DNA of 64,000 nucleotides from Bacillus sp. RO3 (GTDB lineage Bacteria > Bacillota > Bacilli > Bacillales > Bacillaceae_B): positions 126,501-190,500 of the forward strand of contig NZ_JAAXCV010000026.1 in NCBI RefSeq assembly GCF_012911895.1, given 5' to 3'. Position numbers and translations under genes: made by a program. This document shows, piece after piece, positions 1 through 64,000 of the stretch. The notes under the pieces are model-generated. The model had not been told where the DNA came from. It saw nothing but the letters and a program-made list of their open reading frames with translations, and made no database searches. Position 1 is the first letter of the stretch. Each line of letters starts with the position of its first letter.

Positions 1-789
1 CTCTTTCGCTGCACTCATGGCCCCAATGGCCATTAAATCACTTGCACAAAATAACGCTGTGATTTCAGGATATGAGGTTAATAATGAGAGGGCTGCCCTC
101 TTTCCACTTTCTTCTGTAAACTCCCCATTAACGATGTAATTGGCATTGAGTCCGACCTGTGCCCTTTGTAATGCATTTTCATACCCTTCCAATCGCTGTT
201 GACTAACAAACGCAAATTCATGGCCATTAATCATCCCAATCTTTTTGTGCCCCTGATCGAGTAAATGCTGAACGGCTTTCTCGGCTCCTAATACATTATC
301 CGTTGTCACATGACTCACATTCCCGGATTCAAGGGGAATATCGATCAGTACGCAGGGAATGTCACTTTCCACGACTTCATGTAAATAAGGGTCATCGGTT
401 CGTATACCCTGGATAATGACACCGTCCACTCTTCTTTCCCTGCAAAGTTGAGTGTACGTCTTTTCACGCTGCTTCGAAGAATTGGTATTGAATAACACAA
501 GATCGTAGTCGGAACCGGAAACAAATTCATTAATCCCTGCCAGCACTTCCACGATGAAATTATCCTTCACACTTTCCTTCGAGAATCCTGAAACGAGTAA
601 TCCAATCGTCTTCGACTTCTTCATGACCAAACTTCTGGCAATCGAGTTCGGACTGTAATTCAACTCCTTTGCCACTTGGGCAATCTTTTTCCTCGTGTCT
701 TCATTTACATCAGAATATCCATTCAACGCTCTTGAAACCGTCGTCACGGACACTCCTGCTACTCTCGCAATATCTTTAATCGTTGTCAC
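1..789 (-). CDS. LacI-family transcriptional regulator (C-terminus cut by window edge)
   Basis: Sugar-responsive DNA-binding repressor. The first 263 codons are present and the reading frame runs off base 1. The start is GTG at 789, preceded by GGGAGATGTGTAA; it is missed if only ATG is considered. The N-terminus TTIKDIARVAGVSVTTVSRA is the classical LacI HTH (residues 2-21), followed by the hinge region NYSPNSIARSL. From about residue 60 a periplasmic-binding-like effector domain starts (TIGLLVSGF). The ligand cannot be told from this piece. A perfect cre-type operator lies 55 bp upstream at 844-857, so autoregulation or CcpA control is likely. The genes it controls would lie beyond the window edge. 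Confidence 0.93.
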   Translation of the reverse strand, partial: MTTIKDIARVAGVSVTTVSRALNGYSDVNEDTRKKIAQVAKELNYSPNSIARSLVMKKSKTIGLLVSGFSKESVKDNFIVEVLAGINEFVSGSDYDLVLFNTNSSKQREKTYTQLCRERRVDGVIIQGIRTDDPYLHEVVESDIPCVLIDIPLESGNVSHVTTDNVLGAEKAVQHLLDQGHKKIGMINGHEFAFVSQQRLEGYENALQRAQVGLNANYIVNGEFTEESGKRAALSLLTSYPEITALFCASDLMAIGAMSAAKE

Positions 790-843
790 TTACACATCTC
801 CCAAAACGTTTCGGATTTCCTATAATTGAATGATATAACAACT

Positions 844-857
844 TGAAAACGATTACA
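844..857. promoter_or_regulatory. cre-like LacI/CcpA operator
   Basis: TGAAAACGATTACA matches the Bacillus cre consensus TGWAANCGNTNWCA at every fixed position. It sits upstream of the GTG start of the LacI-family gene. It could bind CcpA or the regulator itself, since the two operator types are alike. Confidence 0.7.
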
Positions 858-884
858 ACATTATTCTTCTATAACGTTGGACAT

Positions 885-946
885 GGGGACAGGCACTGTG
901 TCCCAGGCCAGGGTTTTGGGACGCGGGGACAGGCACTATGTCCCAG
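885..946. repeat. Tandem pair of GGGACA/TGTCCC palindromes
   Basis: Two copies of GGGGACAGGCACTRTGTCCCA lie at 885-905 and 925-945, differing at one base, with a 19-base spacer. Each is an inverted repeat with GGGACA and TGTCCC arms. The rest of the roughly 400 bases between the lacI-type gene and dbpA (790-1193) holds only the cre site and the dbpA terminator. An open frame across 843-1070 is an artefact of the repeat. Confidence 0.7.
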
Positions 947-1123
947 ATTTGGATGGTGTGACGCAGTGGCGTACTACCGAGAGACTGTTGTATTACTCCC
1001 TTCGCCTGTCGGGTTTGCACTGACAAAGGTGGAATTTCGCGGATATGTCAATGACTTTTTACAACCCTAAGGGCCCTTACACATCCATTTCTGTAATTCC
1101 CTCAAAATGTCACTACCAGAATG

Positions 1124-1157
1124 AAAAAGACAGCGAACGTCACTACATTCGCTGCCT
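1124..1157 (-). terminator. dbpA intrinsic terminator
   Basis: On the minus strand GGCAGCGAA and TTCGCTGTC form a stem followed by TTTTT, 37-70 bases after the dbpA stop. Confidence 0.8.
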
Positions 1158-1193
1158 TTCTGTCTTGTTCATTATAGCTTCCAAACCATCCAT

Positions 1194-2639
1194 TTATTTT
1201 CTCGCTTCATGAACTTTCAGCTTCTTACCTTTGACTGTGGTTTTCTTCATTGCTTGTAAGACTAACGGCCCTTTGCCATTCAATATCTCTACATACGATA
1301 GATTTTCCTGGATTGTGATGATACCGATGTCATCAGCCGTCACTCCATCCATTTTGGCGATGGTCCCAACAAAATCGACAGCCCTGATTTTCTTCTTCTT
1401 TCCGCCATTGAAGTAGAGCTTCATGATGTCTCTGTTCAACTGCTCACTTTTGTCTGATTTATAATCAGGTTCCTCCTCCAGTTTACGCTCAAATGCAGCT
1501 TTCAACTCCAATACCGTTTCTAATGAAGGCGCCACTAGCTTTGGAATCGAGAATCCGATATACTCCTCAATCTCTGCAAGGAATTTCTCTTCATAAGGTG
1601 TACAGAAGGTGATCGCTTTTCCGGTTTGACCGGCTCTCCCTGTTCTCCCTGTGCGATGGACATAGCTTTCTTTTTCCATGGGAAGGTCATAGTTGATGAC
1701 ATGGGTGATATTTTCGATATCAATTCCTCGCGCCGCTACATCCGTTGCCACCAGGTAGGGGAAATCTCCCCGTTTAAAATCATCCATCACTTCAAAACGG
1801 GCTTCCTGAATCATACCTCCGTGGATTTTATCCACAGGATACCCGGATCGATCCAGTTCTTCACACAATGTATCCACATTTTCCTTTGTCCGGCAGAAAA
1901 TGATACAGCTACCAGGATTTTCAACAGTCGTCACGTTTTTTAGAAGGGTAAGCTTATCTTCATCCCTCACTTCAAACAAGGAATGATCTATTTTATCCGT
2001 TGTGATCCCCGTTGCTTTGTTTTCAATATGGACGGGTTCCTTCATATACTTGTGACAGAGCACTTCCACGTCTTCCGGCAGTGTAGCCGAGAAGGTCAGG
2101 GTCATTCGATCCCTCGGCAATTTCTGAATAATGGCTTCCACCTGGTCAATAAAACCCATGTTCAGCATCTCATCGGCTTCGTCGATGACAAGATATTGAA
2201 GTTTATCCAGGGGAAACGTCCCTTTTTCAATATGATCGAGTACACGTCCAGGGGTGCCGACAACGACATGATTTTTCTGCTTAAGCTCCAGCTTTTGACG
2301 GTGAAAAGGAGATTTTCCATACACAGCAGCCGCTTTGATACGCTTAAATCGTCCGATGTTCGTGATGTCCTCTTTCACTTGAACGGCAAGTTCCCTGGTT
2401 GGCGTCAGAATGAGTGCCTGGGGTTTATTTTCTTCCCATACCACCATCTCGCAAAGAGGGATCCCGAATGAAGCCGTCTTCCCACTTCCCGTTTGCGACC
2501 GGACAACCAGATCCTTTTTCTCAAGGGCAAGAGGAAGTACCTTGGATTGGACCTCTGTCGGGGCTTCATAGCCTAAACCAGATAGTGCATTTATAATAGT
2601 ATCGCTAAGTTTATAATCTCGAAATTGTCTCATTCTCAT
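1194..2639 (-). CDS. dbpA: DEAD-box ATP-dependent RNA helicase DbpA/YxiN
   Basis: RNA helicase that acts on 23S rRNA during 50S subunit assembly. It has 481 residues, close to the 479 of B. subtilis YxiN. Visible motifs are QTGSGKT (about 49-55, Walker A), PTRELA (80-85), GTPGR (128-132), DEAD (153-156), SAT and [10 protein letters not shown]. The last 75 residues, with [19 protein letters not shown], form the DbpA RNA-binding domain that targets hairpin 92 of 23S rRNA; this separates it from other DEAD-box proteins. GAGG lies 8 bases before the ATG. It is a single gene with its own terminator. The 281-base leader contains an oppositely oriented terminator (2788-2817). Confidence 0.95.
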
Positions 2640-2743
2640 GTTAAAACCTCATTTATTTTTTCTTATTTTCATGGAAAATCTTGAATTCTATTCAACACTA
2701 CAAATTCTTTTGAAATATCTTTAGGTATTCCATCAATAATGTG

Positions 2744-2818
2744 TTATGCTTTACCTAACCATTTTAAACTTGTAACATGTTGTCTCCGGGACCGACGAAC
2801 GCTGTCGGTCCCTTTTTA
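2744..2818 (+). ncRNA. Candidate small RNA with intrinsic terminator, antisense side of dbpA leader
   Basis: An extended -10 box (TGTTATGCT, 2742-2750) with a weak -35 (TTAGGT, 2721-2726, 18-bp spacer) would start a transcript near 2757. It would end at GGGACCGAC-loop-GTCGGTCCC plus TTTTT (2788-2817). No plus-strand gene lies upstream that could use this terminator. Expression is inferred, not shown. Confidence 0.3.
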
Positions 2819-2880
2819 TATCCAAAAGCGCAGGCTGCGACGAGGCGGAACCTTCCTTTAAACAATCAACCCGGACAATA

Positions 2881-2909
2881 AAAAAAGGACCCTCCGAGAG
2901 AGTCCCTTC
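2881..2909 (-). terminator. Terminator of first csp gene
   Basis: On the minus strand GGACTCT/AGGGTCC pair (one G-U) and are followed by seven T residues, 12 bases after the stop. Confidence 0.75.
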
Positions 2910-2920
2910 ATCAAAAGCTA

Positions 2921-3121
2921 TTACGCTTTGTTTACGTTAGTCGCTTGAAGTCCACGTTGACCTTGCTCAGTGTCAAATGTAACTTTTTGACCTTCGTCTA
3001 GAGATTTAAATCCTTCGCCTTGGATAGCTGAGAAATGTACGAATACATCTTCTCCACCTTCGATTTCGATGAAACCGAAACCTTTTTCTGCGTTAAACCA
3101 TTTCACTGTACCTTCTTGCAT
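2921..3121 (-). CDS. Cold-shock protein (CspA/CspD family), copy 1
   Basis: 66-residue single-domain OB-fold RNA chaperone that melts mRNA structure at low temperature. RNP1 (KGFGFI, 14-19) and RNP2 (VFVHF, 26-30) are intact. The ATG follows CAGGAGGATACACAC. The product differs from copy 2 (3649-3849) by two conservative changes only (Ser/Thr and Asp/Glu in the GEGFK-LxEGQ stretch). The two genes also share leader and terminator, so the pair is a recent duplication or kept alike by gene conversion. Which B. subtilis csp it matches cannot be settled by eye. Confidence 0.96.
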
Positions 3122-3240
3122 GTGTGTATCCTCCTGTGTGGATTCGAATCCACGATTTATTACTATCGTTGCTCAATGAGAGATCAAAGGCGAAAAGTTT
3201 AAGTACTTATTCTTTCCTTACAGACCGAACAAAAATAATT
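3122..3240 (-). promoter_or_regulatory. Conserved csp 5' leader with palindrome before the ribosome site
   Basis: The leader shared with copy 2 runs from TTTTTGTTCGGTCTGTAAGG to the start codon. The perfect 16-bp palindrome GTGGATTCGAATCCAC ends three bases before AGGAGG, so a hairpin can form beside the ribosome site. A role as a temperature-responsive element is inferred. Confidence 0.55.
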
Positions 3241-3351
3241 CTTACTCAGTGTAACAGATAAACCAACAAAAAGCAAACCCCTTCAAACTCTCTCTTTATA
3301 AAGGAGAAACCTCTTCATTCGTCGAAAGTAAAAGATAAAGGGGATGATTTA

Positions 3352-3564
3352 ATGAATAAGGTTGGATTACTCAAAAGCTTGAGTAAAGCGAGTCGCGGAA
3401 ACTTTTTTTCAATCGAACTTCCAGTGTCATCGGATGAAGAAGCAGAAACCATCGAAAAGTCAGCAGCTGAATTAGAAAAGGAAGGAAAAATCAAAATCAG
3501 GGAATGTACTCTGAAAGAATCCTGCGTCTATATTCAAGGCATCATGAAATATTCGTTAACGTAA
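3352..3564 (+). CDS. Small hypothetical protein between the csp twins
   Basis: 70 residues, hydrophilic, with no signal peptide or membrane span. AAAGGGGATG lies just ahead of the ATG at a good distance, which supports translation. The sequence has a Glu/Lys-rich middle (EEAETIEKSAAELEKEGKIK) likely to be helical and one CTLKESC pair of cysteines. It runs opposite to the csp genes and sits exactly between the duplicated units. I do not recognise the family. Confidence 0.6.
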   Translation: MNKVGLLKSLSKASRGNFFSIELPVSSDEEAETIEKSAAELEKEGKIKIRECTLKESCVYIQGIMKYSLT

Positions 3565-3603
3565 CCGCAAAAAATGCCTCCACATTCAGGTCCTTTTTAA
3601 AAA

Positions 3604-3634
3604 AAGAAAAAAAGGACCCTCCATAGAGAGTCCT
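3604..3634 (-). terminator. Terminator of second csp gene
   Basis: AGGACCCTC/GAGAGTCCT hairpin followed by a T-run on the minus strand, nearly the same sequence as the terminator of copy 1. Confidence 0.75.
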
Positions 3635-3648
3635 TCCTCATAAAGCAA

Positions 3649-3849
3649 TTATGCTTTGTTTACGTTTGTCGCTTGAAGTCCACGTTGACCTTGCTCAGTG
3701 TCAAATGTAACTTTTTGACCTTCTTCTAACGTTTTAAAGCCTTCGCCTTGGATAGCTGAGAAATGTACGAATACATCTTCTCCACCTTCGATTTCGATGA
3801 ACCCGAATCCTTTTTCTGCGTTAAACCATTTTACTGTACCTTCTTGCAT
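3649..3849 (-). CDS. Cold-shock protein (CspA/CspD family), copy 2
   Basis: 66-residue RNA chaperone, 64 of 66 residues identical to copy 1. RNP1 and RNP2 are unchanged. The ribosome site (AGGAGG) and the spacing to the ATG are the same as in copy 1. It has its own leader and terminator, so both copies can be expressed independently. Confidence 0.96.
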
Positions 3850-3964
3850 GTGTGTATCCTCCTGTGTGGATTTAAATCCACGATTTATTACTATTATTGC
3901 TCAATTAGATATCAAAGGCGGAAAGTTTAAATACTCTCATTCCTTACAGACCGAACAAAAATAA
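3850..3964 (-). promoter_or_regulatory. Conserved csp 5' leader, copy 2
   Basis: Same leader as copy 1. Its palindrome reads GTGGATTTAAATCCAC: the two central base pairs differ from copy 1 but self-complementarity is kept. The block TTTTTGTTCGGTCTGTAAGG is identical. Confidence 0.55.
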
Positions 3965-4073
3965 CTAATATTAATAGTAACAGGTAGCCGTCCATATAGC
4001 AAATACTATTTTATATCGACATCTTTATCAAAAAAAAAGTCCACTCCCCAAAAGGAAATGAACGTAAATAGGA

Positions 4074-4223
4074 TTAATTATCTTTCTGCTTATTGCCATG
4101 TTTAACGCCTTTACTTGTATAAGGCTTGTTGCTTTTTTTCTTGTTGGCCCCTGCCTGCCATCGGTTCCAGCCTTTCTTTCCTGTTCCTTGGCCGGTTCCG
4201 CTCTTTTTCTTTGGTTTACTCAT
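4074..4223 (-). CDS. DUF3934-like small basic protein
   Basis: 49 residues, very rich in Lys and Gly, beginning MSKPKKKSGTGQGTGKKGWN and ending NKQKDN. CGGAGTG precedes the ATG by five bases. The TGKKGWNRWQ core is what I recall of the Bacillus DUF3934 family, function unknown. The charge suggests nucleic-acid or ribosome binding, but nothing shows it directly. It lies 87 bases downstream of the Mta-like regulator gene on the same strand and may be cotranscribed with it. Confidence 0.65.
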   Translation of the reverse strand: MSKPKKKSGTGQGTGKKGWNRWQAGANKKKSNKPYTSKGVKHGNKQKDN

Positions 4224-4309
4224 TTTTTCACTCCGTTATGGTTAGGTTCGTTCTTTCAAGTTCGTCCCTGCTATCATACCATTTATTTGAGGCAGAAAGT
4301 ACTTCTTGT

Positions 4310-5083
4310 TTATTCCACTTCGTTTTTCTGACCCGTATAGATAAGAACCGCATCCCGCAGGAACTCTGCTGCACCATCTTTTACAGCATCATAATATGCT
4401 TTGAATCTCTCATCATCCACGTACATCTGGGCAAGGCCTGCATGAGCTTCCTTACTATAGTGTCCCCAGTAGAAAGTGATCCACTGTTTATGCAGGTCTG
4501 CCACTTTTTGAGCCGCTCGACCCGAAGGATCGCCTGTTTGAAGGGCTTCTCCCAAGACTTGTTTGATTTCCAGTTCCAGCCCGGTGATTTTTTTGTGCTC
4601 TTCTTCAGACATGTTCCTTAGCCTTGCATTCGACTCATCCATTGCGTTGTCGCCATATTTCCCACGTACTTCTTTTCCATACTTTTTCTCGTTGTCCGAA
4701 ACCATCCTTTGCTTGAATCCCTCAAACTTCTCATGATCAGTCATGGTCATCTTCCCTTCCTTTACTTGTAGTGTTTTATTTACGTTGGCTATCAATCGAT
4801 CAAGCTGCTCTCTTTTGGCCAGTAAAATTTCCCGGTGTTCTATTAATGCATTTGTTTCGTCGAAGGCTGGATCATCAAGAATATCTTTAATTTCATCCAA
4901 CCCTATACCCAGTTCTTTGTAAAAGAGGATCTGCTGCAGTCTGTCGACTTCTTTTTCCCCGTAGATCCTGTAGCCTGATGAATTGATTCTGGCCGGCTTT
5001 AGAAGTCCAATTCCATCATAGTAACGGAGGGTTCTCGTACTCACCCCAGCCATCTCCCCCAATTTTTTAACGGTATATTCCAT
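4310..5083 (-). CDS. mta: MerR-family multidrug-type activator, Mta/TipA-like
   Basis: Global activator of multidrug transporter genes. With the ATG at 5083, chosen because AGGAGGT lies six bases before it, the protein has 257 residues, the size of B. subtilis Mta. Residues 1-70 hold the winged HTH (YTVKKLGEMAGVSTRTLRYY), a coiled-coil dimer helix follows, and about 130-255 form a TipAS-type drug-binding domain (HKQWITFYWGHYSKEAHAGLAQMY). Its promoter has the 19-bp spacer and dyad typical of MerR targets, so it should activate itself. No efflux pump gene is adjacent. Mta is the best match, but another TipAS regulator is possible. Confidence 0.85.
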   Translation of the reverse strand: MEYTVKKLGEMAGVSTRTLRYYDGIGLLKPARINSSGYRIYGEKEVDRLQQILFYKELGIGLDEIKDILDDPAFDETNALIEHREILLAKREQLDRLIANVNKTLQVKEGKMTMTDHEKFEGFKQRMVSDNEKKYGKEVRGKYGDNAMDESNARLRNMSEEEHKKITGLELEIKQVLGEALQTGDPSGRAAQKVADLHKQWITFYWGHYSKEAHAGLAQMYVDDERFKAYYDAVKDGAAEFLRDAVLIYTGQKNEVE

Positions 5084-5106
5084 TATGTCACCTCCTGACA
5101 ATTTTC

Positions 5107-5138
5107 ACTTTACAGCCTGACGCCGCGTAAATGTAAAG
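5107..5138 (-). promoter_or_regulatory. MerR-type promoter with 19-bp spacer and operator dyad
   Basis: Read on the minus strand: -35 TTTACA (5137-5132), exactly 19 bp, then -10 TAAAGT (5112-5107). The arms CTTTACA and TGTAAAG (5108-5114 and 5132-5138) form an inverted repeat spanning both boxes. This is the layout MerR-family activators need to untwist a long spacer. Confidence 0.75.
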
Positions 5139-5273
5139 GGGTATATAGAGGAAACATGTTTTTTTTCGTATAACACCCCTCCTGAATGGGATCCATTTGT
5201 TGAATTCCTTGAAAATATAATGTCAGTCCGATATTCTTAGAATATTAATTATCCGTTTAAGGTTGTGTTTAGC

Positions 5274-5981
5274 ATGCGTATTAACAAGTATATCAGCGAA
5301 GCTGGGAAAGCATCCAGACGAGGTGCAGATAAATTGATCACGGAAGGAAGAGTCACAATCAATGGGAAAATCGCCAAAATAGGTGATCAAGTGAATCCTG
5401 GAGATGACGTAAGAGTAAGCGGGGCCCCTGTCAGGGTGGCACGGAATAATGTGTACATCGCTTTGAATAAACCGGTGGGGATCACGAGTACCACCGAAAA
5501 AGGCGTGAAAGGAAATATCGTCGATCTCGTTAACCATCCATTACGGATTTTCAACATCGGTCGTCTGGATAAAGATTCCGATGGATTGATCCTCTTGACG
5601 AACGATGGAGATATCGTCAATGAAATTCTCCGCGCCGAAAACCAGCATGAGAAAGAATACATCGTAACAGTTGACCGCCCGATTTCCGAGGATTTCTTAA
5701 AGCAGATGTCAGATGGTGTCAAGATCCTTGGTACGAAAACATTGCCATGTAAGGTGGAGCAAGTCTCCAAATACGTTTTTCAGATCACACTTACTCAAGG
5801 CTTGAACCGGCAGATCCGCCGTATGTGTGAAGTCCTTGGATATGAGGTGTACCGATTGCAGCGTACACGCATCATGAATATTCACTTAGGCAACCTGCCT
5901 GTAGGTCAATGGAGGGATCTCTCCAAAAAAGAAAAAACACGACTGTTCCAGGACTTACACTATGAACCGAAGGAATGGTGA
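5274..5981 (+). CDS. rluF: 23S rRNA pseudouridine synthase, RluF-like
   Basis: Converts specific uridines of 23S rRNA to pseudouridine. 235 residues from the ATG at 5274. The S4 RNA-binding domain occupies about 1-60 ([20 protein letters not shown]), followed by the RsuA/RluF catalytic domain with [17 protein letters not shown], whose Asp in RLDKD is the nucleophile. [12 protein letters not shown] is the second family signature. An in-frame GTG at 5265 is too close to AAGG to be used. RluF is favoured over RluB or RsuA by the RINKYIS start and overall size. It ends in a strong terminator. Confidence 0.85.
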
Positions 5982-5988
5982 AATAAAC

Positions 5989-6026
5989 ACACCCCCGACC
6001 ATGACATCCGGGGGTGTCTTCTTTTT
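5989..6026 (+). terminator. rluF intrinsic terminator
   Basis: ACACCCCCG and CCGGGGGTGT flank a ten-base loop and are followed by a T-rich run. In the 370 bases from here to the protease gene I see only an AT-rich stretch that probably holds its promoter. Confidence 0.8.
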
Positions 6027-6399
6027 ATGTACAGACACTTAAGATTCTTCATGATCCCCTGCTCCTTCTCAGGTCCCTCTATTAGCTTATTGGAGTAGAT
6101 TCAGTCATTGCATTGAACCCATAAGAACAGCCATATTCCCAAAAGAATAATCCTTTTTTATCCACAAAGATAGTCTCATCGTTTCAATAAAATCAATCCC
6201 CTCAACATTCGAATGATACCCTCATATCCATAAATCCCCAAGGATACCGACTTTCCCACTAGTTTATAGTTAAAATTACACTATTTCTTCTATTCACATA
6301 AGATTCCCATATGAGTTTGGTCCTCTATTCAACCTGATCATATTTTGATAATTTTGATTTGCATTAACATGCAGACTATTTTCAGGGAGGATGACAAAA

Positions 6400-7662
6400 G
6401 TGAAGAGAAAAGCGAAATGGTTAGGTTCACTGCTAGTAGGGGCAGCTCTTGTGACCCCTTCATTGGGAGCACAGGCAGATGCAAAGGTACAGAATGAGAT
6501 CAAAGGGCAAGACAACATCAGGGTATACATACAATCGGATAACACCTCTATCAAAAATGAAGCAAAGAGTAAATATGGGACGAGATGGAATCTGGATGAA
6601 GACACTTTCTCCACTACCGTAAATCAAAGCCAATTTGAAGCCCTACAGAAAAATAAAAATCTGTCGGTTCAAAAAGTGTCAAACGTACAGGTGGATCTCC
6701 TTTGGGACTCCAATAAATCCGTTACCCCCACTGACCAAACACCATGGGGAATCGAGGCAATGTATGAAGATCCCGCCATTCAAGCGACAAGTGGTGGAGA
6801 AAACATTCGTGTAGCTGTATTGGATACAGGAGTGAAGACCAACCACCAGGATCTGGAGAATCGGTCAGAACAGTGTAAAGACTTCACGGGGCTCCTATCC
6901 CCATTGAGAGATGGAAGTTGTTCTGATTTGCATGGCCATGGTACCCATGTTGCCGGCAGTGTACTGGCTGATGGAGGCGATGAAGGAACAGGAATCTACG
7001 GAGTCGCTCCAGATGCTAAGCTTTGGGCTTATAAGGTCCTCGGGGACACAGGAATGGGCTTCTCCGATGACATTGCAGCTGCGATCCGACACGCTTCCGA
7101 TGAAGCTAATCGCCTTGGAGTGAACCTGGTTATTTCCATGTCGCTTGGATCAGACGGAAAGGACGAACTGATTTCTGAAGCAGTAACATACGCTAACAAG
7201 AATGGCACCCTTGTAGTAGCGGCTGCAGGAAATTCCGGTCCCGATGAAAACACGATCGGGTACCCTGGTGGTCTGAAAGAAGCAGTGGCGGTTGCTGCAT
7301 TAGAAGACACAGTTGAAAACGGAACGTACCGAATCGCTGACTTCTCTTCCAGAGGGAATCCTTCAACAGATGGTGATTATATCATCGGAGAACAGGATGT
7401 AGAGGTTTCGGCTCCAGGAAAAAACATCCTATCAACCTGGAATGACGGAACATATAATACGATCAGTGGGACGTCAATGGCGACTCCACATGTATCGGGC
7501 CTGGCAGCTAAGATTTGGGCAGCGAACCCGGGCTTAACGAACACACAGCTGAGATCAGAGCTTCAAAACAGAGCAAAAGCGAAAGACATCCTCGGAGGGC
7601 TACATGCAGCTCAAGGAGATGACATCGCTTCTGGATTCGGTTTCCCGACAGTAAAACAATAA
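6400..7662 (+). CDS. Secreted S8 (subtilisin-like) serine protease
   Basis: Extracellular endoprotease of 420 residues. GTG at 6400 is the start because GGGAGG lies nine bases before it; the ATG at 6391 directly abuts the ribosome site. Residues 1-27 form a Sec signal peptide ending AQADA, then a propeptide to about residue 105. The catalytic triad is D142 (VLDTG), H180 (HGHGTHVAG) and S359 (GTSMATPHVSG), with the oxyanion Asn in AAAGNSGP. Two cysteines (159, 174) between Asp and His could form a disulfide. There is no C-terminal extension. It is the first of three subtilases in this cluster and has its own terminator. Confidence 0.93.
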   Translation: MKRKAKWLGSLLVGAALVTPSLGAQADAKVQNEIKGQDNIRVYIQSDNTSIKNEAKSKYGTRWNLDEDTFSTTVNQSQFEALQKNKNLSVQKVSNVQVDLLWDSNKSVTPTDQTPWGIEAMYEDPAIQATSGGENIRVAVLDTGVKTNHQDLENRSEQCKDFTGLLSPLRDGSCSDLHGHGTHVAGSVLADGGDEGTGIYGVAPDAKLWAYKVLGDTGMGFSDDIAAAIRHASDEANRLGVNLVISMSLGSDGKDELISEAVTYANKNGTLVVAAAGNSGPDENTIGYPGGLKEAVAVAALEDTVENGTYRIADFSSRGNPSTDGDYIIGEQDVEVSAPGKNILSTWNDGTYNTISGTSMATPHVSGLAAKIWAANPGLTNTQLRSELQNRAKAKDILGGLHAAQGDDIASGFGFPTVKQ

Positions 7663-7669
7663 ATACCAA

Positions 7670-7711
7670 CCTCCTTACCCCATTATATCTCTGTGGGTAA
7701 GGAGGTTTTTT
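7670..7711 (+). terminator. Terminator of first S8 protease gene
   Basis: CCTCCTTACCC and GGGTAAGGAGG arms followed by TTTTTT. Confidence 0.85.
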
Positions 7712-7799
7712 ATGTTCTGCTTCCCCTGAAATACAAAGACCTCACCCCAAAACGTTTAAGAAGTCTCAAAAGAACTAGTCCTTTAGTAGTAGAGAGTCT

Positions 7800-7826
7800 A
7801 GACATTTGGACAATGGAAAAATGTCT
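7800..7826. promoter_or_regulatory. Inverted repeat upstream of the two-component operon
   Basis: AGACATTT and AAATGTCT form perfect 8-bp arms around an 11-base spacer, six bases before the putative -35 box. The position fits an activator site, for example for the NarL-type regulator encoded downstream. That assignment is inferred. Confidence 0.35.
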
Positions 7827-7832
7827 GAATCT

Positions 7833-7861
7833 TTGGGAAGATAGTGTGATAGAGTTTATAT
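7833..7861 (+). promoter_or_regulatory. Promoter of the histidine kinase/response regulator operon
   Basis: TTGGGA (7833-7838), a 17-bp spacer and TTATAT (7856-7861). The -35 box is imperfect, as expected for an activated promoter. Confidence 0.4.
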
Positions 7862-7910
7862 AAGAGGGACAGTGCTCCCTTATCATCTATTTATCAAAGG
7901 AGGGATTTTT

Positions 7911-9746
7911 ATCGCTCATTCCATATCCCGTGAAAGATATTCTTATCTTTACCTCATGACGATCAGTGTCATCGGATGGTGCGCCATCCTCTATCATTCG
8001 ATCAACTTGAGTGCTGATACGTCTTCTCTATTGGTGCTGCTGTTGTTCGCCCTGTTCCTTGGGATCACAGAGTACTATCCCATCCCTGTCTGGAAGGGAT
8101 TTACGACCATTAATTTCCCTTTATTGTATACCTTATATCTGATCTACGGGCTCAGTATGACCGTCACCATCTTCGCCCTCGTTCTCCTGGTGACTGGATT
8201 ATGGCAGAAGCGTCCTTTAAGGATCCTCCTCTTTAATCCCGCTCAGTTGGGAATCAGCTTCATTCTTGCCGTAGCGGCTGTCGAAACCTATATGAATCCA
8301 GCCATACAGGGAGAAAATCTGATCATAGCCGGGACTTTGAGTTACTGCCTGCTCTTGCTCTTCTATTATGTCATTAACAATGTCATTGTGGATATGGTCC
8401 TTCTCTTAAGGCCTCAGCCATATAAGTTCGATGCATGGAAGAATAAATTGATATCAGAAGCAAACAGTGCCCTGATCTCCATCATGTACGGCGTTCTCTT
8501 TTACATATTGGGAAGCCAGAACCGCGGGGAGATCGACGTATTTTCTTATTTCTTCTTCTTCTCACCATTGATTGCCATTTCGCTGATCGGTGCCGGATAT
8601 ATGAGGATCAAGACAGAAAAGAACAGATTGAAGAGTCTCTTTATTGTGACGAAAGAATTGAACAAGCATATGCTGCAACAGAATCCGTTCCAATCATTTT
8701 TCAAGGAATTCAAACATGTGGTGTTCTATGATGAATTGTTGCTGTTATCCTTGCGACACAGTGAGTGGAACGTCAAGTATGATGGGAGGTCATCCAAGGA
8801 TCCCATCATGGAAGATTGTTCATTCGAAGACCTCCCTGGTACGCAGACCATCCATTATATTAAAAACAGGAAATATGAGGAAGAGAACGGGCTCACCCGA
8901 TGCTTCAGCAAAGAGATGAAAGCGTTTGTTTGTGTACCTTTGTTACTGGAAAAAGAATTGCTCGGCCTCCTCGTCGTCGCTCGTTCAAGAAGCAACAGTT
9001 TCCTTGAAGAAGAACGCAATGCCCTTGCAACCACAGCCAATCAATTGGCTGCCGTCCTTAAGACAAGGACTCTCGTAAAAGAAGAAGAAGAGAAAAACAT
9101 TCTGGAAGAGAGAAATCGGATTGCCAGGAACATCCACGACGGAATCGCTCAGAATCTGGCAGGCGCTGTCCTGAATCTGGAGACTGCCCAACGGAAATGG
9201 GCCAAGCATCCCGATGACAGTTACGCATTGGTCGATGCCTGTACCCAGAAGCTCCGGGAAAGTTTATTAGAAGTCCGGAATTCCATCTATGCCCTCAAGC
9301 CCCCTTCCCGTAAAAACGTGGGCTTGATCCCGGCAATCAATAAAAGAATCGAAGAGTTCTATAAAGATGATACGTATAAGGATACCAACCTCACTTTCTC
9401 GATCAGGGGGAAGCCCTATACATTGAGTTCCATGGTGGAAGGCATTCTATTCGATACGTTCCAGGAGAGTGTCCAAAACAGTTTAAAGCATAGTGAAGCA
9501 AGAAATATCAACGTATTGCTCCACTATCAAAAAGAGAACATCATGCTTAAGATAAAGGATGACGGAAAGGGATTTTCCCTCTTCCATGCCATGATCAAAG
9601 CACAGAAGCATCCACATTTCGGCATCATGCAAATGAATGAAGCCGCAGATAAGATTAACGCCACATTGCATTTTGAAAGCAAAGAAGGAAGTGGAACCGA
9701 AGTCATCCTTGGGGTTCCGCGCCTGGGAATGGAGGGAGAACGTTGA
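7911..9746 (+). CDS. Sensor histidine kinase, NarL-type (HisKA_3) with GAF domain
   Basis: Membrane sensor kinase. Residues 1-250 hold about seven hydrophobic segments, then a GAF-like region (about 280-400), a coiled coil ([20 protein letters not shown]), the HisKA_3 box [16 protein letters not shown] with the phospho-His, and an HATPase_c domain with GKGFSL and GSGTEV. The start is unusual. AAAGGAGG is followed after seven bases by ATC GCT CAT; no ATG, GTG or TTG is correctly spaced. GTG at 7872 has a poor site, and the first in-frame ATG lies 16 codons further with none. I give the ATC. It is translationally coupled to the regulator at 9743. Confidence 0.85.
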
Positions 9747-10393
9747 TTAAGGTATTTTTGATAGATGATCACGCCGTGCTGAGAGATGGGTTGACCAACA
9801 TCCTCGGATTGGAAGAAGATATACAGGTTGTCGGGGAAGCGATATCTGCTCATCAGGTCCTCGAAGAACTAAAGCATTCGAAGCCCGATGTGATCCTTCT
9901 TGATATCAACATGCCCGGAAAGAATGGGATCGACGTATTGAAAGAAATTAAAACTTATCATCCGGAAATGAAAGTGATCATCCTGACGATGTTCAGCCAG
10001 GAAGATTACTTCTACCACGCCATTGATTTAGGGACAGACGGGTACTTATTGAAAGACTCCCCTTCATCCCAAGTCGTTGAAGCGATTCGATCCGTTTATA
10101 AAGGGGAATCGTATATCCACCCCCTCATGACCAAGAAACTTCTGAATCTTCACCAGAATAAAAATAAACAGGACGAAGAGGACCAATTGACCATGAGGGA
10201 AAAAGAAGTGCTCACTTTTCTTGTTGAAGGACTCTCCAATAAAGAAATTGCCGGCAAACTTCATATCACTGATAAAACCGTGAAAATCCACGTAAGCAAC
10301 ATCTTCAAGAAATTCAAAGTGAAGAGCCGGTCCCAAGTGATCATTTATGCTGTGAAGCACAGGCTCGTCCCATTGCCTCCTTACATTGAGTAA
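9743..10393 (+). CDS. NarL/FixJ-family response regulator
   Basis: DNA-binding partner of the kinase encoded just upstream. 216 residues; the TTG start at 9743 overlaps the kinase stop codon and follows GGAGGGAGAACG. The receiver domain occupies 1-120, with acidic residues in LIDDHAV, the phospho-Asp in ILLDINMPG, Thr in ILTMF and Lys in LLKDSP. A LuxR-type HTH ([20 protein letters not shown]) is at the C-terminus. The cluster of secreted proteases on both sides suggests, but does not prove, control of exoenzyme genes. The last codons lie inside the terminator stem. Confidence 0.93.
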
Positions 10394-10406
10394 GGAGGTT
10401 TTTTTA
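10376..10406 (+). terminator. Terminator overlapping the response-regulator stop codon
   Basis: CCTCCTTAC and GTAAGGAGG arms followed by TTTTTTT; the TAA stop is within the 3' arm. Confidence 0.85.
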
Positions 10407-10514
10407 CTACTTTAGTCGTATCCACTTTGTCTTTTGTCCTAATAGGATTAGACCGATGCCTAATTTACTAGAAGATTCACACTATATATACTTTTTAAAA
10501 AAGGAGGGAAATCT

Positions 10515-11924
10515 ATGAAGCTACGTTTACTTGTTTTAGTCGTACTTTGTCTGGCATTCGTTGTGCCGGCAAATACCTCTCTACATAGTGAAGCTTCCAC
10601 AATGAATCATTCTAAAGTGGAAGACGGCCTCTTGGCCAAGTTCACTGAAGCAGGCACCCCGCTTGAAATCATCGTCAGTTTTACTTCACAGGATAAACAC
10701 ACACAGAAACAGGTACTTCAACAAACAGGGATTGAGAAGGGCATCCTTCTAAACCAGCTGCCCATGGCCGGAATGACCGCCACCAAGGAGCAGATAGCTG
10801 CATTAAGTCAATCGAGCAAAGTCCGTTCCATCTACTACAATCAGAAGCTGGAATACGAAAATGCCGATGCAACCAGACTAACCGGTGTCGACAAGGTCCG
10901 GACAGATGGTGATTTCATCAAGAAGAACGGCGGACTTCCCATAACGGGAGACGGTGTCGGAGTGGTGGTGAACGACAGCGGTGTGGATGGGACTCATAAG
11001 GATCTTGAATTCGGGGATCACCTCGTGCAAAATGTCGCCGCTTTCATGAACCTGAATGCTGTGACAGAGCTCGCCCCCGTGACGTATGTGGAGAATGTTC
11101 CGAATACGGATAATAACTCAGGACATGGAACTCATGTGGCAGGAATCGTCGGAGCCACCGGAAAGATGTCTTCCGGGAAACATGAAGGCGTCGCACCCGG
11201 TGCTGATATAGTCGGGTACGGTTCCGGAGCAGGATTAGCGATATTGGATACACTCGGTGCGTTCGATTACAGCCTGACGCATCAGTTCGAATACAATATC
11301 CGCGTCATCACCAATTCATGGGGGGATACAAGTGAAGCCGGAAAGCCTTTTGATCCGGAGCATCCCATCAATATTGCCACGAAGAAATTATTCGACCGCG
11401 GGATACTCACCGTATTCTCTGCAGGGAATTCAGGCCCCGGAGAAGGAACGATCTCAGGGAATTATAAGAAAGCTCCATGGGTCGTAACCGTGGCGGCCGG
11501 TACAAAAGGTGGCGAATTAACGGAGTTTTCATCCAGGGGACTGAAAGATGTCGGCGGAACCGTCTCGGTGGATGGTCAAGAATGGCATTGGACTGATGCA
11601 CCAACCGTAACGGCACCTGGTGAGAATATTATTTCCACAAGAGTCATCTCCCCCATTCCAGCATTGGGGGCAACCAATGATGTAGAATTCATCGAGCCGG
11701 CCTATCTTCCTTATTATACGACGATGAGTGGTACATCAATGGCAGCACCCCATGTTGCCGGGATTGCGGCACTATTATTTGAAGCAAACCCTACATTAAC
11801 ACCTTTAGATGTGAAAGAAATCTTAACGTCCACTGCAACGAACATGCCAAACGATGAGTCTTGGGAAGTAGGAGCAGGTTATGTGAATGCCTACCAGGCT
11901 GTGAAGAAAGCTTATATCCATTAA
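10515..11924 (+). CDS. Secreted S8 serine protease, tandem copy A
   Basis: Extracellular subtilase of 469 residues with AAAGGAGGG before the ATG. A signal peptide (1-28) is followed by an I9-like propeptide (about 45-115). The triad is D154 (NDSGVDGTH), H204 (SGHGTHVAG) and S408 (GTSMAAPHVAG). Copy B at 11942 is a close paralog over the whole protease domain, including NSWG and DESWEVGAGYVNAY near the end; copy A simply lacks the C-terminal extension. Tandem duplication with loss or gain of the SLH part is the simplest reading. The two stand 17 bases apart and are probably cotranscribed. Confidence 0.93.
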   Translation: MKLRLLVLVVLCLAFVVPANTSLHSEASTMNHSKVEDGLLAKFTEAGTPLEIIVSFTSQDKHTQKQVLQQTGIEKGILLNQLPMAGMTATKEQIAALSQSSKVRSIYYNQKLEYENADATRLTGVDKVRTDGDFIKKNGGLPITGDGVGVVVNDSGVDGTHKDLEFGDHLVQNVAAFMNLNAVTELAPVTYVENVPNTDNNSGHGTHVAGIVGATGKMSSGKHEGVAPGADIVGYGSGAGLAILDTLGAFDYSLTHQFEYNIRVITNSWGDTSEAGKPFDPEHPINIATKKLFDRGILTVFSAGNSGPGEGTISGNYKKAPWVVTVAAGTKGGELTEFSSRGLKDVGGTVSVDGQEWHWTDAPTVTAPGENIISTRVISPIPALGATNDVEFIEPAYLPYYTTMSGTSMAAPHVAGIAALLFEANPTLTPLDVKEILTSTATNMPNDESWEVGAGYVNAYQAVKKAYIH

Positions 11925-11941
11925 TGAAGGAGAGTGAACGT

Positions 11942-14419
11942 ATGAAGAAGTTATCATTCATCTACGTATTCATCGTAGCAGCATTGATCTTTTCACTGGT
12001 AGGAGGGGCCTTCACATCCCCCCTTGCCCAGGCGCAAGAAGGGGTCCATGTGGATCCACGATTAACCGAGGCCCTCAAACAGAATAAACCTGTTTATCAG
12101 GTGATCGTCACGTTTAAGCAGAACGGTCCGGTGACGGATGGACAACTGGATGTATTGAAGAATGCCGGCGTGGAAACAGGATTATCCATGCACTCCCTTC
12201 CCATGGTGGGGGTACTGGCAACAAAATCACAAATAGACACCTTATCTCAAAGCAGTGAAATTCTGTCACTCTATTTAAATGAAAAACTCGACTATTATAA
12301 TGCAGATTCAACCGCCATAACAGGTGTAGACAAAGCCCAAACGGATGCTTCATTCAGAAATGCCAACAATGGAATTCCGTTCAGTGGAAAAGGAATCGGT
12401 GTAGTGGTCAATGACAGCGGGGTGGATGGCACACACAAGGATATCGAATTCGGCAGGAATCTGGTGGAGAATGTGTTGGGAAGTACGAATCTTAATAGCC
12501 TGTCTCCAAGCTTACTTCCTGTGACGTATACAGAGGGTGTCGTCAATACGGATACCAATTCGGGTCACGGTACCCATGTCGCTGGAACTGTCGGCGGAAC
12601 CGGGGCCATGTCGAAAGGAAAGTACGCCGGGGCAGCCCCTGGAGCCGATCTGATTGGATATGGTTCAGGTGCCGCGCTGTTCGTCCTCGATGGTATTGGC
12701 GGATTTGATTATGCCATCACCAACCAGATTGAACACAACATCAGAGTCATTACAAACTCATGGGGCTCTTCAGGCGACTTTGATCCCTACCATCCTATCA
12801 ATCTGGCAAGTAAAGCAGCCTATGATCGCGGCATCACGGTCCTATTCGCAGCAGGGAATGAAGGTCCCGGGGAAAACACCCACAACCCTTATGCAAAAGC
12901 CCCTTGGGTTATCTCTGTAGCGGCTGGTGTGAAGGATGGGACACTGGCTGACTTTTCTTCAAGAGGAACGAAAGGCGTCGGTGGGACGTTTGAAATGGAC
13001 GGAAAGCAATGGACATGGAAAGATGAACCATCGGTAACGGCACCGGGAGTGGACATCATTTCAACCCGCACAGTCTCACCTGTACCGGCACTGGGAGCTA
13101 CGAATGACGCTGACATGATCGAGCCCGCTTATCTACCTTATTACACAGTCAGCAGCGGAACATCCATGGCGACTCCACACGTTGCAGGGATCGTCGCCCT
13201 TCTCCTTGAAGCAGATCCGACTCTCTTACCTGAAGAAGTGAAAGGGATTATTCAACAGTCTGCCACCAACATGCCTGGATACGAGTCATGGGAAGTAGGC
13301 GCCGGCTATGTGAATGCTTATGCAGCGATCGATTCCGTCGTTCATGATCAAACATACGGCGAAACACTCACAATCAACCAGGACTTTAACAGCTCTGTCG
13401 ATACACAGACGGAACGGAAACCGTTTACGGTTGATTATAATCCGAACACGTTTACATCTGATAATGAATATGAATTCGTCGTGACAGGCGGTTTGAACAC
13501 CCTTTCTGCCAAGGTTGACGCCAAAGGATTACTGGAGGAGACAGGAAATCCTGTGAACCTTGTCCTTGTTGACCCTGACGGGAATGAGCACAGTTCAGGG
13601 ATCAGCTTGCTCTTTCCTTTATCCACGGATCGAACGGTTGTGGTACAGAACCCAACAGCAGGCACATGGAAAGTGAAAATAGTCGGAATCAGAGGGAATG
13701 AAGTAAATCCTATTGGTTCAGGTGTCCCTGAAGAGGTAAAAGGAACTCTATCCTTCACATCTGTGAACGGATTTAATGGACTTTCTGACATTTCAGGAGA
13801 TCCGGCAGAACAAGCGATCAAGTCAGCTGTCAGCAATCGTTTAGTCGATGGATATACGGATGGGACATTCAAACCCCGCAGCTTCCTAAAGAGAGATGAA
13901 CTGGCTCAGTATTTGGTGATGGGGGCTGAGATCCGCCAGAACCTATCAGGTTCAAACTCAATTTCTGATGCAAAAGCTGATTTTCTTCCCTTTATATCAG
14001 CTGTTACTTCAAAGGGCGCTGCCTTTAGAGACGGAAATCAGAATCAAAAAGGGGTCATGACCCTGAATGAAGAAGGAAAATTCAAGGGAAAACAGAGGGT
14101 CAACCGCACAGATCTTGCCTACTCCCTCGTTCAATCCCTTGGACTTGAACAACAGGCAGCCGGCTTTTCTGGGAACATCACTGCCCTTTACAAAGGGGAA
14201 GAAGTGAAGGTTGTGGATACAAATACAGTACCTCCTGAACAGAAAGGATACGTTCAAACGGCCATTTCGTTGAACATCCTGAATGTACAATTTAAAGTCG
14301 AACAAGGACCTTATGATCTGGAACCGACATTGAAAGCCTACTTCCATCCAACACAGGATGTGACACGTGGAGATTATGCCGTGGCCGCTGCAAGGTACTT
14401 TGAAACCTATTTAAAATAA
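11942..14419 (+). CDS. S8 serine protease with C-terminal SLH repeats, tandem copy B
   Basis: 825-residue subtilase likely held on the cell wall. The start is ATG 11942 after GAAGGAGAGTGAACGT; an upstream in-frame ATG at 11861 lies inside copy A. Signal peptide 1-31 (ends SPLAQAQ). The triad is D158, H209 and S408. After residue 465 comes a beta-rich domain of about 170 residues (VNLVLVDPDGNEHS), resembling the pre-peptidase/P-type domains that follow many subtilases. Three SLH-like repeats occupy about 640-825 (AIKSAVSNRLVDGYTDGTF, RVNRTDLAYSLV, DVTRGDYAVAAARYFETY). SLH domains bind pyruvylated secondary cell-wall polymer. Confidence 0.93.
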   Translation: MKKLSFIYVFIVAALIFSLVGGAFTSPLAQAQEGVHVDPRLTEALKQNKPVYQVIVTFKQNGPVTDGQLDVLKNAGVETGLSMHSLPMVGVLATKSQIDTLSQSSEILSLYLNEKLDYYNADSTAITGVDKAQTDASFRNANNGIPFSGKGIGVVVNDSGVDGTHKDIEFGRNLVENVLGSTNLNSLSPSLLPVTYTEGVVNTDTNSGHGTHVAGTVGGTGAMSKGKYAGAAPGADLIGYGSGAALFVLDGIGGFDYAITNQIEHNIRVITNSWGSSGDFDPYHPINLASKAAYDRGITVLFAAGNEGPGENTHNPYAKAPWVISVAAGVKDGTLADFSSRGTKGVGGTFEMDGKQWTWKDEPSVTAPGVDIISTRTVSPVPALGATNDADMIEPAYLPYYTVSSGTSMATPHVAGIVALLLEADPTLLPEEVKGIIQQSATNMPGYESWEVGAGYVNAYAAIDSVVHDQTYGETLTINQDFNSSVDTQTERKPFTVDYNPNTFTSDNEYEFVVTGGLNTLSAKVDAKGLLEETGNPVNLVLVDPDGNEHSSGISLLFPLSTDRTVVVQNPTAGTWKVKIVGIRGNEVNPIGSGVPEEVKGTLSFTSVNGFNGLSDISGDPAEQAIKSAVSNRLVDGYTDGTFKPRSFLKRDELAQYLVMGAEIRQNLSGSNSISDAKADFLPFISAVTSKGAAFRDGNQNQKGVMTLNEEGKFKGKQRVNRTDLAYSLVQSLGLEQQAAGFSGNITALYKGEEVKVVDTNTVPPEQKGYVQTAISLNILNVQFKVEQGPYDLEPTLKAYFHPTQDVTRGDYAVAAARYFETYLK

Positions 14420-14431
14420 CACTTAATTGAA

Positions 14432-14459
14432 AAAGACCCGTCCATCGCGACGGGTCTTT
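14432..14459 (+). terminator. Terminator of the S8 protease pair
   Basis: AAAGACCCGTC and GACGGGTCTTT form a perfect stem with the loop CATCGC. Confidence 0.85.
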
Positions 14460-14488
14460 CGTTATCCACCATACAATGCCCTTTTCCT

Positions 14489-14839
14489 TTATCCTTCATT
14501 GACGGCTGAATCCAGGTGGAATCCGAGAAAGCGACTACCCTGAAAAATCAATTCTCCCCGGTCTCCTTCTATGATCATCCCATAGTCATTATCTTTCACC
14601 TTTAGTTCCATCCTGTCACCTTCCTCTACTTGGAAGGTAATATAATAGAGGCTGTAGGCCCTAGATTCTCCTCCGCCCCTTATGGCCGTCCTTTTCCCAA
14701 TCACTTTGGCCTTCACCTTTTGTTCCGGTGATTGATTATTATTACTCCATTCTGATAATCCCTTCGTGACAGAAAATACGATGATCGAAAACACGATCAA
14801 AAAAATGATTCCAATCATAACCGGCACCACTTGAAACAT
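14489..14839 (-). CDS. DUF2500-family membrane protein
   Basis: 116 residues from ATG 14839, which follows GGTGGGGAGATC. One N-terminal membrane helix (VVPVMIGIIFLIVFSIIVF) is followed by a soluble beta-rich domain containing KAKVIGKRTAIRGGG and ITFQVEEGDRMEL, the pattern of DUF2500. Function unknown. The longer frame back to 14902 has no ribosome site. It is a single gene between the protease cluster and the desaturase locus, with no partner that hints at a role. Confidence 0.8.
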   Translation of the reverse strand: MFQVVPVMIGIIFLIVFSIIVFSVTKGLSEWSNNNQSPEQKVKAKVIGKRTAIRGGGESRAYSLYYITFQVEEGDRMELKVKDNDYGMIIEGDRGELIFQGSRFLGFHLDSAVNEG

Positions 14840-15040
14840 GATCTCCCCACCTGGCTGCACCCTGCATTCCCCCTTGAACTTTTTTCTATATTTTAACATC
14901 AAGAAACCTGTCTGTGTTCGTCATCCAGTTGATTATTTTTCATTATCCACTTTCAAAGGATCTGGGATGCGTATATCGATTGGATGAATCGGAAGGGGTC
15001 CATTTACCTCCATATACTGTCCTGAGAGTATTCAGCAACT

Positions 15041-15080
15041 AAAATAGCCTGATCGACAACCATAAGGTTTCGATCAGGCT
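15041..15080 (-). terminator. Terminator after the desR-like gene
   Basis: AGCCTGATCGA and TCGATCAGGCT arms, followed on the minus strand by ATTTTAG. Confidence 0.7.
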
Positions 15081-15091
15081 GCCTTTTTCAA

Positions 15092-15553
15092 TTACCCTGC
15101 AGGATGCTTCATCTTGTTCATAATCATAGTGAAATAATTTCTCTTCACGGGGCTGCGGGATTCTAATCCTTCATAAGAGGGAGGGTCCTCCAACTTAGGG
15201 GAATACACCCGTGTCCCCTTTATGATTTTTCTGATGGAGGACGTAAGCTCCTCACTTGGACTGTCTTTTGGCAAATACCCTTCAGCATCAACTTGTTCCA
15301 CTTTCTCTCTATACCCCATTTTGGCAAATGTAGTAAGGACGAGCAATGGACATTCCACTTTAAGAGGTCCGTCCCTCTCAAGCATTTCTATCCCCATGAT
15401 GAAGAGGTCGGGTTTGAGTTGATGAATCAGTGTCAATGCATCGTGCCTGTCTGCTGCCTGTCCGACGACCTGCATGTCGTCTTCGAGATTGAGGAGGGAG
15501 ATCATGGTTTCGCGGATTGATTCTAGTTCCTCCTGAATGACGATCCTAATCAT
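15092..15553 (-). pseudogene. desR: Degenerate DesR-like response regulator
   Basis: 153 residues, against about 199 for DesR, the activator of the membrane-fluidity desaturase gene. The receiver domain is recognisable (LNLEDDMQVVG, VLTTFAKMGY, GYLPKDSPSEELTSSIR), but the phospho-Asp position is Gly54 in LFIMGIEML where DesR has LxIMDIEMP. After residue 120 most of the LuxR HTH is missing: PLTxREKEV and the scaffold helix are gone, and only VKRNYFTMIMNKM, matching the DesR recognition helix region, remains. AAAGGAGGG before the ATG is still perfect, so a short protein is probably made. No desK is present. Scored as a decaying gene; a repurposed receiver protein is the alternative. Confidence 0.75.
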
Positions 15554-15582
15554 GTGAATTCCCTCCTTTATAAGGCTGTCAA

Positions 15583-15611
15583 GTAAAGACTCTCCTTAAA
15601 AAAGGAGAGTC
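15583..15611 (-). terminator. Hairpin between des and the desR-like gene
   Basis: GACTCTCCTT and AAGGAGAGTC arms with a four-A loop, followed by a short T-run on the minus strand. It probably ends most des transcripts before the desR remnant. Confidence 0.65.
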
Positions 15612-15619
15612 GGCGGGAT

Positions 15620-16651
15620 TTATAATTCAGGTTTGGCTTCAGTCGAGATTCTTGATTTAGACTTACTCAAGGACTTTATCGCTTTAAAGCTAACGAATGT
15701 TTTGTTGTTTTCGTCCCATAGCTTGAATCGCAATGACTTTAAGCTTGTCATAAGCGTAATGGTCGGTACGTTCTGTAATGGCTCTGTGTTATTATGGGCT
15801 TCTTCCAATTTGTAGTTCGGCACCCTTGGACTCAGATGATGCACATGGTGATACCCGATGTTCCCAGTCAGGAACTGCATGATCTTAGGAAGCTTGTAGA
15901 ATGAGCTTCCTTCAACAGCTGCCAACACATATTGCCATTCCTTGTCTTCTTCGAAATACGAATCTTCAAAGGTATGCTGAACATAGAACAACCAGATTCC
16001 AATTGATCCTGAAATCATAAAGATGGATCCCTGTACTAGAAGGAATTCCTTCCAGCCCAGCGTCACGCATAGAAGTGCAATAAGGGACACGATGATCACG
16101 TTCACTAAATAGGTGTTGTGACGCTCTTTCTTACGGGCGTTCTTACGGTTGAACCGGTTCTTAAGAAGAAATACATAAATCGGTCCCAACACAAACATAA
16201 CGAATGGATTGCGGTAAAGGCGATAGGCTAAACGAGTTTTAAGAGGTGCTGCTACATATTCATCAATCGTCAGTGTCCAGATGTCCCCCGTTCCACGCTT
16301 ATCCAGATTTCCACTTGTGGCATGGTGGACGGCATGATCATGTCCCCACTGATCGAATGGAAATAGGGTCAGTACACCCATGGCCGTTCCGACGAATCGG
16401 TTGGCACGACGGCTTTTAAAGAATGAGAAATGGGTGCAATCGTGGAAGATAATAAAAGTACGTGTCAGGAATCCTGCAGCGATCACGATTGGAACGAGTG
16501 CCAGCCAGTACGACAAGGAAAGACTTTGATACGCAAGAAACCATAATAGAAAGAATGGCCCGATGGTATTGATAATCTGCCATACACTTTCTTTTGTTGT
16601 TGATTTTTCATAAGGAGCAACTTCTTTTTTCAACGTTTTTATATTTGTCAT
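15620..16651 (-). CDS. des: Acyl-lipid/fatty-acid desaturase Des
   Basis: Introduces a cis double bond into membrane phospholipid acyl chains to restore fluidity in the cold. 343 residues, close to the 352 of B. subtilis Des. The three His boxes for the di-iron centre are HDCTH, HDHAVHH and HHVHH, with four hydrophobic spans between them. In B. subtilis the order is des-desK-desR; here desK is absent and desR is degraded. The promoter keeps a TATAAT -10 box, a poor -35 box and an upstream inverted repeat, so it still looks activator-dependent. Confidence 0.92.
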   Translation of the reverse strand: MTNIKTLKKEVAPYEKSTTKESVWQIINTIGPFFLLWFLAYQSLSLSYWLALVPIVIAAGFLTRTFIIFHDCTHFSFFKSRRANRFVGTAMGVLTLFPFDQWGHDHAVHHATSGNLDKRGTGDIWTLTIDEYVAAPLKTRLAYRLYRNPFVMFVLGPIYVFLLKNRFNRKNARKKERHNTYLVNVIIVSLIALLCVTLGWKEFLLVQGSIFMISGSIGIWLFYVQHTFEDSYFEEDKEWQYVLAAVEGSSFYKLPKIMQFLTGNIGYHHVHHLSPRVPNYKLEEAHNNTEPLQNVPTITLMTSLKSLRFKLWDENNKTFVSFKAIKSLSKSKSRISTEAKPEL

Positions 16652-16684
16652 CTCATAATTCCCTTCATTGAAAGTGTTGGATTC

Positions 16685-16767
16685 ATTATAGGCTATAAGA
16701 AAAGTTCGTGTTAGTAGTAGGTGTCATATGGTGGATATGACAAATGTCATAAGGGATAAATTGTCAT
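16685..16767 (-). promoter_or_regulatory. des promoter with DesR-like operator
   Basis: Minus-strand -10 TATAAT at 16690-16685 with no good -35. Upstream, TGTCATAT and ATATGACA (16722-16729, 16735-16742) are perfect 8-bp arms with a 5-bp spacer. Two further TGTCAT half-sites lie at 16745-16750 and 16762-16767. This fits two adjacent dimer sites of a NarL-type activator. Confidence 0.55.
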
Positions 16768-16958
16768 CAATACGGGGGCTTTAAAACCACTGGCAATACA
16801 GGATTCTTAATGGATGCTTCACGCTTTCAGTTGGTCATATTATTTTTTCTAAATAGAAAAATATTCTTACTACTATAACTAAATCCCATTGCCTGTCGGG
16901 AATATTTAAGACACATATGCCAAAGATAAGATTAAGAATGAAAGAAGAGGGTGAGCAT

Positions 16959-17966
16959 TTGCAGAAGGATGATGGCAGACATATTACGTTGACCTCGACG
17001 GAATTAGGGGAACTATGGAAAAATTATATGGGTGAAACCCTGCTGGATTGTGTGTATACCCACTACTTAACCAATGTAGACGATCAGCGCATCCGAGAGT
17101 TGCTCGAGAAAGCAAGAGAAATGACAAGGAAGCATATTGATAAATTGAAGGAGATCTTTCATAAAGAATCTTTCCCTATCCCCGAAGGCTTTGGGGAAAA
17201 CGATTTGAATGAAGGGGCACCTGCCATGTTCACAGACAAATTCTACTTATTCTATCTGAAGGAAACCTCCCGCCTTAACTTACTTTTATTTGCAAACGCG
17301 TTGACGGTTTCGTTCAGGGAAGATATTAGACGATACTTTGATGAATGCATGAATGATTCAAGTGAACTATATCAGGATGCCATGAATAGTATGCTGGCGA
17401 AAGGGCTTCTAATCCGTGCGCCTTTCATTCCTATTCCCGACAAAGTGACATTCATTCAATCAAAGGACTTTTTGCATAAGCTGATAGGGAAGCAAAGACC
17501 GATGACTTCAACTGAAATCACCAGTATGTATGTTAACCTGGACTCCAATCAACTTGGGAAATCACTGATGATGGGATTCAGTCAGGCTGTTAAATCCAAG
17601 GAACTGAAGAAATACATGGTACGTGGCAGGGACATTTCTCAAAAGAATGTTACCGTCCTTCAAGACTTACTCACTAATGACCATTTACCATCTCCTCAAC
17701 TGTGGGATCCCGAAGTCCTGAATTCAAAGACCGCCCCATTTTCTGAAAAACTGATGCTATATCATGTCGCCTTGGCAAACGCAGGGAGCCTGGTGAACTA
17801 TGGTATGGGCATCACTTCAACTTATAGAGACGACATTTCCCTGGATATTTCAAGGCTGGTTGTGGAAATAGCCCAGTTTTCAAAAGATGGGGTGAACATG
17901 CTGATCGAAAAAGGATGGATGGAGCAGCCTCCCATGGCAGCCGACCGGGACGAATTGGCGAAGTAA
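16959..17966 (+). CDS. DUF3231-family protein
   Basis: Two tandem all-helical DUF3231 repeats: about 10-160 (LTSTELGELWKNYMGETL) and 175-330 (MTSTEITSMYVNLDSNQL). Each begins with the T-S-T-E-(L/I) motif and has a FTDKFYLFYL or FSEKLMLYHV segment. DUF3231 proteins have a ferritin-like helical look, but the role is not known. TTG at 16959 is preferred because GAGGGTG stands before it; ATG 16917 lacks a site. If the ATG were used the protein would have 14 more residues. It is monocistronic, and the 230 bases after it show no clear terminator. Confidence 0.85.
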   Translation: MQKDDGRHITLTSTELGELWKNYMGETLLDCVYTHYLTNVDDQRIRELLEKAREMTRKHIDKLKEIFHKESFPIPEGFGENDLNEGAPAMFTDKFYLFYLKETSRLNLLLFANALTVSFREDIRRYFDECMNDSSELYQDAMNSMLAKGLLIRAPFIPIPDKVTFIQSKDFLHKLIGKQRPMTSTEITSMYVNLDSNQLGKSLMMGFSQAVKSKELKKYMVRGRDISQKNVTVLQDLLTNDHLPSPQLWDPEVLNSKTAPFSEKLMLYHVALANAGSLVNYGMGITSTYRDDISLDISRLVVEIAQFSKDGVNMLIEKGWMEQPPMAADRDELAK

Positions 17967-18199
17967 TTCAGCATCGGAAAAGTGATATAGGAATAATGTT
18001 CCACCATCACCACTTAAAGTGGACGGTCCGCTTATCCGTCCTCTATTAAATATAGGTACCCTGCACGTTGGACGACCGCATTCGATCCACCTTTTATGAT
18101 TGATCCTCCATGGCCGCTCTCATCATACACACATTTTTCATAAGCCCTCACTTTCTGTTCAGCCTGTACATATAATGTGCTGAAAAAGGGGGATCAAAC

Positions 18200-18388
18200 A
18201 TGGTGGATCGTTTCATTCTGTTGATGCTTGCTGGCATTTTAGCAGGTTATGCATTAACCAAAGTTTCTCTTGCAGGGACATTCCTTGCGAGTGTCGCACC
18301 AATCATTTCCCTGATCGGGGTATTGGCAATAGTAGTATTTTCACTTTACCTGATCTTTAAAGGCGTAATGGCCTTGCTGGGCAGATAA
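18200..18388 (+). CDS. Small two-span membrane protein
   Basis: 62 residues. AAAAGGGGG precedes the ATG by seven bases. Two hydrophobic helices (RFILLMLAGILAGYAL and VAPIISLIGVLAIVVFSLYL) leave few polar residues. Family not recognised. Its own terminator follows, so it is a separate unit. Confidence 0.65.
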   Translation: MVDRFILLMLAGILAGYALTKVSLAGTFLASVAPIISLIGVLAIVVFSLYLIFKGVMALLGR

Positions 18389-18393
18389 ATTGG

Positions 18394-18424
18394 AAAGAGA
18401 CTCAGTTTTCTGAGTCTCTTTTTG
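18394..18424 (+). terminator. Terminator after the small membrane protein gene
   Basis: AAAGAGACTCA and TGAGTCTCTTT arms plus TTTTT. Confidence 0.85.
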
Positions 18425-18439
18425 TATCACTCCAACCTA

Positions 18440-19378
18440 TTACTGACACACTAGAATCTGCCGTACGAACCTCCCCTTACTCACTTCACAGCGATCCATT
18501 ATGGTGAATCCTGCTTTCTCCACGTGTTTATCCACATCTTCCAAGGTGACAATGACGACTTTCCCGGCTATGCGCCTGGCACTCTGAAGCATCTTAAGCT
18601 GCTCATCTTCTGAAATTACCGAGCAAAGATTGTAAGGAAGATCGATGACCGCGACATCATACCGGTCTGTTATGTTATTGATATCCTTTAAAGACACATC
18701 CCCTTCAAGACCAAAGTGGGCGATATTTTCTTTTACTCCATCAAGGATCAAAGGATTTCGGTCACTGCCGATGATATCCATTCCCATAGATAATGCTTCC
18801 ACGAGGACAGTCCCGATTCCGCAACAAGGATCGATCATTTTTATCCCGGCTGGTTCTGGAGCCGCAATGTTTACAACAGCCCTGGCAACGCGGGTACTGA
18901 GTGCAGTGGAATAGCTGTGGGGTTTTTTCACATGATGCAACCATACGGCTTCATTTTTCGCATATGTTCCGAATACCCACCGACTCCCGGTGTCCATCAC
19001 ACCGAACCAACTACTCGGATTAACTAAATCGGCTTCCGCCTTCAGATGCAAGCCCACTTCCTTCTCTATCTTACGGAGCTTCTTAAAGCCCACTCGATCA
19101 GAATCAGGATTTTGCACAAACACCACTTTGAATCCATCCGGTGTTTCCAAATCTTTTATTTCATCTATTAAATCTGTAAAGCTTTCTCCTTCGCATATAA
19201 TCTCAATTCTTTCCCTGATAAACGGACTCCTGCTGGGATCGATCTTCACTGAACTTTCGAGTATACCAGATTCGGAGTTTTGTCCAAATAACGCTCTTCT
19301 TTCCAATCCGCACAGTGATTCTTCGTTCTCTTCCCATGAATACATATATAAATAGTTTTTCGCTTCTATTATGATCAT
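18440..19378 (-). CDS. TRM11/Trm-G10-like class I RNA methyltransferase
   Basis: S-adenosylmethionine-dependent methyltransferase, probably tRNA guanine-N2. The C-terminal Rossmann domain (about 150-312) has motif I DPCCGIGTVLVEA, motif II GSDRNPLIL and catalytic motif IV DLPYN, the N/D-P-P-Y type of N2-guanine methylases. The N-terminal half resembles the RNA-binding part of the family (YLYMYSWEENEESLCGLERR). The start is uncertain: GGAG directly touches the ATG at 19378, and recognisable homology begins only near KNYLYMY. No gene partner is obvious. Confidence 0.75.
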   Translation of the reverse strand: MIIIEAKNYLYMYSWEENEESLCGLERRALFGQNSESGILESSVKIDPSRSPFIRERIEIICEGESFTDLIDEIKDLETPDGFKVVFVQNPDSDRVGFKKLRKIEKEVGLHLKAEADLVNPSSWFGVMDTGSRWVFGTYAKNEAVWLHHVKKPHSYSTALSTRVARAVVNIAAPEPAGIKMIDPCCGIGTVLVEALSMGMDIIGSDRNPLILDGVKENIAHFGLEGDVSLKDINNITDRYDVAVIDLPYNLCSVISEDEQLKMLQSARRIAGKVVIVTLEDVDKHVEKAGFTIMDRCEVSKGRFVRQILVCQ

Positions 19379-19442
19379 CTCCGTATGATGTTAAGAATAA
19401 TGTGATACATTAGAACATTGTACCATATGTGGAACAGGGAAA

Positions 19443-19484
19443 GCCCCCCGGTCAGCTAACAAGTTAGTGTACCGGGGGGCTTTC
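19443..19484. terminator. Strong terminator hairpin
   Basis: GCCCCCCGGT and ACCGGGGGGC arms with a further inner AGCTAAC/GTTAGT stem. It ends the nucleosidase gene on the minus strand. Confidence 0.8.
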
Positions 19485-19497
19485 GTCATGTCATGAA

Positions 19498-20364
19498 TTA
19501 TTTTTGGATCTTAGCGATATATTCTTTCACCACTTCATACACATATTCCTGATTGGCTGAGGCGGTTTCAGGGTTATATGCCCCGCCATTCGTCTTATTG
19601 TTGGATAATATTCGAATGCCTAAAAAGGCTACATCATAAGCTCCCGCAATTTGGGCAGCTGCCGCCCCTTCCATTTCTTCAACAGATGTTCCGTAATTCT
19701 CATGGAACCAATTGATCCGGTCCACTTCATTATTCCAAACATCTGCAGAACCTATCGTCCCTTCCACTACTTTTCCTTGTTCATGGCTATCTTTCACGGC
19801 CTTGGCGGCATGAAGCAAGTTTTTGTCACCATCATAATATCGGATATTTTCTGCGTTCGGATCTTCTCCGGCACTTCCTTCAGAAGCCATCAGGTCCATG
19901 GGGATCCAGTCTGTTGGTGCAATCCCTTCTCCCTCTTCCAGGTGTCCTGTCTTTAAGGACCCCAGATTGACGGTTCTTTCGCCAATTACGATATCATACA
20001 CATTCAGATCAGGGTCATGTCCGCCGGATGTACCTTGATTAATGATGGCAATCGGATCGTACTTTTCAACGGCTACAGCTGTTGCTGCAGCTGTGTTTTC
20101 CATTCCCTTTCCCGTTTTGGTGACGATGACTGGATAACCATCCATCGTGCCTTTATAAAAGACAAATGATCCGGACTTCTCTTCTTTAACATCTTCCAAC
20201 TTTCCAGCAAACTTTTCAGCTTCAATCGGCATCGGGCCTTGAATGATGATCGGCCTTTCAGACTTTTCTTCCATAGCCTCTGTCTGTGAAGTAGAGCTGC
20301 AGCCTGTGAATACACTTAATGCCAGTGCTGAAACCATTGTGAATGTAGCGATGTTCTTTTTCAT
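19498..20364 (-). CDS. Lipoprotein of the nucleoside phosphorylase/MTA-SAH nucleosidase family
   Basis: 288 residues. The signal peptide ends in a lipobox (SVFTGC, Cys at about 22), so the enzyme is anchored on the outer face of the membrane. The rest is a PNP_UDP_1 domain: GPMPIEAEKF start, TKTGKGMENTAAA, NQGTSGG and VEEMEGAAAAQIA, where the E-M-E-G-A motif binds ribose. The substrate should be a purine nucleoside or methylthioadenosine/S-adenosylhomocysteine outside the cell. The gene lies about 180 bases behind a guanine-type riboswitch with terminator, which points to purine salvage. Confidence 0.88.
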   Translation of the reverse strand: MKKNIATFTMVSALALSVFTGCSSTSQTEAMEEKSERPIIIQGPMPIEAEKFAGKLEDVKEEKSGSFVFYKGTMDGYPVIVTKTGKGMENTAAATAVAVEKYDPIAIINQGTSGGHDPDLNVYDIVIGERTVNLGSLKTGHLEEGEGIAPTDWIPMDLMASEGSAGEDPNAENIRYYDGDKNLLHAAKAVKDSHEQGKVVEGTIGSADVWNNEVDRINWFHENYGTSVEEMEGAAAAQIAGAYDVAFLGIRILSNNKTNGGAYNPETASANQEYVYEVVKEYIAKIQK

Positions 20365-20407
20365 TGTAATCTCTCCCTTTCCTGATGAAGTAATCCCGCT
20401 GTTTTGG

Positions 20408-20459
20408 CCAAAAGAAAGAGATCTGGAACAAGTAGAATCGTCTCTACTATCCAGACCTC
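20408..20459 (-). terminator. Riboswitch-controlled terminator (expression platform)
   Basis: On the minus strand GAGGTCTGGA pairs with TCCAGATCTC, with an inner TAGTAGA/TTCTACT stem, then TTTCTTTT. Its 5' arm, in ACTCGGAGGTCTGG (20464-20451), can instead pair with CCAGACTACGAGT at the aptamer 3' end. These are mutually exclusive structures: ligand binding frees the terminator and turns the gene off. Confidence 0.75.
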
Positions 20460-20540
20460 CGAGTCAAAGTAAGATTGATAGAACAAAAATGTCCATTACA
20501 AAATGGTTGAGGCAAACACGCCTAAAAACCGAATACTTCA

Positions 20541-20612
20541 ACTCGTAGTCTGGTTCTTATAATGGGAACCAGGTAGAAACACTCAGACCATATTACCGAG
20601 GATATACGAGTA
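20541..20612 (-). ncRNA. Purine riboswitch aptamer, guanine type
   Basis: Minus-strand sequence has the full purine aptamer core: P1 ACTCGTA with TACGAGT, the J1/2-P2 part TAATATGG, the J2/3 core GTTTCTACC, and P3 CTGGTTC with GAACCAG. The specificity base in GACTACGAG is C (position 74 in the usual numbering), which selects guanine/hypoxanthine, not adenine. The remaining 220 bases up to the laccase gene hold only its probable promoter. Confidence 0.93.
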
Positions 20613-20789
20613 ACGATATGTAAATCAGTACTGTGCTACTATACCAAACCCGAAATAGATATTCAACAAAAATACGAATTTTATTTGAATATTATATTCT
20701 AATGTTCGTGTTTAGTTCATCCAAAATCATTTAATCCGTACGAAAAAGCCTATCTAGCTGGAGATTAAACACACTCATCTAAAGGAGTT

Positions 20790-20821
20790 CTGTCCCTGAT
20801 CCTGAACAATAGCAGGGACAG
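20790..20821. repeat. GGGACAG palindrome
   Basis: CTGTCCCT and AGGGACAG arms around a 16-base loop, 12 bases after the laccase stop codon. A member of the GGGACA/TGTCCC family and a possible weak terminator. Confidence 0.5.
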
Positions 20822-20833
20822 ATTCACCATTTT

Positions 20834-22366
20834 TCACGGAATCACATAATAAGGACGCATCATTTCATAATCTTCATGTTCAAGGATGTGACAATGCCAA
20901 ACAAACAATCCCGTATAGGGCCCGAACGGAATAATGATGCGGGTGATTTCATGGGGATTTGCCCGGACCGTATCTTTCCATCCCTGTTCATTTGGATCAG
21001 GAGACTGTCTGGGACCGGTCGGGACAACCTTCTTTTCATTGTCATACATCTCTTCATCAAAAGGCTGCCTGTCAAGGATTTGAAACCGTACCATGTGTAA
21101 ATGGATGGGATGCGTTGCTCGAGACACATTCACAAGGGTCCAGACCTCCACACTCCACAATCGGGGCATTTCAGATATTGGATCCACCCACAATCGATCA
21201 TCCAATAAATGGATGGACCGTCCATATTGATCCGGCCTCATATTCAACAGCAGTTTCCTAGTCTTGTTACGATATCTTTCTTCTAACTTTGGAACGTGTG
21301 TCAGCCGTTGGGGAACGCTGCTGACATCCCGGTATGACAACGGACGAGTGACCCGGAATTGCATGACAGATCCGGTCGTTTCAGGGTCTGGTTTATTGCC
21401 TTGGGGAAACGGGGACTCAGCATCATTCATCATCGTTACAGTTTCCCCGAGAGATGATGTAAAATCGATGATAACATCTGCTCTTTCTGCCGGAGCCAGA
21501 AGTAAGCTCGATACTTCTACAGGCGTTGGCAATAACCCTTGGTCCGTACCGATTTGAATGAAGGGTAACCCATTTGAAAGGGATAATCGATAAAAGCGGG
21601 CATTGGATCCATTGAGGATCCTAAACCGGTAGCGCCGGGGCTCAGTCTCGAAATGAGGCCATACTTTCCCATTCACCAGGATCGTGTCACCGAAAAAGTC
21701 CGGCAGAACCGAAGGATTTACGCCTGGTACAGGAACCTCTGGTTGAGACGGATATAAGAGACTTCCGTCCGGATTAAATGAACGATCCTGAATAAGGAGG
21801 GGAATGTCGAACGGCATGCCCGGCAAGTTGAGACACTTCTCCTCTTCATCCTGGATGATATACAATCCCGCCAACCCGGCATAAATATTCAGGCGGGTGA
21901 TCCCCATTGCATGGTCATGATACCAAAGGGTTGTTGCTTCCTGTTGGTTGGGATAGGTATAGATTTGATTGGTGAATCGAGGCCCAACTTCTTGAAATCC
22001 CCTCGTGAACCAGGCTTCGGGGTACCCGTCACTTGTATCCGGTGTCACACCACCATGAAGATGGACGACTGTCCGCACCTCGGGTTTATTTTTTTCTGCA
22101 CCGTGAACCGTCGTATCAATGGGCAGAAAATGCTTCAACGGCAGCTCATTTTTCCACAAAACGCAGATCGGCTCATTCCTCTGTACTCGAAAGGTGGGAC
22201 CGGGATATTCACCGTTATATCCCCAAATGGTTGTTGGCGGCAAATCTCTGTGAAGCTTTTTCATCGTCTGGATCATGCTTACTTCATAATATGGTATATG
22301 ATGCAGCCATGAGGTCGGCTGGATGTCATTCATGATAGGAAGTGGATCGACAAATCGGTCGAGCAT
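20834..22366 (-). CDS. cotA: Multicopper oxidase, CotA-type spore-coat laccase
   Basis: Oxidises phenolics with O2; in Bacillus spores it makes the brown coat pigment. 510 residues from ATG 22366, eight bases after AGGAG; the start MLDRFVDPLPI matches CotA. Three cupredoxin domains. Copper ligands are HLHGG and WYHDHA (types 2/3), HPIHLH, and WHCHILEHEDYEMM, in which the Cys links to the trinuclear centre and the last Met completes type 1. There is no signal peptide, as for CotA. A sigma-K promoter is expected, but I cannot define one. It is monocistronic. Confidence 0.9.
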   Translation of the reverse strand: MLDRFVDPLPIMNDIQPTSWLHHIPYYEVSMIQTMKKLHRDLPPTTIWGYNGEYPGPTFRVQRNEPICVLWKNELPLKHFLPIDTTVHGAEKNKPEVRTVVHLHGGVTPDTSDGYPEAWFTRGFQEVGPRFTNQIYTYPNQQEATTLWYHDHAMGITRLNIYAGLAGLYIIQDEEEKCLNLPGMPFDIPLLIQDRSFNPDGSLLYPSQPEVPVPGVNPSVLPDFFGDTILVNGKVWPHFETEPRRYRFRILNGSNARFYRLSLSNGLPFIQIGTDQGLLPTPVEVSSLLLAPAERADVIIDFTSSLGETVTMMNDAESPFPQGNKPDPETTGSVMQFRVTRPLSYRDVSSVPQRLTHVPKLEERYRNKTRKLLLNMRPDQYGRSIHLLDDRLWVDPISEMPRLWSVEVWTLVNVSRATHPIHLHMVRFQILDRQPFDEEMYDNEKKVVPTGPRQSPDPNEQGWKDTVRANPHEITRIIIPFGPYTGLFVWHCHILEHEDYEMMRPYYVIP

Positions 22367-22565
22367 GAACATCACTCCTCCGTAAGAACTCTTCAAGCTG
22401 ATACTAAAAGAGTATTCTTCTCATGCATTCGTTATCCCACCCTTTTCCAGTTCATCGATGATCTTCCCGATTGCACCCAACAAATGCCCAGAAGCAGACA
22501 AGCGCATCCACATGTTACAGATGATCTAAAGTTGGGAACTACTATACTAAAAAGGAGAAACTGTC

Positions 22566-23387
22566 ATGCCGGAAGGTCCAGAAATCAGAAGAGCTGCCGA
22601 CCTAGTGGAACGTGCTCTTCAACATAAAACCGTACAGGATGTATACTTTGCTTTTCCTCATTTGGAGGTTTACGAAGACTTATTGAAAGGTTCCACCGTT
22701 ATCCGGGTGGATACAAAGGGAAAAGCCATGCTGATCCGCTTTGACAACGGTTATACCATTTACTCCCACAATCAGCTTTATGGAAGGTGGTATATCCGAA
22801 ACCTGTACAACTATCCGCAGACGAACCGTCAGCTCCGACTTTCCTTGCATAATGAGAATAAGTCCGCGCTCTTGTACAGCGCTTCAGATATTGAAGTGCT
22901 CCGTGACGGGGAGGTGCACGTGCATCCATTTGTGGCAAAGGTCGGTCCGGATATTTTGAGCGAAGAAGTCACGGAGGGTGAACTGCTGGAGAGAATGAAG
23001 GATAAGCGATTTTCCAAACGGAAATGGTCCATCCTCCTGTTAGACCAAAGCTTTGTGGCTGGTATCGGCAATTATTTGAGGTCTGAGATAATGTTTGTAG
23101 CAGGGATTCATCCTTCCCTTAGACCGGCGGACTGTACTATAGAGCAGCTGACGAAAGCGGCAGAGGCGATGATTCAGCTGATGGTGCAATCCTATAAGAC
23201 CGGGGGAATCACGAATAATCTTGAACTTGCAGACAGGTTGAAGGCGGAGGGTATGAAGCGCTCCCGTTACCGTCATTGGGTCTTTAACCGTGAAGGGGCT
23301 CCATGCTATATGTGTGGGGGGGAAATCGAGAAAATGATGGCTGCTTCCAGGAGACTGTATTTTTGTCCTCATTGTCAACGTGTGTAG
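22566..23387 (+). CDS. nei: DNA glycosylase/AP lyase of the Fpg/Nei family (endonuclease VIII-like)
   Basis: Base-excision repair enzyme removing oxidised pyrimidines. 273 residues. Pro2-Glu3 (MPEGPEIRRAAD) are the catalytic N-terminal residues. The helix-two-turn-helix has the GIGNYLRSEI motif, and the C-terminal zinc finger is CYMC-CPHC. The E-I-R-R-A start and the absence of Fpg-specific insertions favour Nei. AAAGGAG lies eight bases before the ATG. It is a single gene that ends in a bidirectional terminator shared with selO. Confidence 0.88.
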   Translation: MPEGPEIRRAADLVERALQHKTVQDVYFAFPHLEVYEDLLKGSTVIRVDTKGKAMLIRFDNGYTIYSHNQLYGRWYIRNLYNYPQTNRQLRLSLHNENKSALLYSASDIEVLRDGEVHVHPFVAKVGPDILSEEVTEGELLERMKDKRFSKRKWSILLLDQSFVAGIGNYLRSEIMFVAGIHPSLRPADCTIEQLTKAAEAMIQLMVQSYKTGGITNNLELADRLKAEGMKRSRYRHWVFNREGAPCYMCGGEIEKMMAASRRLYFCPHCQRV

Positions 23388-23399
23388 TGGGACAGGTAA

Positions 23400-23445
23400 A
23401 AAGCCTGATCCCTTTTTTACATGGGCAAAAAAGGGATCAGGCTTT
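23400..23445. terminator. Bidirectional terminator between nei and selO
   Basis: AAAGCCTGATCCCTTTTTT and its exact complement flank the loop ACATGGGC. Convergent genes end on both sides. Confidence 0.9.
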
Positions 23446-23475
23446 ATGTTAGAAAAAACTTCTTTATTTTTATGA

Positions 23476-24924
23476 TCACGTACCACAGTAGGTTCGATAA
23501 GGACGGTCTGGACGGTCTGGAAGATGCGTGTATTCTATGTCCCCTGGAGAAAGCTCATAGGGGTTGGATAGAACAGCGAGGAGACGCTTCATTACGCTGC
23601 AGTCGCCCCGCTCCACGGCTGCTCCCAACGCTTCCTCCACCCTGTGATTCCGCGGTATGACGGCGGGGTTGCTTTTCCTCATTAATTCGCAGGCATCCGT
23701 TCTGGTTTCCTTTTGTCTATCCAGCCTTTCGTACCACCGTTCTTTCCATTGGTCAAATTCTTTACTCCCTGAAAGTGAAGAATCCAGTTCCTCATCAAGG
23801 GCCAGTCCCCTGAACGTGTTCGTATAGTCGGCACCGTCCTTTTTCATCAAGTCAAGAAGGTCCTCTGCCAGGACCCGGTCACCGTCCTCTTCGTTAAAGA
23901 GACCGAGTTTATCCCTCATCCCCTTCATCCAAAGAGACTCATACTGTTTTGGAAATTCGTAGACCGCTTCCTGTGCAAGCTCCAATGATGTCTGTTGCTC
24001 ATCATGGAGGACCGGCAACAACGATTCGGCAAACCGGGCTAAATTCCACCCTGCAATGGGAGGCTGATTCCCATAAGCATACCGTCCCCCTGTATCGATA
24101 GAGCTGAAGACTGTTTCAGGATTATACAGATCCATGAAAGCACAAGGACCATAATCAATCGTTTCTCCACTGATCGTCATATTGTCAGTATTCATCACAC
24201 CGTGTATGAAGCCTACCAGCTGCCAATTGGCCAAGAGGGCGGCCTGGCGCTTAATGACTTCCTGCAGCAGGTGCAGAGAACGGTTCGGGGCGTTCATTCC
24301 TTGCGGGTAGTGACGCTCCACTGCATAATCCACCAGTGCCCTCAGATCCTCTACACTTCCAAACTTTGAAGCGAATTGAAAGGTACCGACGCGAAGGTGG
24401 CTGGCCGCCACTCGAGTCAGAATCGCACCCTTCTGTTCTGTTTCCCGGTAGATGGGTTCCCCCGTAGTGACCACTGAAAGGCTTCTTGTAGTCGGAATGC
24501 CAAGTCCATGCATGGCTTCACTGATGATATACTCACGGAGCATGGGTCCAAGTCCCGCCCGGCCGTCACCCCCGCGGGAATAAGGGGTCCTCCCACCGCC
24601 TTTGAGCTGGAGATCGAACCGCTCTCCCTCTGGCGTAATCTGCTCACCGATCAGGACAGCCCTGCCGTCCCCCAGCATATTGAAATGTCCGAATTGATGA
24701 CCTGCATAAGCCTGGGCAATAGGTTCTGCCCCCACCGGGATATCATTCCCTGATAAGATATCTGCACTAAGTTCCTCTGCATTCAGCCCCAACGATCCCG
24801 CCATCTCATCATTTAGAACAATCAATTCAGGTGAATCAACCGGTGCAGGGTCTTGTCGGGTAAAAAATGGCCCTGGCAGTCTCGTATAACTGTTTTCCAA
24901 ATTCCAGCCTGCTTTCTTTTCCAT
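23476..24924 (-). CDS. selO: SelO/YdiU protein AMPylase (pseudokinase fold)
   Basis: Transfers AMP from ATP to Ser/Thr/Tyr of target proteins, in oxidative stress responses. 482 residues. Family motifs are [36 protein letters not shown] (nucleotide site), HGVMNTDNM (catalytic Asn/Asp region) and the DYGPCAFMD metal site. The C-terminus ends RTYCGT: Cys stands where animal SelO has selenocysteine. ATG 24924 is nine bases from AGGAG; GTG 24930 is an alternative. Convergent with nei, no operon partner. Confidence 0.9.
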
Positions 24925-25162
24925 AAGCACGTTCTCCTCCAGTTCAGTACTAGCATAAAAAAATCATAGTCGGTCTATGATTTGTCCAGGTTCTTTTATC
25001 TGACCTTCATTATAACGTTCTTCCTGTCTGCTGTCCTTTGTTCCATTTCAACATCTATACCGATAGGTTTTTCATGAATATCATTCCCTATACCCCGCAA
25101 TGGATCAGAGCTCCTTTAGGAATAACCATAAAATTAACATTATTGTAAAAAATAAAATTATT

Positions 25163-25191
25163 TTGAAATTATTGTCATATAAAGCTATAAT
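25163..25191 (+). promoter_or_regulatory. Sigma-A promoter of the ABC permease operon
   Basis: TTGAAA (25163-25168), 17-bp spacer, TATAAT (25186-25191), 38 bases before the first start codon. The rest of the 300-base gap after selO shows nothing else. Confidence 0.75.
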
Positions 25192-25229
25192 GGTCGTGAA
25201 GATGAACGAATTTATCAGGGGGTGTTTCA

Positions 25230-26126
25230 TTGAGAAGATTCAACTTCATCCGTCTTCCCGTCCAATTCTTCCTTACTTGTATCGGATTATTTCTTTTTAG
25301 CGGGGCAGGTTCCCTGCTTGCTTATGACAGTGAATTGGTCATTATGCTGGGGAGATATCTTCAGACATTACAGGAGATCGGAAAGGACATTTCACAGCCT
25401 GCTTCCATCATCATCCAGTTAGGGGATCCGCTGAATCCGAAAAGCTACCCGATTTATCCCATGTTATTTCAGATGTTCGGCTATTCCTTTTCCCTTCTCG
25501 TCCTTTCATTCTTTCTGGCCGCCGTCACCTCGTCCCTTATTAGCTACCTGTTCATGTTTCTGCCGGTCAGGGTGTATCGAATCTGCTTTCGGATACTCGA
25601 TTCGCTGGATTCACTTCCAGATGTATTGATCATTGTCTTTATTCAATTGTTCATTGTCTGGTTCTTCAAGAAAACCAACATCCTGCTGTTTGACATTTAT
25701 ACCCTTGGGGATGAAAAAATCTATCTGCTCCCCGTCATTTGTCTGGCGATCATGCCCATCGCATTCTTAACGAAGCAATTCTTATTCCAGCTTCGGGAAG
25801 AAGAAGAAAAGCCCTATGTAGAATATTCCTATTCGAAGGGTTTCTCAAAAGCCTACACCATATGGGTGCATTTATTCCGGAACGTATGGGTCCATTTTTA
25901 TTATCATATCAAACCCATCTTCCTGCTGATGCTCTCGAACCTGTTGATTATTGAGATCCTCTTTAATATCAACGGCTTTATGAATGTGCTCCTTGACGTG
26001 TCAAGCAATACCCCAAGCGCATTTTTTATCGGTATGCTGATGATCTACATACCTTTTTTCATCGTGTTCACTTTAGGAGCTGTTTTCCTTAGGAAATGGC
26101 TGTCCGGAGAGGAGGCTGGAGCATGA
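25230..26126 (+). CDS. ABC transporter permease, OppB/DppB-like
   Basis: 298-residue inner-membrane subunit with six predicted spans. The start is TTG at 25230 after GGGGGTG. The cytoplasmic loop EYSYSKGFSKAYTIWVHLFRN fits the EAA motif that contacts the ATPase (G in KGFSK). The last segment resembles OppB C-termini. The next gene overlaps by four bases (ATGA). No ATPase or classical solute-binding protein is encoded here. Substrate unknown. Confidence 0.8.
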   Translation: MRRFNFIRLPVQFFLTCIGLFLFSGAGSLLAYDSELVIMLGRYLQTLQEIGKDISQPASIIIQLGDPLNPKSYPIYPMLFQMFGYSFSLLVLSFFLAAVTSSLISYLFMFLPVRVYRICFRILDSLDSLPDVLIIVFIQLFIVWFFKKTNILLFDIYTLGDEKIYLLPVICLAIMPIAFLTKQFLFQLREEEEKPYVEYSYSKGFSKAYTIWVHLFRNVWVHFYYHIKPIFLLMLSNLLIIEILFNINGFMNVLLDVSSNTPSAFFIGMLMIYIPFFIVFTLGAVFLRKWLSGEEAGA

Positions 26127-27157
26127 TTATCATCCGATCACCAAGGTTTTGGCTGCCCCTCAGTATCATCCTTCTCCTCCTGTCAGGCAGTTTTATCGTG
26201 CCTGCTTTCTTCCCTGAACTCCTGGAGCCGGGACCACCGTATTTAAAGGATGAGAAGGGAATGATCATTGCAGATCCCCCTTATTCCATGGAGGAAATGA
26301 AGCCTTTAGGAAGTGACAAGCTGGGGCGGAACCTGTTCTATCTGCTGCTGGCCGGCGCTAAATATACGCTCCTGTCCGCTGTCATCATTGCTCTCCTTCG
26401 TATGATGGGCGGGTTTATGTTCGGGACGTTGTATGCCTTTCTGCCACAATGGGCCAGACAGTTCATTAAAGGTGTAGGGGATACGTTCAATTTCATCCCA
26501 CTTGCCATTGTAGCCTTTGTTCTCCTTACACCGCTGCAACTGGCCTTCCAGGCAGAGGCCATGTCGTCCTTTCGGTTCCTGGTCATCGAGATCCTGGTGA
26601 TCGCCATCATCATGATCCCTTCCCTCGGTATGTATATCGGGGAGGAAATGAAGGATTATCTCAAGAATGATTTCGTCTCTGTCTCCAGGCAGATCGGAGC
26701 GACGAAATTCCATCTCATCAAAAGGCACCTGCGTCCGCAGTTCAGCCGCAATGCCATCGTCATGTTTTCAGAGCAGACATCCCAGACCCTTTACCTCCTT
26801 ATTCAGCTTGGGGTCCTCCACATCTGCCTGGGAGGTCTGAGGATCGAAGAGTTCGGGATCATGGAACACGTACCCGAATACTTCTCCTATACCAATGAAT
26901 GGGCAGCAACGATGAGTATCAATATTCGCCAGGTCTTCCTTTATACCTGGCTGGTCATGACACCACTTGCCTTTTTTGCCGTTTCGATATACTGCATCAA
27001 CGAGATCACCAGGTTCTTAAAAGAGGTGCTCCTTGAAGATAAGCTTCCGGTGAACAAAAAGAAGCATGATGTCTCGCAGTCACCGCTCCCATCCTCTAAG
27101 CTTGAAGAGCCATTCGCGTTTACGCACCAACCTCATTCAAAGGAGGAAGCCCAATGA
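26123..27157 (+). CDS. ABC transporter permease, OppC/DppC-like
   Basis: 344 residues. ATG 26123 overlaps the previous stop and follows GGAGAGGAGGCTGGAGC; the longer frame from 26096 lies in the upstream gene. The N-terminal span is followed by an extracellular loop with PLGSDKLGRNLFYLLLAGAKYTL, the signature of OppC-type permeases (GTDxLGRD in peptide transporters). The EAA loop VSRQIGATKFHLIKRHLRPQ is intact. It pairs with the upstream permease as a heterodimer. The 40-residue tail is hydrophilic. Confidence 0.82.
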   Translation: MIIIRSPRFWLPLSIILLLLSGSFIVPAFFPELLEPGPPYLKDEKGMIIADPPYSMEEMKPLGSDKLGRNLFYLLLAGAKYTLLSAVIIALLRMMGGFMFGTLYAFLPQWARQFIKGVGDTFNFIPLAIVAFVLLTPLQLAFQAEAMSSFRFLVIEILVIAIIMIPSLGMYIGEEMKDYLKNDFVSVSRQIGATKFHLIKRHLRPQFSRNAIVMFSEQTSQTLYLLIQLGVLHICLGGLRIEEFGIMEHVPEYFSYTNEWAATMSINIRQVFLYTWLVMTPLAFFAVSIYCINEITRFLKEVLLEDKLPVNKKKHDVSQSPLPSSKLEEPFAFTHQPHSKEEAQ

Positions 27158-27753
27158 AGAGAAGGATGATGATCATGCTTATCGCTTCCGTCTTTCTTCT
27201 CTTGTCAGGCTGCCGGGTTGAAATGGCGACGGAGCTTCCTGAAAGGAAACCAAAGCCAAGCGGCATCAGGATCGAAATGACGGGAACGGTCCTCCTTGAA
27301 GAAAGACAAGTGGTCGTAGAAGGACAGACAGATCTGCCTGAAGATGCCATCTTATTTGCCGGACTCAAAGAATACGGGGATTACGAATCATACCCCAGGA
27401 TTCTGAACTGGCAGGCTGAAGAGGGAGAGGAATATGTGACCGAAAGCACAGGTAAAGTTGGCAAAAACGGAACATTCCAGATTACCGTGGACCGGGTCGA
27501 TCCTGAGAAGAGGTACAAGCTGGAAGTGTTATTCAATCCAGCAATACAGCCCTCCAAGGTTCAGGAGGTCTTCGGGATATGGGGGGAAAACATTGCTCCT
27601 ACAATAGGAATGACAGACTTTGAATACAACGAAAATATCCTGACCGGCTTCATCAAAATTGCGCCGATCATGAACATTACGGATAACGGCGGTTTGGATT
27701 CCAAGTGGAACCTCACGAATATTTTCGGTGAGAAATCCAGGCCGATTCAATAA
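27154..27753 (+). CDS. Lipoprotein encoded with the ABC permeases
   Basis: 199 residues. Signal peptide with lipobox LLLSGC (Cys at about 20). The mature part is mostly beta strands (GTVLLEERQVVVEGQTDLPED), like carbohydrate- or Ig-type modules, and has no fold of a substrate-binding protein that I recognise. The start overlaps the permease stop by four bases, so the three genes are one operon. It may be an accessory or receptor subunit of the transporter. Confidence 0.7.
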   Translation: MKRRMMIMLIASVFLLLSGCRVEMATELPERKPKPSGIRIEMTGTVLLEERQVVVEGQTDLPEDAILFAGLKEYGDYESYPRILNWQAEEGEEYVTESTGKVGKNGTFQITVDRVDPEKRYKLEVLFNPAIQPSKVQEVFGIWGENIAPTIGMTDFEYNENILTGFIKIAPIMNITDNGGLDSKWNLTNIFGEKSRPIQ

Positions 27754-27755
27754 AG

Positions 27756-27793
27756 AAAGCCCCTCACATGTATGAATGTGAGGGGCTTTCTTT
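27756..27793. terminator. Terminator of the ABC permease operon
   Basis: AAAGCCCCTCACAT and ATGTGAGGGGCTTT arms, six-base loop, T-run on both strands; also serves the convergent rlmD. Confidence 0.9.
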
Positions 27794-27840
27794 GTCGACT
27801 GGATCAGACAGCACGGCTACTCAACAGGCTGATGGAGTCC

Positions 27841-29229
27841 TTACTGATTCAGGGTCAGGGTGGCGACACATTCGACATGGACGGTCTGAGGGAATAGATC
27901 TACAGGCTGCACCCCATCCAACGTATATCCAAACGGTTCAAGCTCCTTAATGTCCGTGGCAAATGTATCCGGATTGCAAGATACGTATACAATGCGCTCC
28001 GGTTTCGCCCGGCCGATTCGTCTCATCACTTTTCCGCCAGCACCGGAACGCGGAGGATCGAGCATTAATAATTGAGGATGGCCAAAGCTCTCTAGCATTT
28101 GATCAATCCCTTTACGGGCATCCTTTGCCAGGAACGTCGTGTTGGAGATCCCATTATCCTCTGCATTCCGCTTTGCCGATTCAATGGAACTTTCGACGAT
28201 TTCAATGCCTGCAAGCTCTCCGACTCTGCTTGCGAATGGAAGGGAGAAAGTTCCTACTCCACAGAAAAGGTCGATCATTTTTTCTGACTTCTTCGGTTGT
28301 CCCATCTCAATCGCTAAGTCTACGAGCTTTTGAGCCTGGGTCGGATTTGTCTGGAAGAACGTATCGAACCAAAGGCGGAAACGGTATCCATCCATTTCAT
28401 CATAGATGAAGTCGCGACCGGCCAACAGATGAATCTCTTCTGCCTGGGTCCGGTCCGCCCAAGCCGTATTTTCAAGCCATAGCAAGCTTTTTACGTGAGG
28501 GAATTTTTCACTGATGCGGGCAACTAAATCGTCCACTGCCCCCTGATGGTTCTCCGGTGCTTCAGTCGCGAACAGACCAAGCATCAGCTCACCTGTGATG
28601 AATGATTGTCTTACCATCAGATGACGGAGCAATCCTTCGTGTTCGTCTTTATTGTATCCTTTTAGATGATGATCCTTCACCCAATCGGCTACTTCCATGG
28701 TCGCTTCCACCATTTCTTCACTGGCGATCAGACATGTCTCAAGGGAAATGATCTTACGGAAATTCCCTTGTTCATGCAGCCCCAGTGCCCCTTCAGGAGA
28801 AAACGTGAATTCCATCTTATTACGGTAACGCCATGGATTGTCCATTCCCATAGTGTCCCGGACCAGAGCGGGATCAAAGCCTTGGCTTTCAAGGGCATGT
28901 TTCACATGATCCGTTTTCTGCTTCAACTGTCCTTCGTAATCCCAATGCTGCCACACACATCCGCCGCAGCGTTCAAAATGGGGACACGGAGCCGGGACTC
29001 TTTCAGGATGGGCCTCTAGAATTTCGTCAGGCATCGCCTTCCTTCTTCTTCTGTCCGGCTGATCCACTGTTACCTGGACCTTTTCACCTGGCAGGGTCTG
29101 GGGAATCGTAAGCCTAAGCTTCTTTGGATTGCCGAGCTCATTCTCACGCCAGATCACAGCCTGTCCAGAACCCTTTTGATCCAGCTCTTCTATAGTAGCA
29201 ACCATTGTTTCTGGTTTCATATTCGTCAA
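27841..29229 (-). CDS. rlmD: 23S rRNA (uracil-5)-methyltransferase RlmD/RlmCD
   Basis: Methylates U1939 (in Bacillus RlmCD also U747) of 23S rRNA. 462 residues. TRAM domain (about 8-70: VATIEELDQKGSGQAV), iron-sulfur Cys set CPHFERCGGCVWQH, SAM motif DLFCGVGTFSLPFA, and the catalytic motifs LDPPRSGAG and YVSCNPDTFATD, where the Cys of SCNP attacks C6. The TTG start at 29229 lies eight bases after AAGGAGG; ATG 29220 would be too far. RlmCD is likely because Firmicutes usually have one enzyme for both sites. Confidence 0.92.
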   Translation of the reverse strand: MTNMKPETMVATIEELDQKGSGQAVIWRENELGNPKKLRLTIPQTLPGEKVQVTVDQPDRRRRKAMPDEILEAHPERVPAPCPHFERCGGCVWQHWDYEGQLKQKTDHVKHALESQGFDPALVRDTMGMDNPWRYRNKMEFTFSPEGALGLHEQGNFRKIISLETCLIASEEMVEATMEVADWVKDHHLKGYNKDEHEGLLRHLMVRQSFITGELMLGLFATEAPENHQGAVDDLVARISEKFPHVKSLLWLENTAWADRTQAEEIHLLAGRDFIYDEMDGYRFRLWFDTFFQTNPTQAQKLVDLAIEMGQPKKSEKMIDLFCGVGTFSLPFASRVGELAGIEIVESSIESAKRNAEDNGISNTTFLAKDARKGIDQMLESFGHPQLLMLDPPRSGAGGKVMRRIGRAKPERIVYVSCNPDTFATDIKELEPFGYTLDGVQPVDLFPQTVHVECVATLTLNQ

Positions 29230-29512
29230 TTTCTGGTCCTCCTTGAAAACGTCTGTCTAACTTAATACTTTAGTAAAAATAGAGGCGGAATGCAACTGGC
29301 ACTTGTGCCCTTACACCATCCCTCAGGTCCTTCTCAGGGTCCGTACCTCAACACGTTACCCCATTAAAGGTCAGACCTTGAATTCAGGAGGGTATGCAGC
29401 GTCCATATTCCCCGGTGATACAGGCTCACCTGGCCTTTCAGATGACTTTCAAGTTGAAATCTTTAAGAAAGATCGACCTTCAGCATCCTAGCCTTACTAT
29501 CGAATGCATTGC

Positions 29513-29546
29513 AAAAAGGCGCCTGACCCACGATGGGATCAGGCAC
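29513..29546 (-). terminator. htpX terminator
   Basis: On the minus strand GCCTGATCCC and GGGTCAGGC arms followed by GCCTTTTT. The 290 bases between rlmD and this site contain no coding signal. Confidence 0.75.
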
Positions 29547-29560
29547 CTCTTCCTATATTA

Positions 29561-29584
29561 TACGGGACAGGGGTTGTCCCCGTA
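29561..29584. repeat. GGGACA/TGTCCC palindrome
   Basis: TACGGGACA and TGTCCCCGTA around GGGGT, with one bulged base, immediately after the htpX stop. Confidence 0.5.
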
Positions 29585-29588
29585 CCAT

Positions 29589-30470
29589 TTACTTCGCTTC
29601 TAAACGACTGATCCGATCATCGAGATCAGGGTGAGTCGAGAACATCGCCGATTTACGACGGCCATTGATCTTCAACGTGGAGATGGCTGTGTCATCTTCC
29701 CCTTTCATGCGGCTTGAATATGCTTTCAGCATTTGCAGGGCATGGACCATTTTATCCTTACCGGCAAGATCCGCTCCCCCACGGTCGGCGTGATATTCAC
29801 GGTGACGTGAATAGGCAAAGACAACTAAACTTCCAAGAATCGAGAATACAATCTGGAAGATAATGACGGCAATGAAATGAACGATTGGTGCCATTTCCTC
29901 CCGTGCAAATCGTGACGCAATCCATGCGGCGATCCGTGCCAGGAAGACAACAAATGTGTTGACCACTCCCTGCAGCAGGGTCATGGTCACCATATCCCCG
30001 TTCGCTACGTGTGCAACCTCATGGGCAATGACACCTTCCACGGCATCATCATCCATTTCACGGAGTAACCCAGTTGAAACAGCCACGAGTGAGCGCTTCT
30101 TGGAAGGACCTGTCGCAAAGGCATTCACTTCAGGAGAATCATAGATTCCGACTTCCGGCATATGCACCAATCCGGCTGCTCTTGATAACCGGTGGACTTT
30201 CTCCACAACGGCACGTTCCTCAGATGACAACGCCCCATCAGGATTCAACACCTGGACGCCCATCATTCGCTTTGCCATCCAACGCGACATGGCCAATGAA
30301 ATGAACGACCCGGAGAAACCGATGATGGCACTGAATACGAGTAGTGCCCCAAAATCTATCCCACCTGAAGCATTAATGTAATTACCTGCTCCCGTGACGG
30401 AAAAAATGATAGTGATCGTCAGTAGTACTAAAACGTTGGTTAAAAGGAAATAAAAAATTCGTTTTCCCAT
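29589..30470 (-). CDS. htpX: Membrane zinc metalloprotease HtpX (M48)
   Basis: Membrane protein quality control protease. 293 residues. Two N-terminal spans, the zinc motif HEVAH (in [14 protein letters not shown]), two more spans, then the third zinc ligand Glu in [16 protein letters not shown]. The C-terminal [15 protein letters not shown] is typical of HtpX. It is monocistronic. GGGAGTGAGATATTAAG precedes the ATG. Confidence 0.95.
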
Positions 30471-30628
30471 CTTAATATCTCACTCCCATTTCAAGTTCAT
30501 ATGAACCTGTATCTGCATTTATTATACGTCCTCTTTCGAGAAAAAACAAGTAAAAGATGAAATTGACGCGACCCCACCGAACCAGTACTATAGAAGGAGA
30601 TATTCGTAATAGAGACGGGGGAATCATG

Positions 30629-31336
30629 ATGAAAACGTTTATTCTGACGCGTAAAAATATGGCCGACCTTCTGCTATCTCTTAACGGCATAAACAGCAGG
30701 CCTCCCCTCAAGGTGCTTCAGGAGGTGTGGAAGGATGTACACAAAGAAACTGACTTGCCTCCCATCATTCAGAAAATCCTCAAACCAGTTAAAGGAGAAA
30801 CCGGTTTTTCCCTCAATGAGATCGTCTCCCTGGGAAATCTGATCGAATTCACCAACTTTCCCCAAAGCACAGTACAGAACTGGGTAAAGCGGGACGTCAA
30901 AGGGTTGATCGGTTCTCCTCAGCTTGGAAAAAAATATACCGTTGAACAAGCCGCCATGCTGTTCATCGTCGAAGACCTAAAAGCAACCCTGGATTTTGAA
31001 TCCATTCGAAAGATACTGACCCTGGTGTTCAATAATATTGAAGACCGTACAGATGATATCGTCAACCCCACGGATCTTTATCTTGCCTATGCATCGGTCT
31101 TTGACCAGATCCACCACCACCCCCTTCCATCCATTAAGAAGGCAGATGGTTCAGTGAACGAGCACATCGACATTTTTATTAAAGAAGAATGCCGAGCTGT
31201 CTTGTCGACCATAGATGGACTTAAAGAAGAGAACTGGAATACAGTCATGAACGTACTGATCGTATCCGTCCTCACCGTACAGTCCGGATTTTATCGGGCC
31301 TCCACCAAGAAATATGTGAAGAAGGCCTTATCATAG
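30629..31336 (+). CDS. DUF1836-family protein
   Basis: 235 residues. GGGGGA lies seven bases before ATG 30629; the adjacent ATG at 30626 is possible. The N-terminal half (LNEIVSLGNLIEFTNFPQSTVQNWVKRDVKGLIG) resembles the MerR-like HTH of DUF1836 proteins, and AAMLFIVEDLKATLDFESIRKIL continues the family. No effector domain is seen. A DNA-binding role is inferred. It ends in a dispersed palindrome serving as a terminator. Confidence 0.78.
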   Translation: MKTFILTRKNMADLLLSLNGINSRPPLKVLQEVWKDVHKETDLPPIIQKILKPVKGETGFSLNEIVSLGNLIEFTNFPQSTVQNWVKRDVKGLIGSPQLGKKYTVEQAAMLFIVEDLKATLDFESIRKILTLVFNNIEDRTDDIVNPTDLYLAYASVFDQIHHHPLPSIKKADGSVNEHIDIFIKEECRAVLSTIDGLKEENWNTVMNVLIVSVLTVQSGFYRASTKKYVKKALS

Positions 31337-31342
31337 TCTGTT

Positions 31343-31386
31343 AGAGGGACGGACCTTCATTTTTGCAAATGAAGGTCCGTCCCTCT
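31343..31386. repeat. GGGACGGACCT palindrome, copy 1
   Basis: Perfect 20-bp arms from AGAGGGACGGACCTTC to GAAGGTCCGTCCCTCT with the loop TTGC, six bases after the DUF1836 stop. Confidence 0.85.
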
Positions 31387-31393
31387 CGTTTCA

Positions 31394-31654
31394 TTACGAT
31401 TTATGTTCTGAACGTTTCCAGTAATGAAGAAAAACATAATACATGCCTAATAAAAGGTATGTATTGAAGAAATGGAACATTAGATTGGTGCGAGAGCTCT
31501 TTACTCCATCAGTTATGATGGAAAGGCATGCCGTAACAATGAGGTAGAGGACCACATAACTGATGATTCCTTTCAAGCCTTTTCCTACCCTTTTTCCGAT
31601 CCAGTCTCCAATCCAAATCGGTAAGAAAAAAATGCTTTCCAATGTACTGTTCAT
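31394..31654 (-). CDS. Small membrane protein
   Basis: 86 residues from ATG 31654. Hydrophobic stretches at about 5-15, 30-48 (GIISYVVLYLIVTACLSIIT) and 60-78 (FFNTYLLLGMYYVFLHYW) suggest two or three spans. The ribosome site is weak (AGGTG), so the start is not firm. Family not recognised. Confidence 0.55.
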   Translation of the reverse strand: MNSTLESIFFLPIWIGDWIGKRVGKGLKGIISYVVLYLIVTACLSIITDGVKSSRTNLMFHFFNTYLLLGMYYVFLHYWKRSEHKS

Positions 31655-31757
31655 ATATGACACCTACTTTTTTATGGCCCAGTATGGCTCATCGATCATT
31701 ATCCTTTACGTATTCATGCGTAAAATAGTTTCATGAAGAGTCCGATAAGTTTCCCAT

Positions 31758-31786
31758 GAAAAAAGTGGAACCCAATTGGATTCCAC
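31758..31786 (-). terminator. lysA terminator
   Basis: GTGGAAT and ATTCCAC-type arms with one mismatch, then TTTTTT on the minus strand, directly after the lysA stop. Confidence 0.75.
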
Positions 31787-31795
31787 CACCTTTCC

Positions 31796-33082
31796 TTATC
31801 GATCTTTTCTTAAAAGATCCTCATATGTCTCCCTCTCGATAACAACCCGCGATTCCCCATCCTTCACAAACACGACAGCAGGCCTCGGGATCCGGTTATA
31901 ATTACTCGCCATGGAATAGCCGTAAGCACCTGTACTGAACACTGCCAGGATATCTCCGTAATTTGTCGGCGGCAGCATCAGGTCCCAAATCAGCATATCT
32001 CCTGATTCGCAGCACTTCCCGGCGATGCTCACGAGCTCCGTGCACTCCTCATTCGGGCGGTTGGCAAGAACCGCATGGTATTTCGCGTGATACAGGGCCG
32101 GACGGATATTGTCAGTCATCCCTCCGTCAATGGCCACATATGTGCGTACATCAGGGATGATTTTCTTCGATCCCACTTTGTAGAGGGTCGTCCCTGCTTC
32201 TGCAACCATGCTTCGGCCCGGCTCCACCCATACTTCAGGGAGGGGATATTCGTTCTTGGCAAAATAGTTTTTCACACTGTCGGTGATTCCTTTCACGTAT
32301 ACTGGGATCGGCAGGGGCTGATCTTCCTCAGTATAACGGACACCGAATCCTCCACCGATATTCAATACAGGCAGGGTCACATCGTACTCGATGCGAATCC
32401 GCTGCAGGAAATCAGCCAGTACCCCGATCGCCTGATCGAAGCCTTCACGCTCAAAGATCTGGGATCCGATATGGGAATGGAGCCCCAGTAATGTGAAGTA
32501 TGGCTTTCTAAGAGCCAGTTGAATCGCTGTTCGCGCCTGCCCGTTGGAGATGCTGAATCCGAATTTCGAATCCTCCTGCCCCGTGGTGATGTACTCATGG
32601 GTGTGGGCTTCGACACCCGGGGTGACCCTGATCAGGATCTGAACCTGTTGCTCCCGCTCTCTGGCAAGGTCGTGGAGCAGTTCAAGTTCCAGGAAACTGT
32701 CGACGACGAAGCAGCCGATTTCAGCCTCAAGAGCCATGAGAAGCTCTTCTTCTGACTTATTGTTCCCATGGAAATGGATGCGCTCAGCCGGAAATCCAGC
32801 CTCCAGGGCCGTATACAATTCCCCTCCGGACACCACATCCAGTGAAAGGTTTTCCTGCTCAGCCAGTCGCACCATCTCTTTACAAAGGAACGCTTTACTT
32901 GCATAGGCCACCTGATATTTGAGGCCGCTTTCCTCGAATGCCTCACGAAACAACTTCGCATTCCCCCGGATCATGCCTTCATCGTACACCATTAAAGGCG
33001 TACCGTAGGTTTCCGCTAAATCACCCGTGCTCATCCCACCGATTTCAAGATCTCCTCGAACATTTACGTCAACTGTACTCAT
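31796..33082 (-). CDS. lysA: Diaminopimelate decarboxylase
   Basis: Last step of lysine biosynthesis: meso-diaminopimelate to L-lysine, PLP-dependent. 428 residues from ATG 33082 after AAAGGAG. The PLP lysine is in QVAYASKAFLCKE, the phosphate loop in NIGGGFGVRY, the active-site motif is SIAGKCCESGDML, and the C-terminal barrel has GAYGYSMASNYNRIPRPA. The second-domain Cys/Glu pair comes from the other subunit of the dimer. Control is by the lysine riboswitch and terminator just upstream. Confidence 0.95.
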   Translation of the reverse strand: MSTVDVNVRGDLEIGGMSTGDLAETYGTPLMVYDEGMIRGNAKLFREAFEESGLKYQVAYASKAFLCKEMVRLAEQENLSLDVVSGGELYTALEAGFPAERIHFHGNNKSEEELLMALEAEIGCFVVDSFLELELLHDLAREREQQVQILIRVTPGVEAHTHEYITTGQEDSKFGFSISNGQARTAIQLALRKPYFTLLGLHSHIGSQIFEREGFDQAIGVLADFLQRIRIEYDVTLPVLNIGGGFGVRYTEEDQPLPIPVYVKGITDSVKNYFAKNEYPLPEVWVEPGRSMVAEAGTTLYKVGSKKIIPDVRTYVAIDGGMTDNIRPALYHAKYHAVLANRPNEECTELVSIAGKCCESGDMLIWDLMLPPTNYGDILAVFSTGAYGYSMASNYNRIPRPAVVFVKDGESRVVIERETYEDLLRKDR

Positions 33083-33111
33083 ATCCAAAACTCCTTTTGA
33101 CTCTCTAAAAA

Positions 33112-33150
33112 AACACAAAAAACCCGTATGAAGCGATGCTCATACGGGTT
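33112..33150 (-). terminator. Attenuator terminator of the lysine riboswitch
   Basis: AACCCGTATGA and TCATACGGGTT arms followed on the minus strand by TTTTTTG, between the riboswitch and the lysA start. Confidence 0.85.
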
Positions 33151-33199
33151 ATCATCAAAGTTTCCGGAAACATGATGAAGACTATGTATTAACATCTCT

Positions 33200-33366
33200 T
33201 CAATAGTGCTCCACAACTTTTTCATTGTGACAGTCCAACATTTCTTCAATGCTGGCCCAACAAAAAATAGAATTGGCTATTTTCTGCTTCGGCGATCTGC
33301 CTTTCCCTTCTTATCCCGGAATCCAATATTCTCAAAGAAGATACTCATCATACTCGCGCCTCTATT
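33200..33366 (-). ncRNA. Lysine riboswitch (L box)
   Basis: Minus-strand leader carries the L-box hallmarks: AGAGGCGCGAG near the 5' end, GATCGCCGAAGCAGAAAATA, TTGGGCCAGCATTGAAGAAA and GGACTGTCAC with the closing GAGCACTAT. It precedes a terminator and lysA. Lysine binding is expected to stop transcription. Confidence 0.93.
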
Positions 33367-33398
33367 ATCAGAGAGTGACTTATTATTTTATTGGCATA

Positions 33399-33428
33399 AC
33401 TATACCATTCTCATAAAATGGTTGTCAA
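33399..33428 (-). promoter_or_regulatory. lysA promoter
   Basis: Minus-strand TTGACA (33428-33423), 18-bp spacer, TATAGT (33404-33399), about 30 bases before the riboswitch. Confidence 0.75.
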
Positions 33429-33429
33429 T

Positions 33430-33720
33430 TGTTTTCAGAAAAACACCTGGAACCCCATTGAATTTACTCAAGATCGATTTGGAACCGGTTTACCGTTCCA
33501 AATCAACGTAGGAATGGGACATCCAATGAGTTGTCCTTAAGGTCTGCATCCGCCGCCTGGCTGAATGTAGACTAAAAACCCAAGTGGAGATCCTCCACTG
33601 TGATTCCATAACCAAAACGTGGACTACTCGCCTAAAGCGTGAGATGTTCCTCCAAACACGCACGATCATCTCACCGTTTCCTATTCCCTTGGACTTTTCC
33701 TGGTCTTTTCCGTTCACTTT
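33430..33720. other. 290-base intergenic region with several hairpins, no supported gene
   Basis: GATTTGGAAC/GTTCCAAATC arms (33476-33504), a GTGGA-TCCAC repeat near 33582-33599 and GTGAGATG/CATCTCAC (about 33640-33677) can each fold. A 75-codon frame on the minus strand lacks a ribosome site. Confidence 0.35.
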
Positions 33721-34707
33721 TCACTCTATTAAATACTTATATTCACCTCCTTGAACTACTTCTTTTGCTTCCATCTCCGTCCATTCTCCAATTGAAACAC
33801 CTGGATTCGCATCCAAGTAACTTTGAGTGATTTGAAAACCTATTTTGTAGTTTGACCACAAAGGAATATCTTTGGCTGAGTTGCCCGTGAAAAACTCATT
33901 GTAAACACTTGAGTCGTAGGAATTTGCATTTTTTCTTAATTCCTCTAAAACGATGTCCTGACTCTTATTTGCCAAAGATTCCGCCCATGGGGCCTGATAA
34001 TCGGGGTACACGAATCCCGCAAAAGAATCCGCTTTTCCTTCGAAAATAACAGCCTCCATCAATGAGTAAAGTTCCTTACCGCTCCTTTCCATGTTCACTG
34101 CATGGTGATATTCGTGTGCCACTATATAATTTAACGTTTCCTCTTTAAACGAAGGGTCTATCTGGAGTAAAATGGCACCTTCACTCATGGTCAATCCCCA
34201 AACTCCATCCATTTTTAGTATAGTAAATGTATTTTCAGGGTTAAGAGGCATGACAAAAACCGTCTTGGTGCCCCCGGATAAGTAATTGGCAGATTTTATA
34301 AGGGATTCTTTTATCAATGTATTGATTCTATCTTGCTGCTCAAGCAGTTGGACTGTATTTTCTTCTAATGTTTGCGGGTTCTCCGTAGGTTGAAAGAATG
34401 GATAGTACATATTGCCTATATCTATATTCTTCTCAGCAGCGTACTGCTGAAAGGGAACAACCACTTTTCCCCCATATTCAACTTTTGTTTGTTGAGATGG
34501 ATCATCCTGTACAAGACCTGTGTATTCAAGAATTTCCTCATAGAGAGGGATGATCTGAAAGGTCTGTTCATCATGGGTAAATTCCAATGAAGTTTGAGAA
34601 GGGATCGAAGGAGCTTTATCACTCTTGGCACTGCTCTCGTCTTTGGAACATCCGATTACCATGGACATGATTAGAACAAGGATGGCTGGGTACGTAAGTT
34701 GTCTCAT
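33721..34707 (-). CDS. DUF2268-like zinc-protease lipoprotein
   Basis: 328 residues. Lipobox MVIGCS (Cys about 20) anchors it outside the membrane. The motif HEYHHAVN fits the HExxH zinc site of DUF2268 putative metallopeptidases, with the downstream EAVIFEGKADSFAGFV supplying a third ligand Glu. GGAGAAGTG lies before the ATG. Substrate unknown. It is monocistronic; the 270 bases behind its start contain no other gene. Confidence 0.8.
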   Translation of the reverse strand: MRQLTYPAILVLIMSMVIGCSKDESSAKSDKAPSIPSQTSLEFTHDEQTFQIIPLYEEILEYTGLVQDDPSQQTKVEYGGKVVVPFQQYAAEKNIDIGNMYYPFFQPTENPQTLEENTVQLLEQQDRINTLIKESLIKSANYLSGGTKTVFVMPLNPENTFTILKMDGVWGLTMSEGAILLQIDPSFKEETLNYIVAHEYHHAVNMERSGKELYSLMEAVIFEGKADSFAGFVYPDYQAPWAESLANKSQDIVLEELRKNANSYDSSVYNEFFTGNSAKDIPLWSNYKIGFQITQSYLDANPGVSIGEWTEMEAKEVVQGGEYKYLIE

Positions 34708-34920
34708 ATTACACTTCTCCTTTCATAATGGGATAAACTCTGTTCGACACGATTTTCTGTCAGGCATAGAATCACCGGCTGGTGTTTTAGTACTAAAAAG
34801 ATTCATTGAAACATATACGATTGAATTTCCAAATAGTTTCAATTCCTCCGGATACTTGTTTAATAGTCTCCTTTCTCTCTTCCGTTTTACCAACTAAAAT
34901 TTGTGTGAGTATACATAGAA

Positions 34921-34952
34921 AAAGAAGCTTATCATCAACCATAAGCTTCTTT
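34921..34952. terminator. Terminator of the prolyl hydroxylase gene
   Basis: AAAGAAGCTTAT and ATAAGCTTCTTT arms, eight-base loop. Confidence 0.8.
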
Positions 34953-34980
34953 CGGTCTATAGAATATCGTTTTATTCTTC

Positions 34981-35640
34981 TTACTTAAATACCTTCCTTC
35001 TCATCCACTGCGTGGCAGCCCATTTATCCCCGATGACGACCGGTGCCCCGCCGTGGAGCGTCAGATCGTTCAGCTCCTGGCTGTCATAGAAATATTCGAA
35101 GTAAACCGCCATCCCTTTTTGTGGGGAGACGGAGAGATTCAGTTTCGGGAAGTAGGTTTCCCCGCCTTCTTCTACGTCGTTCAGATACATGACGAGAGTA
35201 CTGATTCTCGGGTTCTTGACAGGCCTTGCCGATGCCGAGAAGAAATCAAAGTGGGCCTTATATTCCTGACCCGGTTTATAATTAAGGATTTGCAGACCTT
35301 CCCCATGCTCCACGGGTATATTCATGATCTGCGAGACCCGCTTTTCAATGCGAGTCACGACGTCATGCTCATTCTCTTCAAGAAAGACAGAACTGCTCGT
35401 CCGGAGCTCGTCGACTGTCCGGGTATTCCCAATTTTTGACCGTTCGACACGGTCCTTGGATAACTGGATGAGTTGATCGCATTCTTCGTGGCTCAGCACA
35501 TTTCCGAGAACGACGATCAGCGGCTCTTCCATCTTCACGATGATCTGAATATCCCGGTCGTCTGTCTTGATTTTATTCCCTGTATGGTGAAAAATCGTTT
35601 GTTCCTTTACAACTGTTTCAGTAGTTTCCATTGCCAACAT
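34981..35640 (-). CDS. Prolyl 4-hydroxylase-like 2-oxoglutarate/Fe(II) dioxygenase
   Basis: 219 residues; hydroxylates prolines in a protein or peptide using O2 and 2-oxoglutarate. The iron ligands are H and D in YKAHFDFF and H in LTLHGGAPV; the 2OG-binding Lys follows in GDKWAATQWMR. The N-terminus has the P4H-like VLGNVLSHEECDQLI. Homologs with known structure occur in B. anthracis. No collagen-like or EF-Tu gene is adjacent, so the target is open. GAGG lies seven bases before the ATG. Confidence 0.88.
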   Translation of the reverse strand: MLAMETTETVVKEQTIFHHTGNKIKTDDRDIQIIVKMEEPLIVVLGNVLSHEECDQLIQLSKDRVERSKIGNTRTVDELRTSSSVFLEENEHDVVTRIEKRVSQIMNIPVEHGEGLQILNYKPGQEYKAHFDFFSASARPVKNPRISTLVMYLNDVEEGGETYFPKLNLSVSPQKGMAVYFEYFYDSQELNDLTLHGGAPVVIGDKWAATQWMRRKVFK

Positions 35641-35703
35641 TCATCAACCTCTTATCGTATTTTTAACATTCTGACTTCTTACATTGGTGGAAGCATCCTT
35701 TGA

Positions 35704-35943
35704 ATCTTCCAATCTGGGAAAACGATTGCAACAATAGGCATAACGGTCATCTTTTTTTGTTGGCTGTTCCCTCCCGGGTGTATTTTCATATATTTTACAC
35801 CCGGAATGGGTCTATTTCTATCTTTATTTTTCTCTTTTCTGATGAAAAAGTTGGAATCACATCAGGAAGCGGGATCCCTGCAGGATTTGCTTAGGAAAAA
35901 GGGTGTCACAGAAAAGACACGGATGGGTCATTCGTGTAAATGA
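35704..35943 (+). pseudogene. Possible remnant of a small membrane protein gene
   Basis: An open frame of 79 codons with a hydrophobic first half (KTIATIGITVIFFCWLFPPG, then GMGLFLSLFFSFLM) and a polar tail (LQDLLRKKGVTEKTRMG) looks protein-like. No ATG, GTG or TTG begins it after the upstream stop, and the first ATG is internal with no ribosome site. It may be a truncated gene or a chance frame. The remaining 250 bases up to 36199 hold one weak hairpin only. Confidence 0.25.
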
Positions 35944-36042
35944 GGGCTCAGAAATGGAACAAGACCTTGAATACTTGTTACGAGTTGCGGAAGGGGGCTA
36001 GAGAATTTTTGGGTGGTTTTTCAATATATTGATCAAAATACA

Positions 36043-36070
36043 ATAAAGAGAACAGCAACTTGCTGTTCTC
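36043..36070 (-). terminator. Probable terminator of the sigma/anti-sigma fusion gene
   Basis: GAGAACAGCA and TGCTGTTCTC arms, then TTTATTG on the minus strand, 130 bases after the stop. Confidence 0.5.
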
Positions 36071-36199
36071 CCATCTTACTTAAGACCTTTTCAGTTATAT
36101 CCTATTTGAGTGTGATAATTGTGCCTTTACCAGCGAAATTTTGATTATATCAGTGATCCTACCTGAATGATATCGACTAGTCACCTAATCTAGTCATCT

Positions 36200-38260
36200 T
36201 CACTGTTCATCCAATGAAACTCTTATCACATCATCCACATAAGTTGTAGTGCTGTAACCTAGAATGTCAAGTTGGGTAGGAATGTAATCTTCCGTGGAAC
36301 CATCACGATAAAAGTCTATCGTCTGGACCGTTTCAAAGTAACGGGGAAGGTCCATTTCACCGTGTACATATTCATTCACGTCATACACTTTCCCATCCTC
36401 ATCCATCAACACACCTTCCCCGCTGCTTACCCCGATTGAAATCATATCATCGTCTTCTGACATGCCTTTGAAATGATAATTTACACTCTCATAGGCCCTG
36501 TCCTTTGACATACCATGGGTCAGAACCACCTTTGCCGGGTTCCCGACACTGATCTTATCAATCGTAATCGGATTGCCAAGGTAATCAGTCGTTTGGGGCA
36601 GATCCTTGCCGGCATCGAGGATGATGGTTTTTGGTTCATCCACGGATAAACGAAGCGAGGCGAAGCGGATGTCCACTTCCTTTGGATCTTGGAAATAAAG
36701 AGTGTCGAAGGCTGCGGTAAAGGCAGTCCACCCTTCTTGATCCCAGGCCTCCACATACATATGGCCCCCGAACGGGTTTGAATCTGACTTCTTTTCACCT
36801 GCTTTAATAGAATCAAAGTTGATCATTTCAATCCTTTGTTTATCTGATTCACTCTGAAAGCTGTAGTGGAGGATTGTCGCAGTCGGGGCGATGGTCAGCT
36901 TATCCAATCTTACCGGGATCCCGGCGACTTCGACTTCCCGATTCATTTCATGAAGACGGGAAGATTGCTTTTCGAATGGGATCTTAAAGCTCCAGTCTCC
37001 CTCGGCAAACTTCATTTCCCCTTCTGTCACCCATTTACCCTGGGAGTCTAGGGTTAATTGCATGACCCTGGCAATATTCAGGTGAATCTCCCCCTTATCC
37101 TTCACTACGGGTGACAGGCTGATGGTTCCCACGTACACATTTGCCTGATCATTTCCGTAGTCACTTTGATCGACGGGTGGAGAATAATACCCGTAACCAG
37201 CTCCCATAGTCATGACGTCACGTTCATTTTCGATAAAGATGCCTTCGTACGGATTAATCATATATCGATTGTCATGGTTCATATCCTCGATTTCATAAAA
37301 CACCAGGGTCTGTACGTCATCGGCCACGACACTTTTGATCGTGATCTTGACCCCGTCACTTTCGGCCTCAAGGTTCAGCCGCTCTCCCAGGTTATGCTGG
37401 AGCATTGTACGAAGCCGTTCATCCTCCTCGGTATAAGAATAATAGAGACTTGCGAATCCCCCCGTGACAAATCCCATGCTTATAAGGAGGGCGAATACAC
37501 CTGCGATAGACATCAGGATTGAATTCCGCTTCTTTCTCCGTTTTTTCCTGCTCGCTTCTCTTTCATCCACCCTGCTCCTGAGCTTTTCCATAAATCGGTC
37601 AGAAGGGGAAATCTCCCTGCGCAACCGGTCTAGGGTCAGGGTCACCTCCTGGAATGAGGCAAGGTCTTCCTGGCAGTACTGGCAATGATAAATATGTATT
37701 TCAAATTCGACTTTCTCCGGTCGCTCCATGGTTCTTCCTAAGTAATCCAAATAATAGGGCTGATAGTCGGTACACCCCTGGAATCGTCTTCCTTGATTCA
37801 TCTTTTCACGAATGACCCTGATCCCTGCAAACACCCTTGAAGTAACCGTTTCGACGGGAATGCGGAGAATTGTGGCAGCCTCTTCCCGGGAATACCCCTT
37901 CACATACGTTAACGCGACTGCGTCTCTCTCTGGACTTTCCAGTTGACGGATAGTCCCGAATTGATCATCCCCACCAGAAGACGGTGAACTCTTTTCATCG
38001 ACAAGCTCCTGACACTGATGTAAAAAAACAGAAGCGGCTTTCCGTTCAAACGAAAGTTCTTTTTTCCTTCTGTGCATCTCTTCCTCTAATCGGATGATGG
38101 AACGGTAAAATGCCTCCTCCAGCTCCTCCTCGCTGTCCAGGAAAACACGGCCGAGTGCGTACAGTGAGCGTGCCTCCTTTTCAAACCAGGCGATGATCAA
38201 GTCCAGTTCCCGTCTCCCGTACTTACTGACCAGCACGGGACCGGTTTCCAATTTCGCCAT
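36200..38260 (-). CDS. Fusion of an ECF-like sigma factor with a membrane anti-sigma (DUF4179-like) protein
   Basis: 686 residues from ATG 38260, six bases after GGGGGG. About 18-90 resemble sigma region 2 (ARSLYALGRVFLDSEEELEE, then FERKAASVFLHQCQELVDEK). About 105-155 are a clear region 4 HTH (LESPERDAVALTYVKGYSRE, AATILRIPVETVTSRVFAGI). A zinc-finger anti-sigma motif follows at 189-196 (HIYHCQYC), then a basic juxtamembrane stretch and one membrane span (about 247-270). The outer 415 residues look like the DUF4179/DUF5643 domains of Bacillus anti-sigma proteins. Normally these two parts are separate genes of one operon. The frame is unbroken and the ribosome site lies only at the front. 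Confidence 0.82.
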   Translation of the reverse strand: MAKLETGPVLVSKYGRRELDLIIAWFEKEARSLYALGRVFLDSEEELEEAFYRSIIRLEEEMHRRKKELSFERKAASVFLHQCQELVDEKSSPSSGGDDQFGTIRQLESPERDAVALTYVKGYSREEAATILRIPVETVTSRVFAGIRVIREKMNQGRRFQGCTDYQPYYLDYLGRTMERPEKVEFEIHIYHCQYCQEDLASFQEVTLTLDRLRREISPSDRFMEKLRSRVDEREASRKKRRKKRNSILMSIAGVFALLISMGFVTGGFASLYYSYTEEDERLRTMLQHNLGERLNLEAESDGVKITIKSVVADDVQTLVFYEIEDMNHDNRYMINPYEGIFIENERDVMTMGAGYGYYSPPVDQSDYGNDQANVYVGTISLSPVVKDKGEIHLNIARVMQLTLDSQGKWVTEGEMKFAEGDWSFKIPFEKQSSRLHEMNREVEVAGIPVRLDKLTIAPTATILHYSFQSESDKQRIEMINFDSIKAGEKKSDSNPFGGHMYVEAWDQEGWTAFTAAFDTLYFQDPKEVDIRFASLRLSVDEPKTIILDAGKDLPQTTDYLGNPITIDKISVGNPAKVVLTHGMSKDRAYESVNYHFKGMSEDDDMISIGVSSGEGVLMDEDGKVYDVNEYVHGEMDLPRYFETVQTIDFYRDGSTEDYIPTQLDILGYSTTTYVDDVIRVSLDEQ

Positions 38261-38403
38261 AGTCATCCCCCCTTTTTCCAAATCTCTCAATCTCATCCTA
38301 TTAATTATTTCAAAATTCCCAATCATTCACAATGATTTTATGCAGCTCACCTCCGTTAACCTCCTATTCCTCTCTTGAAAATCTAAACTTACCAATTGGG
38401 GAA

Positions 38404-38432
38404 TTGACGAATTTCACTTCTCTATCTATAAT
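38404..38432 (+). promoter_or_regulatory. Sigma-A promoter of the RsbR-like gene
   Basis: TTGACG (38404-38409), 17-bp spacer, TATAAT (38427-38432), 46 bases before the start codon. Confidence 0.75.
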
Positions 38433-38478
38433 TTCATTACCGAAGTGTCAATTATTAGGATATGAAAGAGGCGTGGAA

Positions 38479-39327
38479 ATGAAAACAAAAGACAAGCTGA
38501 TGGATTACTTTCGTATACAGTCAGAGCAAGTGGTCAATGAATGGCTGGAGATGCGGGTGGACGATCAATTTTCCATTTTTCATGCACATGCGTCAAAGGA
38601 GATTGAAGATAAACTGAGGCGGGAATGCAGAAGTTTTATTCAGTTTATAACAGAAGCATTAGTGAACAAAGATTTCAAGCTTTCCGAGGAACTTATGAAT
38701 TGGTCGAACACCATCGCCAGAGAGCGTGTCAATGACGGGACAAGCATTGATAAGGTGCTGGATCAGTTTCAGAGATTCAGAGCCCTTTATTTTCGTTTTA
38801 TGAAAAAATGGTTCCTGGAGAATACAGACATGCTAGAGGAAGAGCGGTATGACCTGATTGAAAACTATCAGGTGACCTTTGATGAAGTCATCAAAACCTT
38901 TGTCCTTTCATACAAAAAGCACTATGAAAATAGGTTGAAAGATCAGATGGGTCTCATCAATGAATTAAGCTCCCCTGTTATCCCTCTTTCCGAAACGATC
39001 GCCATCCTCCCCCTGGTCGGGGATATCGATACATCCAGGGCAAAATATATCATGGAGTCTACGCTGCAGAAGTGTGTGGAAAAAGAAATTCAGCATCTGG
39101 TGGTGGATCTCTCAGCCGTTCCGGTCATAGACACCATGGTGGCACAGAAAATATTTGAACTGATGAATACGTTGACATTGGTGGGGGTCCAGCCTATGAT
39201 TACAGGAATCCGTCCTTCCATTGCACAGACCGCCGTTCAATTGGGTATCCCACTCGGCTCATTGACTATTCATTCTTCCCTGGTCTCTGCCCTGGATCAT
39301 CTGGGGTACAGCCTCAATCCCTGCTGA
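38479..39327 (+). CDS. RsbR-type STAS-domain stressosome protein, paralog 1
   Basis: 282 residues from ATG 38479 after GAGGCGTGG. The N-terminal 150 residues form a helical, non-heme globin-like sensor as in RsbR paralogs. The STAS domain occupies 165-280 (SSPVIPLSETIAILPLVGDID, DLSAVPVIDTMVAQKIFEL). The Thr in IDTMVA corresponds to a site phosphorylated by RsbT in RsbRA. Such proteins build the stressosome controlling sigma-B. Divergent from the sigma/anti-sigma fusion and ends in a bidirectional terminator. Confidence 0.88.
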   Translation: MKTKDKLMDYFRIQSEQVVNEWLEMRVDDQFSIFHAHASKEIEDKLRRECRSFIQFITEALVNKDFKLSEELMNWSNTIARERVNDGTSIDKVLDQFQRFRALYFRFMKKWFLENTDMLEEERYDLIENYQVTFDEVIKTFVLSYKKHYENRLKDQMGLINELSSPVIPLSETIAILPLVGDIDTSRAKYIMESTLQKCVEKEIQHLVVDLSAVPVIDTMVAQKIFELMNTLTLVGVQPMITGIRPSIAQTAVQLGIPLGSLTIHSSLVSALDHLGYSLNPC

Positions 39328-39335
39328 TAGTCAAA

Positions 39336-39369
39336 AAAAGGTCTGAATCCCATTGGATTCAGACCTTTT
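39336..39369. terminator. Bidirectional terminator
   Basis: AAAAGGTCTGAATCC and GGATTCAGACCTTTT with the loop CATT, between convergent genes. Confidence 0.9.
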
Positions 39370-39375
39370 GACTAT

Positions 39376-39708
39376 TCATATTCGATCGATTTCACTCAAT
39401 TGTTCCATCATATCCAGCTCAATCATCTCTTTTGCCTTTGAGAAGGTAAGCACTTCATTGGAAACCCAATGATTATATAATTTTGACAGGGCGTTTCGGT
39501 GATACACCGTACCTTTGACCTCAGTGAAGAAATAGATGATCAACAGATTGACTACATCTGCAGGAAGAGACTTTTTCCGTTCAATCCCCTTTAGGGCGAG
39601 GATGTCCAAGCCTCTTAACGGGCCTCCCACCACGGTTTCTGCCATGTGAAAATGGTCAGCAGTCCGGCAAAGGATCAACAGTTCAGGATTAATATCTTCA
39701 AGTTTCAA
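39376..39708 (-). CDS. Small protein resembling a DnaD/DnaB_2 C-terminal domain
   Basis: 110 residues. TTG at 39708 follows AAAAGGGGAATTCAC at good spacing. LPADVVNLLIIYFFTEVKG and ALSKLYNHWVSNEVLTFSKAKEMIE recall the helical C-terminal domain of Firmicutes replication initiators DnaD and DnaB (LLI-Y ... HW ... A-E). No N-terminal winged helix is present. The resemblance is by eye only, and a replication role is unproven. Confidence 0.5.
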   Translation of the reverse strand: MKLEDINPELLILCRTADHFHMAETVVGGPLRGLDILALKGIERKKSLPADVVNLLIIYFFTEVKGTVYHRNALSKLYNHWVSNEVLTFSKAKEMIELDMMEQLSEIDRI

Positions 39709-39816
39709 GTGAATTCCCCTTTTACATAGATACTGAAGGAATGATCTTCATTTGATGATAGGATCAACTACTATGTATTATAACAAAAAAGCGTAACAGA
39801 GGAACACCCCGGTGTG

Positions 39817-40380
39817 CTAATTCTTACTTAACCAGAATTCCATGACTTTCTCATTCTCTGAAGGATAGAGAAGGTCCTTCACTTGCTTCTCCATGAGATA
39901 ACACTCTGACAGCCATAGGGGAAGAGGTAGACAATCATTTTCTTGTTTCCACAAACGTTTTCGTTCCAGTGCATCTTCCACTTTCATCTTCACCCAAGTA
40001 TCATGGATCAGATTATTCCTTTCGGCTTCACCTTCTTCCACCAATGGATGGATACAGCTGGTGAAATAGGGGATATCGTCAGTGAAGTGACTTCTATTCT
40101 TTACCCAGATCACGCTTTCTTTTGGAATGAAGCCTATCGTCCTATTTGTATTCAACGGCTGCCTGCTTTCTTCTAAAAAACAATAACACCCAGACCATTC
40201 CCTGTCGTCTTCTCCCGGCAGAAACAACTCTGTTGTATAAAGGGATTGCCCCGTATCATAGAGGTTGTAGACCACACGATTGATAAAGACTGGATCGCTC
40301 TTTTGATTCAAAGAGCCGGGCCCTGGTGGACTACACGTAAATCCATGTGAGTCAAATCGTACCATTTTGACGAATTGCAT
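39817..40380 (-). CDS. Hypothetical protein
   Basis: 187 residues from ATG 40380, six bases behind AAGGAGG. No signal peptide or membrane span. Mixed alpha/beta composition, with FVKMVRFDSHGFTCSPPGPG at the start. A Cys pair at GCYCF is visible. I do not recognise the family. It stands between the DnaD-like gene and the second RsbR paralog, with separate leader and no overlap. Confidence 0.6.
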   Translation of the reverse strand: MQFVKMVRFDSHGFTCSPPGPGSLNQKSDPVFINRVVYNLYDTGQSLYTTELFLPGEDDREWSGCYCFLEESRQPLNTNRTIGFIPKESVIWVKNRSHFTDDIPYFTSCIHPLVEEGEAERNNLIHDTWVKMKVEDALERKRLWKQENDCLPLPLWLSECYLMEKQVKDLLYPSENEKVMEFWLSKN

Positions 40381-40482
40381 AGCGCCCCTCCTTCTATCGT
40401 GAATTCCTAAGGGCATCCTTCACCAATTCACTTTATAGTTGGAGGAATTCCCTCTATAGGATACATGTAAACAAAAAATCAT

Positions 40483-40510
40483 AAAAAAAGAGCGAGAATG
40501 ATCCTCGCTC
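40483..40510 (-). terminator. Terminator of RsbR paralog 2
   Basis: GAGCGAG/CTCGCTC hairpin followed by seven T residues on the minus strand. Confidence 0.85.
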
Positions 40511-40527
40511 ATCACATGCTCTTCTTT

Positions 40528-41361
40528 CTAACGCACTTCGCTCAATGCTTTTTCAAGAGTGGACGTGACTGAAATGTTGTCAAATGAGATCCCCAATTGA
40601 ACCGCGGTTTGGGCTATTTCCGGCCGTATCCCGGAAACGGTGCTCTTCACACCGATCAGACTCAGGCTGTGGATGATCTGGAATAACTGGTGGGCCACCA
40701 TGGTATCCACCATGATAACACCTGACAGATCAATGAAAAGATGTCCCACATTTTTATCCACACATTCAGCCAGGGTATTTTCAAGGATATACTTTGCCCT
40801 TCCCGTATCGATATCCCCGATCAGGGGCAGGACACCTGTTCTCTTATCGATCAGGATGACCGGGGAACTCAACTCCCTGATCATTTCCTGCTGGGCACTC
40901 AGGCGCCTTTGGGCATACTCATAATTTCCTTCGGCGAATTTTGAAATGACAAGACTGAACGTCTGGATCATCAACTCTCGTATAGAATCAATTTCTTCCG
41001 GTGAAAACATGTTTTTATGCTCACGCCTAAATTCCTTCAACACCCCCAGGTATTGATCCTGGGTTCTGAAGAACTCTCTCAGAATAAAATGGGTAGGGGT
41101 TTGCAAATGCTCTTCATCCTTGGCGATTTCCTCGATCCATTGCTCGAAATTCAATAGCGCATCCTGACCCACTTCCTTAAAGAGGACACAAAAACGTTCG
41201 TGGAATTCATGATTTTGGCGTTTCAACGTTTGGATCACTTTCTGGTCCCTGGAGGCATAAACCCCGGTTGGATCGTTCTTGTCCAGTGACGCATACCAGT
41301 CTTCCGTCAGCTGCCATGTACGTTCGGTCATATATTCGTAAAATTGTTCAAAAACCTGCAT
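40528..41361 (-). CDS. RsbR-type STAS-domain stressosome protein, paralog 2
   Basis: 277 residues from ATG 41361 after TAGGTTGAAC. Same architecture as the protein at 38479: a helical sensor (1-155), then STAS (SSPVILIDKRTGVLPLIGDID, DLSGVIMVDTMVAHQLFQII). The Thr in VDTMVA is kept. STAS domains of the two are clearly alike (SxxGIRPxIAQTAVQLG in both) while the sensor halves differ, suggesting different input signals. It lies 2 kb from paralog 1 in opposite orientation. Confidence 0.88.
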   Translation of the reverse strand: MQVFEQFYEYMTERTWQLTEDWYASLDKNDPTGVYASRDQKVIQTLKRQNHEFHERFCVLFKEVGQDALLNFEQWIEEIAKDEEHLQTPTHFILREFFRTQDQYLGVLKEFRREHKNMFSPEEIDSIRELMIQTFSLVISKFAEGNYEYAQRRLSAQQEMIRELSSPVILIDKRTGVLPLIGDIDTGRAKYILENTLAECVDKNVGHLFIDLSGVIMVDTMVAHQLFQIIHSLSLIGVKSTVSGIRPEIAQTAVQLGISFDNISVTSTLEKALSEVR

Positions 41362-41530
41362 GTTCAACCTACTTTCTTTTAAGCAAGATAATATGATGAA
41401 TCTACACTTTTTCACTGATATTCATTCAGCCTGTAACCGCACTCTTAAAATAATTGTTCATAAGCTTAATGTACTATTACCTTGGATAAAAGTAAAAGAA
41501 AAAGATGAACGAAAGATTTAGAAGAATAAA

Positions 41531-41562
41531 ATAGGGACGGACCTTCAGAGGTCCGTCCCTAT
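41531..41562. repeat. GGGACGGACCT palindrome, copy 2
   Basis: ATAGGGACGGACCT and AGGTCCGTCCCTAT around TCAG, four bases after the symporter stop; probably its terminator (TTTTATT follows on the minus strand). Confidence 0.85.
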
Positions 41563-41566
41563 AAGA

Positions 41567-43033
41567 CTATCCGATATTTCGATATTCCTCGGCGATTCTG
41601 ACGCTTTTTTGCTGTGTGAAGGCGCTGATGACAACGACAATGAGGACGTTGCAGATTAATCCGATGATGCCGGCGTGTATATCAAAAGGTGTCGTGCCGG
41701 CTATCAATTGATAATAATAGTTGACGATTGTACCGACGATGAGACCGGTGATGACAGCGGGACCTGTCACTCTTTTGGAATAAAGGGCACCGTAGACCCC
41801 GGGTGCAAATTGAACGATGGAACCATATGCACCCAGCAGCAGGGCAATGAGCCCCTGCCCTCCAAATACGGTGATAAAGTAAGCAAGCCCCCCTACTACA
41901 AACACCCCGATTCTCATCAGCAGCAGCGTCGTCCGGTCAGGAAGATCCGGCTTGACATTCTTGATCACCCCGTCCGTAAATTCAAGGGAGGCACTGTGGG
42001 TGATGGCATCTGCAGTCGACATAGCTGCAGCAAGTGCCCCTGCACCTACAAGCCCATACACCCAACCGGGCAGACTGAGGACCGTGGTGATCAAATAAGG
42101 GAGAATCTCATCAGGTGCCCCAATATCAGCGGGATTGACGATATTCACTGCGGAAAACCCGACAAATAACAGAGGAATAAGAAACAGGGCAAAGACAGGA
42201 TAGACCAATACGGTTTTCTTGATCGTGCGTGCATTGGAGGCATAGGACTTTGAAAACAGGTGGGGCCACATCAAGAACCCAATCAGTGAAACAAGGATCG
42301 TGGTCGTATAAGCGGTACCCGACATGGTGGATCCTTCCTGACCGATTTCAAAGAAGGCAGGGTTGTCCTGAACCAGATTCGTAAACATCCCCCCTACGCT
42401 GTCGTGCAGCTGATTCACAATGGCAAGTCCCACCACCCAGGAAATAACGATCATCAAGATCCCCTGAAATACATCAGACCATGCAGCAGCCCGTAAACCA
42501 CCCGTTGCCACATAGACGACGACAATCCCATACGCTAGGAGAGCTCCCAGCCACAGGGGGATGCGCCCTTCTGTCATGATATTGAAGATGTAGGCCATCC
42601 CTTTCATCTGAGTGGCAAGATATTGAATGGAGGCGAATAGTGCAATGAATCCGATTAATATCGGGAGGGTCTTCCCGCCATAGCGCTTTTTCATAAAGCC
42701 TGACACCGTGTAAATGTTGAATTTCCGTCCGATCTTCCCGATTTTCGGCCCAATGATATACCATGGAAGAATGGCAAAAGCGGTATAAGTTAAAATATAA
42801 AGTGCAGGTGCCCCTTTTGAATAGGCCCATCCAGGTGCTCCGAGAAATGAAAAGGCACTGAATACAGCTCCTCCCATCAGGAACCACATGACAACTAACC
42901 CAAGTCCTCCCCCTGCAACGGTAAATTCATCTAACGAATTTTTATCATGACCCCTCCCGGCCATCACACCTACTACCAGTGCAATGACAAGGTAGCCGAT
43001 CATCATGATCATCGCAATCTGCCAATCTGCCAT
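41567..43033 (-). CDS. Sodium:solute symporter (SSS family)
   Basis: 488 residues, about 13 membrane spans. SSS motifs are FxVAGGGLG near the start, GGLRAAAWSDVFQG (sodium-site helix), and GALAAAMSTADAITHSASLEF, where the A-x-M-S-T-A-D helix binds sodium. The start overlaps the stop of the preceding DUF3311 gene (TAATG), so the two are coupled. DUF3311/SSS pairs are common in Bacillus. The substrate is probably the ureide or hydantoin-type compound degraded by the two hydrolases upstream. Confidence 0.88.
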   Translation of the reverse strand: MADWQIAMIMMIGYLVIALVVGVMAGRGHDKNSLDEFTVAGGGLGLVVMWFLMGGAVFSAFSFLGAPGWAYSKGAPALYILTYTAFAILPWYIIGPKIGKIGRKFNIYTVSGFMKKRYGGKTLPILIGFIALFASIQYLATQMKGMAYIFNIMTEGRIPLWLGALLAYGIVVVYVATGGLRAAAWSDVFQGILMIVISWVVGLAIVNQLHDSVGGMFTNLVQDNPAFFEIGQEGSTMSGTAYTTTILVSLIGFLMWPHLFSKSYASNARTIKKTVLVYPVFALFLIPLLFVGFSAVNIVNPADIGAPDEILPYLITTVLSLPGWVYGLVGAGALAAAMSTADAITHSASLEFTDGVIKNVKPDLPDRTTLLLMRIGVFVVGGLAYFITVFGGQGLIALLLGAYGSIVQFAPGVYGALYSKRVTGPAVITGLIVGTIVNYYYQLIAGTTPFDIHAGIIGLICNVLIVVVISAFTQQKSVRIAEEYRNIG

Positions 43034-43254
43034 TACTTGACCTCCTCTTCATCTTTGTCCGGATCCATTCGATAGAGTACAAGAACAATCAAAAAGGTGA
43101 TGACAATCCATGAAATCACCCAGAAGATCGAAAACGGCATACCGAGGATCATCGGGGTCGCCCTGTTCCCGATTGAAAACAATGGGAACACCAATAACAG
43201 AAACGGCAAAATCAAAGACAGGCAATAGATTTTGGTAAACGTACTCTTACTCAT
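43033..43254 (-). CDS. DUF3311 small membrane protein, symporter partner
   Basis: 73 residues, two spans (IYCLSLILPFLLLVFPLFSI and FWVISWIVITFLIVLVLYRM), acidic tail DPDKDEEEVK. DUF3311 proteins are usually encoded directly ahead of an SSS symporter and resemble the small subunit of PanF-like systems. The start overlaps the amidohydrolase stop (ATGA). Confidence 0.88.
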   Translation of the reverse strand: MSKSTFTKIYCLSLILPFLLLVFPLFSIGNRATPMILGMPFSIFWVISWIVITFLIVLVLYRMDPDKDEEEVK

Positions 43255-44861
43255 GAAACACCCTCCTTTTTTGCTGCGTATACCACTTTCCCGTCAACAA
43301 TCGTTACGTCTACTTTTAAATCCCGTATTCGTTCAGGTTCACAAAGCAATATAGATTCATTCAATACGACAAGGTCGGCAAGCTTCCCGGCTTCTATACT
43401 TCCTTTCAATGATTCTTCAAAGCTGGCATAGGCACCATACCACGTATAAGCCTTAATGGCTTCCTGCAAGGTGATCCGCTGCCGGGCTCCCACCACTTCA
43501 CCCGATTTACTCATACGGGTGAGGGCTGTGTAAATACCGTAGAGCGGATCTAGAGTGGTGATCGGGCTATCCGATCCGATGGCAAAAGGAATGCCGCTTT
43601 CGGCAAAACTCCTTAAAGGAAACATGATGTTCACCCGATCCCCATAATCTTTCCTATATCCGTCTCCGAATTCATAGAGAAAGGCTGGGTTTGGGATGGG
43701 AATGATTCCTAATCGATGTATGTCCTTGATGAGATCCGGCGGGGTCATTCCCGAATGTTCAATGCGATGGCGATGATCGTCTCTCGGATGTTGTTCCAAT
43801 GCAGCCCTGACCGCTTCGATCATCATTTCCACGGCTTTGTCACCCATGGCATGGGCGGTGATCTGCCATCCTGCTTTGTGGGCTTTTCCAAGGGATTCAT
43901 TTAACCCTTCCTGGTCTAAATATAAAATGCCGGAGTCAACAGGGTTGCTCGTATAGGGTTCCCTCGTCTTTGCCGTCGGACCGCTGCTGCTTCCATCGAT
44001 AAAGACCTTTGCCGGTCCGATCCTCATCCACTCATCTCCGAGCCCTGAAACCATTCCGCTTTGAACCCCTTTCTCCACCATCCCAGGTGAATCATGGAGA
44101 GATCCGTAAAGGGCATATACTCTCTGCTTTATCCGCTTCTCTTTAACAGCTTTTTGAAGAAAGCGTATATGCTCCGGCCCATACCCGCCCGCATCGTGGA
44201 CACTCGTGATGCCTTTCTCCAAATAGTCCATAGAAGCGAGAGTCAAACCTTCCTGTACTTCCGCTTCCGAATAGTTGGCTAAAAGGAACATCTCCATGTG
44301 GGCCGTTTCAAACAGAAGTCCTGTCAATTCACCATTCACCCGGCCAAACTTCCCTCCATCCGGATCTTTGGTGTCTGAATCGATGCCGGCAAGATCCAGT
44401 GCCCTTGTGTTGACACAGGAGATATGCCCGCATGTGCGGACAACGATGATCGGATGCTCGGTGGAAACCTGATCCAAGTCCCACCTTGAGAGATGCCGTC
44501 CCTCATCAAGACTGTTCTGGTTATATCCCCATCCCCTTATCCATTCTCCTTTTGGGGTACTCTCCGCTTTCTCCTTCAAATTCCCGAGTAGTTCTGTTAT
44601 GCTTCTTGCTTCTTTTCCATTCACACCGAGCTTATTGGTACCGTAGATCTCAAGATGTGCATGGGCGTCAATGAAGCCGGGCAGAATACTTTTCCCCTCA
44701 AGGTCAATCACCTGCGTGTCTTCACCAGCATACCGTACTATTTCCTCATTCGTACCAACCGCCAGAATGGTATTCCCCAGAATGGCCACCGCTTCTTTCA
44801 CCGCGAATTCAGAATCAACCGTAACCACTTCTCCATTCATCAGGAGCATTGTCGCCTGCAA
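43251..44861 (-). CDS. Amidohydrolase, YtcJ-like (amidohydrolase 3)
   Basis: 536 residues. TTG at 44861 stands seven bases after GGAGG. Metal-site motifs are GFIDAHAHLE, HAMGDKAVEMM, HRIEHSGM and GSDSPITTLDPLYGIY. The insertion between the first two is typical of the YtcJ type, whose substrates (cyclic amides, N-acyl compounds, formamides) vary. Its place between an M20 carbamoylase-like gene and a symporter suggests ring opening or deacylation of an imported nitrogen compound. The preceding gene ends 49 bases upstream. Confidence 0.85.
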   Translation of the reverse strand: MQATMLLMNGEVVTVDSEFAVKEAVAILGNTILAVGTNEEIVRYAGEDTQVIDLEGKSILPGFIDAHAHLEIYGTNKLGVNGKEARSITELLGNLKEKAESTPKGEWIRGWGYNQNSLDEGRHLSRWDLDQVSTEHPIIVVRTCGHISCVNTRALDLAGIDSDTKDPDGGKFGRVNGELTGLLFETAHMEMFLLANYSEAEVQEGLTLASMDYLEKGITSVHDAGGYGPEHIRFLQKAVKEKRIKQRVYALYGSLHDSPGMVEKGVQSGMVSGLGDEWMRIGPAKVFIDGSSSGPTAKTREPYTSNPVDSGILYLDQEGLNESLGKAHKAGWQITAHAMGDKAVEMMIEAVRAALEQHPRDDHRHRIEHSGMTPPDLIKDIHRLGIIPIPNPAFLYEFGDGYRKDYGDRVNIMFPLRSFAESGIPFAIGSDSPITTLDPLYGIYTALTRMSKSGEVVGARQRITLQEAIKAYTWYGAYASFEESLKGSIEAGKLADLVVLNESILLCEPERIRDLKVDVTIVDGKVVYAAKKEGVS

Positions 44862-44909
44862 ACCCTCACCTCCATTTATGTAAGGAGGGACCTGCCCTCC
44901 ACTGCTTGA

Positions 44910-46196
44910 TCACTTATCCTGAACTACAGCTGAAACGTCATTGGTATCTAGCGACCTCTCATGCCCCTGACAGATCCGCAATGCGGTGGCGTACAGAAGC
45001 TCCACGCCTTTATGGATATCGTCCATTTCTGCAAACTCCAGCGGATTATGACTGATGCCTTTTTCACAGCGGACGAAGATCATCCCGTAATCGCTTATAT
45101 ACGACATGAAGAGGGCATCATGAAACGGGCCGCTCATCAAAGTCGGCGAGTCGAGTCCCAGCTTCCCGTCTTCCTCTTTCATGATGGACTTGATCCAGTC
45201 GGCGCAATATCTTGGTTCACTGCGGGTATCCTCTTTGATCTCGTATGACAGGTTGTACAGAGAGGAGGTTTCTTCTATGATTTGATAGAGTTTGTCTTCA
45301 AGCGTTGTACGGGCTTCAAGGTCGATGTCGCGAAGGTCGACCGTAAACTCTACTTTTTCAGCGATGATATTTCTCGAATTCGGGAATACCTGCATGCTCC
45401 CTACTGTTCCTACATTGGTGTCAGTTCCTTCTCTTTTGACCAGCTCATCGAATTTCCGGATGATTTCTGAAGCCCCGACAAGGGCATCCTGCCTCATGTT
45501 CATCGGTACGGATCCTGCATGACCGGCGAATCCTTCGAGGGTGACCGTCAGCCAAATCGGACCCGAAATGCCAGACACGATTCCAACGGGTTTTCCTTTG
45601 TTCTCAAGGACCGGCCCCTGTTCAATATGGAGCTCAAGAAACGCGGCGATATCCCCTTTTTTGTATACGGGACTTTCCGTGATATCCGGTTCTACCCCGA
45701 ATTCCTTCAACGCTTCCCTTCTCGTCACACCCTGCTTGTCTTTCCGTTCAAGCTCACCATCCTCAAGCATCCCGGCGAGGGCCCGGACGCCGAAAACCCC
45801 TTTATTGAACCGGCTGCCTTCTTCATCGGAGAAACAAATCACTTCAATGGTCCGGTCCGGCACGATCCCTTTGTCCTTGAAGCTATGGACGACTTCTATG
45901 GCTCCGAGGGCCCCTGCGGTACCGTCGAACCTTCCCCCATATGGCTGGGAATCAATGTGGGATCCGAGGATAAGGATCGGCTTATCTGGGTCAGTCCCTT
46001 CCATCCTACCGATCAGGTTCCCGAATCCATCAATCTTTGCTGTTAACCCGGCATCCTCCATCCAGCCTTTCACCACATCCACGGCCTTTCGGTCTTCCTT
46101 CGAATGAGCCAGGCGGCAAACGCCCGTCTCCCCGATCTTTCCAATTTCAGCAAGCTCCTCAAGATGCCTCTTTAATCGATTTCCATTGATTTCCAT
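44910..46196 (-). CDS. M20-family N-carbamoyl amino-acid / ureido hydrolase
   Basis: 428 residues. Members (hydantoinase/carbamoylase family) cut N-carbamoyl-L-amino acids, beta-ureidopropionate or allantoate. Metal-binding motifs are GSHIDSQPYGGRFDG, CFSDEEGSRF and LELHIEQGPVLE; the dimerisation domain follows (GFAGHAGSVPM) and FVRCEKGISHNPLE closes the site. It is the first gene of the operon that continues with amidohydrolase, DUF3311 and symporter. AAGGGTGG precedes the ATG. Confidence 0.87.
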   Translation of the reverse strand: MEINGNRLKRHLEELAEIGKIGETGVCRLAHSKEDRKAVDVVKGWMEDAGLTAKIDGFGNLIGRMEGTDPDKPILILGSHIDSQPYGGRFDGTAGALGAIEVVHSFKDKGIVPDRTIEVICFSDEEGSRFNKGVFGVRALAGMLEDGELERKDKQGVTRREALKEFGVEPDITESPVYKKGDIAAFLELHIEQGPVLENKGKPVGIVSGISGPIWLTVTLEGFAGHAGSVPMNMRQDALVGASEIIRKFDELVKREGTDTNVGTVGSMQVFPNSRNIIAEKVEFTVDLRDIDLEARTTLEDKLYQIIEETSSLYNLSYEIKEDTRSEPRYCADWIKSIMKEEDGKLGLDSPTLMSGPFHDALFMSYISDYGMIFVRCEKGISHNPLEFAEMDDIHKGVELLYATALRICQGHERSLDTNDVSAVVQDK

Positions 46197-46266
46197 CGAA
46201 CCACCCTTTTCTCCATTGTTTATGAAACTTATAGATAAGTGTATTTTGAAAAAGCTTGTTTATCAT

Positions 46267-46281
46267 TAGACAAACTGTCTA
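46267..46281. promoter_or_regulatory. Palindrome upstream of the ureide operon
   Basis: TAGACA-AAC-TGTCTA is a perfect 6-bp inverted repeat, 70 bases before the M20 start. The 470 bases from here to 46670 contain one dispersed palindrome and otherwise nothing I can assign. Confidence 0.35.
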
Positions 46282-46472
46282 CAAAACAACATGGGAATCA
46301 GACATTTCGGTAAAAAGAAAGAAATTTCAGAAAAATAAAAAGAGACCCTTCTCCATGAACTTCCTGACACGATCCCCCTTTCAACATGAACAGGCCTGCT
46401 ATGACTAGGTTCTAGATGATTTTCACATAATCCTTCTCCTTTTCCGAAAATAAAACGATTGACACAGGAGAA

Positions 46473-46519
46473 AAAGAGGGACGAACTTTATGATGAAATC
46501 ATAAAGTTCGTCCCTCTTT
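46473..46519. repeat. Dispersed palindrome, variant GGGACGAACTTT
   Basis: 22-bp perfect arms (start AAAGAGGGACGAACTT) with a three-base loop; same outer sequence as the GGGACGGACCT family but a different inner part. Confidence 0.8.
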
Positions 46520-46670
46520 ATGGAAGAGACCATGTGCCGGATGAGAGAGATTGTTTTCCTTTAAGGAACCAACCTTTGTGTCGCCTTCGCAAAGACCGAC
46601 GGCTTCAAAGCAGATGGAGTCCTTATAGTATCCTACATCTATCATGTTTTTTTCCATGATAGATTCACTT

Positions 46671-46913
46671 TTAGTTGCTTGTTACTTTTTTTTCCGCAAT
46701 CAAGTCCTCGAGACGTTCTTTTTGAGAGATCAGATCTTCAATCGATAAGTCCTGTCTGTAGGAAGGCTGCATGGATTGTAAGCCGGTTGAGATGGGATTA
46801 TGCTGGATCAACTGTGACAGCTGCCCCTGATTTTGTTCGTAAAGACGATATCCTACTGCTCCCACCACTGTTCCTGAAACGAATCCCATAAGAAAATCTT
46901 TGTTCACTACCAT
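46671..46913 (-). CDS. Small membrane-anchored protein of the P-type ATPase operon
   Basis: 80 residues. One N-terminal span with glycine repeats (FLMGFVSGTVVGAVGYRLYE), then a polar, helical tail ending in a Lys/Glu-rich SQKERLEDLIAEKKV. This layout recalls YtxH-type proteins and also the small PacL-type partners of mycobacterial metal ATPases, although I see no metal motif in the tail. It is the last gene of the operon, 22 bases after the HMA_2-like gene. Confidence 0.7.
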   Translation of the reverse strand: MVVNKDFLMGFVSGTVVGAVGYRLYEQNQGQLSQLIQHNPISTGLQSMQPSYRQDLSIEDLISQKERLEDLIAEKKVTSN

Positions 46914-46935
46914 GTTTAAGTCCCCCTAGATTTTT

Positions 46936-47511
46936 TTATAATAAAAGCGCTTTGCTCTTATTTGCATCATTGAATAATTCGACGATATTGACTGCCCACG
47001 TTAAGGTGGCAACATGAAGGATGTTACCGGCACCCAGAGAAAGCATGCTCACAATACCCGTAATCACATCCGGATGCCTCAGCTTATTCTGGCCATGAGA
47101 TAGGACGGTATAGGCTGTGGAGATCATAACTGAATAATCTAATACACCCGGTATCTTCCCTGACGACTTTCTTAAGTAAGCCAGGAGAATCAGGAATCCC
47201 GTTACTAAGGACCTCAGTAAATCCTTCCTTAGGGCAGGAGTCATATTGACCATGATATGATCGAGTGGATCAAACCTCGTTTGCTTAAAAAACAGGCTGA
47301 TGAACCGAAGTATGACATGTTTGTCTATGATCGTTTGATCATAGGATATCACCATGGACTGGATGATTGGCTCGATTCTCACCATTAGAATCCCTTTGAT
47401 TGAGGAAAACATATGCTTGATTTGTTCATAGTCCTTTTTGTCATGAAGGGCCGGTATGATCAGGCGGAGTCGACCAGGTATGTCGTGGATGATGTTAAAG
47501 GTTCCTGCCAT
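46936..47511 (-). CDS. HMA_2-like membrane protein (PGR-x-R module)
   Basis: 191 residues. Residues 1-75 are an HMA-type fold without CxxC; the loop reads HDIPGRLRL instead. The rest has two or three membrane segments (SLVTGFLILLAYLR, VITGIVSMLSLGAGNILHVA). The gene overlaps the end of the ATPase gene by 52 bases, with GAAGGAGG inside the ATPase. A role in metal handling together with the ATPase is inferred from the module and operon. Confidence 0.78.
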   Translation of the reverse strand: MAGTFNIIHDIPGRLRLIIPALHDKKDYEQIKHMFSSIKGILMVRIEPIIQSMVISYDQTIIDKHVILRFISLFFKQTRFDPLDHIMVNMTPALRKDLLRSLVTGFLILLAYLRKSSGKIPGVLDYSVMISTAYTVLSHGQNKLRHPDVITGIVSMLSLGAGNILHVATLTWAVNIVELFNDANKSKALLL

Positions 47512-49589
47512 TGAACTCGCTCCTCCTTCAAGAGTAATGTCGTACTATTCAGTAATACGCCGATGGTGGCCGCATTATGAATCGCAGCCCCTACGATGGG
47601 TGCAATCACCCCGAATGCACCGAGCATGATCGCCACACTGTTGACTGCAATCGTAATCGTGAAATTCTGTTGAATCTTGGTCATCGTTTTCTTCGATAAC
47701 TGAACGGCATCGGAAAGGATCAATGGATTGTCGGAGGTGATGACAACGTCACTTGCTTCGACGGCAATATCCGTCCGCTTTCCACCCATGGTGACCCCGA
47801 CGTCGGCAAAGGCGAGTGCCGGGGCATCATTGATCCCGTCCCCTACCATCATCACGCGATTACCGGACTTTTTGAGTTCTTCAACATACTTTGCTTTTTC
47901 ATGGGGGAGGACCTCAGAATAATAAGCATCCAATTGAAGTTCCTGATACACGTCCTGGGCGACTTGTTGATTGTCTCCTGTAATCATGAGGACTTCATCG
48001 ATGCCAGATCTTCTCAGTTGATTGATGGTCCGTTTCATCCCATTTCTGATCCTGTCTTCTATGATGATGACACCTGCCACCTTCCCGTCTAAAGCAACCA
48101 TGACGGCATTTCCAGACTTGGACAGCTTGTGGACGAACTTGAGGCCTCTTATATCCACCCCTTCTTTTAGAAGAAGCTTCTTATTCCCGACTAAAACCTT
48201 TTTATCCCCGACCCGTGCTTTCACCCCGTGACCGACCATTTGTTCCATCTGTTCGTGGTCATGATCAGGAAGATCAAGCTTCCATTCCCTGGCCAGATTC
48301 AACATGGCCTCCGCGATTGGGTGAGAGGAATGCTCTTCGGCGGACGCAACGTACATGAGAATCTCTTTTTCCGTATAGCCGTTATAGGGGATGATTTGTT
48401 TAACCACAGGCTTACCTTGGGTCAGGGTTCCCGTTTTATCAAGGATCACAGTGTCAATGGTGGAAAGCTTCTGAACGTATTCCCCGCCTTTAATAAGAGC
48501 ACCGTTCCGTGCCGATTTCCCGATGGATGCCGAGATGGCGGCAGCAGTGGACAGTTTCATCCCGCAGACATAATCGATGACAAGCATGTTCAATACCCGG
48601 TCCCAGCTCCGTGTGGCGGCGAAAATAAAGCCCGCCAGTAAAAAGGACACGGGAACGAGACGCTCGGAAAGCTCATCGGCATAAGATTGAATGGGGGCTT
48701 TCTTCTGCTGTGCATCTTCTATTAATTGAACGATCTTCGAGACGGCTGTCTCTTCCCCTATCTTCTCCACTTTGACCCTGATGTTTCCCGACCTGACAAT
48801 CGTTCCGGCATACACATTCTGATTGTGTTGGATTTCCTTCGGATAAAATTCCCCTGTAATGGAAGATTCATCAATGCTTGCCGATCCATTCAGGACAAGT
48901 CCATCTGCACAAACCTTTTCCCCTTCAAAGACCATGATTTCATCTCCCGGACCAATATCCTGGATGGAAACTCTTCTTTCATTTCCTTGCCGGTCAACTT
49001 TCCACACATAAGGAACATCCAGATTCATCATGTCCTTGACGTAACGGCTCGTTCGTTTAGCCGTCATTTCCGTGATCATCTCACTTAACGTAGACATGAA
49101 CAGGATCACCAGTGCAGACCGGGGATTCCCTTTCAGTAAAGAAGCAAAAATGGCTGCCGTACTTAATGTATCTGCATTGGGCTTCTTTCCCTCCTTGAAT
49201 CCCTTCGTCCCATTGGCGATAATGTGCCGGGAAGCATATATGCTCATCAGGGCACCCGGACGAATCAGCTGCTTTATTCCAAGCAGACCCTTGGCCGGGA
49301 ACAAAACATCCACCAAAAGGGCGGCCCCGCTCACAGCAAGTTCCTTCTTATGATTGATTTCCTTTTCAATTGATACAGCCATTCTCTTTTTAACGGTATG
49401 GATTAATTGACTGGGTGAAATCGCAGCTTCGTGATGGATGAGGATCGATCGGGTTTCAGCTGTATAAATGGCGGAATACACACCGGGCACTGAACGAAAA
49501 CAGGCTTCAATGATCTTTGGATGACTGTCAGTATGAAAGAGAAGACGAGTTCTACCTGGGATCGCGTGTAGAATCCGGATCTTATTCAC
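47460..49589 (-). CDS. P1B-like metal-transporting P-type ATPase with PGR-x-R N-terminus and altered CPx motif
   Basis: 709 residues, GTG start at 49589 overlapping the preceding stop. N-terminal HMA_2-like module HAIPGRTRLLFH (8-19), membrane helices, actuator with ITGE (244-247), phosphorylation site DKTGT (D384), HP motif SSHPIAEAM and hinge GDGINDAPALAFADVGV. All catalytic parts are present. In the ion-binding helix, where CPC or SPC normally stands, it reads DYVCGMKLST (339-348), with no proline. The metal cannot be assigned. It is encoded among three other PGR-x-R proteins. Confidence 0.85.
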   Translation of the reverse strand: MNKIRILHAIPGRTRLLFHTDSHPKIIEACFRSVPGVYSAIYTAETRSILIHHEAAISPSQLIHTVKKRMAVSIEKEINHKKELAVSGAALLVDVLFPAKGLLGIKQLIRPGALMSIYASRHIIANGTKGFKEGKKPNADTLSTAAIFASLLKGNPRSALVILFMSTLSEMITEMTAKRTSRYVKDMMNLDVPYVWKVDRQGNERRVSIQDIGPGDEIMVFEGEKVCADGLVLNGSASIDESSITGEFYPKEIQHNQNVYAGTIVRSGNIRVKVEKIGEETAVSKIVQLIEDAQQKKAPIQSYADELSERLVPVSFLLAGFIFAATRSWDRVLNMLVIDYVCGMKLSTAAAISASIGKSARNGALIKGGEYVQKLSTIDTVILDKTGTLTQGKPVVKQIIPYNGYTEKEILMYVASAEEHSSHPIAEAMLNLAREWKLDLPDHDHEQMEQMVGHGVKARVGDKKVLVGNKKLLLKEGVDIRGLKFVHKLSKSGNAVMVALDGKVAGVIIIEDRIRNGMKRTINQLRRSGIDEVLMITGDNQQVAQDVYQELQLDAYYSEVLPHEKAKYVEELKKSGNRVMMVGDGINDAPALAFADVGVTMGGKRTDIAVEASDVVITSDNPLILSDAVQLSKKTMTKIQQNFTITIAVNSVAIMLGAFGVIAPIVGAAIHNAATIGVLLNSTTLLLKEERVQWQEPLTSSTTYLVDSA

Positions 49590-50119
49590 TACCTGTCACC
49601 GCCTTCCTTTGTAATGAGAGTGTACGCCCAGTAAAGGAGGCTGCTCGCGAAAGCCGGATTGGCCGCAAACCCTGTAGCCCCTTTGAATAGAAGCCATGCA
49701 ACCAGCAAGGATTCAACGTCTGCTTTCCCCCCTGTTTGTTTTTTGATGAGGTGGTCAACTGTATGGACCCCTTTTTTCATCGTTTTCTTCATCTTTGAAT
49801 CCATTTCAGCATAGGTCTGAGTAGAAATGTGAACAGCGAATTGTACAATTTCATCGAATTGTTCGGGAGTCAGGTGACTGCTGTGAAATTCCATCAACAG
49901 GCTCCCGGTGATCCCCGAGGCTTTTACTGTTTTCACAAGGGGAAGGAAGCGAATATGCTCTTCCAATGCATGAGCAATCTTCTCTTCCTTCCAATGATTG
50001 CTCTGTAAGCGTACACGACCAGGCATGGCATGAACCACCTGTACCTTTTGATCTTTCAGTCTCTTCATGATGCTTGGTGCCAGAATCGATGCACCCAAGC
50101 CGACCAAGGTTTGGATCAT
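49589..50119 (-). CDS. HMA_2-like protein (PGR-x-R module)
   Basis: 176 residues. An N-terminal hydrophobic stretch (IQTLVGLGASILAPSI), then the HMA-type module with HAMPGRVRLQSNHW (about 30-43) and an alpha/beta remainder to about 105. A second hydrophobic region ends the protein. The start overlaps the stop of the upstream gene (ATGA) and its stop overlaps the ATPase start, so translation is coupled throughout. Confidence 0.75.
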   Translation of the reverse strand: MIQTLVGLGASILAPSIMKRLKDQKVQVVHAMPGRVRLQSNHWKEEKIAHALEEHIRFLPLVKTVKASGITGSLLMEFHSSHLTPEQFDEIVQFAVHISTQTYAEMDSKMKKTMKKGVHTVDHLIKKQTGGKADVESLLVAWLLFKGATGFAANPAFASSLLYWAYTLITKEGGDR

Positions 50120-50445
50120 AACTGCGCCACTTCTCTCGCAATGACGTCATTATGTACCCGTTGAACCGTTTGGATCCATTCTTCAATCTGCTCCTCATTG
50201 ACATCGGCATTCGTCTTGTATTCTACTAAAATAGTTCCTGTTTCAGACGTGTGCCGGACGGATTGAATATGTTGCTCTAATTGTAAAATAGGCAGGAGTG
50301 AAGCAACGATCTTCGAATTCCCTTCCCAGTAAGGCGAAGACAACCGTACCCGGCCGGGGATAAAATGCATGACCTTGATTTGATAACGGGAAAGCATCTT
50401 TTCTATACGTCTGAGAAAAAATGCTTGTTTCACTTTTGTCAGCAT
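50116..50445 (-). CDS. HMA_2-like small protein (PGR-x-R module), first gene of operon
   Basis: 109 residues. A basic N-terminus (MLTKVKQAFFLRRIEKML) is followed by one complete module with HFIPGRVRLSSPYW (about 27-40). No cysteine pair for metal binding is present. AAAGGAGCCTGTT leads into the ATG. Being first in the operon and soluble, it could deliver a cation or sense one; that is conjecture. Confidence 0.75.
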   Translation of the reverse strand: MLTKVKQAFFLRRIEKMLSRYQIKVMHFIPGRVRLSSPYWEGNSKIVASLLPILQLEQHIQSVRHTSETGTILVEYKTNADVNEEQIEEWIQTVQRVHNDVIAREVAQL

Positions 50446-50481
50446 AACAGGCTCCTTTACAGAAAATTTGCATTATTAAAT

Positions 50482-50511
50482 AATATACTGGTTTTTGGGA
50501 TTATATTACAA
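50482..50511 (-). promoter_or_regulatory. Possible promoter of the P-type ATPase operon
   Basis: Minus-strand TTGTAA (50511-50506), 18-bp spacer, TATATT (50487-50482). AT-rich arms around it also resemble a dyad. Confidence 0.4.
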
Positions 50512-50568
50512 GCTAAGTTTTTCCTGATTTTTCGTGTTTTTTCGTAGGATTTTGGAAGTGGGAATGGG

Positions 50569-50600
50569 AAAAAGACCTCAGATCTGTCCGAGGTCTCTTT
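50569..50600 (-). terminator. Terminator of the epimerase-like gene
   Basis: GAGACCTCGG and TGAGGTC-type arms, then TTTTT on the minus strand. Confidence 0.75.
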
Positions 50601-50669
50601 GTCTGGTGTAGTCAGTTTAATGTGACACTTCTCTTTTACATGATTCTTCATGGCTATAGATTCATTTCA

Positions 50670-51602
50670 CTATTTCCTCATAAACTCAATCGTTTCCTTC
50701 ATCCCCTGTTCATAAGGTGTACCCTTCACATCCCCGACTAACTCTTTCACCTTTTCACCTGATAAGATGGTAGGTTCGGAATTGATATACTGCATCTCCA
50801 CGGCTTCACGCATGCTTTTCCCAGCAAAAAGGGCATAAAGGGCAAACATCGGCTTCGAAATGGAGTAGAGACTCTTCCCTTCTCCTAACTGCCTTTTCAG
50901 TATGTGTTCCAGCTCGCTTCCGGTAGTGGTCCCGACAGCAGGGATATTCCAGTTGTGGCCATATGCTTCGTCCCTTAAAGCCAAGTCAACCATCGTCCTG
51001 GCACCGTCCTTTGTGTAAATAAATTCCCGGGCTACATTCTTTGGTCCTACAAATCCGGCTTTTTTCTTTTCAAGTAACTGCTCCAATGTGTAGTGAATGT
51101 ACGTATTGGTGGCGTTCGGTCCATAAAAGTCGGGGAAGTGGCAGATGAACGCGGGAACTGAGCTCTGATGGATCATGTGATTCATTTCAAGGCGGAGTTT
51201 CCCTTTCCGTGTATGGGGATGCTTTTCCCTGTCTTCCTTTAGTACATCACCGCCGCTTCGTCCATAGATATAGATATTATCCACCATAGCCAATCTGGAG
51301 CTGTTTCGTTCCGCTGCATGGAGGATATTTTCTGAAATGATTAATAATTTATGTTTCCACGCTTCATAGGGAAGGTTGATGGCATGAAAAATGATGTCAC
51401 AACCTCTTGACGCATGAACAAGCTGGTCTTTGTTTTCTGCATCACCTGCCTGGATGTCTACGAGACTGATGCCATCAAACAGCGTACCAAGCCTTTCTCT
51501 TCCTCTTGCAAATGCTGCGACCTCGATTCCCCGGCTGACCAATTCCATCACCAGGGCATATCCCATTCCGCCGGAAGCTCCCACTACCATTGCCTTTTTC
51601 AT
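50670..51602 (-). CDS. NAD(P)-dependent epimerase/dehydratase-like SDR
   Basis: 310 residues. Extended-SDR fold with the nucleotide motif VVGASGGMGYALV and NIYIYGR in the YxxxK-type region (Tyr present, Lys not evident in place). C-terminal substrate domain with NWNIPAVGTTTG. The exact reaction is not clear. Its promoter region carries an operator shared with the adjacent tetR gene, so it is probably the regulator's target. Confidence 0.78.
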   Translation of the reverse strand: MKKAMVVGASGGMGYALVMELVSRGIEVAAFARGRERLGTLFDGISLVDIQAGDAENKDQLVHASRGCDIIFHAINLPYEAWKHKLLIISENILHAAERNSSRLAMVDNIYIYGRSGGDVLKEDREKHPHTRKGKLRLEMNHMIHQSSVPAFICHFPDFYGPNATNTYIHYTLEQLLEKKKAGFVGPKNVAREFIYTKDGARTMVDLALRDEAYGHNWNIPAVGTTTGSELEHILKRQLGEGKSLYSISKPMFALYALFAGKSMREAVEMQYINSEPTILSGEKVKELVGDVKGTPYEQGMKETIEFMRK

Positions 51603-51620
51603 AAAACCATCCCCCTCTTA

Positions 51621-51635
51621 TTAACCACTGGTCAA
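51621..51635. promoter_or_regulatory. TetR-type operator upstream of the SDR gene
   Basis: On the minus strand TTGACCAGTGGTTAA, near-palindromic, just before the SDR ribosome site. It matches the site at 52245-52259 in 13 of 15 bases. Confidence 0.5.
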
Positions 51636-51654
51636 ATAACATTAAAAAAATGTA

Positions 51655-52224
51655 TTACCCAATTGATTTCATAATGAAATCAACATGGGAGCGTGCCAGA
51701 TTCTCTACATCTTCAAAGGTTTCATCACAATGACAATAGTGACTGACAAAGCCGTGCAACGAAAGAAATATCGACCATGTCTGCTGGATGGTGACCTCTC
51801 TGTTGCTCAGCTGTCTAAGAGCATTGGAAAATTTTTCATATGATTCATTCGGGCCATTGCTGACATAGCATTTGACTTCTTCATCAGCTAGCATGAACAT
51901 CATTTCATACTGGCTCTTATAGGTCAGGCCGAATCGAATGAAAGCAAGAAGGATCCCCTTAAACTTCCCCTCGTTATCCACATCCTCACCCATCACATCA
52001 TCCAGCCACTGATCTAACAGCTTAAAATCGGATTCAATCATGGCATAGAACAAATCTGCTTTATTCTTGAAGTGATAATAGATGGAGCCGTGACTGTATC
52101 CAAGCTTTGATGCAATCTTTCTCATGGACACCTGCTGGTAGCCCTGGTTACGAAAAAGCTCCCGTGCCGCCCCCATCACCATTTCCTTCGTCAATTCCTG
52201 TGCTACTGCTTTTCTCGGTGACAT
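51655..52224 (-). CDS. TetR/AcrR-family transcriptional repressor
   Basis: 189 residues from ATG 52224, preceded by AAGGATGG at normal distance; the longer frame has no site. The HTH is at 10-55 (GAARELFRNQGYQQVSMRKI, then LGYSHGSIYYHFKNKADLF). The C-terminal helical ligand domain contains CHCDETFEDVE. It is followed after 52 bases by the SDR gene on the same strand. The operator at its own transcription start suggests autorepression. Confidence 0.9.
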   Translation of the reverse strand: MSPRKAVAQELTKEMVMGAARELFRNQGYQQVSMRKIASKLGYSHGSIYYHFKNKADLFYAMIESDFKLLDQWLDDVMGEDVDNEGKFKGILLAFIRFGLTYKSQYEMMFMLADEEVKCYVSNGPNESYEKFSNALRQLSNREVTIQQTWSIFLSLHGFVSHYCHCDETFEDVENLARSHVDFIMKSIG

Positions 52225-52244
52225 AATCTTACCCATCCTTTTTA

Positions 52245-52293
52245 TTGACCCGTGTTTAATTAAATCATAATCGGGTGAATAAACCATTGTCAA
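52245..52293 (-). promoter_or_regulatory. tetR promoter with operator
   Basis: Minus-strand TTGACA (52293-52288), 18-bp spacer, TATGAT (52269-52264). The 15-base site TTGACCCGTGTTTAA (52245-52259, plus-strand reading) lies just downstream of the -10 box, where a bound repressor would block initiation. Confidence 0.65.
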
Positions 52294-52310
52294 GGATTTA
52301 TTTACCAATT

Positions 52311-52355
52311 AAGAGGGACGGACCTTCCGTAAGTAAACGGAGGTCCGTCCCTCTT
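52311..52355. repeat. GGGACGGACCT palindrome, copy 3
   Basis: AAGAGGGACGGACCT-T-CCGT pairs with ACGGAGGTCCGTCCCTCTT, one bulged T. It lies upstream of tetR and 200 bases ahead of the next plus-strand gene, so here it does not follow a gene end. Confidence 0.8.
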
Positions 52356-52561
52356 ATTGGAATGCTTATCTCTGTATCCGGTTTTCAGAACACAGCCTCT
52401 TTGAAATGATTCACAGGTGTTGGAAGTGTAAAAAAATTATAAGAAGAAATATGTAAATTTATGTTAATCTAGTAATAGAGGTAAACACCTCATATTCCGT
52501 TATACGGAATAAATCTAGAACGATATTATCTTCTATATATATGAAACAGGGAGTGATGAAA

Positions 52562-52909
52562 GTGAAATACCTTTTTGATTTTATTCTGGCACTATCTTTG
52601 AATGGCATTTCCTATTTCGTTGCGAGCTTACTTCTTGGAAATGAATTAACTCTTGGGCAGGCCATTTTCATCGGTATTTCTGTTGTTTCATTAGGGGCGT
52701 TGACTGAGGCACTGGGAGGTCCGATGTGGTTAATCGTCCTTATCCCATTTCCTGTTGGAATGGGTTTGCTTTTCTCATTTCTTAGCGTATCTGTTCCACT
52801 ATGGTTCCTGACATATATCACCACTCTTGCCATATACACCGTTATACATATACCCATGAGTTATTTTTTCCAATTCCATTCTTTAATCCCTGCTTGGAAA
52901 CTTTCTTAA
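52562..52909 (+). CDS. Small polytopic membrane protein
   Basis: 115 residues with four predicted helices (FDFILALSLNGISYFVASLL, AIFIGISVVSLGAL, WLIVLIPFPVGMGLLFSFL, LTYITTLAIYTVI). GTG 52562 is eight bases from GGGAG; ATG 52556 is closer than usual. Family not recognised. The 5' leader has two small hairpins (GAGGT/ACCTC and ATTCCGT/ACGGAAT, 52480-52509). Confidence 0.6.
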   Translation: MKYLFDFILALSLNGISYFVASLLLGNELTLGQAIFIGISVVSLGALTEALGGPMWLIVLIPFPVGMGLLFSFLSVSVPLWFLTYITTLAIYTVIHIPMSYFFQFHSLIPAWKLS

Positions 52910-52934
52910 ATACATCGTAAGTTAACCAAATAAG

Positions 52935-52977
52935 AAAAGGATAATGGCTCAGAGTGATTGTGAGCCTTTACCCTTTT
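52935..52977 (+). terminator. Terminator hairpin
   Basis: AAAAGG-TGGCTCA and TGAGCC-CCCTTTT arms with internal mismatches. Confidence 0.6.
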
Positions 52978-53072
52978 GGTTTCATGAGATCGTTCAATGT
53001 TATGTAGGATGTTACTTTATGCTCCCCATTCGATCATTTCATTAGCACTGTCAAATTTCCCCACAGACACTC

Positions 53073-53852
53073 CTACTTTCCCAAAAATCCCCCTTCGGAT
53101 TTGATCAGCTGTCCCGTAATCCATTCCGAATCTTCACTGGCGAGGAACTTGATCAGCTTTGCGGCATCTTCCGGCTTCCCAATACGCCCTGTAGGAAATA
53201 GAGGGAGTAGATGATCCCGGATCTCTTCATTGATCCAGCCTGAATCGGTTGGACCCGGATCAACGGCATTCACCGTGATGCCGATTGGCGCGAGGCCGAC
53301 GGATAATGGTTCCGTGACGGCGATCAGCATGCCTTTCGATGCGATGTAGGCGAGATTATTGGGATCGGGTCCCTTGGATACCATATGGATGATCCTGCCG
53401 CCCTTTCCTTGAGGGAAGGCCTTCCCGAACCTTCTCGCAAACTCCATTGTCAGCATCAGTGTTCCGCTGTTGTTCACTTGATAATGCTGATCAAGGATCT
53501 CTTTCGTCAATGTATGAAAATTGGACGGGGATTCAAATGTGGCGTTGTTCACTAAGATGGACGGAGAACCCAATATTTCTTCCACTCGATCCATCAAGAG
53601 GTCCGGTGAGGCTTCATCACTCAAATCCACTTCCAAATGGGCGGCACGGACCCCCATGCTGATTAATTCTCCACACAGCCTATCCGGAAACCCTCGTTCC
53701 GCCCCGTTCCCACTCTCTTCATCAAAAGGAGACCAGTGGGTGAAGAAGATATCCGCTCCTGCTCCGGCAAGGGAACGGCAAATCGCTGCCCCGATTCCTT
53801 CCCACCGGCTTGTCCCTGTTACAATGGCTATTTTCCCTTTTAAATTTGTCAT
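53073..53852 (-). CDS. Short-chain dehydrogenase/reductase
   Basis: 259 residues from ATG 53852, eight bases behind GGAGG. Classical SDR: cofactor loop TGTSRWEGIGAAIC, NNATF, and active-site region YIASKGML with the catalytic Tyr-x-x-x-Lys. The usual Ser before it appears in MVSKGPDP. The insertion HWSPFDEESGNGAER after strand 2 is found in a FabG-like subgroup. The C-terminal SDSGWINEEIRDHL and GQLIKSEGGF are typical. Substrate unknown. The VOC gene lies 21 bases upstream, probably in one transcript. Confidence 0.88.
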   Translation of the reverse strand: MTNLKGKIAIVTGTSRWEGIGAAICRSLAGAGADIFFTHWSPFDEESGNGAERGFPDRLCGELISMGVRAAHLEVDLSDEASPDLLMDRVEEILGSPSILVNNATFESPSNFHTLTKEILDQHYQVNNSGTLMLTMEFARRFGKAFPQGKGGRIIHMVSKGPDPNNLAYIASKGMLIAVTEPLSVGLAPIGITVNAVDPGPTDSGWINEEIRDHLLPLFPTGRIGKPEDAAKLIKFLASEDSEWITGQLIKSEGGFLGK

Positions 53853-53873
53853 TTCATTTACCTCCATGGCAGA

Positions 53874-54254
53874 TCACAAATTTTCGTAAATTTCAATCAG
53901 AGTCCCCTCACGATCCCGGAAATGGGCGACCTTTAATCCCCAGTCGACCTTCTCCATGGGGAGGGTGATAAACGTCACCATTCCCTTCAATTTTTCATAC
54001 GTTTCTTCCACGTTTTCCACTTTAAGGACGAGGGCGAACCGGTCCGTCCGCCGAGGTTCGGAAAAGGTCTCCTGGTCAAGGGCATCCGCCATCCGTTTCC
54101 TGTCGAATATCCCCAATTCCATATGACCGACCTTGAATTGGCCGTACGAAGACGTTTCATCTCCCCAGGAGACCTCAAAGCCGAGGACATCCCGGTAAAA
54201 GAGGAAACACTCCTTATAGTCATTCACCAGTAATCTAGTATGTGTGAGTTCGAT
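53874..54254 (-). CDS. VOC-superfamily (glyoxalase/bleomycin-resistance-like) protein, unusual start
   Basis: About 126 residues forming one VOC half-domain pair (FYRDVLGFEVSWGDE ... DRFALVLKVENVEETYEKL ... FRDREGTLIEIYE). The family N-terminus TRLLVNDYKEC is encoded upstream of the first GTG (54227), so translation must begin earlier. The only codons before it are ATC (54254, eight bases after GGGAGG) and ATT (54260). A TTG at 54259 is in another frame. Either ATC initiates or one base is missing from an A-run. I give the ATC. The SDR gene follows. Confidence 0.7.
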   Translation of the reverse strand: MELTHTRLLVNDYKECFLFYRDVLGFEVSWGDETSSYGQFKVGHMELGIFDRKRMADALDQETFSEPRRTDRFALVLKVENVEETYEKLKGMVTFITLPMEKVDWGLKVAHFRDREGTLIEIYENL

Positions 54255-54373
54255 TTCAATCCCCTCCCTGTTTACCTCAATTCTAATAGACTAATAGGAT
54301 ATAGTAGAGCCCGCTGGCCAGGGAAAAACGATAATGGATCAATGCCAATTCCATGCCCTGACCATTTTGAACC

Positions 54374-54559
54374 TCACTGCCCCGTCCCATTCCCAGAGTC
54401 CCGGCCGCCTCCCATTGTGTAGTTACGGTCCTCTCCAGGCCTGGCACCAGGATTTATCCCCTGCACATGTTGATTGCTCCGTCTCTTCTTTCGTCGAAGA
54501 TCAATCAGTAAAGAAAAGAGTAAAATCCCTGCAATCATGATCACAAACCACCACATCAT
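54374..54559 (-). CDS. Small single-span membrane protein
   Basis: 61 residues; one N-terminal span (WWFVIMIAGILLFSLLIDL), then a basic RRKKRR stretch and a Gly-rich polar tail. AGGGGTGATGA precedes the double ATG. Family not recognised. Confidence 0.6.
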   Translation of the reverse strand: MMWWFVIMIAGILLFSLLIDLRRKKRRSNQHVQGINPGARPGEDRNYTMGGGRDSGNGTGQ

Positions 54560-54645
54560 TCATCACCCCTTCTACAGTGTATGATCTGCCGTTCGTTTGA
54601 TCACCTGATTCACCTTGTAGATCTTTACTAACAACCCTCCTTTAT

Positions 54646-55077
54646 TTAAAATTCGATGTAGAATGGATGGGCTGAATCATCCAGACAATACTCGATCCGT
54701 TCCCTGAAATTCTTCCAGGTCACCATTTCCAACGCTTGTTCTATGGGAAAGAATCCGACTTCCAGGCTTTCTGAAGAAGTTGTCGGCTGTCCTCCAATCG
54801 CTTTAGCTAAAAACAGGGTGTTACAAATAGATCGATTTACATTCTGGAATACACCGCAAAATTTCACTACTTCGATGTCGATTCCGCTTTCTTCCTTCGT
54901 CTCCCTTATAGCTGCTTCTTTCAGGGATTCTCCTTCCTCCACCTGCCCTCCAGGCATTTCCCAGCCTCTGCGTGGACCTTTTATCAACAACATTTCCTTG
55001 TGGTCATTGATCACCACCGTCGCTGCCGAAACAATATGTTTAGGCGGTACATACACACTTTTTTCTTGAGATAGCAT
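54646..55077 (-). CDS. Nudix hydrolase
   Basis: 143 residues from ATG 55077, seven bases behind GGAGG. The Nudix box is complete and matches the GX5EX7REUXEEXGU pattern (GGQVEEGESLKEAAIRETKE, then ESGI, about residues 52-75). ADP-ribose, nucleotide or cap-like substrates are all possible. A single gene; no neighbour points to a substrate. Confidence 0.9.
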   Translation of the reverse strand: MLSQEKSVYVPPKHIVSAATVVINDHKEMLLIKGPRRGWEMPGGQVEEGESLKEAAIRETKEESGIDIEVVKFCGVFQNVNRSICNTLFLAKAIGGQPTTSSESLEVGFFPIEQALEMVTWKNFRERIEYCLDDSAHPFYIEF

Positions 55078-55292
55078 ACACATTCCTCCGATTGGTTTGT
55101 ACAATTCACCCATGTCTATGAAGAGAATTACCAACTATTTTACCATAATATTCTAAAAATTAACTCAAAAAATGGATGAAAGGTGTGTCTCTTACCCCCA
55201 CCTATCATCCAAACCAATCCCTTATCATACGCTGCAAAGGCCTTGAACACCTCTTGGTGAAAAAGGCCGGATAACCTTCACATCTCAGGAAA

Positions 55293-55676
55293 TCATGGGG
55301 CCTTCACAAGTTCCAATAATTCTTCCATACTACCTGAACATATTTCCACCTCGGGTAAATGATAAAAGGTGGTGGTACTGGCGAAATCATGTACTTCATT
55401 ATCCGGTGAATAAAGGATTACCCGTTTGTCGAGGGCGATGGCCATCCCCAATTCAACATGACTTCCTTTCCCACCTGGTAGCAGGACGATGACAATATCG
55501 GAATGAATGATTCCGTCCTTTTCTTTTAGTCCTATGTATCTCAGATCCTCAAATGTCGAAGCTCGTTCATTAACCGTCCAATCATATGTATGGATGTGTC
55601 CTTCCATTTTTAACGCTTCACTTACGTAGCGTACTCTATCCTTATTACTGAAGCCGGAAGCAATATAAAAATTCAT
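55293..55676 (-). CDS. Nucleoside 2-deoxyribosyltransferase-like protein
   Basis: 127 residues. The FYIASGF start, DIVIVLLPGGKGSHVELGMA and KRVILYSPD are the fold signature of the Nuc_deoxyrib_tr family, with the catalytic Glu in HVELG. Small Bacillus members of this group are of unknown substrate. AAAAGGGGG lies before the ATG. Confidence 0.75.
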   Translation of the reverse strand: MNFYIASGFSNKDRVRYVSEALKMEGHIHTYDWTVNERASTFEDLRYIGLKEKDGIIHSDIVIVLLPGGKGSHVELGMAIALDKRVILYSPDNEVHDFASTTTFYHLPEVEICSGSMEELLELVKAP

Positions 55677-55811
55677 CTATATCCCCCTTTTGCCTATTTT
55701 CAACGCCTGGACTCCATGTGCCCGGCTGCCCCCTCCAGGCATCCTGCTGATGCTTGTCATTCAAACCCTATATTAACATAAATTCCCTCTTACCCTTATT
55801 AATTCATTTGC

Positions 55812-55826
55812 AAGGTCCGTCCCTCT
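55812..55826. repeat. Half copy of the GGGACGGACCT element
   Basis: AAGGTCCGTCCCTCT with no partner arm within 100 bases. Confidence 0.5.
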
Positions 55827-55917
55827 CCTTTTCGATGTGCTCTCCATCGTTTCGTGATGGCGGTTTCGGGGAATAGATGGTTATGCTTCTTAGACTGACA
55901 CGGGAGGAGGAATGTGA

Positions 55918-56037
55918 ATGATTGGCGAGACAGCTAATGTGTTATTTCTAGGGATTCCCATGTCGATCATTTTGATATTGATTATCGCGACGATCCTTTT
56001 CTTCAGGAGAAAATCCAGGAAGGATAGGCGTTTTTAA
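55918..56037 (+). CDS. Very small single-span membrane protein
   Basis: 39 residues, MIGETANVLFLGIPMSIILI followed by LIIATILFF and a basic end RRKSRKDRRF. GGAGGAGGAATGTGA gives a strong ribosome site, and a good terminator follows the stop by 24 bases, so it looks like a real transcription unit. Family not recognised. Confidence 0.6.
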   Translation: MIGETANVLFLGIPMSIILILIIATILFFRRKSRKDRRF

Positions 56038-56055
56038 GTTGAAACGATAAAATAA

Positions 56056-56105
56056 AAAGGAAGCGGTAGTGTCAGTGAAAACTGACACTACCGCTTCTCT
56101 TTTTA
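56056..56105. terminator. Bidirectional terminator
   Basis: AAGCGGTAGTGTCAGT and its exact complement around GAAA, T-runs on both sides. Confidence 0.9.
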
Positions 56106-56121
56106 TGCTGGCATTAACAGC

Positions 56122-56622
56122 CTACGGCAACAGCACTTCATCAATGACGTGAATCACACCATTGGAAGCCTCGATGTCTGCCTGAACGACATTTGCATTG
56201 TTTACACGAACGGGATCAAGGGAGATATCCACGGTTTTCTTCGCAAGGGTTTCAGCCTTCATGCCATCTTTCAAATCCGTTGAAAGGACTTTCCCAGACA
56301 CTACGTGGTACAGAAGAATGTCCTTCAAGTCTTCCCTCGCTAATAATTCTTCTGCAGTGATCCCCAGTTTCTTCAAGAGCTTTTCAAAAGCCGCATCGGT
56401 TGGAGCAAATACCGTAAAGGGCCCTTCCCCTTTCAGAGTATCAACCAAACCTGCTTTCTCCAAAGCTGCTGCAAGGGTTTTGAATTGGCCTGCCTCTACC
56501 GCCGTATCAACGATATCCTTTTTGCCTGCAGGTGCCTGACCGTCTTCAGCAGCCCCTGCCCCACTTGAAACGGACAGGAACATCATGAGTGCCATCAAGA
56601 TGAATCCAACTGTTTTTTTCAT
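56122..56622 (-). CDS. Secreted fasciclin (FAS1) domain protein
   Basis: 166 residues. Signal peptide 1-24 ([16 protein letters not shown]), then one FAS1 domain: [20 protein letters not shown], the [14 protein letters not shown] box and the YHVVSGKV box, ending [13 protein letters not shown] cell-surface adhesion role is usual for the family. AGGAGG precedes the ATG. Confidence 0.92.
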
Positions 56623-56730
56623 CGTCCTACCTCCTGAAATTAGTATGTAAACTGGTGTTTACTCAAAAGGTAGTATGTGTTGTATAAGCAGGATTATCCA
56701 TTTTTGGATAAGGTTTTTGTCTTTCATTAT

Positions 56731-56973
56731 TTACATCGAACGGTGAATGGCTTCATTCGCTTTATGGGCAGCTTCATTCGGAACATATAGTTGATACGTG
56801 GTGGCGAACCCATATCCTCCGCCTTCCCCGCCTCCAGAACTGATCGTTTTGGTTTGATGTTTGATCCCACTATTCACCAGCCTTCCTTTGATTGTGGAGT
56901 ATTCCCCGACATCTTGAGTGGAGTAAACCAGCTCCCACCTCATGAATAATCGCTTCAATATGTTTTCAAACAT
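56731..56973 (-). CDS. DUF2007-like small protein
   Basis: 80 residues from ATG 56973, eight bases after GGAGG. LVYSTQDVGEYSTIKGRLVN with a Gly-rich turn and YQLYVPNEAAHKANEAIH fits the ferredoxin-like DUF2007 fold, described as putative signal-transducing; function not known. Confidence 0.65.
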   Translation of the reverse strand: MFENILKRLFMRWELVYSTQDVGEYSTIKGRLVNSGIKHQTKTISSGGGEGGGYGFATTYQLYVPNEAAHKANEAIHRSM

Positions 56974-57022
56974 TTCCACCGCCTCCTCATCCCTCAATCA
57001 CGATTCAGAATCCCCCCTGACC

Positions 57023-57235
57023 TTATTGGACAGATCTTGTCTTTTCCTCATTCTTCTTTTTCTGGGCTTGCCAAGTGTAGATCATCCCTGTCACCCCTGC
57101 CGACATGCTTACCACAAAGCTCCACATCACATATCGCCATTCCCCTGTTATAAGTGCTACCCCAATAAAGAACACCAGCTGGCCCACCAGGGCAAACCAC
57201 GAGGCAATCCAGGCCAATGTAAGATTTTGTTTCAT
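57023..57235 (-). CDS. Small two-span membrane protein
   Basis: 70 residues from ATG 57235 after GGAGGGG. Helices LAWIASWFALVGQLVFFIGV and YVMWSFVVSMSAGVTGMIYT, polar Lys/Glu tail. Family not recognised. Confidence 0.6.
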   Translation of the reverse strand: MKQNLTLAWIASWFALVGQLVFFIGVALITGEWRYVMWSFVVSMSAGVTGMIYTWQAQKKKNEEKTRSVQ

Positions 57236-57355
57236 CTTTACCCCTCCGTTCTTATTACCAATTATTTCAAAGTGTTTCATCGAACTCAATCAATATTTTC
57301 AAAGTTTTAAAGCTTACACTCCCGTCACCATATATAATAGGAATGGGTGATCAAG

Positions 57356-58621
57356 ATGAAACGCATTCATTACAGTTGGATCATATTAACCATTTCCTTT
57401 TTTTCCATCATAGCAGCCGGGATTGTCCGTTCTTCGTCGGGCGTATTTATCGAGCCTTTCGAAGGTGAATTCGGATGGAATCGCTCCACCATTTCTCTTG
57501 CCTTTGACGTGGGCTTGTTTTTGTACGGGTTTTCAGGTCCTTTTATGGCAGCGTTGATCGAAGTGCTTGGATTGAAAAAGATGATGATCCTATCCATGGG
57601 AACGTTGGTTACAGGCGCTACCCTTACGCTTGCAATGGAAGAACCGTGGCAATTGATTCTGATTTGGGGAATCATCATCGGGCTTGGTTCCTCCCTGTTC
57701 TTAACGGTGCTGAGCCCGTATGTGGCAAATCGATGGTTCGTGAAACGGCGGGGTCTGGCAGTCGGGATTCTGACAGCAAGTACGGCCACGGGACAGCTGA
57801 TCCTGCTCCCCGTCCTGGCGGTATTGATTGAAGGTCATTCATGGCGCTGGGCTATGAACCTCATCATCATCCTGAGCGTCATCATGTTACTCATCATTGT
57901 GTTCTTTATGAAAGAATCTCCTAAAGAATTGGGCATATCCCCCTATGGAAGTGATGAAGGAACCGAAGAAAGCGGGGAAACCGGGAAGAAGAATCCCATC
58001 GTGTTGGCGTTCAACGGTCTTTTTCTTGCCGTTAAAGCCAAGGAGTTTTGGCTTCTCGCAGGAAGCTTTTTCATCTGCGGGTTATCAACGAGTGGATTGA
58101 TTGGGACGCATTTTGTTTCCTACTGCCTAAGCTACGGGATTCCTCTCGTTACTGCCGCTTCACTCCTTTCATTCATGGGCATATTCGACCTGGTCGGCAC
58201 CACCTTATCCGGATGGTTGTCGGACCGTTTCGATAATCGGTGGCTATTGTTTTGGTATTATGCCTTAAGAGGGGGATCCCTTGTGCTGCTTCCCTTTGCT
58301 CTGTCAGAAGGATCTTTGCCGCTACTCATTCTTTTCACTGTATTTTACGGACTGGATTGGATTGCCACGGTCCCTCCTACAGTCAACATCTCGAGGCAAA
58401 TCTTCGGAGTCGCCAAAAGCGGGATCATTTACGGCTGGATTTTCGCCGCTCATCAGGCTGGCGCTGCCGTTGCAGCATACGGAGGCGGAGTGATCTTCAA
58501 TCGAACCAACTCCTACACATCCGCCTTCCTCCTCGCAGGGGTATTCTGTATCCTCGCCAGCCTCTTTGTCATCATCATCAAAAAAGACGCAGGGGTGGAA
58601 AAAGAGGGACGAACCTCTTGA
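57356..58621 (+). CDS. MFS transporter, monocarboxylate/oxalate-like
   Basis: 421 residues, 12 predicted spans. The N-terminus (WIILTISFFSIIAAGIVRSS, GVFIEPFEGEFGW) and NRWFVKRRGLAVGI between helices 4 and 5 match the MCT/OxlT branch of MFS. ATG 57356 follows GGGTGATCAAG. The last six codons (KEGRTS) are encoded inside a dispersed palindrome, see findings. Substrate unknown, monocarboxylates likely. Confidence 0.85.
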   Translation: MKRIHYSWIILTISFFSIIAAGIVRSSSGVFIEPFEGEFGWNRSTISLAFDVGLFLYGFSGPFMAALIEVLGLKKMMILSMGTLVTGATLTLAMEEPWQLILIWGIIIGLGSSLFLTVLSPYVANRWFVKRRGLAVGILTASTATGQLILLPVLAVLIEGHSWRWAMNLIIILSVIMLLIIVFFMKESPKELGISPYGSDEGTEESGETGKKNPIVLAFNGLFLAVKAKEFWLLAGSFFICGLSTSGLIGTHFVSYCLSYGIPLVTAASLLSFMGIFDLVGTTLSGWLSDRFDNRWLLFWYYALRGGSLVLLPFALSEGSLPLLILFTVFYGLDWIATVPPTVNISRQIFGVAKSGIIYGWIFAAHQAGAAVAAYGGGVIFNRTNSYTSAFLLAGVFCILASLFVIIIKKDAGVEKEGRTS

Positions 58622-58655
58622 AGAACATCAGCAACCGGTTATGAGGTCCGTCCCT
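58605..58655. repeat. GGGACGGACCT palindrome, copy overlapping the MFS stop codon
   Basis: AGGGACGAACCTC (58605-58617) and GAGGTCCGTCCCT (58643-58655), one mismatch, 25-base loop. Confidence 0.75.
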
Positions 58656-58656
58656 G

Positions 58657-58700
58657 AAAAAGAAGCTCCTTCGTCATTTCCAAGGACGAAGGAGCTTTCT
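58657..58700. terminator. Bidirectional terminator
   Basis: AGAAGCTCCTTCGT and ACGAAGGAGCTTTCT arms, between convergent genes. Confidence 0.85.
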
Positions 58701-58705
58701 ATTTC

Positions 58706-58828
58706 TCATTTGTTCTTTCTTTCCTGGGCCTTGATGGATACTTTCTCAAGTCCGTTTTGGGCGAATTCTACATCAGACTTTGGCATCGCTTGATTGTTTT
58801 TAAGATCTTTGTTTTTCTGTTTAGACAT
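58706..58828 (-). CDS. Small hydrophilic protein
   Basis: 40 residues, MSKQKNKDLKNNQAMPKSDV continuing EFAQNGLEKVSIKAQERKNK. GGGGTGGTGAAAGA leads into the ATG. Composition (Lys, Asn, Gln) resembles minor spore proteins, but I recognise no family. Confidence 0.55.
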   Translation of the reverse strand: MSKQKNKDLKNNQAMPKSDVEFAQNGLEKVSIKAQERKNK

Positions 58829-58911
58829 TCTTTCACCACCCCATTTCGTTGTATTTATATCGTGCACAAGGAAGACCATAAATATGAAGGATCTACTATT
58901 TTTGTGTAAAC

Positions 58912-58940
58912 GAAAAAAGCCGACTCCAAAAGGAACCGAC
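58912..58940 (-). terminator. Terminator with G-U pairing
   Basis: Minus-strand GTCGGTTCC pairs with GGAGTCGGC only if G-U pairs are allowed, then TTTTTT. The DNA is not a true inverted repeat, so it can work on this strand only. Confidence 0.6.
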
Positions 58941-58961
58941 TTGTGATGCAGATGATCAATG

Positions 58962-59342
58962 TTAAAAAATCCCGTTCTCATTCGGTGAATCCTCTGGGAC
59001 TGCCTGTCCGACATCCCACAATTCAACGATGCGTTCACCCTGGAACCGGAAGAGATGGACAACGGCGAATCCCGGGTCCTCAGGATGCTGCCTGATATGT
59101 GAGTGAACGGCAACGGTATCTCCGTCTTCCATGGCATGCTTGACTTCCAGTATCTTGTCAGGGTTTTGACGTGCATCTTCTTCCATGGCTGTCATAAGTG
59201 ATTCCACATCACCTTGGAAATACGGGTTATGGTGAGTAAGTCCCGATCCCCCATGCTTCAAAAATGCTTCCCTCACTTTCCCTGAAGCGACAAGCTGCAG
59301 AAATGAGACTGCTTTTTCTTTGAGTCCTGTTAAACCTTCCAT
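58962..59342 (-). CDS. SnoaL-like / NTF2-fold protein
   Basis: 126 residues. FLKHGGSGLTHHNPYFQGDV and RIVELWDVGQAVPE are typical of the SnoaL-like polyketide-cyclase-type family in Bacillus. The His-rich pocket would bind a small ligand; function unknown. GAGAGGATGATCTAG precedes the ATG. Confidence 0.8.
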   Translation of the reverse strand: MEGLTGLKEKAVSFLQLVASGKVREAFLKHGGSGLTHHNPYFQGDVESLMTAMEEDARQNPDKILEVKHAMEDGDTVAVHSHIRQHPEDPGFAVVHLFRFQGERIVELWDVGQAVPEDSPNENGIF

Positions 59343-59448
59343 CTAGATCATCCTCTCCATTATCTATAGTTTCATTGTAAAGGAAAGAGATCGTTTAGAC
59401 GAGCACTATGACATATGGAAACAGACTTCCACCATTCATTGGGGTTGG

Positions 59449-59838
59449 TTACAAATCTCCTTGATCCACATTGAGTTCAATTAAATTCCCATCGGGATCG
59501 GCACAGAAAATTTGTGCAAAGCCGCTTTTGGAATAGGGTTTATCTAGAATCTCCACTTCGTTTTCTTTTAACCATTTGAGAGTATCGTAATAATCTTCCA
59601 CCCTGAGGGCAAAGTGTCCTTCCCGGCTGGATAAGCTTTTATCCTGACGGATGGTTTGGGAGGAAGGATCGACAATCAGGTGGAGCTGCTGCCCCCCTAT
59701 TTCATACCAGGCACCGGGGAAATCAAAATCAGGCCGCTGTATTTCTGTTAAGCATAGTGTTTTACCGTAAAACTGTTTGGCCTTCTCCAAATCCGTAACC
59801 GTAAGACTTACATGATGCAGACTTTTATACGCAATCAC
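59449..59838 (-). CDS. VOC-superfamily dioxygenase/glyoxalase-like protein
   Basis: 129 residues from GTG 59838 after AAGGGA. Complete VOC fold: LHHVSLTVTDLEKAKQFYGK, then GGQQLHLIV, REGHFALRVEDYYDTLKWLK and FCADPDGNLIELN. Metal ligands H (LHHV), H (GHFAL) and E (IELN) are all in place, so a metal-dependent enzyme or fosfomycin-type protein is possible. Confidence 0.85.
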   Translation of the reverse strand: MIAYKSLHHVSLTVTDLEKAKQFYGKTLCLTEIQRPDFDFPGAWYEIGGQQLHLIVDPSSQTIRQDKSLSSREGHFALRVEDYYDTLKWLKENEVEILDKPYSKSGFAQIFCADPDGNLIELNVDQGDL

Positions 59839-59883
59839 AACGTCCCTTCTTTCTTTTCCTTTTTCTAAAATGGAACCAGCCCT

Positions 59884-60591
59884 CTATACCGTCATCTTCC
59901 AGCTCGACATGGAGAGCCATCGCTCCTTCTCTTTATAATCAGGATCGATCTTCCCTACAAGCCGCCAGAAGGATCGATCGTGATTAAGGTGAACCATGTG
60001 ACACATTTCGTGGATGACGACGTAGTCGATGACGTCCCTTGGAGCCATGGCGAGCTTCCAGTTAAAAGTCAATTGCCGCCTGGCATCACATGTGCCCCAA
60101 GTTGTCTTGCTGTCAGAAATGCGTATGGACCTGGGTTTCATTTTAAAGTGCTGTTGATGGCTGGTGATGCTTTTTTCCACCAGAGTTTTACACTGCTGAT
60201 AGTAATAACGTTTCAACGCCTGTTTAATCCGGTCATCATCGGGCTCTTTCACATGAATATGCAGGGTATCACCGGTAAAGGCGACATAGTCCTGCCCGGT
60301 CCCAGGGTCATGATGGACTTCGATGGGATAGCTTTTCCCTAGATATAAAAAAGGCTCACCCTGGGCATAGCTCTTTATCTGCGGACCCTCGAGACGGTCC
60401 TTTCTTTCCTGGGATTTCTCCAGAATCAGTTCCCATTTGTCCTCAAGTAAACGAAAGACGGCCTCATCCTGTGTACCTTTCGGTGCATGGACCTCAATCT
60501 GCCCGAAGCTGTCGAGATAAATGCCGATGGACGTTCGATTCTTATATGTGATGTTGAAATGTATCGTCTCACCTGAGTACGTATGCTTCAT
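59884..60591 (-). CDS. YgjP/DUF45-family SprT-like metallopeptidase
   Basis: 235 residues. The zinc site HEMCHMVHLNHDRSFW (HExxH plus a third His) is preceded by WGTCDARRQLTFNWKL, the family marker. These proteins are often associated with type I restriction systems or stand alone; none is adjacent here. GGGGATAACCGCC precedes the ATG. It lies five bases after the DUF1456 gene and is likely cotranscribed. Confidence 0.85.
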   Translation of the reverse strand: MKHTYSGETIHFNITYKNRTSIGIYLDSFGQIEVHAPKGTQDEAVFRLLEDKWELILEKSQERKDRLEGPQIKSYAQGEPFLYLGKSYPIEVHHDPGTGQDYVAFTGDTLHIHVKEPDDDRIKQALKRYYYQQCKTLVEKSITSHQQHFKMKPRSIRISDSKTTWGTCDARRQLTFNWKLAMAPRDVIDYVVIHEMCHMVHLNHDRSFWRLVGKIDPDYKEKERWLSMSSWKMTV

Positions 60592-60596
60592 GGCGG

Positions 60597-61109
60597 TTAT
60601 CCCCTGTATCGGACGGCTAATCCTTTTAAGAAATTACGGGCATAGCGATCTCCGCACACTTTATAATTTTTATGTCCTTCCCTTCTTAGGAGCCCGCCAA
60701 GCTCCCCTTTAGTGATGGTCACTCCAGCATCATCAAGGATCTCGATCATGTCCTCACTTGTTAAAGAAAGAGCAATCTTCACTTTCTTAAGCAGAAGATT
60801 ATTCGCATGTTCATAGGTCAATTCCTGTCGTACCGGCTGACCCGGCCCTGGATCTTTCTTCCCTCTTTTGAAGGTGATAAATCCATTTAAGAAGGATTCA
60901 TACATCTCGTCATCACAAGGAATCTGATTGTCATCCTCCTCGTTCTCTTCCCCTGAGTCATCGTTGTATGGCGTTTTGGTCAGGACCTTTACTACTTCTT
61001 CCTTCGACAGGTCGAAGCCGCCGAGTTTGAAGATCTCCACCATTTCCGTATTCTTGATATCCAATGCGTACCGCAGTCGAATCAATAGATCATTGTTATC
61101 TAAATTCAT
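60597..61109 (-). CDS. DUF1456 (YehS-like) protein
   Basis: 170 residues from ATG 61109 after AGGAGG. Two tandem DUF1456 repeats: NNDLLIRLRYALDIKNTEMV and ANNLLLKKVKIALSLTSEDM, each followed by a FLNG or FLKG motif. Acidic linker (DSGEENEEDD) between. Function unknown. Confidence 0.87.
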   Translation of the reverse strand: MNLDNNDLLIRLRYALDIKNTEMVEIFKLGGFDLSKEEVVKVLTKTPYNDDSGEENEEDDNQIPCDDEMYESFLNGFITFKRGKKDPGPGQPVRQELTYEHANNLLLKKVKIALSLTSEDMIEILDDAGVTITKGELGGLLRREGHKNYKVCGDRYARNFLKGLAVRYRG

Positions 61110-61220
61110 ATGTGAACCTCCTGAATGATTACGTATCATTAAATCACTAGCTTACCATTTCCACAGCGTAAAAAGAAGCTTTCCGGTCATGACAACCTGT
61201 TAATCGTCAGACTCCATAAA

Positions 61221-61255
61221 GAAGGTCCGTCCCTGCAAAAGAGGGACGGACCTTC
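61221..61255. repeat. GGGACGGACCT element, inside-out copy
   Basis: GAAGGTCCGTCCC and GGGACGGACCTTC arms with a nine-base loop. Here the CCC/GGG ends face the loop, the reverse of the other copies. Confidence 0.8.
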
Positions 61256-61257
61256 AT

Positions 61258-62460
61258 TTACCCTTGATAAAGTGGAAAACGCAGTGTCACGGTGGTACCG
61301 TTTCCGGATTCACTGTCAAAGTGAATGGTTCCGTTGTATTTCTCCACGATGTTGAAGCAGATCATGAGACCGAGTCCGGTCCCCCTGCTCTTTAATGAGT
61401 AAAATGGAGTGCCAAGGTTCTTTACCTCTTCCTCCGTCATCCCCTGCCCCCTGTCGATGATCTGGATGACGACATCACGTTTCTGCCTTTCTGTCATGAC
61501 TGAAACAGTACTGCTGGGAGGAGAGGCTTCGATGGCATTTTTGATGAGATTGATGAAAAGCTGCTTCATTTCTATGGAATTGGCCGCAACGTGACAGCCT
61601 TCTTTCACATGAAGGTCGATAGAGTTATCATTCAATAGTCCGTACATGCTGAGGATCTCTGTTACATCCTGCAATACCCTTTCAATGTCGATGCGATCCA
61701 CTTCTTCCCCACCATCAAGCTTTGAAATCGAGAGAAACTGGGAAATGACATGCTCTGCTGTATCAAGCTCGTTCATCATCAGGGAGAAGTTCTCCTTTTG
61801 GCTTTGACTGAATGAGGGATCCTTCACATAAAATTGAAGAAAGCCGTTCACGACGGTCAACGGATTCCGGATCTCGTGAGCGACAGCCGCCGCCAGCTGT
61901 CCTGTCGTCCTCATCCGCTCTGACTGCTGAACCTGCCTGTAGTACATTCGCTGCTTCTGAATCCGCAGATTCGTTAAATGAAAGATAAAGTACAGGATGA
62001 TCTGGCTTGCCAGGAAATTCACTACATTCCCCGCTATGTCTTTATAGATATAAGGATAATGCACACCGTTATCTACAAATCCGATATACCCAAACGTCCC
62101 TGTTATGAAGACAACATTGATCACAAGTGAAAAATAAAAAAGACCCTTATCAAAAAAGAGTATGGAAAAGGCCGGGATGAAACAAAGAAGGACAAACCCC
62201 GACCACGTATCGGGATACAGATAAAACAAGGTATAAAAGTAACCTGTGGATGATAGCACGATCATGTATTTTAACCAGGCATTTTCATACCACGGATACA
62301 TCAGCAGGCAGAATGAGATGACAAACACCATCACTCCATGCATCCCAAACCCTCTATTAACAGGGTTATCAATCAACCATCCCATCACCATCAGGATGAT
62401 GATGACCGTGACGATGATATAGTAATATTTTTTATGTAACCGACCTTGAAATTCTTTCAT
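61258..62460 (-). CDS. Orphan sensor histidine kinase, KinB/KinD-like
   Basis: 400 residues. Six membrane spans (1-170), HisKA with AAAVAHEIRNPLTVVNGFLQ, HATPase_c with NLIKNAIEAS (N box), DRGQGM (G1) and GTGLGLMI (G2). The absence of a response regulator nearby and the H-E-I-R-N-P-L-T-V-V-N-G-F box resemble the Bacillus sporulation kinases that feed Spo0F. GTAGGAGC precedes the ATG. Which Kin it is cannot be told. Confidence 0.9.
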   Translation of the reverse strand: MKEFQGRLHKKYYYIIVTVIIILMVMGWLIDNPVNRGFGMHGVMVFVISFCLLMYPWYENAWLKYMIVLSSTGYFYTLFYLYPDTWSGFVLLCFIPAFSILFFDKGLFYFSLVINVVFITGTFGYIGFVDNGVHYPYIYKDIAGNVVNFLASQIILYFIFHLTNLRIQKQRMYYRQVQQSERMRTTGQLAAAVAHEIRNPLTVVNGFLQFYVKDPSFSQSQKENFSLMMNELDTAEHVISQFLSISKLDGGEEVDRIDIERVLQDVTEILSMYGLLNDNSIDLHVKEGCHVAANSIEMKQLFINLIKNAIEASPPSSTVSVMTERQKRDVVIQIIDRGQGMTEEEVKNLGTPFYSLKSRGTGLGLMICFNIVEKYNGTIHFDSESGNGTTVTLRFPLYQG

Positions 62461-62747
62461 TTAGATGCTCCTACTAGTAATCTACATTTCTACCGTACAA
62501 TGACAGATATTGTAACTATCTAACAAAAGCATTGGAAAGTCAATCATTGAATGAATTCGTCCATTCTGTTCTTCATCTGTGTCTTTATGTGGAATAATTC
62601 ATTATTGTTTTTGTCATTTCCGGGGAAATAGTTACAAAATTTGTCGATTTTTCAGCGGGCAGGGACTTTGTCGGACGGTGCCCCGCTACCATCGGAATGA
62701 GAAACACGCGTCCAACATATGTCATTGAAAGAAACAGTCACCGTTAT

Positions 62748-63377
62748 TCATGATTCAATGGGTACGATCTTCATCAATTCATCAAACGAATCTATCGCAT
62801 GCTCATATTCGTCCACTTCACCAAACCCATATCGGGCGTAGACAAACGGAACACCGGCCTCTTCGGCTGCCTTTTGATCTCCCTTTGTATCCCCTACATA
62901 TACAGGAGATGCCAGATTGTTGCGTTCCATAACCAGTTTAATATTTTCACCCTTTGAGAGGCCCGTTCTGCCTGGATTTTCATAGTCCAGAAAATGCTTA
63001 TCCAGTCCGTGGAACTCATAAAAAGCCTCGATATATCCGTGCTGACAATTGCTGACGATGAATAATTTATACCTCTTTGACAATTTCTCAAGGACCGCTT
63101 CCACATGATCATATACATGGCCGCCATTCTTACTTAAGTGAGGGATCTCATGTTTCGATAAATTCTCCAGCAGCTGTCCCGTTTCCTCTTCGTCTAGTTC
63201 AGGGAACAGCTTCTCTCCAATTTCCTTCATCTGAAGTCCCATAGTCCCTTCAAGATGCTTACGCGTTACCTTACCTTTTACTTTATCATGATCATCGGTC
63301 ACCTTGTTCCATGCTTCAAGCACAGAATCGATCGGATCCCAGAGTGTACCGTCCAGGTCGAATATGATGCTGTCCAT
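62748..63377 (-). CDS. HAD-superfamily hydrolase, phosphoglycolate-phosphatase-like
   Basis: 209 residues. HAD motif I FDLDGTLWD, motif II IVSN, Lys in LSKGENIK, motif IV YVGDTKGDQKAA. Cap domain of helical type C1 (about 15-80). The substrate is a small phosphate ester; phosphoglycolate is only the usual annotation. The 287 bases behind the preceding kinase gene hold an AGCGGG/CCCGCT hairpin without a T-run. Confidence 0.9.
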   Translation of the reverse strand: MDSIIFDLDGTLWDPIDSVLEAWNKVTDDHDKVKGKVTRKHLEGTMGLQMKEIGEKLFPELDEEETGQLLENLSKHEIPHLSKNGGHVYDHVEAVLEKLSKRYKLFIVSNCQHGYIEAFYEFHGLDKHFLDYENPGRTGLSKGENIKLVMERNNLASPVYVGDTKGDQKAAEEAGVPFVYARYGFGEVDEYEHAIDSFDELMKIVPIES

Positions 63378-63426
63378 TCTTCATTCCTCCATACGTTTAG
63401 TGTTCTTCAATAGGAAAATATGATCT

Positions 63427-63702
63427 TCAGCCCCAATAAGAAACAGCTGTCCATATTAAAACCCCGAGTGCAACAACTGCCAATAGTAAATCGATCATCG
63501 CAGTCTTCTTGCTTCCATTCTTTAAGTTCATCACCATGTCATACATCCCCTTGCCTGTCCAAAACACCATCAAAGACATCCAGCCTACGGAGTCATTTTT
63601 AGGTTCGTCATCAAACAACAGAATCCATGCCCCTATAATAAATGAAAGCAGAAAGACATTTAGTGAAATGTTCAGAGGTTTATTCAATTTATAAGAATCC
63701 AT
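63427..63702 (-). CDS. Small membrane protein
   Basis: 91 residues; three hydrophobic stretches (SLNVFLLSFIIGAWILLF, GWMSLMVFWTGKGMYDMVM, IDLLLAVVALGVLIWTAV). TTGGAGGGAGACAA precedes the ATG. Family not recognised. Lies 24 bases from dsdA and may share its transcript. Confidence 0.6.
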   Translation of the reverse strand: MDSYKLNKPLNISLNVFLLSFIIGAWILLFDDEPKNDSVGWMSLMVFWTGKGMYDMVMNLKNGSKKTAMIDLLLAVVALGVLIWTAVSYWG

Positions 63703-63726
63703 TTGTCTCCCTCCAATAGCAGCAAT

Positions 63727-64000
63727 TTACTCTTTATTTTCGGATAAGGATGAGTGACGTATCTCCTTCCTGCCTCGATTTATATACTCAGCCATAATCG
63801 ATTCTGGGACCAGACTTCCCCCCGTCGCCCAGACCAGGTGGGTCGCCTTTTCGTTTTTAATAGAACGGGATTCCACATGTTTCTGTACATCGGGAATAAG
63901 TGGGCCGATCATCCCTGCCAATGCAGAAGGCTCAAGTGAAATGGCTTCTGCATCGTAAAGAAGGGCAAGCATCTTGAATAGATTGTCATCTCCTACTGTA
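63727..64000 (-). CDS. dsdA: D-serine ammonia-lyase, C-terminal part (cut by window edge)
   Basis: Converts D-serine to pyruvate and ammonia, PLP-dependent. Only the last 90 codons are present. Recognised from DDNLFKMLALLYD, LEPSALAGMIGP and THLVWATGGSLVPE, which match the end of DsdA. The start and PLP-lysine lie beyond 64000. Confidence 0.85.
   Translation of the reverse strand, partial: TVGDDNLFKMLALLYDAEAISLEPSALAGMIGPLIPDVQKHVESRSIKNEKATHLVWATGGSLVPESIMAEYINRGRKEIRHSSLSENKE

Follow-up and report, generated by a model that had tools for sequence, protein, structure and literature searches.

Several proteins in which an ECF sigma factor and an anti-sigma factor are joined in one chain have been described, namely ECF48, ECF52, ECF53 and IutY (PMC8999054; PMC5826349). 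According to PMC5826349, the ECF52 protein SCO4117 turns on its own gene when truncated to the sigma part. In PMC8999054, ECF52 is proposed, and IutY reported, to be released through site-1 and site-2 cleavage, with Prc and RseP freeing the sigma part of IutY. The DUF4179 anti-sigma factors RsiV and BAS1627 are separate proteins; RsiV-SigV and BAS1627 (3FBQ) are said to belong to ECF30, and RsiV is described as having a signal peptidase site within its DUF4179 helices (PMC6066255). For RsiP, cleavage at VQS is described (PMC8844934). Fusions of sigma and anti-sigma factors have previously come from Actinobacteria and Pseudomonas, whereas our analysis indicates that one is common in Bacillaceae; the literature searched, the 2021 ECF re-classification lying outside it, yielded no fusion from Firmicutes whose sigma half is eroded.

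The gene analyzed here occupies a single reading frame within a window of 64,000 nucleotides of Bacillus sp. RO3, which is the whole stretch of DNA under study (Table 1). A preliminary description had read it as a single polypeptide that unites ECF-like sigma regions with a zinc motif, one membrane span and an extracellular part resembling DUF4179/DUF5643; this was borne out for an intact chain with an ECF-type sigma fold, and both the coordinates and the anatomy were correct. A KKRRKKR-type basic stretch can be read in the sequence just N-terminal of the span. A longer start at 38326 was rejected, since it lies inside the promoter-like site and a good ribosome-binding site is found only before the ATG at 38260.

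TABLE 1. Coordinates of the fused gene, its domains and neighboring features in the window.
Feature	Position	Strand	Basis
Fused sigma-like / zinc anti-sigma / DUF4179-DUF5643 membrane protein, 686 aa	36200..38260	-	ATG at 38258-38260; homologues, genome searches
Sigma region 2-like domain, residues 14-90	37991..38221	-	Predicted helices; superposition with region 4 on SigW, CnrH
Sigma region 4-like HTH domain, residues 102-156	37793..37957	-	Sigma70_r4_2, 28.5 bits; residue comparison
Zinc anti-sigma domain, residues 162-210 (C163, H189, C193, C196)	37631..37777	-	Ligand invariance; NCBIfam
Single membrane span, about residues 246-272	37445..37525	-	Sequence; model helix 223-266; column make-up
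DUF4179, residues 240-325 (span and juxtamembrane helices)	37286..37543	-	Pfam, 6.5e-14
Extracellular part, residues 273-686	36203..37444	-	
DUF5643, residues 437-549	36614-36952	-	Pfam, 2.5e-9
Terminator-like hairpin, 12 pairs, 3' of gene	36046..36072	-	
Ribosome-binding site AAAAAGGGGGG	38266..38277	-	Sequence
Housekeeping-type promoter-like site, TTGTGA-N17-AATAAT, TG before second hexamer	38304..38332	-	Aligned with 12 same-genus loci
STAS protein	38332-39327	+	RsbRD_N 0.0044, below cut-off
Small ORF between STAS genes	39376-39708		DnaB_2-like, below cut-off
Small ORF between STAS genes	39817-40416		No Pfam match
STAS protein	40528-41415	-	Pfam STAS; no RsbRD_N match

The presence of sigma regions 2 and 4 was confirmed by profile for region 4 (Sigma70_r4_2, 1.2e-6, 28.5 bits against a Pfam cut-off of 25.7), while region 2 was recovered in the predicted fold but not by profile: Sigma70_r2 had no Pfam match in the 686-aa protein up to E = 1, and the protein was absent among the 27 region-2 profile matches of its genome. 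The predicted model of the region 2 and region 4 fold superposes on SigW and on CnrH across 141 residues, and PhyR is among its fold matches. The fused model is packed in the manner of SigW bound by RsiW, whereas a free sister sigma factor modeled alike does not, this control model being of low confidence in region 4. With SigmaE/RseA and AlgU/MucA the model fits over region 2 only, and it also fits SigG1 (4.5 Å over 147 residues), which is not among the listed anti-sigma complexes. The zinc ligands C...H-x3-C-x2-C were invariant in all 78 aligned members. An NCBIfam anti-sigma factor model matched the zinc domain at 1.5e-7, under the cut-off of that model, and zf-HC2 had no Pfam match in the 686-aa protein and matched one of 70 members at 1e-3. 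DUF4179 and DUF5643 both exceeded their Pfam cut-offs, and the modeled ectodomain has a fold that matches 3FBQ; a receiver domain had no Pfam match in the protein. Residues 273-330 were the most conserved among ten segments compared, and the zinc domain together with the membrane-proximal ectodomain forms the most constrained part of the fused protein.

The homologue search, at E ≤ 1e-3, yielded 262 sequences, of which 120 were listed, query included. These 120 were 676-715 aa long with 96-100% coverage, all contained DUF4179, and Rossellomorea, Neobacillus, Cytobacillus and Mesobacillus were among their named sources. Within the family of the host, 34 of 36 genomes matched at 1e-30, its own genome counted. 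In the order sample, a match at 1e-20 was present in 51/299 genomes (18/116 genera) and a frame of at least 600 aa in 47/299 genomes (16/116 genera, rows counted manually), the matches without such a frame being split, cut or fragmentary; in the class-wide sample, five of 299 genomes matched, one of them split. The fusion is real and not a sequencing artefact. That two genes were joined through an assembly error or chance read-through has a negligible probability, as the other 119 listed homologues, from several genera, match over the full length and a same-species genome carries the fusion at 97% identity; a frameshift or assembly error is ruled out by these homologues and by the matches in family genomes. 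The frameshift or stop in the linker, which the preliminary description had named as speaking against a fusion, was not found. In some genomes, two to three fused copies are closely spaced (L101:2129-13262 in G365, L107:2831-6946 in G158, L100:3088-11261 in G219, and L123 in G106), and this clustering suggests local duplication of the family.

A split arrangement, with the anti-sigma factor encoded by a gene of its own after the sigma gene, was found at five loci (L044, L045, L046, L047 and L114). As measured on the longest ORFs, the sigma factors comprise 168-199 aa and the anti-sigma factors 526-534 aa, and the paired ORFs overlap by 20 and 35 bases or are separated by gaps of 2 to 9. These overlapping or adjacent pairs agree with the earlier statement that the parts are normally two genes. 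The three split sigma factors scanned matched Sigma70_r2 (1.1e-7 to 1.9e-10) and region 4 (6e-13 to 1.2e-14), and the split relative L045 matched zf-HC2 at 8.7e-7. The genome of the window itself has three conventional sigma/DUF4179 pairs besides the fusion. In a tree of the anti-sigma part, built by a quick method without the L085 fragment and L051, 77 of the 82 fused rows formed one clade (SH-aLRT 100) with the split rows outside, and the other five, namely L050 and four from a single genus, were placed on long branches, giving three changes in all. The simplest origin would be the fusion of overlapping genes. The family provides a natural series from a split pair through a fusion to an eroded sigma factor, which allows one to ask what use remains for a sigma factor that is unable to leave its inhibitor.

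Several unfused loci deserve mention. At L118:1875-5397 (G260), a sigma-like ORF of 127 aa, strongly reduced as judged by eye, is located directly 5' of two tandem anti-sigma-type genes related to the ectodomain of the fused protein; here, on visual inspection, the sigma partner seems to have eroded without fusion. At L052:1928-3821 (G188), an anti-sigma gene of the same type, with zf-HC2 present, has no preceding sigma gene; the ORF before it resembles, by eye, a GNAT acetyltransferase, and the same genome carries a fused copy, L117. At L122:3641-4318 (G497), 5' of a split-type anti-sigma gene, there is no plus-strand ORF of at least 90 aa at the expected sigma position, and the match found there holds two TGA.

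For the residue comparison, 158 non-redundant fused sequences (46 of 204 removed as at least 90% alike) were set against 79 non-redundant free sister sigma factors (159 found and 120 listed, 41 of the 120 removed as at least 90% alike). Nine hallmarks, mostly promoter-facing, were used: F71, W74, N81, a basic residue at 88, G137, T138, and basic residues at 140, 142 and 145. All nine were kept in 79/79 free sisters versus 0/158 fused members, a test valid against the sister family only, as the hallmarks were picked after the alignment was seen. The fused members had a median score of 3, which is also the score of the 686-aa protein, and 25 of the 158 scored 5-7; the five conventional ECFs of its own genome had 5-9 of the nine. 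W74 would match Trp68 of SigL, and for E. coli SigmaE the functions of R171, R176 and N80 were taken as background. The -35-facing helix of region 4 is eroded in the 686-aa protein (E137, T140, A145); position 145 corresponds to R175 of C. glutamicum SigH, described as crucial for the -35 base in PMC11588781, the source of the -35 contacts used. The basic residues at 140, 142 and 145 were kept in 14 of the 158 fused members, several of the nearest relatives among them. In its own subclade, several members keep K-S-R-L-F-R in region 4 but lack the tryptophan-bearing segment of region 2.3; the 686-aa protein has this segment with K in place of the tryptophan, and most members outside the subclade retain region 2.3 and have a changed recognition helix.

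Residues of the fold, on the other hand, were retained in the fused members (Y34 in 99%, F79 in 97%, Y119 in 98%, L132 in 98% and G146 in 98%), and some specific residues are newly conserved in the fused sigma part. Among 70 members scanned, Sigma70_r4 matched 63, Sigma70_r4_2 58, Sigma70_r2 28 and PF22233, which points to the PhyR sigma-like domain, six. A search with residues 1-165 alone, in a length window that excludes full fusions, gave 124 candidates and none at E ≤ 0.001. The residue type was kept in the fused versus free proteins in 33% versus 100% for the -35 helix, 18% versus 89% for three positions of region 2.4, and 56% versus 82% for other positions. For the anti-sigma-contact residues, taken from Table 2 of PMC7406223 and mapped through 1OR7, the values were 57% versus 84%; as these residues are kept no better than average, cis binding is not demonstrated through them.

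Rate controls came from five genomes with both a conventional DUF4179 pair and the fusion; the pair was recovered in five of seven control genomes, the other two being dropped because the neighbor rule gave no sigma ORF. The conventional pairs were conserved at 92% in the sigma factor versus 82% in the anti-sigma factor, with the sigma value higher in 10/10 pairs; in the fused proteins of the same genomes, the values were 47% for the sigma part, 82% for the zinc domain and 60% for the ectodomain. In split relatives, the sigma factor exceeded both the zinc domain and the ectodomain in 10/10 pairs. Among 32 fused sequences of the own family, the sigma part exceeded the anti-sigma part in 9 of the 496 pairs. 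Outside this family the drop is smaller (sigma above in 550/1326 pairs), and in fused pairs at 60-80% ectodomain identity the sigma part was the more conserved one in 67-76%. In 40 non-independent pairs, omega was 0.13-0.52 for the sigma part and 0.10-0.24 for the anti-sigma part; it was higher in the sigma part in 35 pairs, equal in one and lower in four, including the closest pair to the 686-aa protein. With omega well below 1, the sigma part, judged from these substitutions, remains under selection.

Upstream of the gene, the promoter-like site ends 43 bases 5' of the start codon. A TTGTGA-like hexamer, 17 bases, and AATAAT preceded by TG recur in the window and in 12 chosen loci of the same genus, the hexamer also reading TTGTGG, TTGTGC or TTGAGA; a 16-base block, GAATTTTGAAATAATT, is invariant in these 13 loci (the window and upstream regions from L005-L022). 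Being longer than a -10 region requires, this block may also be an operator. Extended -10-like sites precede 31/84 fused genes (shuffles 5.5) and 29/32 in the own family, with a pattern widened after looking; its narrower version gave 14/83 (shuffles 2.3). An ECF-type pattern (GGAAC, GAAAC or TGAAC, 14-19 bases, then a CGT, CTC or CTA type), chosen after inspecting the split loci, occurred in 1/83 fused loci (shuffles 2.8), that is, none beyond chance, and in 3/10 conventional loci (shuffles 0.5), including two of the five split ones, which is no more than suggestive. Autoregulation via an ECF promoter was rejected, the pattern being at chance level in fused loci.

With regard to the neighboring genes, the preliminary description had named two RsbR stressosome proteins. 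A STAS domain is present in both, but RsbRD_N was below the cut-off and confined to 38332-39327. The second STAS protein also lies near the fusion in L055, L056 and L057, with two small ORFs between. At least one RsbR-like neighbor stood beside the fused gene in 3/25 loci compared; such neighbors were therefore rejected as functional partners and say little about function. A putative lipoprotein, recognized by eye and encoded two genes downstream from the fusion (33721-34707, minus strand), contains a DUF2268 zinc-protease domain (7.4e-29).

Taken together, the reading that we favor, at somewhat better than even chances, is that Bacillaceae have long retained a fusion of an ECF sigma factor with a zinc anti-sigma factor of the DUF4179 type, its sigma half having become a folded, self-capped domain that is blind to promoters. 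As this half lacks most promoter-touching residues, the protein probably signals by binding other proteins and not by direct switching of genes. Ranked second, and rather unlikely, is the reading advanced in the preliminary description, namely a functional sigma factor, tethered to the membrane until cut free, whose promoter recognition may differ; its release would proceed by site-1 and RasP-type site-2 cleavage. The same domain order in ECF52 (PMC8999054) would suit it, as would the recognition of region 4 by profile in most members, the signs that the sigma part is under purifying selection, and the described cuts of RsiP at VQS (PMC8844934) and of RsiV in its DUF4179 helices (PMC6066255). 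A loose [AVST]-x-[AGS] stretch, present where the chain leaves the membrane in 128/158 fused members, speaks for it too. However, the promoter-facing residues are mostly lost, the tryptophan of region 2.3 is replaced here and its segment is missing in close relatives, the sigma part, within the own family, changes faster than the ectodomain, and there is no upstream ECF-type promoter beyond chance. In addition, a strict A-x-A at the membrane exit occurs in 13/158 fused members only and, by eye, not in the 686-aa protein. Inspected in the same way, A-x-A stands at the outer end of the span in four of six unfused relatives (L044, L045, L047 and L094; absent in L046 and L114). These observations weaken the case for a sigma factor that is cut free and works as such, but they fall short of proof.

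Third in rank, and improbable, is that the sigma half is a structural remnant which keeps the zinc domain folded or capped while the ectodomain does the work, for example as a cell-wall or ligand-binding sensor without transcription output. That the zinc domain and the ectodomain next to the membrane are the most constrained parts would be expected of such a protein; L052, where the anti-sigma part survives with no sigma gene before it in a genome that has a fused copy, and L118 with its reduced sigma-like ORF are consistent with it. Against it, sigma similarity at 1e-6 persists in 81 of the 84 ORFs of at least 600 aa, the low omega indicates selection on the sigma part, and specific residues have become newly conserved.

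If the promoter-blind domain is the correct reading, the sigma-like domain would bind the zinc domain in cis; a signal from outside, sensed by the DUF4179/DUF5643 ectodomain, would alter this sigma/zinc clamp, with protein contact as the presumed output. Either the freed sigma-like domain would draw off another anti-sigma factor, as in PhyR, or the freed zinc domain would hold another sigma factor; because the zinc domain is strongly conserved beside a fast-changing cis partner, we lean toward the latter. We tentatively suggest, as a possibility short of even odds, a trans-membrane counterpart of PhyR that arose in Firmicutes, in which a former ECF sigma factor serves as a built-in cap; on signal, either the zinc domain would become free to bind a different sigma factor encoded elsewhere, or the sigma-like domain would become free to release one. 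Many members carry the database name "sigma-70 family RNA polymerase sigma factor," which would be misleading if the promoter-blind reading is true.

Compared with the known systems, the fused protein would resemble PhyR in that a sigma fold antagonizes an anti-sigma factor; we know of no DNA binding by the sigma-like domain of PhyR. PhyR, a protein of Alphaproteobacteria, carries a receiver domain, for which the fused protein had no Pfam match. IutY, to our knowledge, contains neither a zinc domain nor DUF4179. It likewise unites sigma and anti-sigma factors in one protein (PMC8999054), but is part of Gram-negative TonB-type surface signaling in Pseudomonas, with an active sigma factor. The pair RsiV-SigV and BAS1627 (3FBQ) shares the DUF4179 anti-sigma factor, and the predicted fold of the fused ectodomain matches 3FBQ; in these systems, however, the sigma gene is separate, and signal peptidase cleaves RsiV within the DUF4179 helices (PMC6066255). 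In layout, the fusion is like ECF52 (SCO4117 of Streptomyces), and also ECF48 and ECF53, with an ECF sigma factor, a zinc finger, a span and an extracellular part in one chain (PMC5826349; PMC8999054). ECF52 is said in PMC5826349 to be exclusive to Actinobacteria and to have a carbohydrate-binding domain, whereas the fusion of Bacillaceae has a DUF4179/DUF5643 ectodomain and an eroded sigma factor. Judged by its domains, the fusion appears to be a variant of the known fused sigma/anti-sigma proteins, new in its DUF4179/DUF5643 ectodomain and in the erosion of its sigma half.
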